Below, in pieces: positions 1 through 64,000 of a stretch of DNA of 64,000 nt. Under the pieces are notes generated by a model. That model was not told the DNA's origin and ran no database searches. It saw nothing but the letters and a program-made list of their open reading frames with translations. The translations under genes were made by a program, and so were the position numbers. Source of the DNA: Pseudomonas silesiensis (lineage in GTDB: Bacteria > Pseudomonadota > Gammaproteobacteria > Pseudomonadales > Pseudomonadaceae); contig NZ_CP014870.1 of assembly GCF_001661075.1 (NCBI RefSeq), positions 6,415,501 through 6,479,500 on the forward strand. Direction: 5' to 3'. Position 1 is the first letter of the stretch, and the number at the start of each line of letters is the position of its first letter.

Positions 1-11
1 AAGGACCTGAC

Positions 12-830
12 ATGAGCAAGACTCGTATTGCCTTTATCGGTGCCGGCAACATGGCCGCCAGCCTGATCGGTGGCCTGCGCGCCAAAGGTCTGGAAGCGGC
101 GCACATCCGCGCTAGCGATCCAGGCGCTGAAACCCGCGCCAAAGTGAATGCCGAGCACGGCATCGAAGTCTTCGCCGATAACGCCGAAGCCATCCAGGGC
201 GCCGACGTCGTCGTGCTGGCAGTCAAACCCCAGGCGATGAAAGCCGTCTGCGAAGCCATCCGCCCAAGCCTGCAACCGAATCAACTGGTGGTCTCGATCG
301 CTGCGGGCATTACCTGCGCCAGCCTGAACAACTGGCTCGGCGCCCAGCCGATCGTGCGCTGCATGCCCAACACCCCGGCGCTGCTGCGTCAGGGCGTAAG
401 CGGCCTGTTTGCCACCGCACAAGTCACCGCCGAACAACGTCAGCAGGCCCAGGAACTGTTGTCGGCCGTCGGCATCGCCCTGTGGCTGGACGAAGAACAG
501 CAACTGGACGCGGTGACGGCCGTTTCCGGCTCGGGCCCCGCGTACTTTTTCCTGCTGATCGAAGCCATGACCGCCGCCGGCGTGAAACTCGGCCTGCCGG
601 CGGACATCGCCGCCCAACTGACCCTGCAGACCGCCCTGGGCGCCGCGCACATGGCGGTCGCCAGCGATGTCGACGCCGCCGAACTGCGTCGCCGCGTGAC
701 GTCCCCTGCGGGCACCACGGAAGCGGCCATCAAGTCGTTCCAGGCCGGGGGCTTCGAAGCCCTGGTAGAACAAGCACTCGGCGCCGCTGCGCACCGCTCG
801 GCCGAGATGGCCGAACAATTGGGTCAATAA
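12..830 (+). CDS. proC: Pyrroline-5-carboxylate reductase
   Basis: Last step of proline synthesis: NAD(P)H-dependent reduction of pyrroline-5-carboxylate in the cytoplasm. The 272-residue protein opens with a Rossmann nucleotide-binding motif (IGAGNMAASLIGGL, residues ~9-22). It carries the family signature near the C-terminal half (AVSGSGPAYFF and LRRRVTSPAGTTEAAI). The length is normal for ProC. The start has an AAGGA ribosome site at bases 1-5. The yggT gene follows 10 bp downstream in the usual Pseudomonas proC-yggT arrangement, so the two are probably co-transcribed with a gene lying before the window. Confidence 0.97.
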   Translation: MSKTRIAFIGAGNMAASLIGGLRAKGLEAAHIRASDPGAETRAKVNAEHGIEVFADNAEAIQGADVVVLAVKPQAMKAVCEAIRPSLQPNQLVVSIAAGITCASLNNWLGAQPIVRCMPNTPALLRQGVSGLFATAQVTAEQRQQAQELLSAVGIALWLDEEQQLDAVTAVSGSGPAYFFLLIEAMTAAGVKLGLPADIAAQLTLQTALGAAHMAVASDVDAAELRRRVTSPAGTTEAAIKSFQAGGFEALVEQALGAAAHRSAEMAEQLGQ

Positions 831-840
831 GGAGCCTTAC

Positions 841-1431
841 ATGATTGGATTGAACACTGCAGCGGTCTACGTGCTGCAAACCCTCGGCAGCCTGTACCTG
901 CTGATCGTACTGCTGCGCTTCGTGCTGCAACTGGTCCGCGCGAACTTCTACAACCCGCTCTGTCAGTTCGCCGTCAAAGCCACCCAGCCGCTGCTCAAGC
1001 CGCTGCGCCGGATCATCCCGAGCATGTTCGGCCTGGACATGTCCTCGCTGGTGCTGGCGATCCTCGTGCAACTGGCGCTGATGGCCCTGACCCTGTTGCT
1101 GACCTATGGCACCATCGGTAACCCCCTGCAATTGCTGCTCTGGTCGCTGATTGGCGTGACGGCGCTGTTCCTGAAGATTTTCTTCTTCGCGTTGATCATC
1201 AGCGTGATCCTGTCGTGGGTCGCACCGGGCAGCCATAACCCTGGCGCCGAGCTGGTGAACCAGATCTGCGAGCCGGCCCTGGCGCCGTTCCGCAAGATCG
1301 TGCCGAACCTGGGTGGCCTGGATATTTCGCCGATCCTGGCATTCGTGGTGCTCAAGCTGATCGACATGCTGGTGATCAATAATCTCGCCGCCATGACGAT
1401 GATGCCGGAAATCCTGCGGCTGTTGATGTAA
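841..1431 (+). CDS. YggT family integral membrane protein
   Basis: 196-residue inner-membrane protein with two copies of the YggT unit. Each copy has hydrophobic helices followed by a conserved PLLKPLRRIIP (residues ~50-60) or LAPFRKIVPNLGG (~145-157) stretch. The family is implicated in osmotic or envelope functions, but its biochemical role is not settled. The gene starts 10 bp after proC behind an AAGGAG site and is most likely in the same transcript. A REP pair follows the stop codon. Confidence 0.9.
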   Translation: MIGLNTAAVYVLQTLGSLYLLIVLLRFVLQLVRANFYNPLCQFAVKATQPLLKPLRRIIPSMFGLDMSSLVLAILVQLALMALTLLLTYGTIGNPLQLLLWSLIGVTALFLKIFFFALIISVILSWVAPGSHNPGAELVNQICEPALAPFRKIVPNLGGLDISPILAFVVLKLIDMLVINNLAAMTMMPEILRLLM

Positions 1432-1464
1432 CCCTGACCTTCAGCGCTCGGCAGGCTGACAGCG

Positions 1465-1563
1465 TCATCGTTCTTCGCGGGCAAGTCGGGTCGCCGCACC
1501 GCTCGCTCCTACAGGGATCACATCAATCCTGTAGGAGCGAGGCTTGCCCGCGAAGAACGATGA
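1465..1563. repeat. REP inverted pair (after yggT)
   Basis: Two inverted arms: TCATCGTTCTTCGCGGGCAA at the left, and its reverse complement ending at 1563. The internal cores are GCTCGCTCCTACAG and CTGTAGGAGCGAG. It fills most of the 227-bp gap between yggT and metX. Confidence 0.9.
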
Positions 1564-1658
1564 CGCGGTCTGACTGAATGAAATCAGGCCCGGCCTTTGC
1601 TTGCCGCTAACCCCACCGGTCTTTAGACTTACGCCTCATTTCAACGAGAGCAGGGTCG

Positions 1659-2798
1659 ATGCCAGCTGCCTTTCCCCCCGATTCTGTTGGTCTGGTGACG
1701 CCGCAAGTGGCGCACTTCAGCGAACCCCTGGCCTTGGCCTGCGGCCGTTCGCTCCCGGCATATGACCTGATATACGAGACCTACGGCACGCTGAACGCCA
1801 CGGCGAGCAACGCCGTGCTGATCTGCCACGCCTTGTCCGGCCACCATCATGCCGCCGGTTTCCACAGCCCCGACGACCGTAAACCCGGTTGGTGGGACAG
1901 CTGCATCGGCCCCGGCAAACCGATCGACACCAATACGTTCTTCGTGGTCAGCCTGAACAACCTCGGCGGCTGCAACGGCTCCACCGGACCGAGCAGCATC
2001 AACCCGGAGACCGGCAAACCGTTCGGTGCCGACTTCCCGGTATTGACCGTGGAAGACTGGGTGCACAGCCAGGCGCGCTTGTCCGACCTGCTCGGCATCA
2101 GCCAATGGGCGGCAGTGATTGGCGGCAGCCTCGGCGGCATGCAGGCCATGCAGTGGACCATCACGTATCCGGACCGCGTGCGGCACTGCCTGGCCATCGC
2201 CTCGGCACCCAAGCTGTCGGCGCAGAACATCGCGTTCAACGAAGTGGCGCGCCAGGCGATCCTCACCGACCCCGAATTTCACGGCGGCTCGTTCCAGGAA
2301 GCAGGCGTGATCCCCAAGCGCGGGTTGATGCTGGCGCGGATGGTCGGGCATATCACTTACCTGTCCGACGACTCCATGGGCGAGAAATTCGGCCGCGGCC
2401 TGAAGAGCGAAAAGCTCAACTACGACTTCCACAGCGTCGAGTTCCAGGTCGAAAGCTACCTGCGCTATCAAGGCGAAGAGTTTTCCGGACGTTTCGACGC
2501 CAACACTTACCTGCTGATGACCAAGGCGCTGGACTATTTCGATCCGGCAGCGAATTTCGACGATGACCTGGCGAAAACCTTCGCCGGCGCCACCGCCAGA
2601 TTCTGCGTGATGTCGTTCACCACCGACTGGCGCTTCTCCCCCGCCCGTTCGCGGGAATTGGTGGACGCGCTGATGGCCGCCAAAAAAGACGTCTGCTACC
2701 TGGAAATCGACGCGCCGCAAGGCCATGACGCCTTCCTGATTCCGATTCCGCGCTACCTGCAGGCGTTCAGCAACTACATGAAACGTATATCGCTTTGA
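1659..2798 (+). CDS. metX: Homoserine O-acyltransferase MetX
   Basis: Acylates homoserine in methionine biosynthesis. In Pseudomonas the MetX-type enzyme is known to use succinyl-CoA rather than acetyl-CoA, which sequence reading alone cannot settle here. The 379-residue alpha/beta-hydrolase-fold protein has the nucleophile elbow GGSLGGMQA at about residues 158-166, and Asp and His of the triad near the C-terminus ([16 protein letters not shown]). It is followed by metW 7 bp downstream, the metX-metW pair typical of pseudomonads. Confidence 0.96.
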
Positions 2799-2805
2799 GG
2801 AAGAC

Positions 2806-3426
2806 ATGAGAGCCGATCTGGACATCATCCAGGAATGGATCCCCGCCGGCAGCCGCGTGCTCGACCTCGGCTGCGGTAATGGAGAGCTGCTGACCTGGCT
2901 GCGGGACAACAAGCAAGTGACCGGTTATGGCCTGGAAAACGACCCGGACAACATCGCCGAATGCGTAGCCAAGGGCATCAACGTCATCGAGCAGGACCTG
3001 GACAAGGGCCTCGGCAACTTCGCCAGCAACAGCTTCGACATCGTGGTCATGACCCAGGCGCTGCAAGCCGTGCATTACCCGGACAGGATCCTCGAGGAAA
3101 TGCTGCGCGTCGGGCGCCAATGCATCATCACGTTCCCCAACTTCGGCCACTGGCGCTGCCGCTGGTACCTGGCGAGCAAGGGGCGGATGCCGGTTTCCGA
3201 CTTCCTGCCCTACACCTGGTACAACACGCCGAACATCCACTTCTGCACCTTCGCCGACTTTGAAGCCTTGTGCCGCGAACGTGAGGCCAAGGTCATTGAT
3301 CGGCTGGCCGTGGATCAACAGCATCGGCACGGGTGGGCCAGTAAGCTATGGCCTAATCTGTTAGGTGAGATCGGTATTTACCGCGTCAGCAGCCCGGGGC
3401 TGCAAGACCACAAGGTCGCGGTCTGA
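2806..3426 (+). CDS. metW: Methionine biosynthesis protein MetW
   Basis: 206-residue class I SAM-methyltransferase-like protein with glycine-rich motif I (RVLDLGCGNGELL, residues ~19-31). MetW is always linked to metX and supports methionine synthesis in Pseudomonas; its exact activity is debated. It starts 7 bp after metX behind a GAGGAAG site, so translation is likely coupled. The next gene follows closely. Confidence 0.95.
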   Translation: MRADLDIIQEWIPAGSRVLDLGCGNGELLTWLRDNKQVTGYGLENDPDNIAECVAKGINVIEQDLDKGLGNFASNSFDIVVMTQALQAVHYPDRILEEMLRVGRQCIITFPNFGHWRCRWYLASKGRMPVSDFLPYTWYNTPNIHFCTFADFEALCREREAKVIDRLAVDQQHRHGWASKLWPNLLGEIGIYRVSSPGLQDHKVAV

Positions 3427-3451
3427 ACAGCGACACTACGAGGAGAACATC

Positions 3452-3886
3452 ATGGGTCGTCTAGCGCTGTTTTTACTCACTGCCTGCCTGAGCGTCACAG
3501 CCATAGCCGCCGACGTCATCAAGGGCGAGCGCAAAGAAACCTTTGGCGACGTGACGGTGCATTACAACACGTTCAATTCCACCTTCCTGACACCCGATAT
3601 CGCCAAAGCGGCCGGGCTGACGCGAAGCAAGAACCAGGGTGTGATCAACGTCTCCGTGCTCAAGGATGGCAAGCCTCTGACCGCTGAAGTCAGCGGATCG
3701 GTGAAAGACCTGACCAGCCAGACCGTACCTTTGAAGTTCAAACAGATCACTGAACAAGGCGCGATCTACTACATCGCCCAGTTCCCGGTCGATCAGCAGG
3801 AAATCCGGACCTTCGACATCAAGGTGCAGAACGGCGATAAAATCAACACCATCAATTTCAACCAAGAGCTCTTCCCCGGCGAATGA
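3452..3886 (+). CDS. Exported DUF4426 family protein
   Basis: About 144 residues, beginning [20 protein letters not shown], a clear Sec signal peptide that predicts a periplasmic location. The ATG at 3452 has a GAGGAG site in front and is preferred over the in-frame upstream start inside metW. The mature part is mostly beta-type and matches the DUF4426 family as I know it. It lies between metW and rdgB, overlapping rdgB by four bases. Function unknown. Confidence 0.85.
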
Positions 3887-4479
3887 TCAATTTCACGCAA
3901 CTCGTACTGGCCAGCCATAACGCCGGCAAACTCAAGGAACTCCAGGCCATGCTCGGCGAATCGGTGCACCTGCGCTCGATCGGCGAGTTCAGCAGCGTCG
4001 AGCCTGAAGAAACCGGCCTGTCGTTCGTCGAAAACGCCATCCTCAAGGCACGCAATGCCGCGCGCATCTCCGGCCTGCCGGCGCTGGCCGACGATTCGGG
4101 GCTGGCGGTGGATTTCCTCGGCGGTGCGCCAGGCATTTATTCGGCCCGTTACGCTGACGGCCAGGGCGATGCGGCGAACAACGCCAAACTCCTCGACGCC
4201 TTGAAAGACGTGCCTGAAGCCGAGCGTGGCGCACAGTTCGTCTGCGTGCTGGCGTTGGTGCGGCATGCCGAGGATCCGTTGCCGATCCTCTGCGAAGGCC
4301 TGTGGCACGGCCGCATCCTGCCGGCAGCCAGCGGTGAGCACGGTTTTGGCTACGACCCGCTGTTCTGGGTGCCGGAGCGCGATTGCTCCAGCGCCGAGCT
4401 GAGCCCGAGCGAAAAGAACCTTATCAGCCACCGCGCCCGTGCAATGGATCTGCTGCGCCAGCGTCTGGGCTTGAAATGA
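3883..4479 (+). CDS. rdgB: Inosine/xanthosine triphosphate pyrophosphatase (Ham1 family)
   Basis: Hydrolyses dITP, XTP and ITP to their monophosphates, keeping deaminated purines out of DNA. 198 residues with the N-terminal substrate loop [12 protein letters not shown] (~9-20), [23 protein letters not shown] (~67-89) and the C-terminal [10 protein letters not shown]. The start codon overlaps the stop of the preceding gene (ATGA) and its own stop overlaps the hemW start, so the block is translationally coupled. Confidence 0.96.
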
Positions 4480-5681
4480 CCCTTGAATCGCCCGCGTCGC
4501 CACTGATTTTCGGTGGCGCCGCACAATCGCCCCGGGCGGCCCTGCCTGTGCTGCCACCCCTGGCGTTGTACATCCACATCCCGTGGTGTGTGCGCAAATG
4601 CCCCTATTGCGACTTCAACTCCCACACCGCCAGCCCGGTGCTGCCGGAAGAAGAGTATGTGGACGCCTTGCTGGCCGACCTCGACCAGGACCTGCACGCC
4701 GTTTATGGCCGTGAACTGAGCTCGATCTTCTTTGGTGGCGGTACGCCCAGCCTGTTCAGCGCCGAAGCGTTGGGCCGCTTGCTCAAAGGCGTCGAGCAAC
4801 GCATCCCGTTTGCCGCCGACATCGAAATCACCCTGGAAGCCAATCCCGGGACGTTCGAGCAGGAAAAGTTCGTCGCCTACCGAAAGCTGGGGATCAATCG
4901 CCTGTCGATCGGCATCCAGAGTTTTCAGGAAGAGAAACTCAAGGCCCTGGGACGGATTCACAACGGCGATGAAGCCGTGCGTGCCGCCGGCATGGCCCGG
5001 CAGGCTGGCTTCGACAACTTCAACCTGGACCTGATGCACGGGTTGCCCGATCAGTCCCTGGACGACGCCTTGGGCGACCTGCGCCAGGCCATTGCCCTGA
5101 AGCCGACCCACCTGTCCTGGTATCAGCTGACGCTGGAGCCGAACACGGTGTTCTGGAACCAGCCACCGACGCTGCCGGAAGACGATACTTTGTGGGACAT
5201 CCAGGAAGCCGGCCAGGCCCTGCTGGCCGAACACGGTTACGCGCAATACGAAGTCTCGGCCTATGCCCAGCCCGGTCGTGCGGCACGGCATAACCTCAAT
5301 TACTGGAGTTTCGGCGACTTCATCGGCATCGGCGCCGGTGCCCACGGCAAGCTCAGCCATCCGGACGGACGTATCGTGCGCACCTGGAAGACGCGCCTGC
5401 CGAAGGACTACCTCAATCCGGCCAAAAACTTCCAGGCGGGCGAAAATGCCCTGACCAACGCAGAGCTGCCGTTTGAATTCCTGATGAACGCCTTGCGCCT
5501 CACCGAGGGCGTCGAGTCGCGCTTGTATCCGCAACGCACCGGGCTGACCCTGGAAAGCCTCGCCGAAAGCCGTCGCGAAGCCGAACAAAGCGGCCTGTTG
5601 CAGGTCGAACCGTCACGTCTGGCGGCTACCGAGCGCGGACAACTCTTCCTCAACGACTTGCTGCAGAAATTTCTGACCTAA
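4476..5681 (+). CDS. hemW: Heme chaperone HemW (radical SAM, HemN-like)
   Basis: 401 residues from the ATG at 4476, chosen because it overlaps the rdgB stop; a longer in-frame opening would sit inside rdgB. The radical-SAM cluster motif [10 protein letters not shown] is near residues ~37-46, followed by GGGTPSL and the HemN C-terminal domain. HemW was long called a coproporphyrinogen oxidase but is now regarded as a heme chaperone. Last but one gene of the metX-metW-rdgB-hemW run. Confidence 0.94.
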
Positions 5682-5690
5682 GGAAATCGA

Positions 5691-6014
5691 ATGGATTTGG
5701 TACTCGACCTGCTCGCCACGGCGTCCCGCTGGAGTCGCAGCAATCTCTCGGAAATCGCCCTGGCCCTGGTGGGCTGCCTGCTGGTGCTGTTTGGCGCGGA
5801 TATCAAAGGCTGGGTCGACCAGCGCCTGGGCAGCATCGCCGGCGCCCTGCGCGTGCCGCTGATGGCCCTGGTGTGCATGGTCGGCAGCGGCATGGCGCTG
5901 ATCTACGCCACACCGTGGATCATCAAAGGCCTGAGTCAGTTCAACAACTACAGCCTGGCGCCGGTGTTGCTGGTGGTGCTGGTGCTGATCGGCGTAGTAG
6001 CCGACCGCCGCTGA
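5691..6014 (+). CDS. DUF3392 family membrane protein
   Basis: 107 residues with three hydrophobic segments (about 17-36, 50-68 and 85-103). It begins 9 bp after hemW with an AAGGAAA site. The sequence reads like the DUF3392 family of gamma-proteobacteria, which has no known function. Probably the last gene of the hemW operon, since a REP pair follows. Confidence 0.8.
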   Translation: MDLVLDLLATASRWSRSNLSEIALALVGCLLVLFGADIKGWVDQRLGSIAGALRVPLMALVCMVGSGMALIYATPWIIKGLSQFNNYSLAPVLLVVLVLIGVVADRR

Positions 6015-6035
6015 CACTCAGGACAACACACATCC

Positions 6036-6141
6036 CGTAGGAGCGAGCGGTGCGGCGATCCGACTTGCCCGCGAAGGGAACGCTGCGGTGTACCTGATAC
6101 ACCGTGTCATCGTTCTTCGCGGGCAAGCCTCGCTCCTACAG
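6036..6141. repeat. REP inverted pair
   Basis: Left arm begins CGTAGGAGCGAGCGGTGCGG; right arm ends GCAAGCCTCGCTCCTACAG. It lies between the convergent ends of the DUF3392 gene and trmB. Confidence 0.85.
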
Positions 6142-6152
6142 TTTTATGTCGT

Positions 6153-6878
6153 TCAGGACTGTTTTTCGAACTTCAGGTCCCAAACCCCATGCCCAAGCCG
6201 TTCGCCGCGGCGTTCGAACTTGGTGATCGGGCGTTCGGCCGGGCGCGGCACGCATTTGCCGTCTTCCGCCAGGTTGCGATAACCCGGCGCAACGTTCATC
6301 ACTTCCAGCATGTACTCGGCATAGGGTTCCCAATCGGTGGCCATGTGCAGCACACCGCCGACCTTCAACTTGCTGCGCACCAGTTCCGCGAACGACGCCT
6401 GAACAATGCGGCGCTTGTGGTGGCGGCTCTTGTGCCACGGGTCCGGGAAGAACAGCATCAGGCGATCGAGACTGTTGTCGGCCACGCAACGGTTGAGCAC
6501 TTCGATCGCATCGCAATCGTAGACCCGCAGGTTGGTCAGCCCCTGGGTCAGTACGCCATTGAGCAGCGCGCCAACCCCCGGACGGTGTACTTCCACGCCA
6601 ATGAAATCCTGTTCCGGCGAGGCGGCGGCCATTTCCAGCAGCGAATGGCCCATGCCAAAACCGATTTCCAGCGAGCGCGGCGCCGAACGACCGAACACCT
6701 GGTCGAAGTCCATCGGCGCATCGGCCAAAGGCAGCACGAACAGCGGCGTGCCCTGGTCCAGACCGCGTTGCTGGCCTTCGGTCATGCGCCCGGCGCGCAT
6801 CACGAAACTCTTGATGCGGCGATGTTGGCGCTCTTCGCCTTCTTCCGTCTGGATAGGCGTTTCGTTCGATTCAGTCAT
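6153..6878 (-). CDS. trmB: tRNA (guanine-N7)-methyltransferase
   Basis: 241 residues from the ATG at 6878; a TTG one codon upstream is the alternative. TrmB makes m7G46 in tRNA variable loops using SAM. Visible are motif [16 protein letters not shown], the [14 protein letters not shown] motif typical of TrmB at about residues 154-167, and a C-terminal [13 protein letters not shown]. It follows thiG by 9 bp on the same strand. Confidence 0.96.
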
Positions 6879-6887
6879 CAATGGCTC

Positions 6888-7682
6888 TTACTTGATCAGA
6901 CCATCCAGCGGCGAGGAGGCGCTGGCATAGAGTTTTTTCGGCATGCGGCCGGCGAGGTAGGCCAAGCGACCTGCAACGATCGCATGTTTCATGGCTTCAG
7001 CCATCATGACCGGCTGTTGGGCATGGGCGATGGCCGAGTTCATCAGCACTGCTTCGCAACCCAGTTCCATGGCGATGGTGGCGTCGGAAGCGGTACCGAC
7101 ACCGGCGTCCACCAGCACTGGAATCTTGGCTTCTTCGAGGATGATCTGCAGATTGTACGGGTTGCAGATCCCCAGGCCCGTGCCAATCAGGCCGGCCAGC
7201 GGCATCACCGCGATAACACCGATTTCCGCCAGTTGCCGGGCAATGATCGGGTCATCGCTGGTGTAGACCATCACGTCGAAGCCTTCCTTGACCAGCACTT
7301 CGGCGGCCTTGAGGGTTTCGATCACGTTGGGGAACAGGGTTTTCTGGTCCGCCAGCACTTCCAGTTTCACCAGGTTGTGACCGCCGAGCAGCTCACGGGC
7401 CAGGCGACAGGTGCGCACAGCCTCGGTAGCGTCGAAGCAACCGGCAGTATTCGGCAGGAAGGTGTAGCGATCCGGCGACAGGACTTCGAGCAGGTTCGGT
7501 TCGCCCGGGTTCTGGCCGAGATTGGTGCGGCGCACGGCGAAGGTGACGATCTCGGCACCCGAAGCTTCGATGGCCAGGCGGGTTTCTTCCATGTCGCGGT
7601 ACTTGCCGGTGCCTACCAGCAAACGCGACTGGTAGGTACGACCGGCCAGGACGAAGGGCTTGTCGCTACGAACGATGCTCAT
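6888..7682 (-). CDS. thiG: Thiazole synthase ThiG
   Basis: 264 residues. Forms the thiazole phosphate ring of thiamine from deoxyxylulose phosphate, dehydroglycine and the ThiS thiocarboxylate. Features visible are [14 protein letters not shown] near the N-terminus, the conserved lysine region [12 protein letters not shown] (~105-116), and [14 protein letters not shown] (~185-198). It lies directly downstream of thiS and upstream of trmB. No TPP riboswitch was recognised in front of the thiS-thiG pair. Confidence 0.96.
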
Positions 7683-7742
7683 GGGAAATCCTCTGTAGGG
7701 GTGAGGTTCTTGCAGAATTCTGTGCCCTTGCGGGCCGGGCGA

Positions 7743-7943
7743 CTAGCCGCCGCCGATGGCGTGCACGACTTCGACGCTGTCGCCGTCGTTCAGCGTGGTT
7801 TCAGCATGTTGGCTGCGCGGCACGATATCCAGATTGAGCTCGACCGCTACCCGTCGTCCGGTCAGTTCCAGACGGGTCAGCAGGGCCGCAACGGTTTCAC
7901 CGTCGGGCAGTTCAAGGGATTCGCCGTTCAATTGAATGCGCAT
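7743..7943 (-). CDS. thiS: Sulfur carrier protein ThiS
   Basis: 66-residue ubiquitin-fold protein ending in GGG (VVHAIGGG), the diglycine tail that is adenylated and thiocarboxylated before it donates sulfur to ThiG. The length is normal for ThiS. thiG starts 60 bp downstream in the same direction. Confidence 0.94.
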
Positions 7944-8029
7944 ACCGGATGGCCGCCATCATTTTTAGGGGCAGGCATTCTAGCCCGATCAGTCTTGGCG
8001 ACCCAAGCCATTCGTCTTGAAACACGATT

Positions 8030-8121
8030 CTGTAGGAGCGAGGCTTGCCCGCGAAGGCGCAGCGTCAGTTGATAAAGATGGCGCCTGACACTACGCCTTC
8101 GCGGGCAAGCCTCGCTCCTAC
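8030..8121. repeat. REP inverted pair
   Basis: CTGTAGGAGCGAGGCTTGCC at the left is mirrored by CAAGCCTCGCTCCTACA at the right. It sits between the thiS start and the end of the DUF423 gene. Confidence 0.9.
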
Positions 8122-8125
8122 AAGG

Positions 8126-8497
8126 TCAGCTCAGCCGCCAGGCGGCGAGGCCCAGGCAGAACCAGCCGACCAGGAATGCCAGGCCACCGAAAGGCGTGAT
8201 GATGCCCAGCTTGCTGATACCGGTCATCGTCAACAGGTACAAACTGCCGGAAAACAGCAGAATGCCAATGGCAAAAGACGCCCCGGCCCAGGTAATCAGG
8301 CGACCGGGCATCTGCGAGGCCAGCAGCGCCACGCCCAGCAGCGCCAGGGTGTGCACCAGTTGATAGGTGACGCCGGTGTGGAAGATCGCCAGGTATTCGG
8401 CCGTCAGGCGGCTTTTCAGTCCGTGAGCGGCGAACGCGCCAAGGGCAACGCCGGTGAAACCGAAGAAAGCGGCCAGCATCAGAAAGCCACGCAGCAT
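8126..8497 (-). CDS. DUF423 family membrane protein
   Basis: 123 residues with four hydrophobic segments and the family-typical N-terminal FFGFTGVALGAFAAHGLK. The DUF423 (YgdD-like) family is an inner-membrane group of unknown function. It is divergent from mtgA, with 74 bp between the two starts for both promoters. Confidence 0.88.
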   Translation of the reverse strand: MLRGFLMLAAFFGFTGVALGAFAAHGLKSRLTAEYLAIFHTGVTYQLVHTLALLGVALLASQMPGRLITWAGASFAIGILLFSGSLYLLTMTGISKLGIITPFGGLAFLVGWFCLGLAAWRLS

Positions 8498-8571
8498 GAA
8501 GAACTCCAGTCAGACTCAATCCACAGGGTCTGTATAATGGCCCGCTCGACGGGTTCGGCCAAGCCATCTCT

Positions 8572-9294
8572 ATGCTGCGTATATTTTTGCGACGATTCAC
8601 GAAGGCCCTGCTCTGGTTCGCGGGCGGCAGCGTAGTGCTGGTCCTGATTTTTCGCGTGGTGCCACCGCCAGGGACCACGCTGATGGTCGAGCGCAAGATC
8701 GAATCCTGGATCGACGGCGAGCCGATAGACCTGCAACGCACCTGGAAGCCCTGGGATGAAATCTCCGACGACCTGAAAGTCGCGGTGATTGCCGGTGAGG
8801 ATCAGAAATTCCCGGAACATTGGGGTTTTGACTTTGGCGCGATCCAGAAAGCCCTGGCCCACAACGAGCTCGGCGGCACGATCCGGGGTGCCAGCACCCT
8901 GAGCCAGCAGGTCTCGAAAAACCTGTTCCTGTGGTCCGGCCGCAGCTGGCTGCGCAAAGGCCTGGAAGCCTGGTTTACCGGGTTGATCGAAGTTCTTTGG
9001 CCCAAGCAGCGGATTCTTGAGGTGTACCTCAACAGCGTGGAGTGGGATGAAGGGGTATTTGGTGCCGAAGCGGCGGCCAGGCATCACTTTGGCGTAAGCG
9101 CCAAGGGTCTGAGCCGACAGCAATCAAGTTTGTTGGCGGCCGTACTGCCCAACCCGCGCGTGTGGAGCGCCAGTCATCCGACCAACTACGTAGCCCGGCG
9201 GGCGGGGTGGATTCGGCAGCAGATGAGCCAGTTGGGTGGCGACAGCTATCTGGTTGGCATCAACGATTCGCGCCGGGCGCCTTGGTCTCAATGA
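8572..9294 (+). CDS. mtgA: Monofunctional peptidoglycan glycosyltransferase
   Basis: 240 residues, family GT51. One N-terminal transmembrane helix (about 10-32) anchors it in the inner membrane. The active-site motif EDQKFPEHWGFD carries the catalytic Glu at ~80, and GASTLSQQVSKNLFLW is at ~106-121. It polymerises lipid II glycan strands. There is no transpeptidase domain, as expected for MtgA. A REP pair and a two-way terminator separate it from rpoH. Confidence 0.95.
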   Translation: MLRIFLRRFTKALLWFAGGSVVLVLIFRVVPPPGTTLMVERKIESWIDGEPIDLQRTWKPWDEISDDLKVAVIAGEDQKFPEHWGFDFGAIQKALAHNELGGTIRGASTLSQQVSKNLFLWSGRSWLRKGLEAWFTGLIEVLWPKQRILEVYLNSVEWDEGVFGAEAAARHHFGVSAKGLSRQQSSLLAAVLPNPRVWSASHPTNYVARRAGWIRQQMSQLGGDSYLVGINDSRRAPWSQ

Positions 9295-9307
9295 ATTGAC
9301 GCGATCC

Positions 9308-9401
9308 CTGTAGGAGCGAGGCTTGCCCGCGAAGGCGTCGTGTCAGTCATGACGATGGCGGCTGATACGACGCCTTCGCGGGCAAGCCTCGCTCCTACAG
9401 G
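9308..9401. repeat. REP inverted pair
   Basis: Arms CTGTAGGAGCGAGGCTTGCC and its complement ending CTCGCTCCTACAG. It lies between the convergent mtgA and rpoH genes, just before a terminator hairpin. Confidence 0.9.
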
Positions 9402-9411
9402 GGACGACGCG

Positions 9412-9452
9412 AAAAAAAACGCCCCGATCATCTCTGATCGGGGCGTTTTTTA
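9412..9452. terminator. Bidirectional intrinsic terminator (mtgA / rpoH)
   Basis: An 11-bp perfect stem (9420-9430 with 9435-9445) and a 4-nt loop, flanked by an A-run on the left and a T-run on the right. It can therefore stop transcription from both convergent genes. Confidence 0.92.
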
Positions 9453-9466
9453 TTGCCGTTCGCAGA

Positions 9467-10321
9467 TTACGCCGCAATCGACAACTTGAGCTTGTTCATC
9501 GCGCTCTTCTCGAGCTGACGAATACGCTCGGCCGACACGTTGTACTTCTGCGCCAGGTCGTGCAGCGTGGCTTTTTCTTCTGCCAGCCAGCGCTGATAGA
9601 GGATGTCGCGGCTGCGGTCGTCCAGCACTTCCAGCGCTTCGTGCAGGTTGTGGTTGGAGTTGTCGCTCCAGTCGGCATCTTCCAGTTGACGGGCCGGGTC
9701 GTACCGGTGGTCTTCCAGATAGTTGGCCGGCGATTGGAAAGCACTGTCGTCGTCCGCTTCCGCGGCCGGGTCGAAGGCCATGTCGTGGCCGGTCAGGCGA
9801 CTTTCCATCTCGCGCACTTCCCGCGGTTCAACACCGAGGCTTTCCGCCACACGGTGGACTTCCTCGTTGTTCAGCCACGCCAGACGTTTCTTTTGGCTGC
9901 GCAGGTTGAAGAACAGCTTGCGCTGGGCTTTGGTGGTCGCGACTTTCACAATGCGCCAGTTGCGCAGGATGAACTCGTGGATTTCCGCCTTGATCCAGTG
10001 CACGGCGAAGGACACCAGGCGCACACCCATTTCCGGGTTGAAGCGTTTCACCGCCTTCATCAAGCCGACATTGCCTTCCTGGATCAGGTCAGCCTGAGCC
10101 AGACCGTAGCCGGAATAGCTACGGGCGATATGTACAACAAAACGCAGGTGGGCGAGCACCATCTGCCGAGCCGCCCCCAAATCCTGCTCATAATAGAGAC
10201 TCTCGGCCAGTTCACGCTCCTGCTCCGGCGTCAGCAATGGAATGCTGTTTACCGTGTGCACATAGGCCTCCAGGTTCGCACCCGGGACCAGAGCATATGC
10301 AGGTTGCAAAGAATTGGTCAT
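9467..10321 (-). CDS. rpoH: RNA polymerase heat-shock sigma factor 32
   Basis: 284 residues from the ATG at 10321, with a GGAGG site about a dozen bases upstream; the longer frame is non-coding leader. Region 2 contains [17 protein letters not shown]. The RpoH box QRKLFFNLR follows at about residue 130, and a C-terminal region 4 helix-turn-helix ends the protein. It directs transcription of heat-shock genes. It lies downstream of ftsX with a 113-bp gap, the conserved ftsYEX-rpoH order. Confidence 0.96.
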
Positions 10322-10434
10322 ACGAAAAAACCTCCGACTTACATAACTCGTGCAGTTCAGCACTGCGAAAATTGACCGGAAACCGAAAGACAAGTTCCCA
10401 TAAACGCTGAAAGGTCAATACGAGCAAAATGATA

Positions 10435-11457
10435 TTACTTTGGCGCAAGCTCCCTCAGGTGGCGTGCGACTGCAATCCATGCACCGATATACCCCAACAG
10501 CACCGCGCCAAGCAAGAGCGACAGACCGTCGGCAACCGGCACGCCGGCCAGTGCGAAATCACTGCCGTACAACCCGGCCAGTCCGACTACCGCGTCGTTC
10601 AGCCAATCCAGACCGAACGCCAGCAAGCCCCATGAAAAAATCCCCGCACCAAAGCCATAAAGCGCCCCCATATACAGAAAGGGCCTGCGCACATAACTGT
10701 CAGTGCCGCCGACAAGTTTAATCACTTCTATCTCTGTGCGGCGGTTTTCAATATGAAGACGAATGGTATTGCCTATCACCAAAAGTAATGCAGAAACCAG
10801 AAGCACGGTCAGACCGAAGACAAAACGGTCACCCAGCTTGAGGATCGCCGCCAAACGCTCGACCCAGACTAGATCAAGTTGCGCCTGTTGTACCTTCGGC
10901 AACTCGGAAAGTTTTTGTCTTAATGCTTCAAGGGCCGGCTTGTCGACTTGGTCCGGGGTCACCAGCACCACGCCTGGCAAGGGGTTGTCCGGCAACTCCT
11001 TGAGCGCTTCGCCCAGGCCGGACTGTTGCTGGAACTCTTCCAGCGCCTGATCGCGGCCGACATATTCGGCCTCCGCGACACCGGGCATACCCTTGATCTG
11101 CTCGCGCAACGCCTCGCCCTCGGTCGGGCTGGCGTCGATTTGCAGGTAGAGGGAAATCTGCGCCGCACGCTGCCAGGAACCGCCGAGACGGTCGACGTTA
11201 CCTAGCAGAAGTGACAGGCCCATGGGCAGGCTGAGGGCAACCGCCATCACCATGCAGGTGAAAAAACTGCCGACCGGTTGCTTGCCCAAGCGACGCAAAC
11301 TATCGAGCAGGCTGGCACGATGGCTTTCGATCCAGGCGCGCAACAGCGTGGCGAAATCCGGACCATCGTCATCGTCGCGTTTTTTCTTCTGCGGTTGCGG
11401 ATCGGCACCCTTGGGCGCTACGCGCTCGGACACCTTGGGGCTGCGTGTCGCACTCAT
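10435..11457 (-). CDS. ftsX: Cell division protein FtsX
   Basis: 340 residues. Permease-like partner of FtsE that controls peptidoglycan amidases at the septum. One helix at about 60-85 is followed by a periplasmic domain and three C-terminal helices, the FtsX topology. The N-terminal ~45 residues are charged and lysine-rich (PQKKKRDDDDG), a cytoplasmic extension common in pseudomonads. It overlaps ftsE by four bases. Confidence 0.95.
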   Translation of the reverse strand: MSATRSPKVSERVAPKGADPQPQKKKRDDDDGPDFATLLRAWIESHRASLLDSLRRLGKQPVGSFFTCMVMAVALSLPMGLSLLLGNVDRLGGSWQRAAQISLYLQIDASPTEGEALREQIKGMPGVAEAEYVGRDQALEEFQQQSGLGEALKELPDNPLPGVVLVTPDQVDKPALEALRQKLSELPKVQQAQLDLVWVERLAAILKLGDRFVFGLTVLLVSALLLVIGNTIRLHIENRRTEIEVIKLVGGTDSYVRRPFLYMGALYGFGAGIFSWGLLAFGLDWLNDAVVGLAGLYGSDFALAGVPVADGLSLLLGAVLLGYIGAWIAVARHLRELAPK

Positions 11458-12125
11458 ACAGCGGCCTCCCCATCGCCGATCAATCGGCCGCGTTGCAGGG
11501 TCAGCATGCGGTGACGCATGCGAGCGATCAGCGCCAGGTCGTGACTGGCGATCAGTACGCTGGTACCCAGACGGTTGATGTCTTCGAAGACGCCCATGAT
11601 TTCGGCTGCCAGGCGCGGGTCGAGGTTACCGGTCGGTTCGTCCGCCAGCAGCAAGGCCGGGCGGTGGACGATGGCACGGGCGATGCCGACGCGCTGTTGC
11701 TGCCCGGTAGACAGATCGCCCGGGTACAGATCGGTCTTGTCCGACAGCGCCACGCGCTCCAGGGCCGAATCCACGCGCTTGACGATCTCGGCCTTGGACA
11801 GACCAAGAATCTGCAACGGCAATGCGACGTTGTTGAACACCGTGCGATCGAACAACAGTTGGTGGTTCTGGAACACCACGCCGATCTGCCGACGCAGGAA
11901 AGGTATCTGCGCGTTGCTGATGGTGGCCAGGTCTTGCCCGGCCAGCAGCAATTTGCCCGTGGTCGGGCGCTCCATGGCCAGCAGCAGCCGCAACAAGGTG
12001 CTTTTACCGGCGCCGGAATGGCCGGTCACAAACAAGAATTCGCCCCGACGGACTCGAAAGCTCAGCTCATGCAAGCCGACGTGACCGTTCGGATAGCGTT
12101 TACCGACCTGTTCGAAACGAATCAT
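11454..12125 (-). CDS. ftsE: Cell division ATP-binding protein FtsE
   Basis: 223-residue ABC ATPase with Walker A GHSGAGKST (~36-44), signature LSTGQQQRVGIARA and Walker B LLLADEPTGNLD. It pairs with FtsX in the septal ring. Starts and stops overlap with both ftsY and ftsX (ATGA type), so the three genes form one coupled operon. Confidence 0.96.
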   Translation of the reverse strand: MIRFEQVGKRYPNGHVGLHELSFRVRRGEFLFVTGHSGAGKSTLLRLLLAMERPTTGKLLLAGQDLATISNAQIPFLRRQIGVVFQNHQLLFDRTVFNNVALPLQILGLSKAEIVKRVDSALERVALSDKTDLYPGDLSTGQQQRVGIARAIVHRPALLLADEPTGNLDPRLAAEIMGVFEDINRLGTSVLIASHDLALIARMRHRMLTLQRGRLIGDGEAAV

Positions 12126-13717
12126 GAACGCTCCCGCTCGGCAAACAGTGCCTGGACAAAGGGTTCTGCTTCAAAAGTACGTAAATCATCGATGCCTTCA
12201 CCGACACCGATATAGCGGATCGGCAGGCCAAACTGCTTGGCCAGGGCGAAAATCACCCCGCCCTTGGCGGTGCCGTCCAGTTTAGTCAATGCCAGGCCGG
12301 TCAGTTCGACGGTCTGATTGAACTGCTTGGCCTGGTTGATGGCGTTCTGGCCGGTGCCGGCATCCAGTACCAGCAACACTTCGTGGGGCGCGTCGGCATC
12401 GAGCTTGCCGATCACCCGGCGCACCTTCTTCAGCTCTTCCATCAAGTTGTCTTTGGTGTGCAGGCGACCGGCGGTGTCGGCGATCAAAACGTCGATGCCA
12501 CGGGCCTTGGCGGCCTGCACGGCGTCGAAGATCACCGAGGCCGAGTCGGCGCCGGTGTGCTGGGCAATCACCGGGATCTTGTTGCGTTCGCCCCAGACCT
12601 GCAATTGCTCGACCGCTGCGGCGCGGAACGTGTCACCCGCCGCCAGCATGACTTTCTTGCCTTCGAGTTGCAGCTTCTTCGCCAGCTTGCCGATGGTGGT
12701 GGTCTTGCCGGCGCCGTTGACGCCGACCACCAGAATCACGAACGGCTTGTTCTGCGAGGTGATCTTCAGCGGCTGCTCGACAGGTTTGAGCATGGCCGCG
12801 AGCTCGGCCTGCAGGGACTTGTAGAGCGCGTTCGCATCAGCCAGCTCTTTGCGTGCCACCTTTTGCGTCAGGCGCTGGATGATCACCGAAGTGGCTTCGA
12901 CGCCCACGTCAGCGGTCAGCAGACGGGTCTCGATGTCTTCGAGCAGCTCGTCATCGATGATCTTCTTGCCCAGGAACAGGCTGGCCATGCCTTCGCCGAT
13001 GCTGGCGCTGGTCTTGGACAGGCCTTGCTTGAGGCGGGCGAAGAAACCGGCTTTGGTTTCCTCGGCACGCGCAGGCTCTGCGGGGGCCTCGACGGGCACG
13101 ACAGGTGCCGGGGCAACGGGCGCAACAACGGGAACGGGGGCCGGAGCAACCGGAGCGGTAACCGGAACGGGAGCTGGAACAACCGGGGCAGGAACAGGAG
13201 CGGGTGCTGGAGCAACTGGAGCAACTGGAGCAACAAACCCTGGCGCTACAGGCTCCGGCATCGACCGAACAGGCTCAGCCACCACGACTGGCGCGATCAC
13301 CGGCACGACCACCGGTGGCTGAACCGGCTCGGGCGCAAAAGCAGTCGGGGCTGGAATCGGCGGCGCAATGTGCGGCGCCAGCTCATCTTCGACCAAGGCC
13401 ACCGGTTCTTCCGCCACAGGCAACGTCAGCCATGGCTCGGCAGCGGGGGTCAGCGGCAACGGGGGCACCGTTTCGGCCACAACACGGGGCCCGGGCTCGG
13501 TGACCGGTTGCAGCACCGGTTCGGCGATCGGCAAGACCGTCGGCGCGGGCTTTTCATCGATGACCGGCGCAGGTGTTGGCTCAGGCTGCTCAGGAAGAGG
13601 CTGGGGCTGTGGCTGTTCGACGACGGGTTCCTGCGGCTTTTTGCGCAGCCATCCGAACAGGCTTTTTTTCTCGCCAGCCGCAGCTGGGGCTTTCTTGTCG
13701 TCGTTGGAACCAAACAT
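12122..13717 (-). CDS. ftsY: Signal recognition particle receptor FtsY
   Basis: 531 residues. The last ~300 form the SRP-type GTPase NG domain: [27 protein letters not shown] and [10 protein letters not shown]. It docks SRP-ribosome complexes at the membrane. The first ~220 residues are a proline-, alanine- and valine-rich acidic region with tandem PAPVP/VAPV units, longer and more repetitive than the E. coli A domain. First gene of ftsY-ftsE-ftsX. Confidence 0.96.
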
Positions 13718-14059
13718 GGAGGACGGCTATCTCACAGTAGCGACGCGCCAACGGCGCCCCGGCAAATAAATATTCGATGCAGAACAGACTGCGATTGATC
13801 CAGCTTGTTCACGCGCAACATTTTATCGAGGTGCAAACGGCACCTTACAAAATCGATTTCACGAAGGACTGAAGCGGTAAAATCGGCGAAAAAGCTCAGT
13901 CTAGTCGATAAAACACAGCCTTTTGCCGCAAACCCATACAACCTGATCAAACGCAAAGGCCTGATAGGCGTGGCCGCCAGTAAAACGGATCAGTATCCTA
14001 GCACCCTCTCGCCCGCTGACGCTAAGAACAAGCGGGCAGCCCCAAAGGTTTAAAAACGA
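13718..14059. other. 342-bp intergenic gap (ftsY / M16 divergent promoters)
   Basis: Divergent spacer with no credible ORF. It is somewhat AT-richer in the middle (13800-13960) and must hold promoters for ftsY (minus) and the M16 pair (plus). No operator, RNA motif or REP was recognised. Confidence 0.5.
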
Positions 14060-15415
14060 ATGAATGCTCTAGCCCGCCGCGCTGCAGGCCTGCTGCTCAG
14101 CACAGTTTGCCTGCCCCTCTCGGCCCTGGCTGCCGACCCGCAACCCACCCACGAATTCACCCTTGATAACGGTCTGAAGGTCGTCGTGCGCGAAGACCAT
14201 CGTGCACCGGTGGTGGTATCCCAAGTCTGGTACAAGGTCGGCTCCAGCTACGAGACCCCGGGTCAGACCGGTCTGTCCCACGCCCTGGAACACATGATGT
14301 TCAAGGGCAGCGAGAAAGTCGGCCCAGGCGAGGCTTCACTGATCCTGCGCGACCTCGGCGCCGAAGAGAACGCGTTCACCAGCGACGACTTCACCGCTTA
14401 TTACCAGGTGCTGGCCCGCGACCGCCTGGGCGTAGCTTTCGAGCTGGAAGCCGACCGCATGGCCAGCCTTCGCCTGCCGCCGGACGAGTTCGCCCGCGAG
14501 ATCGAGGTCATTAAAGAAGAACGCCGCCTGCGCACCGACGACAAGCCGATGTCCAAGGCCTACGAACGTTTCAAGGCCATGGCCTACCCGGCCAGCGGTT
14601 ACCACACGCCGACCATCGGCTGGATGGCGGACCTCGACCGCATGAAGGTCGAAGAACTGCGCCACTGGTACCAGTCCTGGTACGTGCCGAACAATGCCAC
14701 CCTGGTGGTGGTTGGCGACGTGACGCCGGATGAAGTCAAAACCCTGGCCCAACGCTACTTCGGCCCGATCGCCAAGCGAGACGTGCCCGCGGCGAAAATA
14801 CCGCTGGAGCTGGCCGAACCCGGCGAACGCCAGATCACCTTGCACGTGCAGACCCAACTGCCGAGCCTGATGCTGGGCTTCAACGTGCCCAGCATTGCCA
14901 CCGCCGAAGACAAGCGCCCGGTGAATGCCTTGCGCCTGATTTCGGCCCTGCTCGATGGCGGCTACAGCGGTCGCATCCCGACTCAACTGGAACGCGGCGA
15001 AGAACTGGTCTCCGGCGGCTCGTCGAGCTACGACGCCTATACCCGTGGCGACAGCCTGTTCACCCTGTCGGCGACGCCGAACACCCAGAAAAACAAAACC
15101 ATGGCCGAGGTTGAAGCCGGCCTGTGGAAGCTGCTCGAACAGCTGAAAACCACGGCGCCGTCCACCGAAGAACTCGAACGCGTCCGCGCGCAGGTCATTG
15201 CAGGCCTGGTCTACGAGCGCGACTCGATCACCAGCCAGGCCACCGCTATCGGTCAACTGGAAACCGTGGGCCTGTCCTGGAAGCTGATGGACACCGAACT
15301 GGCCGACCTGGAAAGCGTCACTCCGCAAGACATCCAGAACGCCGCCAAGCTGTACTTCACCCGCGAACGTCTCAGCGTCGCCCATGTACTGCCACAGGAG
15401 ACGACTCATGAGTGA
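14060..15415 (+). CDS. M16 family zinc metallopeptidase, catalytic subunit
   Basis: 451 residues. The signal peptide ends in SALAADPQ at about residue 25, so the protein is periplasmic. The zinc motif HALEH is at ~74-78, and the downstream Glu in IKEERR is at ~150-155. It reads as the PqqL/processing-peptidase-like B subgroup. Its stop overlaps the start of a second M16 protein without HxxEH, the usual catalytic/non-catalytic pair. Its C-terminal VAHVLP motif recurs in the unusual M16-like proteins 2 kb downstream. Confidence 0.93.
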   Translation: MNALARRAAGLLLSTVCLPLSALAADPQPTHEFTLDNGLKVVVREDHRAPVVVSQVWYKVGSSYETPGQTGLSHALEHMMFKGSEKVGPGEASLILRDLGAEENAFTSDDFTAYYQVLARDRLGVAFELEADRMASLRLPPDEFAREIEVIKEERRLRTDDKPMSKAYERFKAMAYPASGYHTPTIGWMADLDRMKVEELRHWYQSWYVPNNATLVVVGDVTPDEVKTLAQRYFGPIAKRDVPAAKIPLELAEPGERQITLHVQTQLPSLMLGFNVPSIATAEDKRPVNALRLISALLDGGYSGRIPTQLERGEELVSGGSSSYDAYTRGDSLFTLSATPNTQKNKTMAEVEAGLWKLLEQLKTTAPSTEELERVRAQVIAGLVYERDSITSQATAIGQLETVGLSWKLMDTELADLESVTPQDIQNAAKLYFTRERLSVAHVLPQETTHE

Positions 15416-16898
15416 GCGTAAAAAAACCCGCCTGGCGCTGGCCGGCCTGATCGTCGTCGCACTGATCGGGTCTGCCGCCTTTTACTTTGCCAAGACCGAC
15501 GATTCAAAGGCCGGCGAAGCCCTGGACAAGGCCAAGGCCAGCCAGAAACTGCAATCGCTGGCCGAGCTCGATGGCAAGGCCCCCAGCCGCCGCAGTCTGG
15601 ATGTGCAGACCTGGAACACCGCCGAAGGCGCCAAGGTGCTGTTCGTCGAGGCTCGCGAATTGCCGATGTTCGACCTGCGCCTGATCTTTTCCGCCGGCAG
15701 CAGCCAGGACGCCGACGCGCCGGGCCTGGCCGTACTGACCAACGCCATGCTCAACGAAGGCGTGGCCGGTAAAGATGTCGGCGCCATCGCCCAGGGCTTC
15801 GAAGGCCTGGGCGCGGACTTTGGCAACGGCGCATTCAAGGACATGGCCCTGGCGTCCCTGCGCAGCCTCAGCGCCGCGGACAAACGCGAACCCGCGCTGA
15901 AGCTGTTCGCGGAAGTGGTCGGCAAACCGACCTTCCCTGCCGATTCGTTCGCGCGCATCAAGAACCAGATGCTCGCCGGTTTCGAATACCAGAAGCAAAA
16001 CCCCGGCAAACTGGCCAGCCTGGAACTGATGAACCGGCTCTACGGCGATCACCCGTACGCCCACTCCAGCGATGGCACGGCGAAAACCGTACCGGCGATC
16101 ACCCTGGCCCAACTGAAGGCGTTCCATGAAAAAGCCTACGCCTCCGGCAACGTGGTGATTGCGCTGGTAGGCGACCTGTCCCGCGCCGAAGCCGAGGCGA
16201 TTGCCGCCCAGGTGTCCGGTGCGCTGCCCAAAGGACCGGCCCTGGCGAAGATCCCGCAGCCGGCAGAACCCAAAGCCAGCATCGGCCACATCGAGTTTCC
16301 GTCCAAGCAGACCAACCTGATGCTCGCGCAATTGGGCATCGACCGTGACGATCCGGACTATGCGGCGCTGTCCATGGGCAACCAGATCCTTGGCGGTGGT
16401 GGCTTTGGTACGCGGTTGATGAGCGAAGTGCGCGAGAAGCGTGGCCTGGCCTACGGCGTATACTCGGGCTTCACTCCGATGCAGGCGCGCGGCCCGTTCA
16501 TGATCAATCTGCAAACCCGCGCCGAGATGAGCGAAGGCACACTGAAACTGGTGCAGGATGTACTCGCCGATTACCTCAAGACCGGCCCGACGGAAAAAGA
16601 GCTCGACGACGCCAAGCGCGAACTGGCCGGCAGCTTCCCGCTGTCCACCGCCAGCAACGCCGATATCGTTGGCCAGCTCGGTGCCATGGGCTTCTACAAC
16701 CTGCCATTGAGCTATCTGGAAGACTTCATGCAGCAGTCCCAGAGCCTGACCGTCGAACAGGTCAAAACCGCACTGAACAAACACCTGAGCACGGATAAAC
16801 TGGTCATCGTCAGCGCCGGCCCGACCGTGCCACAAAAGCCGTTACCGGCCCCTTCTGATAAACCTGCCGAGCAACCGCTCGGGGTTCCGGAGCATTAA
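15408..16898 (+). CDS. M16 family peptidase partner subunit (non-catalytic)
   Basis: 496 residues from the ATG at 15408, overlapping the previous gene by 8 bp. An N-terminal helix (LALAGLIVVALIGSAAFYFA) anchors or exports it. There is no HxxEH zinc motif, but the C-terminal half keeps GGGFGTRLMSEVREKRGLAYG, the Arg/Tyr substrate-contact region of M16B partners. It probably forms a heterodimer with the upstream catalytic subunit. The stop overlaps the rsmD start by one base. Confidence 0.92.
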   Translation: MSERKKTRLALAGLIVVALIGSAAFYFAKTDDSKAGEALDKAKASQKLQSLAELDGKAPSRRSLDVQTWNTAEGAKVLFVEARELPMFDLRLIFSAGSSQDADAPGLAVLTNAMLNEGVAGKDVGAIAQGFEGLGADFGNGAFKDMALASLRSLSAADKREPALKLFAEVVGKPTFPADSFARIKNQMLAGFEYQKQNPGKLASLELMNRLYGDHPYAHSSDGTAKTVPAITLAQLKAFHEKAYASGNVVIALVGDLSRAEAEAIAAQVSGALPKGPALAKIPQPAEPKASIGHIEFPSKQTNLMLAQLGIDRDDPDYAALSMGNQILGGGGFGTRLMSEVREKRGLAYGVYSGFTPMQARGPFMINLQTRAEMSEGTLKLVQDVLADYLKTGPTEKELDDAKRELAGSFPLSTASNADIVGQLGAMGFYNLPLSYLEDFMQQSQSLTVEQVKTALNKHLSTDKLVIVSAGPTVPQKPLPAPSDKPAEQPLGVPEH

Positions 16899-17503
16899 TG
16901 GCCACTCGCCCTAAAAAACCCGTCCACAACGTGCATAACGGTGTGAATCAACTGCGCATCATCGGTGGCGAATGGGGCAGCCGAAAGCTGAGCTTCCCCG
17001 ACGCACCGGGTTTGCGCCCGACCCCGGACCGGGTGCGTGAGACCCTGTTCAACTGGCTCGCGCCTTATGTCGCCGGCGCCAAGGTACTTGATCCATTTGC
17101 CGGTAGCGGCGCGTTGTTTCTCGAGGCTTTGTCCCGCGGCGCGGCAATGGGCCAGGCGCTGGACGCCAGCAATATTGCGGTAGCAAGCATCAAGGAGCAT
17201 CTGGGTACCCTGCGCTGCACCACCGGCCAGATTCAGACGGCCGATGCCTTGCGTTATCTGGAAACCCAGACAGCTGTCGAATACGACCTGGTGTTTCTTG
17301 ATCCGCCGTTCAACCAGAACCTGCTGCCGACCGTCTGCACGCTGCTGGAAGAGCGCAAGTGGCTGGCCGACGACGCCTGGATCTACACCGAAAGCGAAAA
17401 CGCGCCATCGTCCCTTGGCCTGCCTGGCAATTGGCGCCTGCACCGGGAGCAAAAATCCGGACGGGTGTACTACGCGTTGTGGCAGCGCGCTCAGATATCT
17501 TGA
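16898..17503 (+). CDS. rsmD: 16S rRNA (guanine966-N2)-methyltransferase RsmD
   Basis: 201 residues. SAM motif I is VLDPFAGSGALFLEALSRGA (~64-83) and the catalytic DPPF (FLDPPFNQN) is at ~134-142. It methylates G966 of 16S rRNA. It is coupled to the M16 pair. The last ~60 bp of the gene are copied downstream at 20071-20128 and, degenerately, at 22701-22745, marking the ends of a tandem duplication. Confidence 0.94.
   Translation: MATRPKKPVHNVHNGVNQLRIIGGEWGSRKLSFPDAPGLRPTPDRVRETLFNWLAPYVAGAKVLDPFAGSGALFLEALSRGAAMGQALDASNIAVASIKEHLGTLRCTTGQIQTADALRYLETQTAVEYDLVFLDPPFNQNLLPTVCTLLEERKWLADDAWIYTESENAPSSLGLPGNWRLHREQKSGRVYYALWQRAQIS
17445..17503 (+). repeat. Boundary repeat copy 1 (rsmD 3' end)
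   Basis: Begins GGGAGCAAAAATCCGGACGG and runs through the rsmD stop. The same sequence reappears 2626 bp downstream and a diverged version appears after the second M16-like gene. Confidence 0.9.
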
Positions 17504-17640
17504 TGCTGAATCGACGCCGCCCCCGTTGAGGGCGCGGCGGACGATTTAATCAGAAAAGTTTATTCGCTAGTTTTAACAGACAGTCCATTAGTATCCTTTT
17601 CAAGCGAAATGACTCGCGCTCAACGAAAAGGAATTTACAC
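17504..17640 (+). promoter_or_regulatory. Leader of M16-like gene 1 (duplicated)
   Basis: 137-bp AT-rich leader ending in AACGAAAAGGAATTTACAC before the ATG. It is almost identical to 20130-20266 before the second gene, so both copies probably keep the same promoter and ribosome site. No promoter elements were assigned with confidence. Confidence 0.6.
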
Positions 17641-20055
17641 ATGACACTTAACACAACACCAATAGAAACAACCTTAAATAATGGACTAAAAATCATTATT
17701 CTGGAACTGCCTCTAGCAGCCGGCGTTACCTGCCTGATCAATTATAACGTCTCCAGCCGTGATGAATCCGTTGAAAATGCCGGTATCAACATTGCATTCA
17801 TCAACACAATGAGCATTGACAACTACGACAATAAATTTGATCGCCCTCGCGTGTTGAACTACGTTAATCACACTGCGCTCAATTTTTCCTTGAACCCTGA
17901 TCAACTGAGTCAATGCTTCGAACTGAATGCCAGGATGATGACGGCTCCCGTCCTTACCGAAAGCACCCTGAAGCGAGGAATTAAATCTCATCTCAAATAT
18001 CGAGCAGATAAACGGCATTTCATGTCGGATGAGTGGATCCCCGTCGAGTTTGATTCAAAGTGTCACCCGATTGGCTATACCTTCGCCCCAATGGTAACTC
18101 CTGAAAGCGCTGCTCGCATGGACATCACGCAATTGCGCCAATGGCATCAACAGTATTACTCACCTGGCAACGCATGCCTGGTCATCGCTGGAAACGTGAA
18201 AGCAGATGAGGTCACGCATCTGGCGAAGCAGCATTTCGATGTTATCCCTTCCAGACCGAAACCTCCGGTTCAGGCGTTGCCACAGCCATGCGAACTGGAC
18301 AGGCGTCATGTGCTGTACAAGGTCACATCGAAGCCCAGGCTGTTGCTGGTGCCTTACATGGCAGGAATGAGCGACGCTTTAGCTGATCAATCAGGCGGCG
18401 CATTGAGCATCCTGTCCATGCTGCTTGATCAAAAACTCGGTACCCTCCCTTCCGTTTCTCACGGGATCTGTCGCTACGAACAAGACAAATACGCAAGTCT
18501 TTTCAGAATTTCCGTCACGGCAAGTACGCGCGATCAATCCCTGGAAGCACTCGAAGCAGACATTGAAACACTGTGGGATGAAATCAAATTCAATCCGCTG
18601 CCCGCGGATGAACTGGAAATGGCCCGCCAACGAGCGCTCGAAAATCTTGCAAAAAGTGATGACCACGAGGGGCTTGCCCTCGAACTGGGTCAACTGGAGA
18701 ATTACCAGATTCCCTTCAGCACGCTCGACCAGAGACAACGTGATTTGCTGAATGTCACGGCGCAGGATATTCAGCGCATCGCGCGCACTTGTTTTTCACC
18801 GCAACGAACGACAGTCGTACATATTTTGCCACTGCAGACGCCCTCATTGGCGACAACGACTAAATTGACACTGGCCAACGGCCTGAAGATCATTACGCTA
18901 GAGAACCCTCGTTCAACCAACGTTGTCTGTGCCATGAATTACAAGGTCAGCAAGCGCGACGAGACCACCGACAACTCGGGGATCACCACTCTTCTTTATG
19001 GCATGTTGGTCAAAGACCCTCATTTCGTAGCGGCGAGGCAATTCGTATTCTGGAATTACAATGATTTCACCCAATGCATTGGTACGTCGGACGTCGACCA
19101 ACTGGAGACAAACTTTAAATCTCTCGCAGGAATAATGAGCACTCCCACCCTGACCGATGAATCCATGAGGCAAGTAATCGATACCGACCTGGAACGGCGA
19201 GCGCGAAATATTTTATTTACTTCCAACTATGCAACGCCCGAATCGTTTGACGCACTGACATTTCCTGTCAGTGGTTATGGCAACCCTGACATGACGCCTG
19301 CAAGCGCTGCACAGATTGATCTCCAACAAGTACAGGATTGGCATCAGAATTTCTTTACTGCCGGTAATTCCTGCCTGGTCATTGTCGGAAACGTGAAAGC
19401 CGCAGCCGTCGAGGCGTTGGCGCGCAAGTATTTCGATGCATTGCCCTGCAGGACCACGACATCTGTTCCAAAGGGGCAGGAAGTCAGTGAGCCGGGCGAG
19501 CGTCGCACTACGCTGCGCATGAACACCAAAACACCCCGACTGTTAGTAGCCTTCAACGTGCCCGGACTGATCGAAGGCGCCACCGATCATTCGGCTGCCA
19601 CACTGCAGATTCTTTCTGCGCTGTTCGAGCTTAAATACGCTGGCCTCCTTCCCGTCTCCAGCGGTGCTTGCATCTTCACTCGGGAGAAGCATGCGGGTCT
19701 TTTCAGGATTTCGCTGACAGCCAACCATGCCGATCAATCCCTGGAAGAACTCGAAACAGCGCTGCTGCAAATCATCGAAGCATGCAAGTTAAGCGGCATC
19801 CCTCAAGAAGAACTGGAGCTGGCGCGCGAGCACGCCATTGCGAAGATCATCTCATTGGCAAGCGATGACGAAATGGTTGCCTATCATCTTTTCCAACTAG
19901 AGGACAGCCAACTTCCGTTAACGCTTCTGGATCAGAAACAGGACAATTTACTGGCTGTCAGCAGTGAGCATATTCAGCGTGCAACCAGCACCTGGCTTAC
20001 GCCTGAACGTATGACGGTTGCACACATCTTGCCTATGCAAGCCCCGAAGCAGTAG
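17641..20055 (+). CDS. Double M16-like pseudopeptidase, copy 1
   Basis: 804 residues made of two M16-like halves (about 1-400 and 405-804). Each half begins TLxNGLKII-type and contains CLVIAGNVKADEV or CLVIVGNVKAAAV, matching the ATLVVVGDVTPDEV segment of the M16 enzyme encoded at 14060. Each half ends VVHILP or VAHILP. The HxxEH zinc motif is gone from both halves (first half reads RDESVENAGINIAF), and the downstream zinc Glu region reads KSHLKYRADK. There is no signal peptide. Codon use is less GC-rich than the neighbours. It is probably not a protease; function unknown. A tandem paralogue follows at 20267. Confidence 0.85.
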   Translation: MTLNTTPIETTLNNGLKIIILELPLAAGVTCLINYNVSSRDESVENAGINIAFINTMSIDNYDNKFDRPRVLNYVNHTALNFSLNPDQLSQCFELNARMMTAPVLTESTLKRGIKSHLKYRADKRHFMSDEWIPVEFDSKCHPIGYTFAPMVTPESAARMDITQLRQWHQQYYSPGNACLVIAGNVKADEVTHLAKQHFDVIPSRPKPPVQALPQPCELDRRHVLYKVTSKPRLLLVPYMAGMSDALADQSGGALSILSMLLDQKLGTLPSVSHGICRYEQDKYASLFRISVTASTRDQSLEALEADIETLWDEIKFNPLPADELEMARQRALENLAKSDDHEGLALELGQLENYQIPFSTLDQRQRDLLNVTAQDIQRIARTCFSPQRTTVVHILPLQTPSLATTTKLTLANGLKIITLENPRSTNVVCAMNYKVSKRDETTDNSGITTLLYGMLVKDPHFVAARQFVFWNYNDFTQCIGTSDVDQLETNFKSLAGIMSTPTLTDESMRQVIDTDLERRARNILFTSNYATPESFDALTFPVSGYGNPDMTPASAAQIDLQQVQDWHQNFFTAGNSCLVIVGNVKAAAVEALARKYFDALPCRTTTSVPKGQEVSEPGERRTTLRMNTKTPRLLVAFNVPGLIEGATDHSAATLQILSALFELKYAGLLPVSSGACIFTREKHAGLFRISLTANHADQSLEELETALLQIIEACKLSGIPQEELELAREHAIAKIISLASDDEMVAYHLFQLEDSQLPLTLLDQKQDNLLAVSSEHIQRATSTWLTPERMTVAHILPMQAPKQ

Positions 20056-20070
20056 TTTGGTCCACAGGCC

Positions 20071-20128
20071 GGGAGCAAAAATCCGGGCGGGTGTACTACG
20101 CGTTGTGACGGCGCGCTCAGATGTCTTG
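20071..20128 (+). repeat. Boundary repeat copy 2 (rsmD 3' end scrap)
   Basis: Starts GGGAGCAAAAATCCGGGCGG and continues as the rsmD tail with scattered changes, including a TGG-to-TGA change in the rsmD frame. It sits between the two M16-like genes and is followed by the duplicated leader. Confidence 0.9.
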
Positions 20129-20129
20129 A

Positions 20130-20266
20130 TGGTGAATCGACGCCGCACCCTTTGAGGGCGCGGCGGACGACTTAATCAGAAAAGTTTATTCGCTAGTTTT
20201 AATAGACAGTCCATTAGTATCCTTTTCAAGCGAAATGACTCGCACCCAACGAAAAGGAATTTGCAC
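20130..20266 (+). promoter_or_regulatory. Leader of M16-like gene 2 (duplicated)
   Basis: Near-identical copy of 17504-17640, including TTATTCGCTAGTTTTAA, CCATTAGTATCCTTTTCAAG and the AACGAAAAGGAATTT ribosome-site region. Confidence 0.6.
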
Positions 20267-22693
20267 ATGATCCTTAACACAACACCAATAGAAACAACCT
20301 TAGATAATGGGCTAAAACTCATTATTCTGGAACTGCCTCAAGCAACCGGTGTTACCTGCCTGGTCAATTACAACGTCTCCAGCCGTGATGAGTCCGTTGA
20401 AAATACCGGTATCAATCAGGTATTCATCAGCACGATGAACAGTGACAATGACGATATTGAATCTCATCGCCCCCAAATAGTGTATTACGTTAATCACACT
20501 TCGCTCAGTTTTTCCATGAAGCCTGATCAACTGAATCATTGCTTCGAACTGAATGCCAGGATGATGACGGTTCCCGTCCTCACCGAAACAACCATGGGGG
20601 AAGTGATAGACATTCACCTCAGATACCGAGCAGACAAACGGTATTTCCTGTCGGACGAGGGGGTTCCCGTCGAATTTAAATCAATATTTGAAACAATGAA
20701 TCACCCGAATGGTTATGCCTACACCCCAATGGCAACCCCTGAAAGCGCTGCTCGCATTGACATCACGCAAATGCGCCAATGGCATCAACGGTATTACTCG
20801 CCTGGTAATGCATGCCTGATCGTCGCTGGAAACGTGAAAGCAGATGAGGTCACGCATCTGGCGAAGCAGCATTTTGATGTTATCCCTTCCAGACCAAAAC
20901 CTCCGGCTCAGGCGTTGCAACAGCCATGCGAACTGGACAGGCGCCATGTGCTGTACAAGGACACATCGAGGCCTAGACTGCTGATGGTACCTTACATGGC
21001 AGGAATGAGAGACGCGTTAGCTGATCAATCAGGCGGCGCGTTGAGCATCCTGTCCACCCTGTTTGAGCAAAAACTCCGTACCCTCCCTTCCGTTTCTCAC
21101 GGAACTTGCCGCTACGACCAAGACAAATACGTAAGTCTTTTCAGTATCTCCGTCTTTGCAAGTACACCCAATCAATCCCTGGAAGTACTCGAGGCAGACA
21201 TTAAAACACTGTGGGATGAAATCAAATTCAATCCCCTGCCCGCAGATGAACTGGAAATAGCCCGCCAACGAGCGCTCGCAACTCTTGTCAAGAGTGATGA
21301 CCACAAGGGGCTTGCCCTCAACATGGGTCAACTGGAAAATTACCAGATTCCCTTCAGCGCGCTCAACCAGAGACAACGTGATTTGCTGAATGTCACGGCG
21401 CAGGACATTCAGCGTATCGCGCGCACTTGTTTTTCACCCCAACGAACGACAGTCGTGCATATGTTGCCACTGCGGATGCCCTCATTGACGACAACCGCCG
21501 AGCTGACATTGAGCAATGGTCTGAAGGTCATGACGCTAGAGAACCCTCACTCAACCAAAGTTGTCTGTGCAATGCATTACAGGGTGAGCAAGCGTGACGA
21601 GTCCACCGACAATTCGGGAATCACCGAGCTTGTTGGCCGAATGCTGGCTACAAACAAACAATACATGGGGACAAAAAAATTCCGATTCTGGAATTACGAT
21701 GATTTCATTCTCTGCGTCATTACCGTCGACCCCGACGAACTGAACAACGCTTTCAAGAGTCTCGCTGGAATAATGGACGCTCCTACCCTGACCATTGAGG
21801 CGATGGGGCAAGTGATGGAAGCCAGCCTGGCGCAGCGAGAGCGAAATCTTTCACTCATTTCTGATTATTCGATTCCCGAAGAGTTTGCAGCACTGGCTTT
21901 CCCGTCAAGTGGCTATGGCAACCTTCCATTAACACCTGAAAGCGCCGCCCAGATTGACCTCAAGCAGGTGCAGGATTGGCATCGAAATTATTTTTGCGCA
22001 AGTAATGCCTGTCTGGTCATTGTCGGAAACGTGAAAGCGGCTGCCGTCGAGCAATGGGGGCAGGAGCATTTCGGTGCCTTGCCCTTGAGGTCGACAACAT
22101 CGGTTCCAAAGGTGCAGGAACTCAGTGAGCCGGGCGTGCGTCGTACTACGTTACGCCTGAACACCAAAGTGCCCTGTTTGTTGGTAGCGTTCAACGTGCC
22201 CGGGCAGATTGACGCCGCCACTGACCCTTCAAGTGCGGCACTGCAAATTATTTCCGACCTGTTCGAACTTAACGGTACGAGGCGTCTTCCTGTTGCTAGA
22301 GGCGCATGCGTCTTCCACCAGGACAAACATGCGGGTGTTTTCCGGATTTCGCTGACAGCAAAGAATGCCGATCAATCCCTGGAAGAACTTGAAACAGCGC
22401 TGCTGCACGTCATTGAAGCCTACAAGTTAAACGGCGCATCTGCAGAAGACCTGGAAATGGTGCGTAGACGAGCGGTTACAAAGATTTTCAGAAGGGAAAC
22501 CAATGACGAAGCTGTAGCCTTTGATCTCTTCCGGCTAGAGGATAGCCAGCTCCCCTTGACACTGCTGGATCAGAGATACGACCGTTTAATGGAGGTCACC
22601 AACGAAGACATCCAGCGTGCCGCCAACACTTATTTCACTCCCGAACGCATGACCGTTGCACATATCTTGCCAATGCAAGCCCCGATGCAATAA
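20267..22693 (+). CDS. Double M16-like pseudopeptidase, copy 2
   Basis: 808 residues from the ATG at 20267; an in-frame TTG two codons earlier is less likely because the ATG matches copy 1. It is a close paralogue of the 17641 protein along its whole length, with the same two-half architecture, VSSRDESVENTGINQVF in place of the zinc motif, and HILPMQAPMQ at the end. The second half has diverged most (KRDESTDNSGITELVG; MGQVMEASLAQRERN). It has an intact frame and no signal peptide. The reading frame looks maintained rather than decaying. Function unknown. Confidence 0.85.
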   Translation: MILNTTPIETTLDNGLKLIILELPQATGVTCLVNYNVSSRDESVENTGINQVFISTMNSDNDDIESHRPQIVYYVNHTSLSFSMKPDQLNHCFELNARMMTVPVLTETTMGEVIDIHLRYRADKRYFLSDEGVPVEFKSIFETMNHPNGYAYTPMATPESAARIDITQMRQWHQRYYSPGNACLIVAGNVKADEVTHLAKQHFDVIPSRPKPPAQALQQPCELDRRHVLYKDTSRPRLLMVPYMAGMRDALADQSGGALSILSTLFEQKLRTLPSVSHGTCRYDQDKYVSLFSISVFASTPNQSLEVLEADIKTLWDEIKFNPLPADELEIARQRALATLVKSDDHKGLALNMGQLENYQIPFSALNQRQRDLLNVTAQDIQRIARTCFSPQRTTVVHMLPLRMPSLTTTAELTLSNGLKVMTLENPHSTKVVCAMHYRVSKRDESTDNSGITELVGRMLATNKQYMGTKKFRFWNYDDFILCVITVDPDELNNAFKSLAGIMDAPTLTIEAMGQVMEASLAQRERNLSLISDYSIPEEFAALAFPSSGYGNLPLTPESAAQIDLKQVQDWHRNYFCASNACLVIVGNVKAAAVEQWGQEHFGALPLRSTTSVPKVQELSEPGVRRTTLRLNTKVPCLLVAFNVPGQIDAATDPSSAALQIISDLFELNGTRRLPVARGACVFHQDKHAGVFRISLTAKNADQSLEELETALLHVIEAYKLNGASAEDLEMVRRRAVTKIFRRETNDEAVAFDLFRLEDSQLPLTLLDQRYDRLMEVTNEDIQRAANTYFTPERMTVAHILPMQAPMQ

Positions 22694-22700
22694 TTTGATC

Positions 22701-22745
22701 CGGGCTGGAAGCAAAAATCCAGATGCAACCCTGACTCGTTGTGGC
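22701..22745 (+). repeat. Boundary repeat copy 3 (degenerate rsmD tail)
   Basis: CGGGCTGGAAGCAAAAATCC followed by ACTCGTTGTGGCAACG resembles the rsmD tail of copies 1 and 2 with many changes. It closes the tandem array before the yheT-like gene. Confidence 0.65.
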
Positions 22746-22825
22746 AACGTATGTCAGAGATCGCCGGTTAACCGACCGACCTGGAAGGTGCGCGCAGGCT
22801 GCGCACCGCTGTATTGAGAGCAATC

Positions 22826-23824
22826 GTGTCCTTTTCGTCAGAACGTTTCAGCCCCGCCTTCGGCCTTGGCAATCCTCACTTGCAGACCTTGTGGGGACCC
22901 TTGTGGCGCAAAACCACCCACATCGAGCGCGAGCGGGAACGATTATGGCTCGAGGACGGGGACTTCCTCGACCTGGACTGGCACGGCCCGCACAGTGCCA
23001 AGGCGCCGTTGGTGCTGGTGCTTCACGGGCTGACCGGTTCGTCGAACTCGCCTTATGTGGCCGGATTGCAAAAGGCCCTGAATGGCCAAGGCTGGGCCAG
23101 CGTTGCGCTGAACTGGCGCGGCTGTTCGGGTGAACCGAATCTGCTGCCACGCAGTTATCACTCCGGTGCCAGTGAAGACCTCGCTGAAGTGATCAAACAC
23201 TTGCAGGCCAAGCGGCCGTTAGCCCCCTTATATGCGGTCGGCTATTCCCTGGGCGGCAACGTCTTGCTCAAGCATCTGGGCGAGAGTGGCCGTGACAGTG
23301 GCGTGCTCGCTGCCGTAGCGGTGTCGGTGCCGTTTCGCCTCGATCAGTGCGCCGACCGTATCGGCCAGGGCTTCTCGAAGCTCTATCAGGCGCATTTCAT
23401 GCGGGAGATGGTGGCCTACATCAAGAATAAGCAACGGCAATTCCAGCAGGACGAGCGCAAGGAGGGGCTGGCGGCCCTGGCGGCCCTGGGCTCACTGGAA
23501 AACATGCGTACGTTCTGGGATTTCGATGGCCGGGTGACCGCACCGCTGCATGGATTTGTCGATGCCCAGGATTATTATCGTCGCGCTTCAAGCCGTTATT
23601 TCCTTGGGGAAATTCGCACGCCGACCCTGATCATCCAGGCAGCTGACGACCCTTTTGTCTTCCCCCATAGCCTGCCGCTGGCAGAAGAGTTATCCGACTG
23701 CATTCAATTCGAGCTGCAGGCCAAGGGCGGGCATGTCGGCTTCGTCGATGGCTCGCTAAGGCAGCCGGGCTACTATCTGGAACGACGCGTTCCTCAGTGG
23801 CTGACCGCTGTGGGGCGTGAGTAA
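22826..23824 (+). CDS. YheT-like alpha/beta hydrolase
   Basis: 332 residues from a GTG at 22826; a TTG four codons earlier is possible. The conserved N-terminal FGLGNPHLQTLWG, the oxyanion-side VLVLHGLTGSSNS, the nucleophile elbow VGYSLGGNVLLKHLGE and the C-terminal KGGHVGFVDG with the catalytic His are all visible. The family (YheT/ABHD1-3-like) holds esterases of uncertain substrate. The stop overlaps the next gene's possible GTG start. Confidence 0.88.
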   Translation: MSFSSERFSPAFGLGNPHLQTLWGPLWRKTTHIERERERLWLEDGDFLDLDWHGPHSAKAPLVLVLHGLTGSSNSPYVAGLQKALNGQGWASVALNWRGCSGEPNLLPRSYHSGASEDLAEVIKHLQAKRPLAPLYAVGYSLGGNVLLKHLGESGRDSGVLAAVAVSVPFRLDQCADRIGQGFSKLYQAHFMREMVAYIKNKQRQFQQDERKEGLAALAALGSLENMRTFWDFDGRVTAPLHGFVDAQDYYRRASSRYFLGEIRTPTLIIQAADDPFVFPHSLPLAEELSDCIQFELQAKGGHVGFVDGSLRQPGYYLERRVPQWLTAVGRE

Positions 23825-23828
23825 GCCG

Positions 23829-24236
23829 ATGCCTACCGAGCAAGGTGAGTCGATACATTTTTGGCAAACGCCACCGCTGGCCGGCAAGGAACACCGGGCG
23901 GTGACCTTGGCCAAGGAGCTGCTGCAAGCGCAATTGTCGGCACCACCCTCCCTGGAAGAGCTCGCTGCAGCGGTGAACCTCTCACCTTTTCACTTCGTCA
24001 GGGTGTTCCGCCGCGCCACCGGCATGCCGCCGCATACCTGGCTGATGCAGCAGCGCATCGCCCGGGCGCGGGCGTTGCTGCAGGGCGGTTGCTTGCCTTT
24101 GGCAGTGGCCACGCAGTTAGGCTTTGCCGACCAGAGTCACCTGAGTCGGCAGTTCAAACAGGTGTACGGGGTCGGGCCGGGGGCGTATCGCAGTGCGTTT
24201 ATTCGCCGGTGGCGACTCCCCGCGCCGGATCGTTGA
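23829..24236 (+). CDS. Short AraC-family transcriptional regulator
   Basis: 135 residues from the ATG at 23829; a GTG at 23817 overlapping the hydrolase stop would add four. Nearly all of it is the double helix-turn-helix AraC domain: LEELAAAVNLSPFHFVRVFRRATGMPPHTWL, then LAVATQLGFADQSHLSRQFKQVYGVGPGAYR. The usual sensing domain is missing, so it may act constitutively or through a partner. It is coupled to the hydrolase gene and converges on the rhodanese gene. Confidence 0.85.
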   Translation: MPTEQGESIHFWQTPPLAGKEHRAVTLAKELLQAQLSAPPSLEELAAAVNLSPFHFVRVFRRATGMPPHTWLMQQRIARARALLQGGCLPLAVATQLGFADQSHLSRQFKQVYGVGPGAYRSAFIRRWRLPAPDR

Positions 24237-25053
24237 TCCACTCGCTCCACGATCCCGCATACAACGCCCCCAACGGATAACCCGCCAGGCACAAGGCGAA
24301 CAGGTTGTGACAAGCCGTCACCCCGGAGCCGCAATACGCCACCAGATCAGTCGGCGAACGATTGCCGAGTTTCGCGGCAAACCGCTGCTTGAGCTGATCG
24401 GCCGGCAGGAAACGCCCGTCGCTGCCCAGGTTGTCGGTGAACGCGGCACATTGCGCACCCGGGATGTGTCCGGCAATCGGGTCTATTGGTTCCACTTCAC
24501 CCTTGAAGCGCGGCAAGGCGCGGGCGTCGAGCAAGGTCAGCGCAGGCTGGCCGAGACGTTGCACAAGTGCTTCGGCGTCTAGGACGAGCGCGTTGTCCGG
24601 CACCCCGGTGAAGGTCCCGCGTTCGATATCGGGCGTATCCAGACTCAGCGGCAAACCTGCCGCGTGCCAGGCCTTGAGCCCGCCATCAAGAATAAACACG
24701 CCATCGCGCTTGCCCAGCCAGGCCAGCAACCACCAGGCCCGCGCCGCGTAGGCACCAGGACCGTCGTCATACAAAACCACATCGCTATCGGCATTGATGC
24801 CCCAGGCTTGCAGGCGTTCGATCAAGTCTTCGGGTTCAGGCAACGGATGACGACCCGTCACGCCTTTGACCACCGTCCCGCTCAAATCACGCTCAAGATC
24901 GGCAAAGCTCGACCCTGCAATATGCCCTTCGGCATAGCTGCGTTGACCGTAGTCCGGGTCTTCCAGGGAATAACGACAATCCAGAATCACCAGCCCTGGC
25001 TGCTCCTTTTTCAGGTCCAACGCTTGCGGGCTGATCAGTTGCGCAATGGGCAT
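24199..25053 (-). CDS. Two-domain sulfurtransferase (rhodanese/3-mercaptopyruvate type)
   Basis: 284 residues with two rhodanese domains. The C-terminal one holds the active cysteine loop YCGSGVTACHN at about residues 234-244. CGSGVTA is the loop commonly seen in SseA-like 3-mercaptopyruvate sulfurtransferases, so that activity is more likely than thiosulfate:cyanide transfer. Its 3' end overlaps the AraC gene by about 38 bp tail to tail. Confidence 0.88.
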   Translation of the reverse strand: MPIAQLISPQALDLKKEQPGLVILDCRYSLEDPDYGQRSYAEGHIAGSSFADLERDLSGTVVKGVTGRHPLPEPEDLIERLQAWGINADSDVVLYDDGPGAYAARAWWLLAWLGKRDGVFILDGGLKAWHAAGLPLSLDTPDIERGTFTGVPDNALVLDAEALVQRLGQPALTLLDARALPRFKGEVEPIDPIAGHIPGAQCAAFTDNLGSDGRFLPADQLKQRFAAKLGNRSPTDLVAYCGSGVTACHNLFALCLAGYPLGALYAGSWSEWINDPARGVATGE

Positions 25054-25092
25054 AACGGGCTCCTGTGATGGCGGTATTCAATCCTGCACTTT

Positions 25093-25764
25093 CTATCCCA
25101 CTTCTTCCAGCGCCTGGGCCAGTGGCACATAAAACTCCTCGAACAGCGCGTTGACCGCCTCGCGGGACTGATCCGTGACGAAGCCGGCTTCCAGCACCAG
25201 CACCTGATAAACACCACGTTTAATAGCTTGTTCGCTCAAGTGGTTGGAGTTTTCCCGCGTGGTACACAGAAAACGCACCCAGGACGTGAGAATGATCCAG
25301 GCGTTGAGGGTCAGGGATTCGATCTGCACCCGGTCCATCTTCAAGATGCCGGCGTCGACGAATCCCTTGTAGATGGCCGTTCCCTGAATCACGCAGCGCT
25401 GGGAAAAGCGTCGGTAACGGGCGGCCAGTTCCGGATCGCTGTCAAGCAAGTGCTCGAGGTCTCGATGCAGAAACCGATAGCGCCACATGGCCGCCAGCAA
25501 TTCCTTGAGGTAGTAACGCTTGTCCTCGACCGTCGCGGCACGGCCCTGGGGCGGGCGCAGGAAACTGTCCACCAGACTTTCGTACTCGCTGAACAGCACG
25601 GCGATGATCGCCTGCTTGTTAGGGAAGTGGTAGTACAGGTTGCCGGGGGAAATTTCCATGTGGGCGGCAATGTGGTTGGTGCTGATACTGCGCTCGCCCT
25701 GCTGATTGAACAGCTCCAGGCTGTTCTGCACGATGCGCTCGCTGGTTTTGATCCTTGGGGCCAT
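25093..25764 (-). CDS. TetR-family transcriptional regulator
   Basis: 223 residues. The N-terminal TetR helix-turn-helix is SERIVQNSLELFNQQGERSI ... SPGNLYYHFPNKQAI (~8-55), followed by a helical ligand domain. It is divergent from the coniferyl aldehyde dehydrogenase gene, with 145 bp between starts, and is a plausible repressor of that cluster. The spacer contains the AT-rich TAGAGTATAGACTCTA dyad at 25858-25873, a candidate operator. Confidence 0.87.
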   Translation of the reverse strand: MAPRIKTSERIVQNSLELFNQQGERSISTNHIAAHMEISPGNLYYHFPNKQAIIAVLFSEYESLVDSFLRPPQGRAATVEDKRYYLKELLAAMWRYRFLHRDLEHLLDSDPELAARYRRFSQRCVIQGTAIYKGFVDAGILKMDRVQIESLTLNAWIILTSWVRFLCTTRENSNHLSEQAIKRGVYQVLVLEAGFVTDQSREAVNALFEEFYVPLAQALEEVG

Positions 25765-25857
25765 GGCTTGAGCTTAAATTCAGAGTGCGGTGACGGGCAT
25801 CTTACGACCTATCCGGACGCGGATAAAAGAAAGCTGCGTCAGATGCCATTTGACTTT

Positions 25858-25873
25858 ATAGAGTATAGACTCT
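25858..25873. promoter_or_regulatory. Candidate operator dyad between tetR and aldDH genes
   Basis: TAGAGTATAGACTCTA is an imperfect palindrome (TAGAGT...ACTCTA) 37 bp before the dehydrogenase start codon. The position suits the divergent TetR regulator. This is inference only. Confidence 0.5.
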
Positions 25874-25909
25874 AAAAAGTTCCTCATAAAAAATAATCCG
25901 GAGCCGACA

Positions 25910-27340
25910 ATGACTGCTGACATTGCCTACCTGCAGAACCTACAGCAGCCCCTGGAAGAACTCCAAGTTTTGTTCGACGCCCAACGTGCGGCGTATGCCG
26001 GCAATCCCATGCCGCCAGCGGCGCAACGCCAGCAATGGCTCAAGGCGCTGCGGGATCTGCTGAGCAACGAACGCCAGGCCTTGATCGATGCGATCGACCA
26101 GGACTTCAGCCATCGCAGCGCCGATGAAACCCTGCTCGCCGAACTGATGCCCAGCCTGCACTGCATCCATTACGCCAGCCAGCACCTCAAAAGCTGGATG
26201 AAAGCGTCACGGCGCAAGGTCGGCGTTGCCTTTCAACCGGCCTCGGCCAAAGTCGTTTATCAACCCTTGGGCGTGGTGGGCGTAATCGTGCCGTGGAACT
26301 ACCCGTTGTACCTGGCTATCGGTCCGCTGGTGGGCGCGTTGTCGGCGGGCAATCGAGTGATGCTCAAGCTCAGCGAATCGACCCCTGCCACCGGCTTGCT
26401 GCTCAAGGAACTGCTGGGGCGTATCTTTCCCCAGGACCTGGTTTGCGTGGTGCTGGGCGAAACCGACATCGGCGTGGCCTTCTCCCGGCTGCGCTTCGAT
26501 CACCTGCTGTTCACCGGCGCCACCAGCGTCGGCAAACAGGTGATGCGCGCGGCTGCCGAGAACCTGACACCGGTGACCCTTGAGCTGGGCGGAAAGTCTC
26601 CGGCCATCGTCTCTCGCGATGTGCCCCTCAAGGATGCCGCCGAACGCATCGCTTTCGGCAAGACGCTCAACGCTGGACAAACCTGCGTGGCCCCGGACTA
26701 CGTGCTGGTGCCGGAAGATCGCGTGGGTTCCTTCGTCGAGGCCTATCGCCAGGCCGTTCGCGGATTTTATCCGACCCTGGTGGACAACCCGGACTACACC
26801 GCGATCATCAATGAACGACAACTGCAGCGGCTCAATGGATACCTGAGCGACGCCACCAGCAAAGGCGCGTTGCTCATTCCTTTGTTCGATCAGGGCCAGG
26901 GCCGGCGCATGGGCCACAGCCTGCTGCTCAACGTCACTGACGAAATGACGGTGATGCAAGACGAGATCTTCGGCCCGTTGCTGCCGATCGTGCCCTACAA
27001 GGATCTGGACGAAGCGTTTGCCTACATCAATCGACGACCTCGTCCTCTGGCCCTGTATTACTTCGGCTACGACAAGCGTGAGCAAAACCGCGTGCTCAGC
27101 GAGACCCATTCCGGTGGGGTCTGCCTGAACGACACGCTGCTGCATGTCGCTCAGGACGATATGCCCTTCGGCGGCATTGGTGCTTCCGGCATGGGTCATT
27201 ACCACGGCCACGAAGGTTTCCTGACCTTCAGCAAGGCCAAGGGAGTGCTGATCAAACAACGCTTCAACGCGGCGAAACTGATCTACCCGCCCTACGGCAA
27301 ATCCATTCAAAAACTGATTCAGAAGCTGTTTATCCGCTAA
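25910..27340 (+). CDS. calB: Coniferyl aldehyde dehydrogenase-like ALDH
   Basis: 476 residues, NAD(P)-dependent aldehyde dehydrogenase. Present are VIVPWNYPLYLAIGPLVGAL (~124-143), LFTGATSVGKQV, the Glu motif TLELGGKSPAI (~223-233) and the catalytic Cys in NAGQTCVAPDY (~256-266). The C-terminal YPPYGK is typical of the CalB/fatty-aldehyde-type subgroup. The substrate is inferred from family naming; other aryl or fatty aldehydes are possible. First gene of a cluster with a Tat lipoprotein and a GMC oxidoreductase. Confidence 0.87.
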   Translation: MTADIAYLQNLQQPLEELQVLFDAQRAAYAGNPMPPAAQRQQWLKALRDLLSNERQALIDAIDQDFSHRSADETLLAELMPSLHCIHYASQHLKSWMKASRRKVGVAFQPASAKVVYQPLGVVGVIVPWNYPLYLAIGPLVGALSAGNRVMLKLSESTPATGLLLKELLGRIFPQDLVCVVLGETDIGVAFSRLRFDHLLFTGATSVGKQVMRAAAENLTPVTLELGGKSPAIVSRDVPLKDAAERIAFGKTLNAGQTCVAPDYVLVPEDRVGSFVEAYRQAVRGFYPTLVDNPDYTAIINERQLQRLNGYLSDATSKGALLIPLFDQGQGRRMGHSLLLNVTDEMTVMQDEIFGPLLPIVPYKDLDEAFAYINRRPRPLALYYFGYDKREQNRVLSETHSGGVCLNDTLLHVAQDDMPFGGIGASGMGHYHGHEGFLTFSKAKGVLIKQRFNAAKLIYPPYGKSIQKLIQKLFIR

Positions 27341-27368
27341 CGATCCTTACTGCCGGGTAATAAAAATA

Positions 27369-27914
27369 ATGAGCCTCAGTCTGTCCGATACCTGCGCGCT
27401 GTCCCGGCGCGGCCTGCTCAAATTCAGCCTGGGTGCCAGTGCCTTTCTGACCACGGTCGGGCTCGGCGCCAGCCTCAGCGGTTGCTCATCGAGCATGCCG
27501 GCCAGTGGTTACGCCATGCTGCGCAGCGCCGACTTGCTGTTTCTGCGGGCGCTGCTTCCGGTGATGCTCGAGGACGCCGTGACCGTTGAGAAAATGCCCA
27601 GCGCGGTCGCTGATACCCTCCAGACGCTTGATAACGGCCTTGCGCACCTGTCGCCGGAAATGCTCAAGCTGACCCGGCAATTGTTCGATGTGCTGGGGAT
27701 AACCGTGACTCGCGGGCCGCTCACCGGGATCTGGGGAAGCTGGGAAAATGCCAGCAGCGAAGACATCCGGGAATTTCTAGATCGCTGGGAAAACAGTTCA
27801 TTGAGCTTGTTGCGCATGGGGCACAGCTCGTTGCAGCAAATGGTGATGATGGCGTGGTACAGCCGCGCGCAATCGTGGGCGCATTGCGGGTATCCGGGGC
27901 CGCCTAACATCTGA
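27369..27914 (+). CDS. Tat-exported lipoprotein, small subunit of GMC oxidoreductase
   Basis: 181 residues. The twin-arginine motif SRRGLLKF (~12-19) is followed by a hydrophobic segment and a lipobox LSGC (~35-38), predicting a folded protein exported by Tat and lipidated. The C-terminus MMAWYSRAQSWAHCGYPGPP resembles the small subunits of gluconate 2-dehydrogenase-type enzymes. It sits between calB and the GMC gene, so it probably tethers or exports the flavoprotein. Confidence 0.75.
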   Translation: MSLSLSDTCALSRRGLLKFSLGASAFLTTVGLGASLSGCSSSMPASGYAMLRSADLLFLRALLPVMLEDAVTVEKMPSAVADTLQTLDNGLAHLSPEMLKLTRQLFDVLGITVTRGPLTGIWGSWENASSEDIREFLDRWENSSLSLLRMGHSSLQQMVMMAWYSRAQSWAHCGYPGPPNI

Positions 27915-27928
27915 GACCGAGTCGACCC

Positions 27929-28022
27929 CATCGCGGGCAAGCCCGCTCCCACAGGATTTGAGTCGTTCGCAAAAGGGGGGTCCACCTCAAAACCTGTGGG
28001 AGCGAGCTTGCTCGCGAAGACG
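27929..28022. repeat. REP inverted pair
   Basis: Left arm CATCGCGGGCAAGCCCGCTC, right arm CCTGTGGGAGCGAGCTTGCTCGCG. It lies inside the cluster between the Tat lipoprotein and the GMC oxidoreductase. Confidence 0.9.
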
Positions 28023-28067
28023 TCAGCCGTATCACCACCAAATCCAAAACAATAAGAGAACCCGAAG

Positions 28068-29663
28068 ATGCCCGTACCCGACCCATTCCGCGAAGGCCTG
28101 GCCCGTGGCTGGAAAACCTATAACGGTTCAAAGTTGATCCAGAACCTGACCCTCGAAGCGGACGTAGCCATCATCGGCAGCGGCGCCGGTGGCGGGACCA
28201 CAGCGCAAATCCTCAGCGCCGCTGGCTACAAGGTGCTGCTGATCGAAGAAGGCCCGCTCAAGACCAGCAGCGACTTCAAGATGCTCGAAGACCAGGCGTA
28301 TACCAGCCTCTACCAGGAAGGCATCGGCCGTATGAGCAAGGATGGCGCGATCACTATTCTCCAGGGGCGGGCGGTGGGCGGTACGACCCTGATCAACTGG
28401 ACTTCCAGCTTTCGCACCCCCGATCCGACCCTCGAACACTGGGCGAGGGAGCATGACGTCAAAGGCCACACACCGGCCGAGATGGCACCCTGGTTCGAGA
28501 AAATGGAACAACGTCTGGGCGTAGCTCCCTGGTTGGTTCCACCAAATGCCAACAACGACGTGATCCGCAAAGGCTGCGAAAAACTCGGCTACGCCTGGCA
28601 TGTCATCCCGCGCAACGTGCGTGGCTGCTGGAACCTGGGCTACTGCGGCATGGGCTGTCCGACCAATGCCAAGCAATCGATGCTGGTCACCACCATTCCC
28701 GCCACCCTGGAAAACGGTGGCGAACTGCTCTACCTCGCCCGAGCCGAAAAACTGTTGATCGCGGATGGCAAGATCACTGGCCTGCAATGCGTGGCGATGG
28801 ATGAGCGTTGCGTCGCCCCCACGGGCCAGACGATTACGATCAAGGCCCGGCATTACGTGCTGGCCGGCGGCGGCATCAACAGCCCCGCGCTGCTGTTGCG
28901 CTCCGATGCGCCCGATCCACACAAGTGTCTGGGCAAGCGGACGTTCCTGCACCTGGTCAACATGTCTGCCGGTCTGTTCGACGAAGTGATCAATCCGTTC
29001 TACGGCGCGCCGCAGTCGATCTACTCCGACCATTTCCAATGGCAGGACGGCACCACCGGCAAGATGTCCTACAAACTGGAAGTGCCACCGCTTCACCCTG
29101 CGCTGGCTACGACCCTGCTCGGCGGTTTCGGCAAGGAAAACGCCCGCCACATGGAGCACCTGCCCCACACTCATGCGATGTTGGCGTTACTGCGCGACGG
29201 CTTTCACCCCGACAGCCCCGGCGGCAGCGTCGAGTTGCGCGGTGACGGTACGCCAGTGCTCGACTATCAGGTGTCGCCCTACGTCTGGGACGGTTTGCGC
29301 CGGGCTTTCCACAGCATGGCCGAGATCCAGTTCGCTGGCGGCGCCAAGGCAGTGATGCCAATGCACGCCGACGCTCGCTACGTGAAGACCCTGGCCGAAG
29401 CGCGGACGCTGATCGACGGTTTGAGCCTTGAGCTCTACCGCACACGCTTGGGCAGTGCCCATGTGATGGGCGGCTGTGCCATGGGTGAAGATCCGAAAAA
29501 CGCCGTCACCGATAGCCTTGGCCGACATCATCAGCTAGGCAATCTATCGATCCATGACGGCTCGCTATTCCCCACCAGCATTGGCGCAAACCCGCAACTA
29601 TCGGTCTATGGATTGACGGCGCAACTGGCCACTTCCTTGGCCGAACGTTTGAAAAACCCATGA
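28068..29663 (+). CDS. GMC-family FAD oxidoreductase (membrane alcohol/sugar dehydrogenase type)
   Basis: 531 residues. The FAD-binding motif is IIGSGAGGGTTAQILSAAG (~36-54), with the nucleotide Glu in LLIEEGP, and GRAVGGTTLINWTSS at ~101-115. The C-terminal SAHVMGGCAMGEDP and SIGANPQLSVYGLTAQLA are typical of the C-terminal half of GMC enzymes. There is no signal of its own, so export with the Tat lipoprotein encoded upstream is likely. The substrate is unknown; an alcohol feeding the adjacent aldehyde dehydrogenase would fit. Confidence 0.88.
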   Translation: MPVPDPFREGLARGWKTYNGSKLIQNLTLEADVAIIGSGAGGGTTAQILSAAGYKVLLIEEGPLKTSSDFKMLEDQAYTSLYQEGIGRMSKDGAITILQGRAVGGTTLINWTSSFRTPDPTLEHWAREHDVKGHTPAEMAPWFEKMEQRLGVAPWLVPPNANNDVIRKGCEKLGYAWHVIPRNVRGCWNLGYCGMGCPTNAKQSMLVTTIPATLENGGELLYLARAEKLLIADGKITGLQCVAMDERCVAPTGQTITIKARHYVLAGGGINSPALLLRSDAPDPHKCLGKRTFLHLVNMSAGLFDEVINPFYGAPQSIYSDHFQWQDGTTGKMSYKLEVPPLHPALATTLLGGFGKENARHMEHLPHTHAMLALLRDGFHPDSPGGSVELRGDGTPVLDYQVSPYVWDGLRRAFHSMAEIQFAGGAKAVMPMHADARYVKTLAEARTLIDGLSLELYRTRLGSAHVMGGCAMGEDPKNAVTDSLGRHHQLGNLSIHDGSLFPTSIGANPQLSVYGLTAQLATSLAERLKNP

Positions 29664-29691
29664 AAAAGGAGAATATTGCGATCGTCTATAG

Positions 29692-30258
<567 letters not shown>

Positions 30259-30268
30259 ACTCCGCATC

Positions 30269-30383
30269 TGTAGGAGCGAGCTTGCTCCGGGCGGCGCTCC
30301 GACGAAGGTTTGCAACGATGACGCAGGCTGCCTGGATGAGCGCGGCGCCCTTACGTTCATCGCGAGCAAGCTGGCTCCTACAG
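30269..30383. repeat. REP inverted pair
   Basis: CTGTAGGAGCGAGCTTGCTC at the left and ATCGCGAGCAAGCTGGCTCC at the right, between coaD and the ferredoxin gene. Confidence 0.85.
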
Positions 30384-30410
30384 CGCCAATGCGGCACAAT
30401 TGCGCATTGA

Positions 30411-30701
<291 letters not shown>

Positions 30702-30731
30702 GCCTGATGTTTTTGTAGCGCTTGTGCCGGC

Positions 30732-30833
30732 CCCTTCGCGAGCAAGCTCGCTCCCACATGGGTTCTGCTGCGTTTTCAACATCTGATTAACAACACAGAT
30801 CAATGTGGGAGCGAGCTTGCTCGCGAAGAGGCC
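30732..30833. repeat. REP inverted pair
   Basis: Arms CCTTCGCGAGCAAGCTCGCT and GTGGGAGCGAGCTTGCTCGC, between the convergent ferredoxin gene and a small exported-protein gene. Confidence 0.9.
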
Positions 30834-30861
30834 ATCAGCCACACCAAAGATGCGACTGACC

Positions 30862-31185
30862 TCACTCCCGCTGCTCAAACCCCTCCCCGATACACCCCAG
30901 GCACCGCACAAACGCCGCTTTCGCCGGGTCGACCACCAACGCCCGACCGGCATCGCCAACGCCGCCACCCAGCACGGTGAACGGCAACGACACCACAAAC
31001 ACGCCGGCACCGATCACCGTCGCCGCGACCAGCAAGGGTCGGGCGATCAGTAAATCACCGATCATGGCGTACGCAGGGGGATTCTGGATGGTGTAACGCG
31101 GGTCGCCGCTACCCGTGTTCGCCGCCAGCACGGGCGTACCGCAGCTCAGCAGCAGAACGACGACAAGGGTTCGATACAGGTTCAT
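30862..31185 (-). CDS. Small exported or membrane protein of unknown function
   Basis: 107 residues starting [23 protein letters not shown], a signal peptide. A hydrophobic glycine-rich helix ([24 protein letters not shown]) follows at about 49-72, then CLGCIGEGF near the C-terminus. It resembles a short protein found widely in Pseudomonas beside mutM and sometimes labelled multidrug transporter; nothing in the sequence supports transport. Confidence 0.75.
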
Positions 31186-31237
31186 GGCACGGTCCTTCGG
31201 CTAGGCAGTGAGTACTGACTATAGCCCCAAGGACCTG

Positions 31238-32050
31238 TCAGCTTTGACAACGCGGGCAAAACACACTGGCACGCTGCCCGAGTTTTACTTCCCGCAATTG
31301 CGATGCGCAGATCTTACAATGCTCGTTACCGCGACCGTAAACGAACAATTCCTGCTGGAAGTAACCGGGCTGGCCGTCACCGCCGATAAAATCGCGCAAT
31401 GTGGTGCCGCCGCGCTCAATGGCGTGTGCAAGTATGCGTTTGATCTCTATCGCCAACTTCAGATAGCGCGCCCGGGAAATGCTTTTCGCCTCCCGGCGCG
31501 GATCGATGCCGGCGGCGAACAGCGCTTCGGTTGCGTAGATATTGCCGACACCGACCACGACCGCGTTGTCCATGATGAACGGCTTGACTGCCATGGAGCG
31601 CGCTCGCGACAGCTGAAACAAGCGCTCGCCATCGAACAGGTCAGTCAAGGGCTCCGGCCCCAGGCGAATCAGTAATTCGTGGTTGAGCGGATCGAGACTC
31701 CAGAGCATCGCACCAAACCGGCGCGGGTCGGTATAGCGCAGGGCCAGGCCCGATTCCAGCTCGATATCCACATGTTCATGCTTGGCCGCCGGCAGGCCGG
31801 CTTCCACCAGACGTAAATTGCCCGACATCCCCAAATGACTGATGAGCGTGCCGACTTCGGCATTGATCAGCAAATACTTGGCCCGTCGCTCCACCAACAC
31901 GATGCGCTGGCCGGACAGCCGCACATCGAGGTCTTCCGGGATCGGCCAACGCAGACGACGATCCCGCACGATGACCCGGCTGACGCGCTGGCCCTCAAGG
32001 TGTGGCGCAATCCCGCGGCGGGTGGTTTCGACTTCCGGCAGTTCAGGCAT
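31238..32050 (-). CDS. mutM: Formamidopyrimidine-DNA glycosylase
   Basis: 270 residues. Removes 8-oxoguanine and FapyG and cleaves the abasic site. The N-terminus [14 protein letters not shown] exposes the catalytic Pro2-Glu3. The helix-two-turn-helix is present ([18 protein letters not shown]), and the C-terminal zinc finger is CKICASQ...FCPRCQS. All catalytic features are intact. Confidence 0.97.
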
Positions 32051-32074
32051 GGGGCTCTCGAATCAGGCTGTCGC

Positions 32075-32944
32075 TCAGCGATGAGCGCTAAGGTCGCGAA
32101 GCGTTTGTTTGAGGGTCTCGAAGTCGTAGTCCGAGAGGCCGACGTGATCGAGAACCAAAGGCCCGATGCTGTTCCACTCGTGGTCCTCGACCTGGTTGCC
32201 CAGCACCCGACAGGACGCACAGATGTGCTCGGCCATTTTCAGGATCCCCAGCAGATTTTTCAGCTGGCTGTTGCGCGACGACTCATCGGTGAAGATCGCC
32301 AGGGCATTGTGGTGATTGGCGATGGCAGCGGTCACGTGCTCCGGCAGGCGCCAGGACTTGGCCGTGTAATAACCGACCACCGCGTGGTTAGTGTTGAACA
32401 TTCGGTTCTCGGTGTCCACCACCCGGCATTGCGCACTCGCGCTAGCGTAGGCCTCTTCCAGAACGCTCATGTAGTTCGGGAAACGCTGGAGCATCAAGGG
32501 TACGCCACAATCGTGGAACAGGCCCAGGGCGTATGCTTCATCGCCGGCCTGGATGCCGATACGCTCGGCCAGGGTCAGGCAGGTCATTGCCACGTCCTGT
32601 GCGGTGTCCCAGAAACGGTTCAAGGTGACGATGGTGTCGTCGTTCATTTCGCCTTTGATCGACTGCGCGTTGATCAGGTTGATGATTGAACGGCTGCCCA
32701 ACAGATTCACCGCCCGCTTGATCGAGGCGATCTTGTTGCTCAAACCGAAATACGGCGAATTGACGATTTTCAGTAACGAGCCAGAGAGGCCGGGGTCTTG
32801 GGAGATCAACCTGGCGATCACGTCCAGATCCGGGTCGGGCATGTACTGCTCCATCTGCAAATCCACCATGATTTGCGGTTGGGCCGGCACGCTGATGCCT
32901 TGCAAGGACTGTCGGATCTGTTCAGTGGTCAGCTCTTGGAACAT
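32075..32944 (-). CDS. HDOD domain protein
   Basis: 289 residues from the ATG at 32944; the longer frame starts with TTG. The HDOD core (VDLQMEQYMPDPDLDVIARLISQDPGLSGSLLKIVNSPYFG) occupies about residues 30-225. HDOD proteins relate to HD phosphohydrolases but usually lack the metal ligands, and act in signalling. It sits 24 bp upstream of mutM in the same direction, so it may share its transcript. The precise role is unknown. Confidence 0.85.
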   Translation of the reverse strand: MFQELTTEQIRQSLQGISVPAQPQIMVDLQMEQYMPDPDLDVIARLISQDPGLSGSLLKIVNSPYFGLSNKIASIKRAVNLLGSRSIINLINAQSIKGEMNDDTIVTLNRFWDTAQDVAMTCLTLAERIGIQAGDEAYALGLFHDCGVPLMLQRFPNYMSVLEEAYASASAQCRVVDTENRMFNTNHAVVGYYTAKSWRLPEHVTAAIANHHNALAIFTDESSRNSQLKNLLGILKMAEHICASCRVLGNQVEDHEWNSIGPLVLDHVGLSDYDFETLKQTLRDLSAHR

Positions 32945-33082
32945 AAATGCGCACTCAGGGTCAGGCGGCAATTCTAACCTTTATGAAGTTGGATCCGACA
33001 TCCCGGCGGGCCATTCGAAGTTGATATTGCTGCGTTTGATCGTGGGTTGATAAATGAGCTGACTGCGTGACATTCGAAATCG

Positions 33083-33213
33083 CTTTCGCGGGCAAGTCGG
33101 ATCGCCGCACCGCTCGCTCCTACAGTGGATCTGCGATGAACACATCATTTTGTGTGCGACGCAGATCCACAGTAGGAGCGAGCGGTGCGGCGATCCGACT
33201 TGCCCGCGAAGGC
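33083..33213. repeat. REP inverted pair, long form
   Basis: The left arm contains TCGCGGGCAAGTCGGATCGC and the right arm GCGATCCGACTTGCCCGCGA, each with CGCTCGCTCC/GGAGCGAGCG cores. It fills the divergent region between the HDOD gene and the RlmI-like gene. Confidence 0.9.
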
Positions 33214-33293
33214 GTCTTCCGCGTTTCATCGCCACCCGGCCCGCCACCAGTCGCAACACGCTATACTCCCGCTCTTTTTTCCGGAGCGACGTC

Positions 33294-34490
33294 ATGTCCC
33301 TGCCTAGCCTGCGCCTCAAAGCCAACGCCGACCGTCGCCTGCGAAACGGCCACCTGTGGGTCTACAGCAACGAAATCGATGTCGCCGCCACCCCGTTGCA
33401 CGGCTTCAAGCCCGGTGATCAGGCGATCCTCGAAGCCGCCAGCGGCAAGCCGCTGGGCATCGTCGCCATGAGCCCGAACAACCTGATCTGCGCCCGCCTG
33501 CTGTCGCGCGACATCAAGTTGCCGCTGGACAAATCGCTGCTGGTGCACCGCCTGAACGTGGCCTTGTCCCTGCGCGAGCGCCTGTTCGACAAGCCGTTCT
33601 ACCGTCTGGTCTACGGCGATTCCGACCTGTTGCCAGGCCTGGTGGTCGACCGTTTCGGCGACATCCTGGTGGTACAGATCGCTTCGGCGACCATGGAAGC
33701 CCATAAAGAAGACGTGATCGCGGCGCTGACTCAAGTCATCAAGCCAAGCGGCATCCTGTTCAAGAACGATTCCGCCGCACGCGATGCCGAAGGCCTCAAC
33801 CGCTACGTCGAAACCGTCTTCGGCCTGGTGCCGGAGTGGGTCGCGCTGGAAGAGAACGGCGTGAAATTCGAAGCGCCCGTCATCCAGGGCCAGAAGACCG
33901 GCTGGTTCTATGATCACCGCATGAACCGCGCACGCCTGGCCCCCTATGCCAAAGGCAAACGCGTGCTGGACCTGTACAGCTACATCGGCGGCTGGGGCGT
34001 GCAAGCCGCCGCGTTCGGCGCCAGTGAAGTGTTCTGCGTCGACGCTTCGGCCTTCGCCCTCGACGGTGTCGAGCGCAACGCCGCGCTGAATGGCTTCGCC
34101 GAGAAGATGACCTGCATCGAAGGCGACGTCTTCGAAGCCCTGAAAGAACTGAAAGCCAGCGAAGAACGCTTCGACGTGATCGTCGCCGATCCTCCTGCCT
34201 TCATCAAACGCAAGAAAGACATGAAGAACGGCGAAGGCGCCTACCGCCGCCTGAACGAGCAAGCCATGCGCCTGCTCAGCAAGGACGGCATCCTGATCAG
34301 CGCTTCGTGCTCGATGCACCTGCCGGAAGACGATCTGCAGAACATCCTGCTGACCAGCGCCCGCCACCTGGACCGCAACATCCAGATGCTGGAACGCGGC
34401 GGCCAAGGGCCGGATCATCCGGTTCACCCGGCGATTGCTGAAACCCGCTACATCAAGAGCATCACCTGCCGGTTGCTGCCAAACAGCTAA
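33294..34490 (+). CDS. RlmI-like rRNA cytosine-C5 methyltransferase
   Basis: 398 residues. The N-terminal PUA domain (LKANADRRLRNGHLWVYSNEID...) is followed by a SAM methyltransferase fold with VLDLYSYIGGWGVQAAAFGA (~223-242), DPPAFIKRKKDMK and SCSMHL. This is the YccW/RlmI arrangement, whose E. coli member makes m5C1962 in 23S rRNA. The ATG at 33294 is chosen because upstream in-frame sequence is REP-derived. Confidence 0.9.
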   Translation: MSLPSLRLKANADRRLRNGHLWVYSNEIDVAATPLHGFKPGDQAILEAASGKPLGIVAMSPNNLICARLLSRDIKLPLDKSLLVHRLNVALSLRERLFDKPFYRLVYGDSDLLPGLVVDRFGDILVVQIASATMEAHKEDVIAALTQVIKPSGILFKNDSAARDAEGLNRYVETVFGLVPEWVALEENGVKFEAPVIQGQKTGWFYDHRMNRARLAPYAKGKRVLDLYSYIGGWGVQAAAFGASEVFCVDASAFALDGVERNAALNGFAEKMTCIEGDVFEALKELKASEERFDVIVADPPAFIKRKKDMKNGEGAYRRLNEQAMRLLSKDGILISASCSMHLPEDDLQNILLTSARHLDRNIQMLERGGQGPDHPVHPAIAETRYIKSITCRLLPNS

Positions 34491-34501
34491 CAACACGGAC
34501 C

Positions 34502-34622
34502 TCTGTAGGAGCCAGGCTTGCCGGCGAAGGCGTCCTTCTGGGCGCTGCAAGCCTCAAGGTTGCCTTCACTGTGGTGGGGCGATCCGACAAAGTCGGATCT
34601 CCCCACCACAGCCCCTACAGCA
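34502..34622. repeat. REP element plus long hairpin upstream of MFS gene
   Basis: CTGTAGGAGCCAGGCTTGCC is followed by an 18-bp stem with a 3-nt loop and one mismatch (GTGGTGGGGCGATCCGAC ... GTCGGATCTCCCCACCAC, 34571-34609) and a trailing CCCCTACAG. Confidence 0.8.
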
Positions 34623-34711
34623 GTTTCAGAAGAGTCCTACACCCACCCGCATTGACTTCCCCTTGCATCAAATCAATCCTCGGCCCCCCCTCACGGATCG
34701 AGAGTGCTTTG

Positions 34712-35932
34712 ATGACTCACGCCCTACCTGCCGCCGAAAAGTCGTCCATCATCCTGTTGCTGATGACCATGACGTTGCTCGCTGTATTCCCCCTCGACGT
34801 CGTCCTGCCCTCCTTCCCAGCCCTCACCGACCACTTCCAGATCTCGCCGCCTGACACTGCCCTGTCTGTCAGTCTGTTCGCCGTTAGCCTGGCGATGTCC
34901 GTCATGCTGGTAGGACCTCTGTCGGACATGTGGGGCCGCAAGAAGCTGCTGCTGGGCGGTATAGCTATCGCAGCAATTGGCGCGCTTGGCTGCGTAGTCG
35001 CCAGCGACTACCGCTGGTTTCTGGGGTTTCGCATGCTCCAGGCGATTGGTTGCGGGGCATTTTCCTTGTCTCAGGCGCTGATACAGGATCTATTCGCGGG
35101 TCGCGAACGGGAGCGCCTCAGGATCTGGATGGTGACGGCGGGCGGAGTATTCATTTCTATTTCGCCGCTGCTGGGAACCTGGCTGCAGTCGCATCTTGGC
35201 TGGCAGGGCAGTTTTTATGTATTCATCACACTGGCGGTTATTGTCTGGCTCGGTGCCTATCGGCGGCTCAACGAAATCCCGCCTGTCCACCTGACACCAA
35301 GCAAGGGTTTTTTCAGTGCTTATTGGCGCTTATGTTCGGATGTGCGCTTCATGGGTTACTGGTTGATCTCGGCACTGGCTTTCGCCTGTCATTTTTCGTT
35401 CATCGTTTCTTCACCGATCATTTTTATGGAGCGTCTGGCGCTCTCGCCGTATGAATTCGCCTGGGCGTTGTTGCTCTATGGCGTGGCGTATGTATTGGGC
35501 GGAGTACTGGCCAGCGTGCTGCATCGACACCTTCAAGCCAACACCCAGATCATTATTGGCCTGGGCCTGATCGCCATTTCAGGCGGGGTTATGCTGTTAC
35601 TGACTCGCCACTTCGGCGTTTCTGCGGTTACGGTGCTGATCTCCATGCTGATCTGTACCATCGGAACCACCATTGCCAGACCCATCGTCAATTCCAAAGC
35701 CATGAATCTGTTCCCCGAGAATGCCGGGGCGTCCACCTCGGTTGGCGCCATGCTGATTTTCATGTTCGGCGGTGTGATCAGCCTGGTGATCAATCGAATA
35801 CCAGAAGACCTGACCACGACTCTGGCCCTTGGCTTTCTGACGCTGAGCATTACAGGTCTTGGACTGAACGCGTTGATCAGCCGCCGGACATCCCGTAGGA
35901 GCGAGCTCGCTCGCGATGGTCGTCAACGATAA
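34712..35932 (+). CDS. MFS drug-resistance-type transporter (Bcr/CflA-like)
   Basis: 406 residues with about 12 membrane helices. Between TM2 and TM3 it carries the MFS motif PLSDMWGRKKLL at about residues 73-84. It resembles proton-driven multidrug exporters of the Bcr/CflA group; the substrate is unknown. The ATG at 34712 fits the family N-terminus (TLLAVFPLDVVLPSFP). The last residues RRSELARDGRQR are translated from a REP element, so the original stop has been replaced or bypassed. Confidence 0.85.
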   Translation: MTHALPAAEKSSIILLLMTMTLLAVFPLDVVLPSFPALTDHFQISPPDTALSVSLFAVSLAMSVMLVGPLSDMWGRKKLLLGGIAIAAIGALGCVVASDYRWFLGFRMLQAIGCGAFSLSQALIQDLFAGRERERLRIWMVTAGGVFISISPLLGTWLQSHLGWQGSFYVFITLAVIVWLGAYRRLNEIPPVHLTPSKGFFSAYWRLCSDVRFMGYWLISALAFACHFSFIVSSPIIFMERLALSPYEFAWALLLYGVAYVLGGVLASVLHRHLQANTQIIIGLGLIAISGGVMLLLTRHFGVSAVTVLISMLICTIGTTIARPIVNSKAMNLFPENAGASTSVGAMLIFMFGGVISLVINRIPEDLTTTLALGFLTLSITGLGLNALISRRTSRRSELARDGRQR

Positions 35933-36006
35933 CGCTGGCAACCTGACACCCCGCGGCGCTCTCAAGTTTCTCGCGAGCAATCGAGCGTCAACCGGCTGCT
36001 CCTACA
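35892..36006. repeat. REP pair overlapping MFS 3' end
   Basis: The left copy CCCGTAGGAGCGAGCTCGCT lies inside the MFS reading frame. The right copy CTCGCGAGCAATCGAGC...GGCTGCTCCTACAA is more degenerate. Confidence 0.8.
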
Positions 36007-36211
36007 ACCATTCCCTCCAGCCGCCAGCCGTGTAGAATCGCCACATTCATCGCCAGTCATCCCCCGGCGGGTTTATGAGCTCAAGCTGAAGCGCGCGGCG
36101 ATCCCGCAAAGTTATCGGCAAACATCAGGACACACGGCCATTTCCGGTGTTCCAGACGTCAATAGAAGCTCACTTCCCTTTTGATACCTGATTAGCCGCC
36201 TGGAGTGCTTC
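36007..36211. other. Intergenic region before ilvD
   Basis: About 205 bp after the REP pair. It holds the presumed ilvD promoter and a GGAG site at 36201-36204. No leader peptide with a run of branched-chain codons and no attenuator hairpin was recognised. Confidence 0.4.
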
Positions 36212-38053
36212 ATGCCTGATTACCGCTCGAAAACATCCACCCACGGCCGCAACATGGCCGGTGCCCGCGCATTGTGGCGCGCCACGGGGATGAAAGATGA
36301 CGACTTCAAAAAGCCGATCATCGCCATTTCCAACTCCTTCACCCAGTTCGTACCGGGCCATGTGCACCTCAAGGACCTGGGCCAGCTGGTCGCCCGCGAG
36401 ATCGAACGCGCTGGCGGTGTAGCGAAAGAATTCAACACCATCGCCGTGGATGACGGCATCGCCATGGGCCACGATGGCATGCTGTATTCGCTGCCGAGCC
36501 GCGAGATCATCGCCGACTCCGTCGAATACATGGTCAACGCCCACTGCGCCGACGCCATTGTCTGCATCTCCAACTGCGACAAGATCACCCCTGGCATGCT
36601 GATGGCCGCCCTGCGCCTGAACATTCCGGTGATCTTCGTTTCCGGCGGCCCGATGGAAGCCGGCAAGACCAAACTGGCCAGCCACGGTCTCGACCTGGTC
36701 GACGCCATGGTGATCGCCGCCGACTCCAGCGCTTCTGACGAGAAAGTCGCTGAGTACGAGCGCAGCGCTTGCCCGACCTGCGGTTCGTGCTCCGGCATGT
36801 TCACCGCCAACTCGATGAACTGCCTGGTCGAAGCCCTGGGCCTGGCGTTGCCGGGCAACGGTTCGACACTCGCTACCCACAGCGACCGCGAGCAGCTGTT
36901 CCTGCAGGCCGGCCGCACCATCGTCGAGCTGTGCAAGCGTTACTACAACGACAACGATGAGTCGGTGTTGCCGCGCAATATCGCCAACTTCAAGGCATTC
37001 GAAAACGCCATGACCCTGGACATCGCCATGGGCGGTTCCACCAACACCATCCTGCACTTGCTGGCCGCGGCCCAGGAAGCCGAGATCGATTTCGACCTGC
37101 GCGACATCGACCGTCTTTCCCGTCACGTGCCGCAACTGTGCAAAGTCGCGCCGAACATCCAGAAGTACCACATGGAAGACGTGCACCGTGCCGGCGGGAT
37201 CTTCAGCATCCTCGGTTCGCTGGCCCGTGGCGGCCTGCTGCACACCGACCTGCCGACCGTGCACAGCAAGACCCTGGCCGAAGGCATCGCCAAGTGGGAC
37301 ATCACCCAGACCGACGACGAAGCGGTGCATCACTTCTTCAAGGCCGGCCCTGCGGGCATCCCGACGCAAACTGCGTTCAGCCAGTCGACCCGCTGGGAGA
37401 CCCTGGACGACGACCGTGAAAACGGCTGCATTCGCAGTGTCGAGCACGCTTACTCGAAAGAAGGCGGCCTGGCCGTTCTCTACGGCAACATCGCGCTGGA
37501 CGGCTGCGTGGTGAAAACCGCCGGCGTCGACGAGTCGATCCATGTCTTCGAAGGCAACGCGAAGATCTTCGAAAGCCAGGACAGCGCCGTACGCGGCATC
37601 CTCGCGGATGAAGTGAAGGCCGGCGACATCGTGATCATCCGTTACGAAGGCCCGAAAGGCGGCCCGGGCATGCAGGAAATGCTGTACCCGACGTCCTACC
37701 TGAAATCCAAAGGCCTGGGCAAAGCCTGCGCATTGCTCACCGATGGCCGTTTCTCCGGCGGCACCTCGGGCCTGTCCATCGGCCACGCTTCGCCGGAAGC
37801 GGCTGCTGGCGGCGCAATCGGTCTGGTGCAGGACGGCGACAAGGTGCTGATCGACATTCCGAACCGCTCGATCAACCTGTTGATCAGCGATGAAGAGATG
37901 GCTGGTCGCCGGGCTGAGCAGGATCAGAAGGGTTGGAAGCCGGTGGAGAAGCGTCCGCGTAAGGTGACTACCGCGTTGAAGGCCTATGCTCTGTTGGCCA
38001 CCAGTGCCGACAAGGGTGCGGTGCGTAACAAGGCGATGCTTGATGGACTGTAA
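36212..38053 (+). CDS. ilvD: Dihydroxy-acid dehydratase
   Basis: 613 residues. Dehydrates dihydroxy acids in valine, leucine and isoleucine synthesis using an iron-sulfur cluster. The cluster cysteines appear in [12 protein letters not shown] and [18 protein letters not shown]. The N-terminal region ([15 protein letters not shown]) and the C-terminal [20 protein letters not shown] are conserved. A terminator follows the stop. Confidence 0.98.
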
Positions 38054-38075
38054 GGCTTAAGCGTTGAACAAAAAC

Positions 38076-38103
38076 TGCCCCGCCATGTGCGGGGTATTTT
38101 TTT
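38076..38103 (+). terminator. ilvD intrinsic terminator
   Basis: GC stem CCCCGC/GTGCGGGG with a short loop, followed by TATTTTTTT, starting 23 bp after the ilvD stop. Confidence 0.85.
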
Positions 38104-38196
38104 GGATCAATTATCAGTCGATCATATCGGTGATTGGCACTTCTAACTTTCCATATAAAAACACCCTATATCAGGGAATTAAAAAGCAAGAGATCC

Positions 38197-38577
38197 TTAT
38201 TCGCGGGAGCGAGAGCTCCGTGCAACTTGCCACAGGTAGTGAAGCGCTAACAATGTCGGCCCAAGAACTACCGCACCAAACCACATCTTGCTGCTAGGGT
38301 GAGCTAATGAATATATCAGGACAGGAAATATTACAATCAAGCCTATTACCAACATTACTGATATAACCAGCCTGCGACACGGCCTGATGCCACTAGGCCA
38401 GTTGAACGACGCCAATAAAAGCCCGATAGTTCCCAGCCATGCGAGTGTGCTTAGCAATATGCCAAACAGGTCACCAAACATCGTAAAAAACAGACTGAGT
38501 AGAGCCAACCCAACAGCAGGCAGAACACCTCCAACCAAATATATAGCCGACCAAAGAATGCGTACCACCATGTACAT
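38197..38577 (-). CDS. Four-helix membrane protein, candidate T6SS immunity protein
   Basis: 126 residues. A second ATG at 38571 (124 residues) has better spacing to the GGAG at 38581-38584 and may be the true start. Four hydrophobic helices are visible (about 10-38, 38-60, 70-92 and 97-118). No family was recognised. It starts 41 bp after the PAAR-effector gene, on the same strand and in an AT-rich patch, the usual position for a cognate immunity gene. This role is inferred from context. Confidence 0.6.
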   Translation of the reverse strand: MYMVVRILWSAIYLVGGVLPAVGLALLSLFFTMFGDLFGILLSTLAWLGTIGLLLASFNWPSGIRPCRRLVISVMLVIGLIVIFPVLIYSLAHPSSKMWFGAVVLGPTLLALHYLWQVARSSRSRE

Positions 38578-38618
38578 CTACTCCATTAAAGTAACTCGCC
38601 GAGTTAAATAATCTGACC

Positions 38619-40088
38619 TCATCGCACGCCCCGGCCTGCGGCAATGTCAAGAATCGCCTGTTCGATGAGGTGGCGATCAGAGCGCCGCAGCAGCTCATCA
38701 AATTGCGTCGCGGCCTTAAGTACGAAGGGCATGCGTTGATGGATGTCGGCCAGATTGGCAAAGTAATCGCTGCTGAAACCAACTGTACGTCCATCGTCAC
38801 TGGGACGGCATTGGCTGGCCAGGGTCAGCTCGACGGCTGCAGCGGCACCGGACGGTAAGTTCGTAACATAAGAGAACTGATTGCCAAGTAGCAAAGCCAC
38901 CAGATTCAGGTCACTGTACATTGCTGGCTGCAGGATGTTCCTCTGTTCATGTTCGGCAAGAAAAACAACACTCTCGGTGATGTTGCCTGCATCAATGGCT
39001 TCGAAGGCTTGCAGGATTTCCTTGTGGTTATAACCAAATGTCACCTTCTTCTGCTCGATCGGCCACAGGACTGGATACTGATCATGTTCATAAATATCTT
39101 GACGAGCGCCCAAGCAAGTCCTGAGCGCCGACAACCCACGCTCTTTGTAAAAAGCGTGTAGCGGAAACACATCCAAAAACAGCGTGGTATTGCCAAGCGC
39201 CAGCATGTCGTGCACGTAATGGAGCTGCTTCTGCACATACGACAACGACTCACCCTCGTTCCGCTTACCGCCAGGCAGCGGGTTGTTGCGGCGGGCTTGT
39301 TCGTATTCTTGCCGCGCTTTCTCACTTCGTTGAGCGCTCTGCTGCCGTTCATGCTCGCTTCGCTTGTCGAACAACCCGGAAAATCCTCTCCTGATCGCAT
39401 CCTTCCAGCGTAATTGCGCGTCATGTTCGGTCTGGATCTTGTAGATCGAATCAGCCGCATGCAGCAATCCACAACCCACCTGCTTGGAGGCGAACGCCGC
39501 GAGGCCCGCCCATTGGAAACGCTGGTCCTCAAGCCACATGTTGGCGTACGCCGCATTAATCGCTCGATTACGTGCCTTTGGGTCAGCAATCAGGATGCCG
39601 CCTGGTGCCACGACGGCCTCGGCTCTTTGTTGGTAGCCACGCCACAGGTTCTGGCAGATTACCCCCGGCAGCTCGCTGAACGAAGGTGTCGCGGAGCTCG
39701 CGGAAGGTGCAAATCCGGAGAAGCGCGGTTCTGTCGGTTGTCGCGCTTGGGCCGGTGTCGCGGGTTGAGCCGCGGCCCGGGCAGGCGGCGCAATGCCGCC
39801 GCCTTCAATCGTTTGGCACCTGATGGTCTGATTGGCGATCAACTTGGGCGATGGATCGCACTTGCACTTGCACAGGTCGCCATCCAGCGCGGGCTTGCGT
39901 CCTTCCCAATCCTCCGACAGGCGTGGGCCGACGCAGACGATTGTCCCGGTGCTGTCGCATTCAGGGCATGTGACCTCATCGCCTTCGCGGGCCATGGCCT
40001 GGCCATTGATGCTGCCGCGATGCCAACCGCTGACGACCGTGCCGTCGACGGTGGTTTTGGCCCCGACGGTGATGTTGTAGCGCTTCAT
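38619..40088 (-). CDS. PAAR-domain protein with C-terminal putative effector domain
   Basis: 489 residues. Residues 1-~95 form a PAAR/DUF4150-type spike tip with cysteine pairs (VTCPECDSTGTIVC; LCKCKCDPSP). A proline/alanine-rich linker runs to ~150, then a ~340-residue C-terminal domain. That domain has DQRFQWAGLAAFASKQVG and LFLDVFPLHAFYKERGL, which loosely recall the DUF2515 family of Bacillus YppC; this is from memory. PAAR proteins cap the type VI secretion spike and carry toxins. No vgrG or other T6SS gene is in the window. The downstream 4-TM protein would be immunity. The toxic activity is unknown. Confidence 0.8.
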   Translation of the reverse strand: MKRYNITVGAKTTVDGTVVSGWHRGSINGQAMAREGDEVTCPECDSTGTIVCVGPRLSEDWEGRKPALDGDLCKCKCDPSPKLIANQTIRCQTIEGGGIAPPARAAAQPATPAQARQPTEPRFSGFAPSASSATPSFSELPGVICQNLWRGYQQRAEAVVAPGGILIADPKARNRAINAAYANMWLEDQRFQWAGLAAFASKQVGCGLLHAADSIYKIQTEHDAQLRWKDAIRRGFSGLFDKRSEHERQQSAQRSEKARQEYEQARRNNPLPGGKRNEGESLSYVQKQLHYVHDMLALGNTTLFLDVFPLHAFYKERGLSALRTCLGARQDIYEHDQYPVLWPIEQKKVTFGYNHKEILQAFEAIDAGNITESVVFLAEHEQRNILQPAMYSDLNLVALLLGNQFSYVTNLPSGAAAAVELTLASQCRPSDDGRTVGFSSDYFANLADIHQRMPFVLKAATQFDELLRRSDRHLIEQAILDIAAGRGVR

Positions 40089-40230
40089 GCGAAATATGTC
40101 CTTGTCAGAGCGAAAGGACGCAAGTTAGAAGAGGCGAAGCGGAGGGAAAATCAGATGCTTCTTTGATTGATGTAGGGCATTTCTGAATATGAGGCTGGAT
40201 GCCCGTCGGTATGCTGGCGATAAAGCGAGG

Positions 40231-40258
40231 GAATGCCCCGCCACGTGCGGGGCATTTT
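40231..40258 (+). terminator. Orphan intrinsic terminator hairpin
   Basis: GAATGCCCCGCCACGTGCGGGGCATTTTTG has a strong GC stem and a T-run in the plus direction. No plus-strand gene lies before it, because the PAAR gene starts at 40088 and reads away. It resembles the ilvD terminator. Confidence 0.65.
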
Positions 40259-40275
40259 TGTTTGCGTCTATCTCT

Positions 40276-40376
40276 TGTAGGAGCGAGCTTGCTCGCGATG
40301 GACTTCCAGACAATGCGGGCATTCAGACTGCCCGCGTCATCGTTGACGTCCATCGCGAGCAAGCTCGCTCCTACAG
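40276..40376. repeat. REP inverted pair
   Basis: TTGTAGGAGCGAGCTTGCTC and its complement GAGCAAGCTCGCTCCTACAG, downstream of the DUF6124-type gene. Confidence 0.9.
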
Positions 40377-40404
40377 TAAGCATCGTCTCTGACGATGTTT
40401 TGCG

Positions 40405-40692
40405 TTAATCCTGCGGGTCGAGTTTATCCAGCGCCTGGTTCACTGCCAGCTCGCCCAGCATGATGACCTGGGCAATTCCCAGCATCGTGCTGCGTTGAGA
40501 GCCCTCCAGCTGTCCGGCGAAATCACTGGCCATGACATTGGCCGAGGCGAGGGATTCGCAGGCGTGGGCCAACAGGGTTTCGGTGTCGAGGCCCGGTGCG
40601 ATGACGAATGTTCGGCTGGGTTTGCGCGGGGTGGCGTTGATGTGGGCGGACAGGTTGTCGGTATCCGGCGGATCAGGGGTAATTTTGAGCAT
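40405..40692 (-). CDS. DUF6124 (DUF3077-like) family protein
   Basis: 95 residues, acidic and helical, ending EGSQRSTMLGIAQVIMLGELAVNQAL. It has a strong GAGGAG ribosome site. It reads as one of the small DUF6124/DUF3077-type proteins that are multicopy in Pseudomonas; function unknown. Its ~140-nt leader contains a c4-like RNA structure, which suggests the two act together. Confidence 0.75.
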   Translation of the reverse strand: MLKITPDPPDTDNLSAHINATPRKPSRTFVIAPGLDTETLLAHACESLASANVMASDFAGQLEGSQRSTMLGIAQVIMLGELAVNQALDKLDPQD

Positions 40693-40749
40693 AAATAAAA
40701 CTCCTCACACCATAAGACAAGGAGCCATCACCCTCGCTACCAAACGAAA

Positions 40750-40827
40750 GGTGGCGGCCATGCGCAGGTTGGTAGACCGGGGTGTAAGGAAACCGGCGCG
40801 CCCGAAAGCGCCCTGTGCATGACCACC
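40750..40827 (-). ncRNA. c4-like antisense RNA structure upstream of DUF6124-type gene
   Basis: A 78-nt element closed by GGTGG (40750-40754) pairing with CCACC (40823-40827). An inner stem pairs CATGCGCAGG with CCTGTGCATG, and two internal hairpins have CCGG/CCGG and GGCGC/GCGCC stems. The length and branching match phage P1 c4 RNA (~77 nt) as I recall it. Read on the minus strand, its CCGGTCTACCAA (40780-40769) can pair with upstream TTGGTAGCCCGG (40896-40885; 11 of 12), or through CTACCAA with downstream TTGGTAG. Family assignment is from memory and needs a covariance search. Confidence 0.65.
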
Positions 40828-41060
40828 ATAAAAAGCAGAGACGCAAGAACGTCTGCAAATCATGATGCTTTGCACCCTACACAGCCGGGCTACCAAACCC
40901 GATCGCTGATGTTCAGCGACTGGTAGACGGTAGAGTCCGAGAGTAAGAGGCACAAGTCGGCGAATTCTGAAGTAGTCGTAGTCCCTTACGCAAGAACGTG
41001 CAGGTTGCGACTGTAGGAAGAAAGTTGATCAAACAGAGGTTTTCATTGCACCGACTGGCC
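40828..41060. other. Leader/promoter region of c4-DUF6124 unit
   Basis: No gene is recognised. On the minus strand it should hold the promoter. It contains hairpins at 40835-40856 and 40905-40917, the c4 pairing target at 40885-40896, and a repeated ACGCAAGAACGT (40841 and ~40988). Confidence 0.4.
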
Positions 41061-41245
41061 TCATCGCGAGCAAGCTCGCTCCCACAGGGGATCTTTGGTA
41101 TGCACACAATGTCTGTGTCACCTGAGATCCTGTGGGAGCGAGCTTGCTCGCGATGAACGCAAGGACGCCGCGTTAAATCAGACAGCACGCGTTATCGTTA
41201 ACGACCATCGTCGGAACGCCGCCCGGAGCAAGCTCGCTCCTACAG
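41061..41245. repeat. Cluster of three REP units
   Basis: Units ATCGCGAGCAAGCTCGCTCC (41063), CCTGTGGGAGCGAGCTTGCT (41129) and GGAGCAAGCTCGCTCCTACA (41225), just downstream of the phosphatase gene. Confidence 0.85.
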
Positions 41246-41258
41246 TGAATCTAACCCC

Positions 41259-42314
41259 TTACTGGATTTCTTGCGGTGTGACGATCACCCAGTTCTTGTC
41301 CGCCGTCACCGGCAACCCTTCCTTGGCCTGGGCCGCGGCGTTCTTGGCCATCATGCCTTGGATCTGGGTCATGTATTTGTCCTTTCGGTTGACCCACAAG
41401 TGGATGCCACCCTTCGCCACGTCAACACTGTGGAACAGCATGTAACCATCGCTGCTCGGGGTATCGCCGCCCACCAGCACCGGTTTTTTCCACTCGTCGA
41501 TGTACGTCAGGATCGCCGCCTGCTTGCCGGCCATCCAGGTTGCCGGGGTCCACAGGTAGGGGGTCAGTTCGAGGCCGAGGTTGGCCTTCTCGTCATACTT
41601 GCCGGCAGTGATCTGCTTGCGCGCCGTGGTCAGCTCGCCGGTCTTGGTGTCCTTGAGCAGCATGGTCACGCCGATCACGTTCTGCGGCTTGACGTTGTAG
41701 CCATACTGGGGATCAGACGCGACCATGCGCACCAGTTCTTCGGAGGCGGCGGTCATCACGTAGACCTCGATGCCGTTCTCCATCAGCTTGGCGTAGAGCT
41801 CTTTCTGGCCAGTGAAGATCTTCGGCGGGTTGACGTCGATGGTCTTGACTACGTCGCCTTCGTAATAGGTGCTTGGCACCGGTTTGCCGGACGCCATCAG
41901 CTCGTCGACATAGCCCTTGAGCTCCTTGAGCGTGAAGCCGGAGAACACTTGGGCGACCCATGGATAGCAGACCATGTCGTCAAGTTCGCAGAGGCGATAG
42001 TAGTAGCTGAACAGGCTTTCCTTGTGTTCGGCGGTGTCTTTGAACGGAATCAGTTTCAGGGAGGGATCGAGTTTGTCGCGGGTGATAAGGCCCTTGTTTT
42101 CCATGAACGGCAGCAACGACTCTTCAAGGTCGTAGCGGTAACTGGTGTTGTCCATGTCGAACACCGCGTAGTTGCCCTTGTTGGCGTTGGCGGCAATCAT
42201 CGCGTCCAGCGCCTTGGCCTGATCAGCTGGCCAGTGTTTCAGATCCGTGGCGAGTGCCTGGCCGACAAGGCCCAGGCAAAGTGCTGCAACCAGAAGTTTC
42301 GGTGCAAATCTCAT
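41259..42314 (-). CDS. pchP: Phosphorylcholine phosphatase-like HAD phosphatase
   Basis: 351 residues from the ATG at 42314, with a GGGAG site and a signal peptide ending LVGQALAT; the longer frame is not needed. The HAD nucleophile motif FDMDNTSYRYD is at about residues 49-59 and the C-terminal VGGDTPSSDG supplies acidic metal ligands. It closely reads as P. aeruginosa PchP, a periplasmic enzyme releasing choline and phosphate from phosphorylcholine. It is divergent from the symporter gene. Confidence 0.87.
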   Translation of the reverse strand: MRFAPKLLVAALCLGLVGQALATDLKHWPADQAKALDAMIAANANKGNYAVFDMDNTSYRYDLEESLLPFMENKGLITRDKLDPSLKLIPFKDTAEHKESLFSYYYRLCELDDMVCYPWVAQVFSGFTLKELKGYVDELMASGKPVPSTYYEGDVVKTIDVNPPKIFTGQKELYAKLMENGIEVYVMTAASEELVRMVASDPQYGYNVKPQNVIGVTMLLKDTKTGELTTARKQITAGKYDEKANLGLELTPYLWTPATWMAGKQAAILTYIDEWKKPVLVGGDTPSSDGYMLFHSVDVAKGGIHLWVNRKDKYMTQIQGMMAKNAAAQAKEGLPVTADKNWVIVTPQEIQ

Positions 42315-42555
42315 CGTCAAATCTCCCTGATTCAAAGAGATCGACGCTAACAAATAAGTGTGACACTCCTCGCCTGTCAGCGACCGCCAACGTGCCTATC
42401 GCGTCAGCCGCATTCCTGAAAGCGACATCTTCTTATTCCAAAAACGACAGTATTCAGACTTTTTTGATATTAATTCATTAGATATCAAGCTGTTAGGATT
42501 GCCGGTTCGCAGCTGCCCCGGAAGGTGGCTGGCACAAGTCTTTATCGGAGTTTTC
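42315..42555. other. Divergent spacer pchP / symporter
   Basis: 241 bp, AT-rich at 42420-42490, and expected to hold both promoters. No operator or RNA element was recognised. Confidence 0.4.
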
Positions 42556-43947
42556 ATGAATCTGCCGCTGATCCTCAATCTGCTGGTGTTCCTCGCCTTA
42601 CTGTTCGGTCTGGCACAAACCCGCCACACCACTTGGAGCCTGGCGAAAAAAGTCCTGCTGGCGCTGACGCTGGGCGTGGGTTTCGGTGTCGCGTTGCACA
42701 CGATTTACGGTGCCGGCAACCCGGTGCTGAAGGCCTCGATCGGCTGGTTCGACCTGGTGGGCAACGGTTATGTGCAGTTGCTGCAAATGATCGTGATCCC
42801 GCTGGTGTTCGCCTCGATCCTCAGTGCCGTGGCCCGTCTGCACAACGCTTCGTCGCTGGGCAAAATCAGTTTCCTGACCATCGGCACGCTGTTGTTCACC
42901 ACCGCCATCGCCGCGCTGATCGGTATCGGCTTGACCAACCTGTTTGGCCTGACCGCCGAAGGCCTGGTCGCCGGCACTCAGGAAATAGCCCGGCTGCAAA
43001 CGATCCAGACCGACTATGCCGGCAAGGTCGCGGACCTGAATGTGCCGCAGCTGTTGCTGTCGTTCATCCCGCAAAATCCGTTCGCCGACTTGGCGCGGGC
43101 CAAGCCGACTTCGATCATCAGCGTGGTGATCTTCGCTGCGTTCCTCGGGGTCGCGGCGCTGCAACTGCTCAAGGATGACGTTGAGAAAGGTCAGAAAGTG
43201 ATCAACGCCATCGACACCCTGCAAGCCTGGGTGATGCGTCTGGTGCGCCTGGTGATGAAATTGACGCCGTACGGTGTATTGGCGCTGATGACCAAGGTGG
43301 TAGCCGGTTCCAACCTGCAGGACATCATTAAGCTCGGCAGTTTTGTCGTGGTGTCTTATATCGGTCTGGGCCTGATGTTTGTGGTGCATGGACTGCTGGT
43401 ATCGGCCGCCGGGATCAACCCGTTGCGCTTCTTCCGCAAGATCTGGCCGGTGCTGACGTTTGCCTTCACCAGCCGTTCGAGCGCCGCGACCATTCCGCTG
43501 AGCATCGAAGCGCAGACCAGCCGCCTGGGCATTCCACAGTCCATCGCCAGTTTCGCCGCCTCGTTCGGCGCGACCATTGGCCAGAACGGCTGCGCCGGTC
43601 TGTACCCGGCGATGTTGGCGGTGATGGTGGCGCCGACCGTGGGCATCAATCCGCTGGATCCGCTGTGGATCGCGACCCTGGTGGCGATTGTGACGCTGAG
43701 CTCGGCCGGGGTGGCCGGAGTGGGTGGTGGTGCGACGTTTGCCGCGTTGATCGTGTTGCCGGCGATGGGGTTGCCGGTGTCATTGGTGGCGTTGCTGATT
43801 TCGGTCGAGCCGCTGATTGATATGGGGCGTACGGCGTTGAATGTCAGCGGGTCGATTGCGGCGGGGGCGATTACCAGCCAGGTGATGCAGCAGACGGATA
43901 GAGAGTTGCTGGGTGCAGATGAGCATGGGGCGTTGGCTCAGGCTTAA
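42556..43947 (+). CDS. L-cystine/dicarboxylate symporter, TcyP-like
   Basis: 463 residues from the ATG at 42556 with eight or more hydrophobic segments and two re-entrant-type stretches ([15 protein letters not shown] and [22 protein letters not shown]). This is the sodium:dicarboxylate symporter fold of the TcyP group. L-cystine uptake is the usual function of these; a dicarboxylate substrate cannot be excluded. A REP pair follows. Confidence 0.87.
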
Positions 43948-43970
43948 GATTTTCATTGCCTGAGCGGGCC

Positions 43971-44065
43971 TCTTCGCGGGCAAGCCTCGCTCCTACGGGT
44001 ATTGAGCCGTTCGCGATTTGGCGTACGAAACAACCCCCGTAGGAGCGAGGCTTGCCCGCGAAGCT
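43971..44065. repeat. REP inverted pair
   Basis: CTTCGCGGGCAAGCCTCGCT at the left and TAGGAGCGAGGCTTGCCCGC at the right, between the convergent symporter and folA genes. Confidence 0.9.
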
Positions 44066-44066
44066 T

Positions 44067-44579
44067 TTAGGCTTTTTCCCAGACTTCGAAGTGGTAGGCC
44101 GGCTTGTCATCCACAGCCGGATTTTCGATGTTGGAAACCAGCTTCCACTGCCCCGAATCAACCTCCGGAAACCACGCATCCCCTTCCGGACTCAACGCCA
44201 CACGCGTCAAATACAACCGATCCGCCTGCGCCAATCCCTGCGCATACAACTGCGCCCCGCCAATCAACATCACCTCATCGACGCCCTGCTCGTTCGCCCA
44301 TGCTTGTGCGCGGACAATGGCGGCCTCCAGCGATGGATAAACCTCGGCGCCTTCCAGCACCAGGTCCGCCTGACGGCTGACCACGATGTTCAACCGGCCC
44401 GGCAGCGGGCGACCGAGGGAATCCCAGGTCTTGCGGCCCATGATGATCGGCTTGCCGAGGGTGGTGGCCTTGAAGTATTTGAAGTCCCCCGGCAAGTGCC
44501 AGGGCATGCTGTTGTCGACGCCGATCACACGGTTTTCACCGAGGGCTGCAATCAGGCTGAGGGGAAGTGATTTAGTCAT
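44067..44579 (-). CDS. folA: Dihydrofolate reductase
   Basis: 170 residues from the ATG at 44579. Reduces dihydrofolate with NADPH. It begins LSLIAALGENRVIGVDNSMPWHLPGD with the substrate-binding Asp in the usual position, followed by GRKTWDSLGRPLPGR and the GGAQLYAQGL loop. The window also carries thyA, the enzyme that makes its substrate, but 12 kb away. It is divergent from the DUF2868 gene. Confidence 0.96.
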   Translation of the reverse strand: MTKSLPLSLIAALGENRVIGVDNSMPWHLPGDFKYFKATTLGKPIIMGRKTWDSLGRPLPGRLNIVVSRQADLVLEGAEVYPSLEAAIVRAQAWANEQGVDEVMLIGGAQLYAQGLAQADRLYLTRVALSPEGDAWFPEVDSGQWKLVSNIENPAVDDKPAYHFEVWEKA

Positions 44580-44664
44580 GCCGGCGAGGATACCAGAGCC
44601 TCCCGTACCCCGATAAGCGTCACAGCGGTTATGCTCACGACTCAATTGAGCGACGGGATGGCGC

Positions 44665-46035
44665 GTGACTGAACTGAATAACCTCTGGCTGACGGAAACC
44701 ATTCGCCTGCGCGAAGAACACGCCGGCCCCCTGGATGATCTGGAAGCCAATCGACTGGCCCGTACCGCGGGCGGCGACCTGCCGACCCGGATTCAACACC
44801 GGGCCTTGTGGCTGGCCGAGCGTGACGGGCTGACCAACGCTCTCCAGCACTGGCTGCAAGGTGCACGACTGGCGCTGATCGTCATGGCGGTGCTGGCCGT
44901 GATCAGCGGCGCAGGCCTGGCATTTGCGGCGCTGGGTGACGGGCAGACGCCGGTGAATGTGTTCTGGGCCCTGGGCAGTCTGCTCGGGCTGAACCTGATT
45001 CTGTTGCTGAGCTGGGCGCTGGGCCTGGTGTTTGCCGGTGAACACGGCGCAACGCTGGGACGCGTGTGGCTGTGGCTGAGTGAAAAACTCGCCCGCGATG
45101 CCAAGGCTGCGCAACTGGCGCCGGCCCTGCTGCTGCTACTGCAACGACAGAAACTCAATCGCTGGGCGCTCGGTTTGCTGGTCAACGGTTTGTGGTTACT
45201 GGCGATGCTCAGTGCCTTGGTGATTCTGCTGATGCTGATGGCGACCCGGCGTTACGGCTTCGTCTGGGAAACCACTATCCTCGGTGGCGAGACCTTCGTC
45301 GCCATGACCCAAGCCCTCGGCGCCTTACCGGCCCTGCTCGGTTTCAGCGTGCCCACCGTGGAAATGATCCGCGCCAGTGGCGATGCCGCGCTGAATATCG
45401 AAAGCGCCCGCCAGGCCTGGGCGGCATGGCTGGTGGGGGTGCTGCTGGTCTACGGTGTATTTCCGCGTCTGCTTCTGGCGTGGTTCTGCCGGTGGCGCTG
45501 GAAAACCGGCCAGGCACGATTGCATCTGGATTTGAACCTGCCTGGCTACGCCCAATTGCGCGAGCGGCTGATGCCCACCAGCGAACGCCTGGGCATCAGC
45601 GATGCCGCCCCGGAACACCTGCATCAGATTGAAAACGGCAGCAGTGACCTGCCGAGCGATGGCGCGTTGCTGGTGGCGATCGAGCTGGACGATCAACGCC
45701 AGTGGCCGCCACAACTGCCGAAAACCGTGAGCAACGCAGGCATCCTCGACAGCCGCGAATCCCGGCACAAACTGCTCGAGCAGCTGAGTCGATTTCCCCC
45801 TGCACGCCTGGCTATCGCTTGCGATCCACGTCGTTCGCCGGATCGCGGCAGCCTGGCCCTGATCGCCGAACTGGCTCGCGGCGCCAGCGCCACCCGCGTC
45901 TGGCTGCTGCCAGCGCCGCCCGGCGAAGCGCTGGATGCCGCGCGCCTTGGCGACTGGCATGTGGCGTTGCAACAGCTGGAACTGCCGTTCGCCGACAGCG
46001 CGCCGCTGAACTGGCTAGAGACCGGTCATGACTAA
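44665..46035 (+). CDS. DUF2868 family membrane protein
   Basis: 456 residues from a GTG at 44665. Four hydrophobic helices lie at about 69-95, 102-128, 160-195 and 250-275, followed by a cytoplasmic C-terminal domain. The family has no known activity. It overlaps the start of a GTPase gene by 8 bp, and the two families are usually found as a pair, so they probably work together at the inner membrane. Confidence 0.87.
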   Translation: MTELNNLWLTETIRLREEHAGPLDDLEANRLARTAGGDLPTRIQHRALWLAERDGLTNALQHWLQGARLALIVMAVLAVISGAGLAFAALGDGQTPVNVFWALGSLLGLNLILLLSWALGLVFAGEHGATLGRVWLWLSEKLARDAKAAQLAPALLLLLQRQKLNRWALGLLVNGLWLLAMLSALVILLMLMATRRYGFVWETTILGGETFVAMTQALGALPALLGFSVPTVEMIRASGDAALNIESARQAWAAWLVGVLLVYGVFPRLLLAWFCRWRWKTGQARLHLDLNLPGYAQLRERLMPTSERLGISDAAPEHLHQIENGSSDLPSDGALLVAIELDDQRQWPPQLPKTVSNAGILDSRESRHKLLEQLSRFPPARLAIACDPRRSPDRGSLALIAELARGASATRVWLLPAPPGEALDAARLGDWHVALQQLELPFADSAPLNWLETGHD

Positions 46036-47404
46036 TCCCTGGAAGCCGCCGTTGAAGCTCGCTGTGGTCGGCCACACCAACGTCGGCAAAACGTCACTGC
46101 TACGTACCCTGACCCGGGATGTCGGTTTCGGCGAGGTCTCCCATCGCCCCAGTACCACGCGTCACGTTGAAGGCGCGCGGTTATCGGTGGACGGCGAGCC
46201 CTTGCTCGACCTGTTCGACACCCCCGGCCTGGAAGACGCCATCGCCCTGCTCGACTACCTCGAACGCCTGGAGCGCCCTGGCGAACGCCTCGACGGCCCG
46301 GCACGCCTGGCACGATTCCTTGAAGGCAGCGAAGCCCGGCAGCGTTTCGAACAGGAAGCCAAAGTGCTGCGGCAACTGCTGACCTGCGACGCCGGCCTCT
46401 ATGTGATCGATGCCCGCGAGCCGGTGCTGTCCAAGTACCGCGATGAACTGGCCGTGCTGGCCAGCTGCGGCAAACCGTTGCTGCCGGTGCTCAACTTCGT
46501 CAGCAGCGCCAATCACCGCGAGCCGGACTGGCGCGAGGCGTTGGCGCGCCTGGGTTTGCACGCACTGGTGCGTTTCGACAGCGTGGCCCCGCCGGAGGAT
46601 GGCGAACGCCGACTCTATGAAAGCCTCGCGCTGCTGCTGGAAAACGCTCGCGGGCAACTGGAACGCCTGATCGCCGATCAGCAAGCGCAACGCCTGGCGC
46701 GTGAGCAGAGCGCTGCGCAATTGATTGCCGATTTATTGATCGATTGCGCCGCCTGCCGACGTAGCGTGATCAGCAACGCCGAGCAGGAACAGCGCGCCAT
46801 CGACGAGCTGCGCAAAGCCGTTCGACAGCGGGAACAGCGTTGCGTCGAAGCGCTGCTCAAGCTCTACGCCTTTCGCCCGCAGGACGCGTCGGCCACTGAT
46901 CTGCCGCTGCTCGATGGCCGTTGGGGTGATGATCTGTTCAACCCGGAAACCCTCAAGCAACTGGGCGTGCGGGTCGGTGGCGGTATCGCGGCCGGCGCGG
47001 CGGCAGGGGCCGGGGTCGACTTGCTGGTCGGCGGATTGACCCTGGGTGCTGCAGCGCTGGCGGGCGCCATTGCCGGCGGCGCCCTGCAAACTGCGCGCAG
47101 CTATGGCAGCCGGTTAATGGGCAAGATCAAAGGCCAACGGGAACTGACCGTCGATGACAGCGTGCTGCGATTATTGGCGTTGCGTCAGCGACAACTGCTG
47201 CAGGCGTTGAACGCGCGTGGGCATGCGGCGATGGACAGCATTCAGGTCGCCACGCCACAGGACAAGACCTGGCGCGAAGGCAAACTGCCCGAAGCCCTGA
47301 ACAAGGCCCGCGCGCATCCGCAGTGGTCGTCGCTCAATCCTCATCCGAAGCTGAATCAGGCGGAAAGACAGGAGCAGGTTGAGGTGTTGGCGCACCAGCT
47401 TTGA
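46028..47404 (+). CDS. DUF3482 family GTPase
   Basis: 458 residues. The N-terminal TRAFAC-type G domain has P-loop GHTNVGKTSLLRTL (~14-27) and DTPGLED for switch II. A glycine/alanine-rich hydrophobic stretch (GGGIAAGAAAGAGVDLLVGG) at ~318-337 could insert into or associate with the membrane. It reads as DUF3482 and is coupled to the DUF2868 gene. Role unknown; dynamin-like or membrane-stress functions are guesses. Confidence 0.87.
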   Translation: MTNPWKPPLKLAVVGHTNVGKTSLLRTLTRDVGFGEVSHRPSTTRHVEGARLSVDGEPLLDLFDTPGLEDAIALLDYLERLERPGERLDGPARLARFLEGSEARQRFEQEAKVLRQLLTCDAGLYVIDAREPVLSKYRDELAVLASCGKPLLPVLNFVSSANHREPDWREALARLGLHALVRFDSVAPPEDGERRLYESLALLLENARGQLERLIADQQAQRLAREQSAAQLIADLLIDCAACRRSVISNAEQEQRAIDELRKAVRQREQRCVEALLKLYAFRPQDASATDLPLLDGRWGDDLFNPETLKQLGVRVGGGIAAGAAAGAGVDLLVGGLTLGAAALAGAIAGGALQTARSYGSRLMGKIKGQRELTVDDSVLRLLALRQRQLLQALNARGHAAMDSIQVATPQDKTWREGKLPEALNKARAHPQWSSLNPHPKLNQAERQEQVEVLAHQL

Positions 47405-47416
47405 AGCAGCAGTCCG

Positions 47417-47947
47417 TCAGCGCCAGTTGAATTTCAGATACGTAGTGCTCAGCAAAGAGACGAGCTTCTGATCCACTGCATCCTGGTCACCGTCGTTATC
47501 CATATCGAAATGGATCAGCCAATCCAGCTTGCCATCATTGTCGGTGTCGTAGGCGGAAGCGGTGTAAACGATACTTTGATCCGAGGGTTTGCCGACGCCC
47601 TCATGAAAATGCAGGCGTACCGTATCTGACGAACCATCCGCGGCAAAGTCCTCTGTGAAAATTTTCAGATAGCGTGCCCAGGCATTACCGGAATTAAACC
47701 AGTTGAGCTGCAAAAAGGCGTCCGCAAACGATTTGAGCAGTCGCTCGTCTCTGCTGTTTTCCTTGCCATCGTTGTTCACGTCGCCGACCTGGAAATCAAC
47801 CTTGCCATCGGCGCTGACATCCAACGCATAGGCTTTGTGTACGAGCGTGTCTTCAACCCCGCTACTCTCTTCGAAAAAATGCAGGAATACCGTATCGGCC
47901 TTGCCGTTGCCGCCTCGGTCCTGGGCAGTTACTTTCAGATAACGCAT
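47417..47947 (-). CDS. Two-repeat protein with EF-hand/dockerin-like Ca loops
   Basis: 176 residues from the ATG at 47947; a TTG nine codons upstream is possible. Two ~85-residue repeats each start RYLK and end LQLNWF or LKFNWR. Each carries a run of Asp-rich loops (DVNNDGKENSRDE in the first; DTDNDGKLDW and DMDNDGDQDAVDQ in the second) typical of calcium-binding EF-hand/dockerin loops. There is no signal peptide. I do not recognise the family. It converges on the GTPase gene. Confidence 0.75.
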   Translation of the reverse strand: MRYLKVTAQDRGGNGKADTVFLHFFEESSGVEDTLVHKAYALDVSADGKVDFQVGDVNNDGKENSRDERLLKSFADAFLQLNWFNSGNAWARYLKIFTEDFAADGSSDTVRLHFHEGVGKPSDQSIVYTASAYDTDNDGKLDWLIHFDMDNDGDQDAVDQKLVSLLSTTYLKFNWR

Positions 47948-48053
47948 GCAGATATCTCTATGATGAAGGGCCAATCAAGCTAGCCCCTCCCGCTCGAACT
48001 CTCTGCACGAATAGTCTCTTTATTTCGTAGGGTATTTCAGCAGGATGGATCCT

Positions 48054-48620
48054 CTATGCCTCGCGGCCCAAGAGACCTGCAGCCTTGCGCTTCAACACCT
48101 CCATATCCATCACCGACACTCCCGTCTCCTTGGCCTGCTCATCCCACTGACGCATCCGCAGGCTGATCTCGCACAACGGATCCTGCTCGAACGCCTCAGC
48201 CTCTTCAGCGGTCATCACCCCACCCTGATATTCCAGGGTCCGGCGACTGGCTTCGCTCAAGCGCTCGTAGTACCCGGGCTCTTTGAGCGTCAGATAACGC
48301 TTGGCCTGGACGTGGTATTCCACCAGCCGCGCCATCCGCTCGCTGAAGCCTGCGCGCCGCAGGTAGTCCGCACCGAGGCGTTCATGGCTGACGACGCCAA
48401 AACCACCCATATTTTCGGCATTCTCGGCGGGACAGATATGGCCAATGTCATGAAAGAACGCCGCCAGCACCACTTCGTCATCATAGCCTTCGGCCATGGC
48501 CCGTTCGGCCGCCTGGGACATGTGCTCGATCTGCGACACCGGTTCGCCGATGTAGTCATCGGCGCCGAAACGCTCGTACAGCTCGAACACCTTGGCAACC
48601 ACTTGTTCGTTGCGGTGCAT
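48054..48620 (-). CDS. PhnZ-type HD-domain phosphonate oxygenase
   Basis: 188 residues from the ATG at 48620. Every PhnZ active-site residue I recall is present with an offset of one: Y23 and E26 (YIGEPVSQIEH), H33, H57-D58 (FFHDIGH), H79, H103 and K107. PhnZ is a mixed-valent diiron oxygenase that cleaves the C-P bond of hydroxy-aminoethylphosphonate; the related TmpB acts on the trimethyl form. It is the last gene after an ABC importer of the aminoethylphosphonate type. No PhnY/TmpA hydroxylase gene lies alongside. Confidence 0.88.
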   Translation of the reverse strand: MHRNEQVVAKVFELYERFGADDYIGEPVSQIEHMSQAAERAMAEGYDDEVVLAAFFHDIGHICPAENAENMGGFGVVSHERLGADYLRRAGFSERMARLVEYHVQAKRYLTLKEPGYYERLSEASRRTLEYQGGVMTAEEAEAFEQDPLCEISLRMRQWDEQAKETGVSVMDMEVLKRKAAGLLGREA

Positions 48621-48663
48621 CAGATGTCTCCTATGACGTGAATGTCGTTTTGAACTATAGACC

Positions 48664-48740
48664 GCCATCGCGAGCAGGCTCGCTCCCACAGGTTTTGTGA
48701 ACACCACGGCCCCTGTGGGAGCGAGCTTGCTCGCGATGAG
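48664..48740. repeat. REP inverted pair
   Basis: ATCGCGAGCAGGCTCGCTCC and CCTGTGGGAGCGAGCTTGCT, between the phnZ-like gene and the binding-protein gene. Confidence 0.9.
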
Positions 48741-48762
48741 GGCCTGTCAGCCAACAAAAATT

Positions 48763-49788
48763 TTACTTGGCAGCCACTTTCTCCGACTTGCCGTCATACC
48801 GCTTGCGCCACTCAGCCAGGATTTCATCGCGATTCTTCGACGCCCAGGCAAAGTCGTTCTTGATCAAACGCTGCTCATAATCCGCCGGCAATTCAGTCTG
48901 CGGCTTGGCAATCCCTGGCTGCGCGAGGACCGCGAAGTTTTCTTTATAAAGCTCCATCGCCGCCGGGCTCGCAGAGAAATCCGCCAGTTTTTTCGCCGCC
49001 TCTTCATGCGGCGTACCCTTGATCACTGCAGTGGCTTCGATCTCCCAGCCCAGGCCCTCTTTCGGCAGGATGATGTCCAGCGGCGCGCCCTGGCGTTTCA
49101 ACTGAACAGCCGGGTATTCAAAGGAAATACCAATCGGGAATTCACCCGAAGCCGCCAGCTTGCAAGGTTTGGAGCCGGAGTGAACGTACTGGCCGATGTT
49201 CTGGTGCAGGTCGTCCATGTACTGCCAGCCCTGTTTCTCGCCAAAGGTTTGCAACCAGGCACTGACGTCGAGGAAACCGGTGCCGGACGACGCAGGGTTA
49301 GGCATGACGATCTTGCCTTTGTACTCAGGCTTGGTCAGGTCCTGCCAGCTCACCGGTTTGCTCAGACCCTGCTTTTCAGCTTCGATAGTGTTGAAGCAAA
49401 TAGTCGCTGCCCACACGTCCATGCCGACCCAGGCCGGCGGATTGGCGGCGTCGCGGTAGTTGACGCCGATCTTGCCCAGGTCCTGCGGTGCATAGCTTTG
49501 CAGCATGCCTTGCTGATCAAGGATCGCCAGGCTCGACGCCGCCAGGCCCCAGACCGCGTCAGCTTGCGGGCGGGCTTTTTCGGCCAGCAGCTTGGCGGTG
49601 ATGATGCCGGTGGAATCGCGCACCCACTTGATCTCGACGTCCGGGTTGGCCTTTTCGAAGGCTTGCTTGTAGGTCTTCAGTTGTTCGGCTTCGAGGGCGG
49701 TGTACACCGTCAACTCGGTTTTCGCCGCGAAAGCGTTCAGGCTGAAAGCGGTGAGGACAGCAGCGGCCAGGGCCAAAGGCTTGAACAT
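48763..49788 (-). CDS. ABC transporter substrate-binding protein (2-aminoethylphosphonate type)
   Basis: 341 residues from the ATG at 49788. The signal peptide is MFKPLALAAAVLTAFSLNAFA, followed by TELTVYTALEAEQLKTYKQAF. This is the iron/phosphonate-type binding fold of the PhnS2/AepX group. The longer open frame is spurious. It is placed between the permease and phnZ-like genes, so it likely brings 2-aminoethylphosphonate or a methylated form to the permease. Confidence 0.88.
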   Translation of the reverse strand: MFKPLALAAAVLTAFSLNAFAAKTELTVYTALEAEQLKTYKQAFEKANPDVEIKWVRDSTGIITAKLLAEKARPQADAVWGLAASSLAILDQQGMLQSYAPQDLGKIGVNYRDAANPPAWVGMDVWAATICFNTIEAEKQGLSKPVSWQDLTKPEYKGKIVMPNPASSGTGFLDVSAWLQTFGEKQGWQYMDDLHQNIGQYVHSGSKPCKLAASGEFPIGISFEYPAVQLKRQGAPLDIILPKEGLGWEIEATAVIKGTPHEEAAKKLADFSASPAAMELYKENFAVLAQPGIAKPQTELPADYEQRLIKNDFAWASKNRDEILAEWRKRYDGKSEKVAAK

Positions 49789-49820
49789 GGTGCAATTCCT
49801 GTGTGAGTTGAAGGTATGAA

Positions 49821-51545
49821 TCAATGGCCGGGCGCGGTCTGCCGCCAGGCTTGGGAGCGGCGCAGCAAGCCGCGCGAAGCCCACGCCAGCAGCAGGGACA
49901 CGCCCGCCGAAGTGAACAGAATCAGGGTCGACATGGCCGCCGCGCCGCCGACGTTGCCGGCGTCGTCCATGTTCAGCACCGCGACCGCCGCGAGGATGGT
50001 GTCCGGGCTGTAGAGGAAGATCGCTGCCGAGACGGTGGTCATGGCCGAAACGAACAGGTAGCGCACGATGTCCAGCAGCGCCGGCAGGCAAATCGGTACC
50101 GTCACGCGCAGGTAGTGCCGATACAGCGGGGCCTTGAGCGACAGCGCGGCGGCCTCGAACTCGGCGTCGAGCTGGCGCAGCGCGGTGGTGGCGGTCATTT
50201 GCGCGGTGGTCAGATAGTGCGCAATGGTGCAGACCACCAGCAGGGTCATGGTCCCGTAGAGCACATGCAACGGGTTGCCGGTCAGGTTGAAAAAGAAGAC
50301 GTAACCCAGGCCCAGCACCAGGCCCGGCACTGCCATTGGTACGAAACTGAGCATGCGCAGTGTCAGATTCAGCCCACGCTGGCCCTTGGTTTTTTCCATC
50401 AGATAGGCGCCGGTGAAGATCAGCACGCTGCCGATCAACGCCGTGCACAACGCCATCTTCACGCTGTTGCCATAGGCCAGCCAGCCACCGCCGGCCGTGT
50501 CGTTGAACTGGTAATGGTTGAGCGACAGCGACAGGTTGTACGGCCAGAATTTGACCAGCGACGAGAACACCGCCATGCCGAATACCAGCAGCAATACTGC
50601 ACAGATCAGGACCACGATGGCCAAGTAGCAACCGTCGCGCAGTTTCGACGGTGCCGGCTGAAAGACTTGCGCCCGACCGCTCATGGAATCGCCGTGACGT
50701 CGACGCAGCCAGGCATCGACACTGAAGCTGAACAGCGCCGGCAACAGCAGGACCATGCCGATCAAGGCGCCGCGACCGAATTGTTGCTGGCCGACCACGG
50801 CTTTGTAGGCTTCCAGCGCCAGCACCTGATAGTCGCCACCCACCACTACGGGCACGCCGAAGTCGGTGATGGTCAGGGTGAACACCAGACAGAACGCGGC
50901 GAACACCGCCTGACGCGTCGCCGGCCAGGTGATGCTGCGAAAAGCTTTTGCAGGACTGGCGCCCATGCTGGAAGCGGCATCGAACAGTCGTGCATCCGCC
51001 AGGGACAGGGCCGACAGCAAAATCATCAAGGCATGGGGGAAGGTGTAGATGACCTCGCCCAGCACAATGCCCCAGAAGCCGTAGATGTTGTCCGAGAGCA
51101 AACCGCGCAGCATGCCCTGGTTGCCGAACAGATAAACCAGTGCAATCCCCGGCAGCATCGACGGCGCCATCAGGGGCAACAGTGACATCCCGCGCCAGAT
51201 GCCCTTGCCGGGAATCAATGTGCGTTGCAAGGCGTAGGCAAACAGGTAAGCCAGGGGTACGACAATCGCCGCGACGCTGAGGGAAACCTTGAGGCTATTG
51301 CCCAGCAGCCAGTGGAAGTTGGCACTGGTCACCAATTCGCGGGCGGCGACCAGACCACCGCCCTGCCCGGCTTCCGGGCTGAAGCCGCGCCAGAAGATCG
51401 CCAGCAACGGCATCAGTACCGCAATGCCGAGCAATACCAACAAAAGAATTTTGCCGCCGACCACGAACACCCGGTCGCCGATCTCGGCACGGGAAGCCTG
51501 CCGAACCTGCTTGTGCGGCATCGGCAGCGCGATGTTCACGCTCAT
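49821..51545 (-). CDS. ABC transporter permease, fused two-domain (aminoethylphosphonate type)
   Basis: 574 residues with about 12 membrane helices. It is a fusion of two binding-protein-dependent permease domains, each with an EAA-like loop (ASSMGASPAKAFRSITWPATR at ~190-210, and AALSLKAPLYRHYLRVTVPIC near 470). This matches the long PhnU2/AepW permeases. Its start overlaps the ATPase stop by one base. Confidence 0.88.
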   Translation of the reverse strand: MSVNIALPMPHKQVRQASRAEIGDRVFVVGGKILLLVLLGIAVLMPLLAIFWRGFSPEAGQGGGLVAARELVTSANFHWLLGNSLKVSLSVAAIVVPLAYLFAYALQRTLIPGKGIWRGMSLLPLMAPSMLPGIALVYLFGNQGMLRGLLSDNIYGFWGIVLGEVIYTFPHALMILLSALSLADARLFDAASSMGASPAKAFRSITWPATRQAVFAAFCLVFTLTITDFGVPVVVGGDYQVLALEAYKAVVGQQQFGRGALIGMVLLLPALFSFSVDAWLRRRHGDSMSGRAQVFQPAPSKLRDGCYLAIVVLICAVLLLVFGMAVFSSLVKFWPYNLSLSLNHYQFNDTAGGGWLAYGNSVKMALCTALIGSVLIFTGAYLMEKTKGQRGLNLTLRMLSFVPMAVPGLVLGLGYVFFFNLTGNPLHVLYGTMTLLVVCTIAHYLTTAQMTATTALRQLDAEFEAAALSLKAPLYRHYLRVTVPICLPALLDIVRYLFVSAMTTVSAAIFLYSPDTILAAVAVLNMDDAGNVGGAAAMSTLILFTSAGVSLLLAWASRGLLRRSQAWRQTAPGH

Positions 51546-52621
51546 CAGGCAAACACCTGCAGGCTGTGTGGAGGCAAGGCCACCATGATCTGCTGCGCCC
51601 CCAGACGCGGCATGGCTTCCGGCGCCAGCTCCGCCAGCAACGCATGGCCTGGCAGCTGATCGAGCTCAAAACTCATGCGGCAGCGGTTACCGAGGAAGGT
51701 GATCTCGCGGACCTTGGCCGGGAACAGGTTTTCTTCATGCACCGGCGGGTTGACGTTGATGGCTTCCGGGCGGCAGAACAGGCGACCCGAGGCGGCTTTG
51801 GCGCTGCCTTCGGCCAGGCGCATGTTCATCCCGCCGACCTGCGCATGGCTGTCGCTGCTGCGGCTGAACGGCAGCCAGTTGCCTTGGCCGACAAACTCCG
51901 CCACAAAGGGTGTGGCCGGTCGGTCGTAGATTTCCTGCGGCGTGGCGTATTGCTCGACCTTGCCGTTGTTCATCACGGCGATGCGGTCGGCCATCAGCAT
52001 GGCTTCGTCCTGATTGTGGGTAACCATCAGGGTGGTGATGCCAAGGTTGCGCTGCAGCTGGCGCAATTCGGTGCACAGATGCTCGCGGACCCGGGCGTCC
52101 AGTGCCGACATTGGCTCATCCAGCAACAACAGGGACGGTGCCGGCGCCAAGGCCCGTGCCAGGGCAACGCGTTGCTGTTGGCCGCCGGACAATTGGCCCG
52201 GGAATTTCTTTTCGCTGCCGATCAGGCCGACCAACTCCAGCATCTGACCGACTCGCTTGCGCACTTCGTCTCGACCACTGCCGGCGAGGCCGTAGGCAAT
52301 GTTCGCTTCGACCGTGAGATTGGGGAATAGCGCGTAGGACTGGAACAGAATGCCGTAGTCCCGGGCCTGAGGTGCCAGGCGGGAAACGTCGCGGTCACCG
52401 AGATACAACTCACCGCTGTCCTGCTGTTCAAGGCCGGCGATGCAGCGCAGCAACGTGGTTTTGCCGCAGCCCGACGGACCGAGCAGACACACCAGCTCAC
52501 CGGCCGCCACGTCGATGGACACGTTATCCAGCGCGGTGAAGGCGCCGAAGCGCTTCTGCACGCCGCGCACTTTCATCGGGGCGCCGGGGTTGGTCAGGGC
52601 AGTTGCGATCGAGTGGTTCAT
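51545..52621 (-). CDS. ABC transporter ATP-binding protein (aminoethylphosphonate type)
   Basis: 358 residues with Walker A GPSGCGKTT (~49-57), signature LSGGQQQRVALARA and Walker B LLLDEPMSALD. A C-terminal TOBE-like region starts around 260. It energises the adjacent permease and corresponds to PhnT2/AepV. First gene of the transporter operon, with the LysR gene upstream in the same direction. Confidence 0.9.
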   Translation of the reverse strand: MNHSIATALTNPGAPMKVRGVQKRFGAFTALDNVSIDVAAGELVCLLGPSGCGKTTLLRCIAGLEQQDSGELYLGDRDVSRLAPQARDYGILFQSYALFPNLTVEANIAYGLAGSGRDEVRKRVGQMLELVGLIGSEKKFPGQLSGGQQQRVALARALAPAPSLLLLDEPMSALDARVREHLCTELRQLQRNLGITTLMVTHNQDEAMLMADRIAVMNNGKVEQYATPQEIYDRPATPFVAEFVGQGNWLPFSRSSDSHAQVGGMNMRLAEGSAKAASGRLFCRPEAINVNPPVHEENLFPAKVREITFLGNRCRMSFELDQLPGHALLAELAPEAMPRLGAQQIMVALPPHSLQVFA

Positions 52622-52753
52622 GAACAGGCCTCATCAAGCAGATGAAGGCCATCCTAGGGAGGTAATGCGTACGTCATGTGGCAGTGAGGCAAAAATGGCT
52701 GATAGTGGTATTCGTGGATTTGAGTTGGGCTGGGTTATAGGTTGCCTGGACCG

Positions 52754-52860
52754 ACGCCTTCGCGGGCAAGCCCGCTCCCACAGGGTTCGGTGGTGTTCAC
52801 AAATCTGGCGCTCGCCACCGAACCCTGTGGGAGCGGGCTTGTCGGATCGCCGCACCGCCG
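52754..52860. repeat. REP inverted pair
   Basis: CTTCGCGGGCAAGCCCGCTC and CCTGTGGGAGCGGGCTTGTC, between the ATPase and LysR genes, suggesting the regulator has its own transcript. Confidence 0.9.
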
Positions 52861-52889
52861 CGATTAGGCCCGTGCAGGCACTGAAGATT

Positions 52890-53753
52890 TCAGACTGGCG
52901 CCATTTCCTGCGCCAACCCCAGAAACGCAGCCGGTAACCGCGCGCCCTTGCGCTCCTTGAGGCAATACAAATACTCAGGAATCTGCGGCGCATTCTCGAT
53001 GGTCAACACCCGCAATTGTGGATCATGGGGCACTTCCTGCCGGGCGATGATGCTGATCCCGATGTTGCGCAACACCGCTTCACGGATCGATTCACGGCTG
53101 CCAATCTCCAGCAACGGCCCGAAACTCACTCCGGCGCTGGTCAGCAACTCTTCAGTCAACCGTCGCGTGGTCGAGCCCGACTCCCGCATCAACAGGGTAT
53201 GCCCGGCCAACGCCGTCAGCGGCACATGATCGTGAACCGCCAGCGGATGATTGCGATGCACCGCCAACACCAGCGGATCGCTGCCGAGCACCCGGCGAAT
53301 CAGGCGCGCATCCTCGAGCAACTGCGAGGACGCCGCGACATCCACCCGATAATCCTCAAGCGCCTCGAGCACTTGCTGGGAATTGCCGATTTCCACCGAC
53401 ACTTCCACCTGCGGCAAGCGCTCGCGAAAGGTCTTCACCAGATCGAGAATGTAATACGGTGCAGTGGCGGCGATGCGCAACGTGCCCTGAACCTGACCGC
53501 TATTGCGCAGAAAGAATTCGATATCGGCCTCTTGCTGCAACAGCGCCTTGACCATCGGCAGCAACCGCGCGCCTTCATCGCTGAGGCTCAGGCGGCGGCC
53601 GCCGCGGTAAAACAGTTCTACCGAGTACTGACTTTCCAGATTGCGTATCTGGGTGGTCACAGTGGGTTGGCTAAGGCCAAGCTTTTTTGCCGCCAGGGTT
53701 ATGCTGCCCAGGCGGGCAACCATGTAAAACGCCTTCAGCTCGGCACTCAGCAC
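52890..53753 (-). CDS. LysR-type regulator of phosphonate uptake
   Basis: 287 residues. The N-terminal winged helix-turn-helix (ITLAAKKLGLSQPTVTTQIRNLE at ~17-39) is followed by a LysR co-inducer domain. It matches the LysR subgroup normally linked to aminoethylphosphonate transport genes, and its position upstream of the transporter fits control of that operon. The ligand is not visible from sequence. Confidence 0.87.
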   Translation of the reverse strand: MLSAELKAFYMVARLGSITLAAKKLGLSQPTVTTQIRNLESQYSVELFYRGGRRLSLSDEGARLLPMVKALLQQEADIEFFLRNSGQVQGTLRIAATAPYYILDLVKTFRERLPQVEVSVEIGNSQQVLEALEDYRVDVAASSQLLEDARLIRRVLGSDPLVLAVHRNHPLAVHDHVPLTALAGHTLLMRESGSTTRRLTEELLTSAGVSFGPLLEIGSRESIREAVLRNIGISIIARQEVPHDPQLRVLTIENAPQIPEYLYCLKERKGARLPAAFLGLAQEMAPV

Positions 53754-53769
53754 AGCCTTCCCTCATAGT

Positions 53770-56034
53770 TTATTTGCGCAACAGGCGCAAACCGTTGAAC
53801 ACCACCAGCAGGCTCACGCCCATGTCGGCAAACACCGCCATCCACATGGTGGCGATCCCGGCGAAGGTTACCCCAAGAAAGATCGCCTTGATCACCAATG
53901 CCAGGGCAATGTTCTGCTTCAGAATGCGCGAAGTCTGACGGGACAAACGGATGAAGGCCGGGATCTTGCGCAGATCATCGTCCATCAAGGCAACATCAGC
54001 GGTCTCGATGGCGGTATCGGTGCCCGCGGCGGCCATGGCGAAACCGATCTCGGCGCGGGCCAGTGCCGGAGCGTCATTGATGCCGTCGCCGACCATGCCC
54101 ACTCTATGACCCTGCGCATACAGCGCTTCGATGGCTTGCAGCTTGTCCGTTGGCAGTAGATCGCCTCGGGCCTGATCGATACCGACTTGCGCGGCAATGG
54201 CCTGGGCGGTGTGAACGTTGTCGCCGGTGAGCATCAGGGTTTTGACGCCCAGGTCATGCAGTTGCTGGATGGCTTCGCGGCTGGATGCCTTCACCGTGTC
54301 CGCCACCGCGAACAGTGCCAGCGGGCCGGATTTGTCGAGCAACAGCACCACGGATTTACCCTGTTTTTCCAGGGCGAACAGCTGCTCTTCCAGCGCAGGC
54401 GAGCACAGGCCTAAATCCTCCACCAGTCGGTGGTTGCCCAAGTGGTAGGTCTGACCGTTGATCTCGCCGCGCACACCCCGGCCGCCGAGTGCCTCGAAGT
54501 TATCCACAATCAATGGCGCAGAGGGTTTATCCACAGCTGCATTGGCGATGGCCATCGACACCGGGTGATCCGAGCGACCGGCCAGCGCCGCGGCAATGGC
54601 CGGGGCCGATTCGTCGGCGGTCGGATCGAGAGACACATAATCGGTTTGCACCGGCTTGCCGTGAGTCAGGGTGCCAGTCTTGTCCAGGGCCAGGTAGTCA
54701 AGCTTGTAACCGCCCTCCAGATACACGCCACCCTTGACCAGGATCCCTTTGCGCGCCGCCGCCGCGAGGCCGCTGACGATGGTCACGGGGGTGGAAATCA
54801 CCAGTGCGCAGGGGCAAGCGACCACCAGCAACACCAGGGCGCGGTAGATCCAGTCGAACCACAACGCCCCCATGAACAGCGGCGGAATGACGGCCACAGC
54901 CAAGGCCAGGACGAACACGGCCGGTGTGTAGATTGTCGAGAATATGTCGACGAAACGCTGGGTGGGCGCCCGCGCGCCCTGGGCCTGTTCGACGGCGTGG
55001 ATGATTCGCGCCAGGGTCGAATGGTTGGCTGCGGCAGTCACTGCGTATTCCAGGGAACCCGACTGATTGATGGTGCCGGCGAACACCTTGTCGCCAATGG
55101 CCTTCTCGACCGGCAGGCTTTCGCCGGTGATCGGCGCCTGGTCGATGGTCGAACTGCCCGAAACCACTTCGCCGTCCAGACCGATTCGCTCGCCGGGACG
55201 CACTCGCACTCTCGTACCCAGCTCGATGGTTTTGACGTCCTGCGTTACCCAGCTGCCATCGGCCTGCTGCACGGTGGCCTGTTCCGGGGTCATTTGCATC
55301 AGGCCGCTGATGGCATTGCGTGCCCGGTCCAGCGACCTGGCTTCGATCAGCTCGGCCACGGTAAACAGGAACATCACCATCGCCGCTTCTGGCCACTGGC
55401 CGATCAGGATTGCGCCAGTCACCGCAATGCTCATCAGCGCATTGATGTTCAGGTTGAGGTTTTTGAGCGCAATCCAGCCCTTCTTATAGGTACCGAGGCC
55501 GCCGCTGAGGATCGAGACCAGCGCAATGACGGCCACCACCCAGTCGGGTGCGGCACTGGTGAAGTGGATCACCTCGGCAAAAACTGCGGTGACACCGGAC
55601 AGCGCCAACGGCCACCAGGGCTTTTTCCCGGGAGTCGGTGCCGGCGCATCCACGCCCTCCTCCAGCGGCTCGGCCTGCATGCCCAGCGACTTGATCGCGT
55701 CGATGATCGGCGCGGTGTCCGGCAGGTTATGGGTCACCCCCAACACGCGGTTGATCAAGTTGAATTCAAGCTGTTGCACACCCGCCAGTTTGCCCAACCT
55801 GTTCTGGATCAGCGACTGTTCGGTCGGACAGTCCATTGCCTCGATACGGAAACTGCTCAGCCGCGCGTCGGCGGTCGGCGCTTCGCTCAATTGGACCAGC
55901 GCAGGCGCCGCTGCTGCAGACGAACAGCAGGCATCACCATGAGCGCCATGCACATGCTGAGGAACGGGCTTGAGTTTGCTGCTGCAGCAATCGTCTGCGG
56001 CATCGGGCTTGTGGGTATGCAGGGAATCGCTCAT
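53770..56034 (-). CDS. cadA: Cd2+/Zn2+/Pb2+-exporting P-type ATPase
   Basis: 754 residues, P1B-type ATPase. The N-terminus is His/Cys-rich (HTHKPDAADDCCSSK ... DACCSS), followed by a heavy-metal-associated domain with MDCPTEQS. The membrane CPC motif VACPCALVIS (~400) and phosphorylation site DKTGTLTHG follow, with a hinge of GDGINDAPALA. It pumps Zn, Cd or Pb out of the cytoplasm. Divergent from cadR across a MerR-type operator. Confidence 0.95.
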   Translation of the reverse strand: MSDSLHTHKPDAADDCCSSKLKPVPQHVHGAHGDACCSSAAAAPALVQLSEAPTADARLSSFRIEAMDCPTEQSLIQNRLGKLAGVQQLEFNLINRVLGVTHNLPDTAPIIDAIKSLGMQAEPLEEGVDAPAPTPGKKPWWPLALSGVTAVFAEVIHFTSAAPDWVVAVIALVSILSGGLGTYKKGWIALKNLNLNINALMSIAVTGAILIGQWPEAAMVMFLFTVAELIEARSLDRARNAISGLMQMTPEQATVQQADGSWVTQDVKTIELGTRVRVRPGERIGLDGEVVSGSSTIDQAPITGESLPVEKAIGDKVFAGTINQSGSLEYAVTAAANHSTLARIIHAVEQAQGARAPTQRFVDIFSTIYTPAVFVLALAVAVIPPLFMGALWFDWIYRALVLLVVACPCALVISTPVTIVSGLAAAARKGILVKGGVYLEGGYKLDYLALDKTGTLTHGKPVQTDYVSLDPTADESAPAIAAALAGRSDHPVSMAIANAAVDKPSAPLIVDNFEALGGRGVRGEINGQTYHLGNHRLVEDLGLCSPALEEQLFALEKQGKSVVLLLDKSGPLALFAVADTVKASSREAIQQLHDLGVKTLMLTGDNVHTAQAIAAQVGIDQARGDLLPTDKLQAIEALYAQGHRVGMVGDGINDAPALARAEIGFAMAAAGTDTAIETADVALMDDDLRKIPAFIRLSRQTSRILKQNIALALVIKAIFLGVTFAGIATMWMAVFADMGVSLLVVFNGLRLLRK

Positions 56035-56070
56035 TGGTTACGTCCATGAAGGTGCCTGTTGCCAAGTAAA

Positions 56071-56093
56071 GACCCTGTAGCCACTATAGGGTC
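56071..56093. promoter_or_regulatory. CadR (MerR-type) operator and cadA promoter
   Basis: GACCCTGTAGCCACTATAGG continuing to GTC forms the dyad GACCCT-TAG...CTA-AGGGTC. On the minus strand TTGACC (56095-56090) acts as -35, and a 19-bp spacer to TTTACT gives the overlong spacing of MerR-activated promoters driving cadA. Confidence 0.8.
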
Positions 56094-56118
56094 AAGCATC
56101 CTTTTGGAGATTGTCGCG

Positions 56119-56568
56119 ATGAAAATAGGAGAACTGGCGAAACTCACCGACTGCGCCGTGGAAACCATCCGCTATTACGAGCGGGAAAACCTGCTGCCGG
56201 AACCGGCCCGCAGCGACGGTAACTATCGCGTCTACACCCAGGCCCATGCCGAGCGCCTGACCTTCATTCGCAACTGCCGCACCCTCGACATGACCCTCGA
56301 GGAAATCCGCAGCCTGTTGACCTTGCGCGACAGCCCGCAGGATCAGTGCGAAAGCGTGAATGCGCTGATCGATGAGCACATCCATCACGTCAAGGCGCGG
56401 ATCGATGGGTTGCTGGCGTTGCAAACGCAGTTGATCGACCTGCGCCAACGCTGCGGCGAAGGGCCGGATATCGATCAGTGCGGGATTTTGCAGCGGTTGG
56501 AGGTGAGTGGCGGGGTTGTGGCGACGGAGACGGAGCATTCCCATGTGGGCCGTAGTCACGGCCACTAA
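56119..56568 (+). CDS. cadR: MerR-family heavy-metal regulator CadR
   Basis: 149 residues from the ATG at 56119. A MerR helix-turn-helix (IGELAKLTDCAVETIRYYERENLLPEP) is followed by a dimer helix and metal cysteines (C77 region DQCESVN; RCGEGPDIDQCG). The C-terminal His-rich tail (TEHSHVGRSHGH) is typical of CadR. It senses Cd, Zn or Pb and controls cadA through the intervening dyad. Confidence 0.95.
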   Translation: MKIGELAKLTDCAVETIRYYERENLLPEPARSDGNYRVYTQAHAERLTFIRNCRTLDMTLEEIRSLLTLRDSPQDQCESVNALIDEHIHHVKARIDGLLALQTQLIDLRQRCGEGPDIDQCGILQRLEVSGGVVATETEHSHVGRSHGH

Positions 56569-56582
56569 ACACACCACATACC

Positions 56583-56691
56583 CCCTGTAGGAGCGAGCTT
56601 GCTCGCGATGGACGTGAACGATGACGCGGGGCAGCCTGGAAAAATGCGGCGCCTTCAAATCCATCGCGAGCAAGCTCGCTCCTACAGGGGT
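56583..56691. repeat. REP inverted pair
   Basis: CCTGTAGGAGCGAGCTTGCT and GCAAGCTCGCTCCTACAGGG, between the convergent cadR and thyA genes. Confidence 0.9.
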
Positions 56692-56703
56692 ATGCGTTGA
56701 AGC

Positions 56704-57675
56704 TTAAACCGCCATCGGCGCCGTCATCGGCGCATGGTGCTCGTAGCCTTCCAGCGAGAAATCGCTCGGTTCGATCAGCTCCAGCCATTCCGGTTGATAG
56801 ACACCCGTCCTGGCAAACTCCGGCACACGATCGCTGATCACCAGTTTCGGCATCGGGAACGGCTCGCGCTTGAGCTGTACATTGAGCATGTCCAGGTGGT
56901 TTTCGTAGACGTGGGCGTCGCCGATGAAATAGGTGAACCAGCGCGGCGTGTAACCGGTCAGGCGACCGATCAGGCTCAGCAGCGCGGCACCTTCGGTGAG
57001 GTTGAACGGTGTGCCCAGGCCCAGGTCGTTCGAGCGAATGTAGAGGGTCAAAGAGATCTCTTTGGTCTCGACATTCGGATGGAACTGATACAGCAAATGG
57101 CAGGGCGGCAGCGCCATTTCATCGAGTTGGGCGACGTTCCAGCCGTGGAACAGGATACGGCGGCTGCCCGGGTCCTTGATGATGGTGTCCACGCATTGGC
57201 GGATCTGGTCGATCGCCTTGTACAGCACCACGTACGCCTGGCCATCTTCTTCGCCTTCGGCGATCTGGCGATAGCCTTGGCTCAGGGTCTGCTCGATGGC
57301 GGCCTTGTTGCTGACCGGGATCTGTTTGTACGCCGGCCATTTGCGCCACTGCACGCCGTAAATCTCGCCGAGATCGTCTTCGCCCTGACGGAACGGGTTG
57401 GCCAGCCACTGGGCGTTTTCGTTGGCATTCTGGTCCCAGACCTTGCAGCCCAGGGCGCGAAATTCGGCGGCGTTGTTCACCCCACGCAGAAAACCGCACA
57501 TCTCGCCAACGGCCGATTTGAAGGCCATCTTGCGGGTAGTGATCGCCGGAAAACCTTCCTTCAGGTCATAACGCAGCATCGCACCAGGAAAGCTGATGGT
57601 GTTTACGCCGGTACGGTTGGCCTGTTTGGTGCCGTTCTTGATGACGTGGGCGACCAGATCGAGATATTGCTTCAT
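56704..57675 (-). CDS. thyA: Thymidylate synthase
   Basis: 323 residues, the longer ThyA form. The catalytic Cys lies in [10 protein letters not shown] (~194-203), with the folate and dUMP-binding [16 protein letters not shown] following. Methylates dUMP with methylene-THF. The extra ~55 residues relative to E. coli ThyA lie mainly in the central region ([11 protein letters not shown] to YRQIAEGEE). It lies 48 bp after lgt on the same strand. Confidence 0.97.
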
Positions 57676-57692
57676 GAATTACCTGTGTCCTT

Positions 57693-57720
57693 GAACCCGG
57701 GGTCGTCACCCCGGGGTTCG
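57693..57720. other. Hairpin between lgt and thyA
   Basis: GAACCCGGGGTCGTCACCCCGGGGTTCG forms a strong GC stem with a short loop and no U-run. It may stabilise or attenuate the lgt-thyA transcript. Confidence 0.5.
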
Positions 57721-57723
57721 AAT

Positions 57724-58530
57724 TTATACAGCGGCTGCGGGAGCCGCCGGCGCGCGATGATAGGCCAGCCAGATCAGCAGCAGACCGCCGACGATCATCG
57801 GGATGCACAGTACCTGGCCCATGGTCAGCCAGTTCCAGGCCAGATAGCCCAGTTGCGCGTCCGGCACCCGAACGAATTCGACGATGAAACGGAAGATGCC
57901 ATAGAACAGCGCGAACATCCCGGACACCGCCATGGTCGGCCGCGGCTTGCGCGAGAACAGCCAGAGGATGGCAAACAGCGCCACGCCTTCGAGCGCGAAC
58001 TGGTACAGCTGCGACGGGTGACGCGCCAGTTGCGCCGGGTCGGTCGGAAAGACCATCGCCCACGGCACGTCGGTCGCCTTGCCCCACAACTCGGCGTTGA
58101 TGAAGTTGCCGATACGCCCGGCACCGAGCCCGATCGGCACCATCGGTGCCACGAAGTCCATCAACTGGAAGAACGACTTGCCGTTCTTTTTACCGAACCA
58201 CAACGCCGCCAGCATCACACCAATGAAGCCGCCGTGGAACGACATGCCGCCCTTCCATACCTCGAAGATCAGCGTCGGGTTGGCCAGGTACGCGTTCAGG
58301 TCGTAAAACAGCACATAGCCCAGGCGGCCGCCGACAATGACGCCCATCGACATCCAGAACACCATGTCGGAGAGCTTCTCCTTGCTCCAGGTCGGGTCGA
58401 AGCGGTTCAGCCGGCGGGACGCCAGCCACCACGCGCCGCCGATGCCGATCAGGTACATCAGGCCGTACCAGTGGATTTTCAGCGGACCGATGGCCAGGGC
58501 CACCGGGTCGATCTGCGGGTAAGGCAGCAT
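57724..58530 (-). CDS. lgt: Prolipoprotein diacylglyceryl transferase
   Basis: 268 residues with about seven membrane helices. The HGGFIG motif (~98-103) and signature [15 protein letters not shown] (~136-150) are intact. It transfers diacylglycerol to the lipobox Cys of prelipoproteins at the inner membrane, including predicted Tat lipoproteins such as that at 27369. Upstream of thyA, the common gamma-proteobacterial order. Confidence 0.97.
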
Positions 58531-58613
58531 TGCGACTCCTCGTTAGAGTTGAAACTTTCAAAATTCCCGGGGGACGCTGTCACGCCAGGATTAAGCCAAC
58601 ATTGCGACGCGCG

Positions 58614-59396
58614 TCAGAGCAGGAAGCTCAGGCCAACGCAGAACAGCAAAGCGGCGAACAGTCTTTTCAGCAAGCGCGGCGACAGGCTGTGGGCCAATCG
58701 TGCACCGAGGCGGGCGAACACCATGCTGGTCAGGGCGATCCCCAGCAACGCCGGCAGATAAATAAAACCGAGACTATGGGCCGGCAGCAACGGATCGTGC
58801 CACCCCAGAATCATGAAACTTAATGCACTGGCCAACGCGATCGGCAGTCCGCAGGCCGAAGATGTCGCCACCGCTTGCTGCATCGGCACGCTGCGCCAGG
58901 TCAGGAACGGCACGGTCAGCGAACCGCCGCCAATCCCGAAAATCGCCGAAGCCCAGCCAATCACACTGCCGGCCACCGTCAGACCGACCTTGCCGGGCAC
59001 CGTGCGGCTAGCTTTCGGCTTGACCTCCAGCGCGAACTGAGCCGCGATGATCAGCGCAAATACGCCGATGATTTTCTGCAGGTTTGGCCCGGAGATCGCT
59101 TCGGCGGTCAGCGCGCCGAAACCGGCGCCGATGAGGATACCGACGGTCATCCAGGCAAAGATCGGCCAGCGCACGGCACCGCGGCGATGATGCTCGCGGA
59201 TGGCATTGATCGAGGTGAAGATGATCGTCGCCAGTGAAGTGCCGACCGCCAGGTGGGTCAAAATCGACGCATCGAAGCCCTGCAAGGTAAAACTGAACAC
59301 CAGTACCGGGACGATGATGATTCCGCCCCCCACTCCGAACAGCCCGGCCAGCACGCCTGCACAGGCGCCCAGCGCCAGGTACAGTAGAAATTCCAT
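58614..59396 (-). CDS. TauE/SafE family transporter
   Basis: 260 residues from the ATG at 59396; longer openings are spurious. Eight or so hydrophobic segments are present, with the family repeats LAGLFGVGGGIIIVPVLV (~18-35) and GWASAIFGIGGGSLTVPFLTW (~145-165). The family exports sulfite, sulfonates or other anions; the substrate here is unknown. Divergent from the NRDE gene. Confidence 0.87.
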   Translation of the reverse strand: MEFLLYLALGACAGVLAGLFGVGGGIIIVPVLVFSFTLQGFDASILTHLAVGTSLATIIFTSINAIREHHRRGAVRWPIFAWMTVGILIGAGFGALTAEAISGPNLQKIIGVFALIIAAQFALEVKPKASRTVPGKVGLTVAGSVIGWASAIFGIGGGSLTVPFLTWRSVPMQQAVATSSACGLPIALASALSFMILGWHDPLLPAHSLGFIYLPALLGIALTSMVFARLGARLAHSLSPRLLKRLFAALLFCVGLSFLL

Positions 59397-59529
59397 GGCC
59401 GTCCCCGCCCGCGTCCCGAAAATAGGAGCGGCATGGTAACGGATGCATGGCCTCAAGCTCCACTGGATGGCGATGGATACCCGCTCGATGACTGCGTAGA
59501 GTGGGCAAAAAACACACATGGATCACCTT

Positions 59530-60276
59530 ATGTGCCTGATTGTCTTTGCCTGGCGCCCCGGTCACACCCAGCCGCTGATCGTCGCCGCCAACCGTGACGA
59601 ATTCTATGCCCGCCCCAGCCTGCCGCTGGCGCAATGGTCGGAAAATCCCCAGGTTTATGCCGGTCGCGATCTGGAAGCCGGCGGCACCTGGCTGGGCGTC
59701 GGTGCCGAGGGCCGCTTCGCTGCGCTGACCAATATTCGCGATCCTCATCAACCACCCGCGCGAAAATCACGAGGGGAACTGGTGGCGCGATTTCTTGCCG
59801 GAAAGATGCCGATTGACGACTATTTGAGCGACGTTGTTGCACGTTCGATTGAATACGCCGGGTTTAACCTGCTGATTGGCAATGCCAACGAGCTGTGGCA
59901 TTTCAATGCCCGGGAGGCTGAAGCGGTGATGCTGCCACCGGGTGTCTATGGCTTGTCGAACGCCGGGCTGGATACGCCGTGGCCGAAGTTGCTCAAGGCG
60001 CGTAAGGCGCTGGAGGCGGGGTTGGAAAATCCCCGGCCCGAGGCATTGCTGGCGTTGTTGAATGACCCACAGACCGCGCCCTTTGCCGAGTTGCCGGATA
60101 CCGGGGTGGGGTTGGCCACCGAGACGTTGCTGTCGAGTGTGTTCATTGCCAGCCCGACTTACGGGACGCGGGCGAGTACGGCGTTGATTGTGCATGCGGA
60201 TGGGACGCGGCATATGCTCGAGCGCAGTTTCGGGCCGTATGGGGGGCATTTGGGGGAAGTGGAGATCAGGGTTTAG
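59530..60276 (+). CDS. NRDE (TANGO2-like) family protein
   Basis: 248 residues starting MCLIVFAWRP. The ATG at 59530 is chosen because the family has a conserved Cys2 that would become N-terminal. NRDE is conserved (AANRDEFYARP, ~22-32), as is GGTWLGV. The family resembles N-terminal nucleophile hydrolases and is linked to heme trafficking or metabolite repair in other organisms; bacterial role unclear. Confidence 0.87.
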   Translation: MCLIVFAWRPGHTQPLIVAANRDEFYARPSLPLAQWSENPQVYAGRDLEAGGTWLGVGAEGRFAALTNIRDPHQPPARKSRGELVARFLAGKMPIDDYLSDVVARSIEYAGFNLLIGNANELWHFNAREAEAVMLPPGVYGLSNAGLDTPWPKLLKARKALEAGLENPRPEALLALLNDPQTAPFAELPDTGVGLATETLLSSVFIASPTYGTRASTALIVHADGTRHMLERSFGPYGGHLGEVEIRV

Positions 60277-60292
60277 ATCGTTGCTGTATGGG

Positions 60293-60402
60293 CTGGCCTC
60301 ATCGCTGGCAAGCCAGCTCCCACAGGATTTGGGTAGGTTCACTAATTAGTGACCAACACCAAACCCTGTGGGAGCTGGCTTGCCAGCGATGAGGCCATCA
60401 GC
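60293..60402. repeat. REP inverted pair, variant
   Basis: ATCGCTGGCAAGCCAGCTCC and GGGAGCTGGCTTGCCAGCGA, a variant core (CTGGC in place of CTCGC), between the convergent NRDE and ptsP genes. Confidence 0.88.
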
Positions 60403-60405
60403 CTT

Positions 60406-62685
60406 TCAGAGGGTCTTGGCCGAAGCCGGATTGATCATCCGCGCCAACCCGAGATTCTTCAGCGCCAGTTGCAGCGAACTATGGATCACCTGCGGATTGT
60501 CGATGGTCATCAACTCCGCCAGCAATTCCTTGGCCTTGCTCAAGTTGATCTGGCGCAACATCCACTTCACCTTCGGCAAGTTGGTGGCGTTCATCGACAG
60601 GCTGTCGAAACCCATCGCCATCAACAGCACCGCCGCTGCCGGATCACCGGCCATCTCGCCGCAGATACTGACCGGCTTGCCTTCGGCATGGGCATCGCGC
60701 ACCACGTTCTGTAGCGCTTGCAGGACCGCCGGGTGCAGGTAGTCGTAGAGGTCGGCGACTCGCGGGTTGTTGCGATCCACGGCCAGCAGGTACTGGGTCA
60801 GGTCGTTGGAGCCGACCGACAGGAAGTCCACTTGCCGCGCCAGTTCCTTGGTCTGATAAACCGCTGCCGGGATTTCGATCATCACACCGATCGGTGGCAT
60901 CGGTACGTCGCAGCCCTCGTCGCGCACTTCGCCCCAGGCCCGGTGGATCAGGTGCAGGGCTTCTTCCAGTTCGTGGATGCCGGAGATCATCGGCAGCAGA
61001 ATCCGCAGGTTGTTCAGGCCTTCGCTGGCCTTGAGCATCGCACGGGTCTGGACCAGGAAGATTTCCGGGTGGTCGAGGGTGACGCGAATGCCGCGCCAAC
61101 CGAGGAACGGGTTGTCTTCCTTGATCGGGAAGTATGACAGCGACTTGTCGCCACCGATGTCCAGGCTGCGCATGGTCACCGGCTGCGGGTGAAACGCGGC
61201 GAGCTGCTCGCGATAGATCGCCAGTTGCTCTTTTTCGCTCGGGAAGCGCTGGTTGATCATGAACGGCACTTCGGTGCGGTACAGACCGACGCCCTCGGCG
61301 CCACGCTTCTGCGCCCGTGCCACGTCCGCCAGCAGGCCAGTGTTGACCCACAGCGGCATGCGGTGGCCGTCGAGCGTGATGCACGGCAAATCCCGCAGCG
61401 CATCCAGCCCAAGGGCCAGCTGTTTCTCTTCCTCGACGATCTCGGCGAAGTGCTTGCGCAGCACTTCGCTGGGGTTGGTGTAGACCTCGCCGTGATAGCC
61501 GTCGACGATCATCTGGATGCCGTCGACCTTGGAATACGGCAGGTCAACCAGACCCATCACCGTCGGAATGCCCATGGCGCGCGCCAGGATCGCGACGTGG
61601 GAGTTGCCGGAACCGAGTACCGAGACCAGACCGACCAGCTTGCCTTCCGGCACCTCGCCGAGCATCGCCGGCGTCAGTTCTTCGCTGATCAGGATACTGT
61701 TGTCGGGGTAGACCAGGGTCTGCTGACGCTCTTCCTGCAAGTAGGCGAGCAGACGGCGCCCGAGGTCCTTGACGTCGGAGGCGCGCTCACGCAGGTAGGC
61801 GTCGTCCATCAATTCGAAGCGGTTGACGTGCTCAGTGACCACTTGGCGCAACGCGCCCTGGGCCCATTGGCCGGTCTTGATCACGGTGGTAATTTCGCTG
61901 CCCAGCGAAGCATCGTCGAGCATCATCAGGTAGACGTCGAACAGCGCGCGCTCTTCCGGGCGCAACTGGTTCGCGAGCTTGGCCGACAAGGCGCGCATGT
62001 CGGCGCGCACGCCTTCGATGGCGGTCTTGAACAGCCCGAGTTCGGCGGCGATGTCAGTGATGGTCTTGTCGGGCACCACGTCCAGGTCGGCCGGCGGCAA
62101 CATGACCACCGCGGTACCGACCGCCGCACCCGGCGAACCCGGCACGCCGACGAACTTTGCTTCCTGGATGCCCTTGCCCTGACGCCCCAGGCCACGGATC
62201 GAACCGGTGGCCTCGGCGTGGGCGATAACGCCGGCGAGTTGCGCGCTCATGGTGACGAGGAAGGCTTCTTCGCCCTCATCGAACTGGCGGCGTTCCTTTT
62301 GCTGGATGACCAACACGCCGACGACGCGGCGGTGGTGAATGATCGGTGCGCCGAGGAACGAGGCAAAGCGCTCTTCACCGGTCTCGGCGAAGTAGCGATA
62401 GCGCGGGTGATCCGCGGCGTTTTCCAGGTTCAGGGGTTCTTCACGCGTGCCGACCAGACCGACCAGACCTTCGTTGGGCGCCATGCTGACTTTGCCGATC
62501 GAGCGCTTGTTCAAGCCCTCGGTGGCCATCAGCACGAAGCGATTGGTCTCGGGGTCGAGCAAGTAGACCGAGCAGACCTGGCTGCCCATGGCCTCTTTGA
62601 CGCGCAACACAATAATCCCCAACGCCGCCTTGAGATCCTTGGCGGAGTTAACTTCCTGGACGATCTTGCGCAGCGTATTGAGCAT
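60406..62685 (-). CDS. ptsP: Phosphoenolpyruvate-protein phosphotransferase PtsP (EI-Ntr)
   Basis: 759 residues. An N-terminal GAF domain (~17-160) is followed by PTS enzyme I: an N-domain with the phospho-His in GSGNSHVAILARAMG (~360) and a PEP-binding barrel with GGDKSLSYFPIKEDNPFLGWRG and ICGEMAGDP. First enzyme of the nitrogen-related PTS. It starts 22 bp after rppH in the conserved rppH-ptsP pair. Confidence 0.96.
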   Translation of the reverse strand: MLNTLRKIVQEVNSAKDLKAALGIIVLRVKEAMGSQVCSVYLLDPETNRFVLMATEGLNKRSIGKVSMAPNEGLVGLVGTREEPLNLENAADHPRYRYFAETGEERFASFLGAPIIHHRRVVGVLVIQQKERRQFDEGEEAFLVTMSAQLAGVIAHAEATGSIRGLGRQGKGIQEAKFVGVPGSPGAAVGTAVVMLPPADLDVVPDKTITDIAAELGLFKTAIEGVRADMRALSAKLANQLRPEERALFDVYLMMLDDASLGSEITTVIKTGQWAQGALRQVVTEHVNRFELMDDAYLRERASDVKDLGRRLLAYLQEERQQTLVYPDNSILISEELTPAMLGEVPEGKLVGLVSVLGSGNSHVAILARAMGIPTVMGLVDLPYSKVDGIQMIVDGYHGEVYTNPSEVLRKHFAEIVEEEKQLALGLDALRDLPCITLDGHRMPLWVNTGLLADVARAQKRGAEGVGLYRTEVPFMINQRFPSEKEQLAIYREQLAAFHPQPVTMRSLDIGGDKSLSYFPIKEDNPFLGWRGIRVTLDHPEIFLVQTRAMLKASEGLNNLRILLPMISGIHELEEALHLIHRAWGEVRDEGCDVPMPPIGVMIEIPAAVYQTKELARQVDFLSVGSNDLTQYLLAVDRNNPRVADLYDYLHPAVLQALQNVVRDAHAEGKPVSICGEMAGDPAAAVLLMAMGFDSLSMNATNLPKVKWMLRQINLSKAKELLAELMTIDNPQVIHSSLQLALKNLGLARMINPASAKTL

Positions 62686-62707
62686 GGCTCGGGGTCGAAC
62701 TCCGTCG

Positions 62708-63187
62708 TCAGTCGCGCGTTAAAAGGCGCGGGGCAAGCTCTTTGAGAGCGCGTCGATACACCTCGCGCTTGAATGTCACCACCTGGCCCAACGGATACCA
62801 ATAACTGACCCAGCGCCAGCCATCGAATTCCGGTTTACCGGTCAAATCCATCCGCACCCGCTGCTCGTTCGAGATCAGGCGCAGGAGAAACCATTTCTGC
62901 TTCTGTCCGATGCACAGCGGTTGGCTGTGGGTACGGACCAGACGTTGCGGCAAACGATAGCGCAACCAGCCCCGGGTGCAGGCGAGAATTTCAACATCTT
63001 CACGTTCCAGGCCCACTTCTTCGTTCAACTCGCGGTACAAGGCGTCTTCCGGCGTCTCCTGGGGGTTGATTCCTCCCTGTGGAAACTGCCAGGCATCTTG
63101 ATTGATACGGCGAGCCCATAGCACCTGGCCGGCATCATTCGTCAGAATGATCCCGACATTGGGGCGGAAACCATCGGGGTCGATCAC
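62708..63187 (-). CDS. rppH: RNA pyrophosphohydrolase RppH
   Basis: 159 residues from a GTG at 63187, which gives the standard [12 protein letters not shown] start; the longer frame to 63247 is not family-like. The Nudix box [23 protein letters not shown] lies at ~38-60. It removes pyrophosphate from mRNA 5' ends and triggers decay. Cotranscribed with ptsP. Confidence 0.95.
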
Positions 63188-63330
63188 GGCAACAACCTCG
63201 CAAACGCATGTCCCCGCATTGTTCCACAAAGGTTGTGAAGGCAGCAACGAGCCGGTCTACCTTATGTGCACTCTTGTGAAAAGTACGTATTCTGGACGCC
63301 TTTCTACAGACTTTTCAGCGAGTAACTGCA

Positions 63331-63987
63331 ATGCGGCTGGCTTTATTCGACTTGGACAACACACTTCTGGGCGGCGACAGTGACCACGCCTGGGGCGATT
63401 ACCTGTGCGAGCGCGGCTTTCTCGACGCCGTCGCTTACAAGGCACGCAACGACGAGTTTTATCAGGATTACCTGGCCGGCAAGCTGGATAACGATGCGTA
63501 CCTGAACTTCTGCCTTGAAGTCCTCGGTCGCACGGAGATGGCCACGCTTGATGAATGGCACCTGGATTACATGCGCGATTGCATCGAACCGATCGTGCTG
63601 CCCAAGGCCATCGAACTGTTGGAAAAGCACCGCGAGGCCGGCGACAAACTGGTGATCATCACCGCGACCAACCGTTTCGTCACCGGGCCGATTGCCCAGC
63701 GACTCGGTGTCGAAACCTTGATCGCCACGGAATGTGAAATGGTCGAGGGCCGATACACCGGGCGCAGCACCGACGTCCCGTGCTTCCGTGAAGGCAAGGT
63801 GACGCGGCTGAATCGCTGGCTGGAGGAGACCGGGCATTCGCTGGAAGACAGTTACTTCTACAGCGACTCGATGAATGATTTGTCGTTGCTGGAGCAGGTG
63901 GCGAATCCGATCGCTGTCGATCCGGATCCTAACTTGCGGGCTGAAGCCGAGAAGCGTGGGTGGCCGGTGATTACTCTGCGCGACTGA
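63331..63987 (+). CDS. HAD-IB family hydrolase (SerB-like)
   Basis: 218 residues. The nucleophile motif [15 protein letters not shown] lies at residues 4-18. A helical cap follows, then IITATN as motif II and the acidic motif [10 protein letters not shown] near 179-188. It resembles phosphoserine-phosphatase-like proteins with unknown substrate; a role in phospholipid or histidinol phosphate chemistry has been suggested for relatives. Divergent from rppH. The window ends in what looks like another REP arm. Confidence 0.9.
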
Positions 63988-64000
63988 TGACGCCTTCGCG

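Follow-up and report, generated by a model that had tools for sequence, protein, structure and literature searches.

Tandem double M16 genes behind rsmD in Pseudomonas silesiensis are one allele of a locus with variable M16-derived content

The two tandem genes dblA and dblB, which lie behind rsmD in Pseudomonas silesiensis, represent a single allele of a locus at which close strains carry differing M16-derived content. The window analyzed here, a stretch of 64,000 nucleotides, had been described from its sequence alone as holding a single array of double M16-like genes; the array is present, but it is only one allele of a locus with differing M16 content. We slightly favor the view that this variable locus has been fed by its own upstream neighbors, with the whole scheme of duplication, loss and shuffling developed below. 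The locus would then be a chromosomal site that makes new genes out of its neighbors, and the likely steps are alive in strains: an active pair, a copy without signal peptide, a dead single, tandem singles, a dead double and tandem doubles.

Table 1. Features of the rsmD-hydrolase region, in positions of the window.
Feature	Position	Strand	Description
M16a	14060..15415	+	active subunit, PA0372-like; Pfam PF00675 and PF05193
M16b	15384..16898	+	inactive partner subunit, by Pfam and motif alignment
rsmD	16898..17503	+	intact; TIGR00095
dblA leader	17504..17640	+	RNA fold z -2.90
dblA	17641..20055	+	predicted 804-aa double M16 pseudopeptidase, without signal peptide
internal rsmD 3'-end scrap	20069..20141	+	between units; overlaps start of dblB leader
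dblB leader	20130..20266	+	94% identical to dblA leader; RNA fold z -2.76
dblB	20267..22693	+	predicted 808-aa double M16 pseudopeptidase
terminal rsmD scrap	22707..22771	+	displaced original rsmD 3' end
native intergenic DNA	22772-22813		after terminal scrap
alpha/beta hydrolase gene	22814..23824	+	by Pfam; right neighbor of rsmD in empty loci (80 loci)

The resident M16a protein matches PDB entry 4nnz (E 3.7e-212), the title of which names subunit PA0372 of the heterodimeric zinc protease PA0371-PA0372. M16a has a signal peptide, as read from the sequence, and the motif alignment places HALEH at residue 74; the R/Y motif of M16b is REKRGLAY. The mechanical list of open reading frames puts the start of dblB 6 bases earlier than in Table 1, at a TTG.

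The repeat in the window is well defined. The sequence GGGAGCAAAAATCCGG was found at 17445 and 20071, and positions 17443-17742 and 20069-20368 align without gaps at 93% identity, which confirms the 2626-bp spacing reported earlier. Further on, 18049-18348 and 20687-20986 are 90% identical at a spacing of 2638; dblB has 4 extra codons. The rsmD end repeat by itself is 93% identical over 101 nt with E 2.8e-40, so that a repeat by chance is excluded. The proposal that a unit of rsmD end, leader and gene was duplicated locally is supported. The 804- and 808-residue genes are indeed paralogous with both frames open, since dblA and dblB are 72% identical and neither contains an internal stop.

Each double consists of two fused M16 halves. 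All of these group on the M16a side of the tree, and M16a is their closest kin among the residents; the trees are quick IQ-TREE runs, in which the singles of loci L067, L108 and L063 sit on long branches. At the Pfam cut-offs both doubles match PF05193 (M16_C) only, in two stretches each, and not PF00675. The motif HxxEH is missing from all four halves of dblA and dblB, as it is from 20/20 dbl halves (18 distinct) and from 6/6 singles. The R/Y motif RGLxY occurs in none of the 20 dbl halves and none of the six singles, and in all 26 resB, insB and fus2 sequences (these three totals were counted by eye). dblA starts 11 residues ahead of the LNNGLK strand and, as read from the sequence, has no hydrophobic leader. 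AlphaFold2 modeled the M16 fold of a double confidently with 47 sequences, a run that was used instead of one with 11 sequences and a pLDDT of 61. The M16 clamshell domains place the doubles in the M16 fold superfamily. Taken together, the fold, the loss of the zinc motif and purifying selection on the frame mark the doubles as M16 pseudopeptidases that are predicted to be inactive.

The comparison of this interval in relatives, which had been suggested earlier as a way of counting copies, was carried out on the best 80 of 402 named Pseudomonas loci by rsmD similarity; because of this ranking, the sample covers near relatives. The hydrolase gene starts 44-170 bp past rsmD in 59 of the 80 loci (empty) and 1.4-6.7 kb past it in 21 (filled), and every one of the 21 filled loci holds an M16-derived insert. 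That 59 of the 80 sampled loci manage without an insert speaks against the scheme favored here. Six further genomes, chosen for having a match, all have the insert between rsmD and the hydrolase gene. In empty loci rsmD mostly ends in LWQRMAEIAG or close to it and is followed by short intergenic DNA and then the hydrolase; in filled loci the tail diverges after LWQR or LWHR, and that of the window reads LWQRAQIS.

The inserts fall into several classes. An old M16a'-M16b' pair, with about 60% DNA identity to the residents, is present in 12 loci, and these old-pair inserts are the active pairs. The other classes are young copies without signal peptide, dead singles and dead doubles. L057 and L079 hold young copies at 78-79%, fused into 918 aa in the first and split over two frames in the second; these copies begin at about codon 28-31 of M16a and therefore lack its signal peptide. 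L064 holds a pair and a fused copy (71%), L063 a single and a pair, L032, L067 and L108 one dead single each, L065 two dead singles and L040 one double. The longest non-overlapping open reading frames of the inserts are M16 genes or lie antisense to M16 genes.

Ten of the 21 loci examined, one of them the window, carry a piece of the rsmD end between units or further to the right. These remnants measure 213 nt in L079, 109 in L064, 89 in L057, L151 and L152, 70 in L156, 67 and 65 in the window, 62 in L065, 38 in L040 and 22 in L032. No rsmD scrap was found in L063, L067, L108, L153, L154 and L155, or in any of the five old-pair loci tested; because such scrap-less loci exist, a single origin of all inserts is something that we infer. 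The internal scrap of the window matches an empty locus at its rsmD end (79.7% identity, E 4e-11) and the window's own rsmD end at 93% identity. The match of the terminal scrap continues over 22707-22844, at 79.8%, to the rsmD end, intergenic DNA and hydrolase gene of the empty locus L033. As this match spans the native stop and runs through the intergenic DNA into the hydrolase, as in insert-free strains, the terminal scrap is the original rsmD end. The third scrap noticed earlier at this place is thus real, but its reading as a decayed third unit is ruled out.

In L079 a copy colinear with M16a-M16b is followed by the last 213 nt of rsmD, and the remnant together with the downstream DNA is 93% identical. 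The M16b copy runs on in frame into this remnant as the open reading frame 9451-10881, which ends at the remnant's stop. L079, the clearest case, and the other remnants fit a tandem M16a-M16b-rsmD duplication in which the second rsmD would have been lost from its 5' side. The earlier claim that the duplication took part of rsmD along holds for the unit seen in the window. The first event, however, most likely took M16a-M16b-rsmD and hence more than part of rsmD, because relatives keep longer rsmD remnants and colinear M16a-M16b copies.

According to the reading that we favor, an ancestral tandem duplication of M16a (minus its signal peptide), M16b and rsmD would have placed a signal-peptide-less M16 copy behind rsmD, and the redundant second rsmD would have been worn down until only a 3' scrap was left. 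One line may have lost its M16b half, zinc site and R/Y pair, after which the leftover M16a unit could have been duplicated and fused into an 800-aa double. In the window this double would have been duplicated once more together with the rsmD-end repeat.

The remnants could also be regarded as attachment sites of mobile cassettes that a site-specific recombinase put in at the rsmD 3' end, as might be suspected from the change of rsmD after LWQR or LWHR in filled loci and from the rsmD-end pieces behind the inserts. We consider this extremely improbable. Among the longest non-overlapping open reading frames of the inserts there is no recombinase gene of the kind that a site-specific integrative element carries with its cargo; the rsmD-hydrolase interval of the window has no open reading frame beyond dblA and dblB, and no inverted repeat of at least 30 bp occurs in 14000-26000. 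Furthermore, the cargo comes from the adjacent M16 genes, remnants reach 213 nt, the M16b-like frame of L079 stops with its rsmD remnant, and no phage match was found.

A recent one-gene tandem duplication in this strain only would explain the 86-94% identity that the two units share in the leader and over most of the first half, but in this simple form it is contradicted and very improbable indeed. Between dblA and dblB, dS lies at 0.16-0.32 in codons 1-420 but at 0.54-1.27 in codons 421-804, so that the genes are themselves mosaic and not a simple recent pair. A dblB-like protein (P0004) and a dblA-like one (P0001) occur elsewhere, and in other strains the same site holds one double or tandem singles. 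Two further relatives are mosaic. At sites that differ between dblA and dblB, P0002 agrees with A at 46 and with B at 15 over residues 1-300; over residues 401-600 the counts turn to 8 for A and 53 for B, and beyond that it is mixed. P0005, a metagenome sequence that could be an assembly chimera, is A-like over 1-150, B-like over 151-300 and A-like after 400. Halves may have been shuffled between alleles.

Close strains differ in the content of the locus. The window, L032, L040 and L065 share 95-97% identity in their M16a-M16b DNA, whereas their inserts differ in type or have no more than 60% identity. In L065 the final 400 bp of rsmD, compared with seven strains, are 84% identical to the window and 84-85% to the others. 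Over hydrolase codons 12-330 the window is 87-89% identical to L040, L065 and L035, and M16a is 94-96% identical in the same pairs. This dip on the hydrolase side is partly that of a faster gene, since against distant strains the hydrolase (0.82-0.84 where M16a is 0.91-0.92) diverges about twice as much as M16a; what is left is a modest excess only. The rsmD rows of L040 and L065, which have a gap and are out of register, were left out of the recomputed junction identities. Reduced identity next to some inserts suggests, without proving it, that strains exchanged inserts through homologous recombination; a live alternative is differential loss from larger arrays.

Differential loss on its own, in which a long ancestral M16 array lost different members in each strain and there was no exchange, seems decidedly unlikely to us. 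Several loci contain multiple units (L063, L064, L065, L153 and L154), direct rsmD-end repeats would permit deletion, and the window and L032 are 97% identical on both sides of quite different inserts. Against it stand the mosaics P0002 and P0005 and the rsmD end of L065, which shows low identity to all seven strains compared. The label filled or empty changes 13 times on the host tree (shuffled mean 19.5, none of 500 as low) and is therefore clustered, which indicates some vertical inheritance; the old-pair label is as scattered as in shuffles (231/500), which also counts against loss without exchange. In the reading that we favor, the differences in content between close strains would come from recombination in the flanking genes, from differential loss out of larger arrays, or from both.

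A hairpin follows the rsmD stop at 17507-17548. In the dblA leader a second predicted hairpin, in which 17594-17601 pairs with 17625-17632 around an inner stem-loop at 17604-17617, holds the Shine-Dalgarno stretch; this stretch is paired with an upstream strand in the predicted folds, and similar hairpins are predicted in relatives. The leaders of dead and fused units have in common GCGAA, then about five bases, and TCGC (12/12 aligned). In the genome of the window GCGAAAYDACTCGC has two sites, 17604 and 20230, both at this locus, so that the motif defines no regulon. Of 398 genus genomes, 4 contain the leader motif of the fused and single units. In an alignment of 14 gap-free leaders (12 distinct), which leaves out the window's own and that of L040 with its other pairing register, 74.1% of the cells pair, compared with 24-44% when the strands are slid. 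Covariation scores 0.183, where sliding gives 0.041-0.103 and 8 of 500 shuffles reach as high a value; for pairs changed on both sides 30/500 shuffles are as high and for further pair types 83/500. Covariation of the leader hairpin is thus modest, and RNAalifold retains 8 of the 19 pairs. The old-pair leader of L034 has a different hairpin beside the ribosome-binding site (z -6.29). Among 81 loci the leaders matched other inserts only and not the DNA upstream of M16a. A search of 17380-22850 against Rfam yielded no hit with E up to 1, and scans for promoters and terminators found no more than in shuffles.

Both double frames are under purifying selection overall. A dN/dS check between the copies, as proposed by the sequence-only reading, gave dN 0.173 and dS 0.406, and against the double of L040 dN/dS is 0.24 and 0.32 at dS 1.0-1.2. 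Variability is higher in residues 49-84 and 448-483, the counterparts of the M16a helix that carries the zinc motif and of the strands that follow (mean pairwise difference 0.589 and 0.614 vs 0.391 overall); 20 and 10 of 768 alignment windows vary as much. The corresponding stretch of M16a (residues 68-118, matched by eye) differs by 0.005 vs 0.037 overall among 81 resident proteins. Of five segments of M16a, the one that corresponds to the former active-site region varies least, whereas in the doubles this region ranks with the most variable. Between dblA and dblB, dN/dS is 0.64 in both cleft regions and exceeds 1 in no region, so that the variable cleft may reflect relaxed constraint after the loss of catalysis.

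The doubles might also be seen as relaxed relics: redundant M16 copies would arise often, drift, lose catalysis and be deleted with no present role. The 59 empty loci, the lower GC3 of the doubles (0.55-0.56, against 0.79 in M16a) and the lack of any dN/dS above 1 agree with this. Yet both 800-codon frames have stayed open at a dS of 0.4, the low dN/dS persists at the larger distance to L040, the M16 fold is modeled confidently and the shape of the leader hairpin is conserved. Ten dbl relatives at E below 1e-200 were found in the protein collection, where the 7992 candidates sharing most words were scored; they are 53-94% identical, nine having 801-808 aa and one 616 aa. We therefore judge the relic reading somewhat unlikely.

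Under our preferred scheme the doubles would be clamshells in the cytosol that bind a variable peptide or protein without cleaving it, as a sponge, decoy or immunity-type factor; their specificity would come from the former active-site region, and their translation could be limited by the leader hairpin over the ribosome-binding site. The cytosolic location, the peptide binding and the recognition role are what we infer. Non-cleaving binding of a peptide or protein is quite possible, though short of probable. The wider idea that the locus is a bacterial peptide-recognition repertoire, in which dead clamshells, duplicated from a neighboring protease and stripped of signal peptide and catalysis, with a variable cleft and a Shine-Dalgarno-sequestering leader, serve as strain-swapped immunity-type factors whose target would be a diversifying peptide or protein such as a bacteriocin, a phage protein or a host peptide, is offered tentatively and is rather unlikely as a whole. 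The locus is a case of a protease family turned into a variable set of non-catalytic clamshells, and it gives a concrete target for asking about the ligand.

Inactive M16 subunits and single-chain M16B enzymes are on record in parts of PMC12731061 and PMC11266112. The same sources describe, in part, inactive M16 subunits that pair with active ones, and the doubles share the fold; they could therefore attach to the resident M16a-M16b peptidase and act as its regulators or inhibitors. This is very unlikely in our view, as the R/Y motif is lost in the doubles and, by sequence, M16a has a signal peptide and the doubles have none, so that different compartments are expected. From the PA0371-PA0372 protease (4nnz) the doubles differ in lacking HxxEH, the R/Y motif and the signal peptide and in joining two M16a-type halves in one chain; also close among known systems is PDB 3gwb from P. 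fluorescens, an inactive M16 domain protein. FusC and PqqL, the top Foldseek hits by E-value, likewise have two M16 halves in one chain. According to parts of PMC12731061 they are periplasmic with the active-site motif present, whereas the doubles have no such motif and, by sequence, no signal peptide. Alpha-MPP and the core proteins of yeast complex III are fixed subunits of one complex, in contrast to the strain-variable doubles. A rhizobial M16 peptidase acting on host NCR peptides is likewise an accessory M16 protein in a plant-associated bacterium, as parts of PMC8175422 and PMC12731061 describe. That enzyme is catalytic, unlike the doubles. We take it to be the one named HrrP; HrrP is plasmid-borne and is not known to derive from a duplication at rsmD.

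The dblA family is rare. At E 1e-60 it was found in one of 398 genus genomes, that of the window itself, and the genome contigs scanned with dblA contained no relative. None of seven proteins matched a PADLOC model of known anti-phage defence at E 0.01. No paper on this locus, judged by title or the start of the abstract, was among the matches listed from open-licence PMC text. At least two M16 matches at E 1e-50 occur in 33 of 298 genus genomes, a count made by eye in which the place of the matches was checked for some only and some may be assembly doubles. Matches were also found in 41 plasmid records, all under 60% identity.

At L079, an rsmD-hydrolase locus of another Pseudomonas, an M16b-like frame extends through the final 213 nt of an rsmD copy, and the end of the frame coincides with the end of this rsmD remnant. 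The in-frame fusion is the trace of a presumed deletion that took away the front of the second rsmD. Across the window and loci L032-L111, the final rsmD residues after LWQR/LWHR are highly varied from one filled locus to another, whereas at the empty loci the C-terminus is mostly MAEIAG or a near variant.

L034 and other loci with the old M16 pair have a distinct predicted 5' leader hairpin, in which AGTGGTTTACG pairs with CGTAAACCACT. The hairpin adjoins the ribosome-binding site of the inserted pair; in L034 RNA fold prediction gave a z of -6.29.

Another Pseudomonas genome, G007, carries a row of several M16 matches, which suggests more than two M16 pairs at a single place. Among plasmid records with distant M16 relatives, 30 of 41 were from Sinorhizobium, Rhizobium or Mesorhizobium.

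Coordinates of the rsmD and M16 features
Feature	Record	Position
rsmD	window	16898-17503
M16b-like frame	L079	9451-10881
Old-pair leader hairpin	L034	8670-8740
Row of M16 matches	G007:C5	115832-121608
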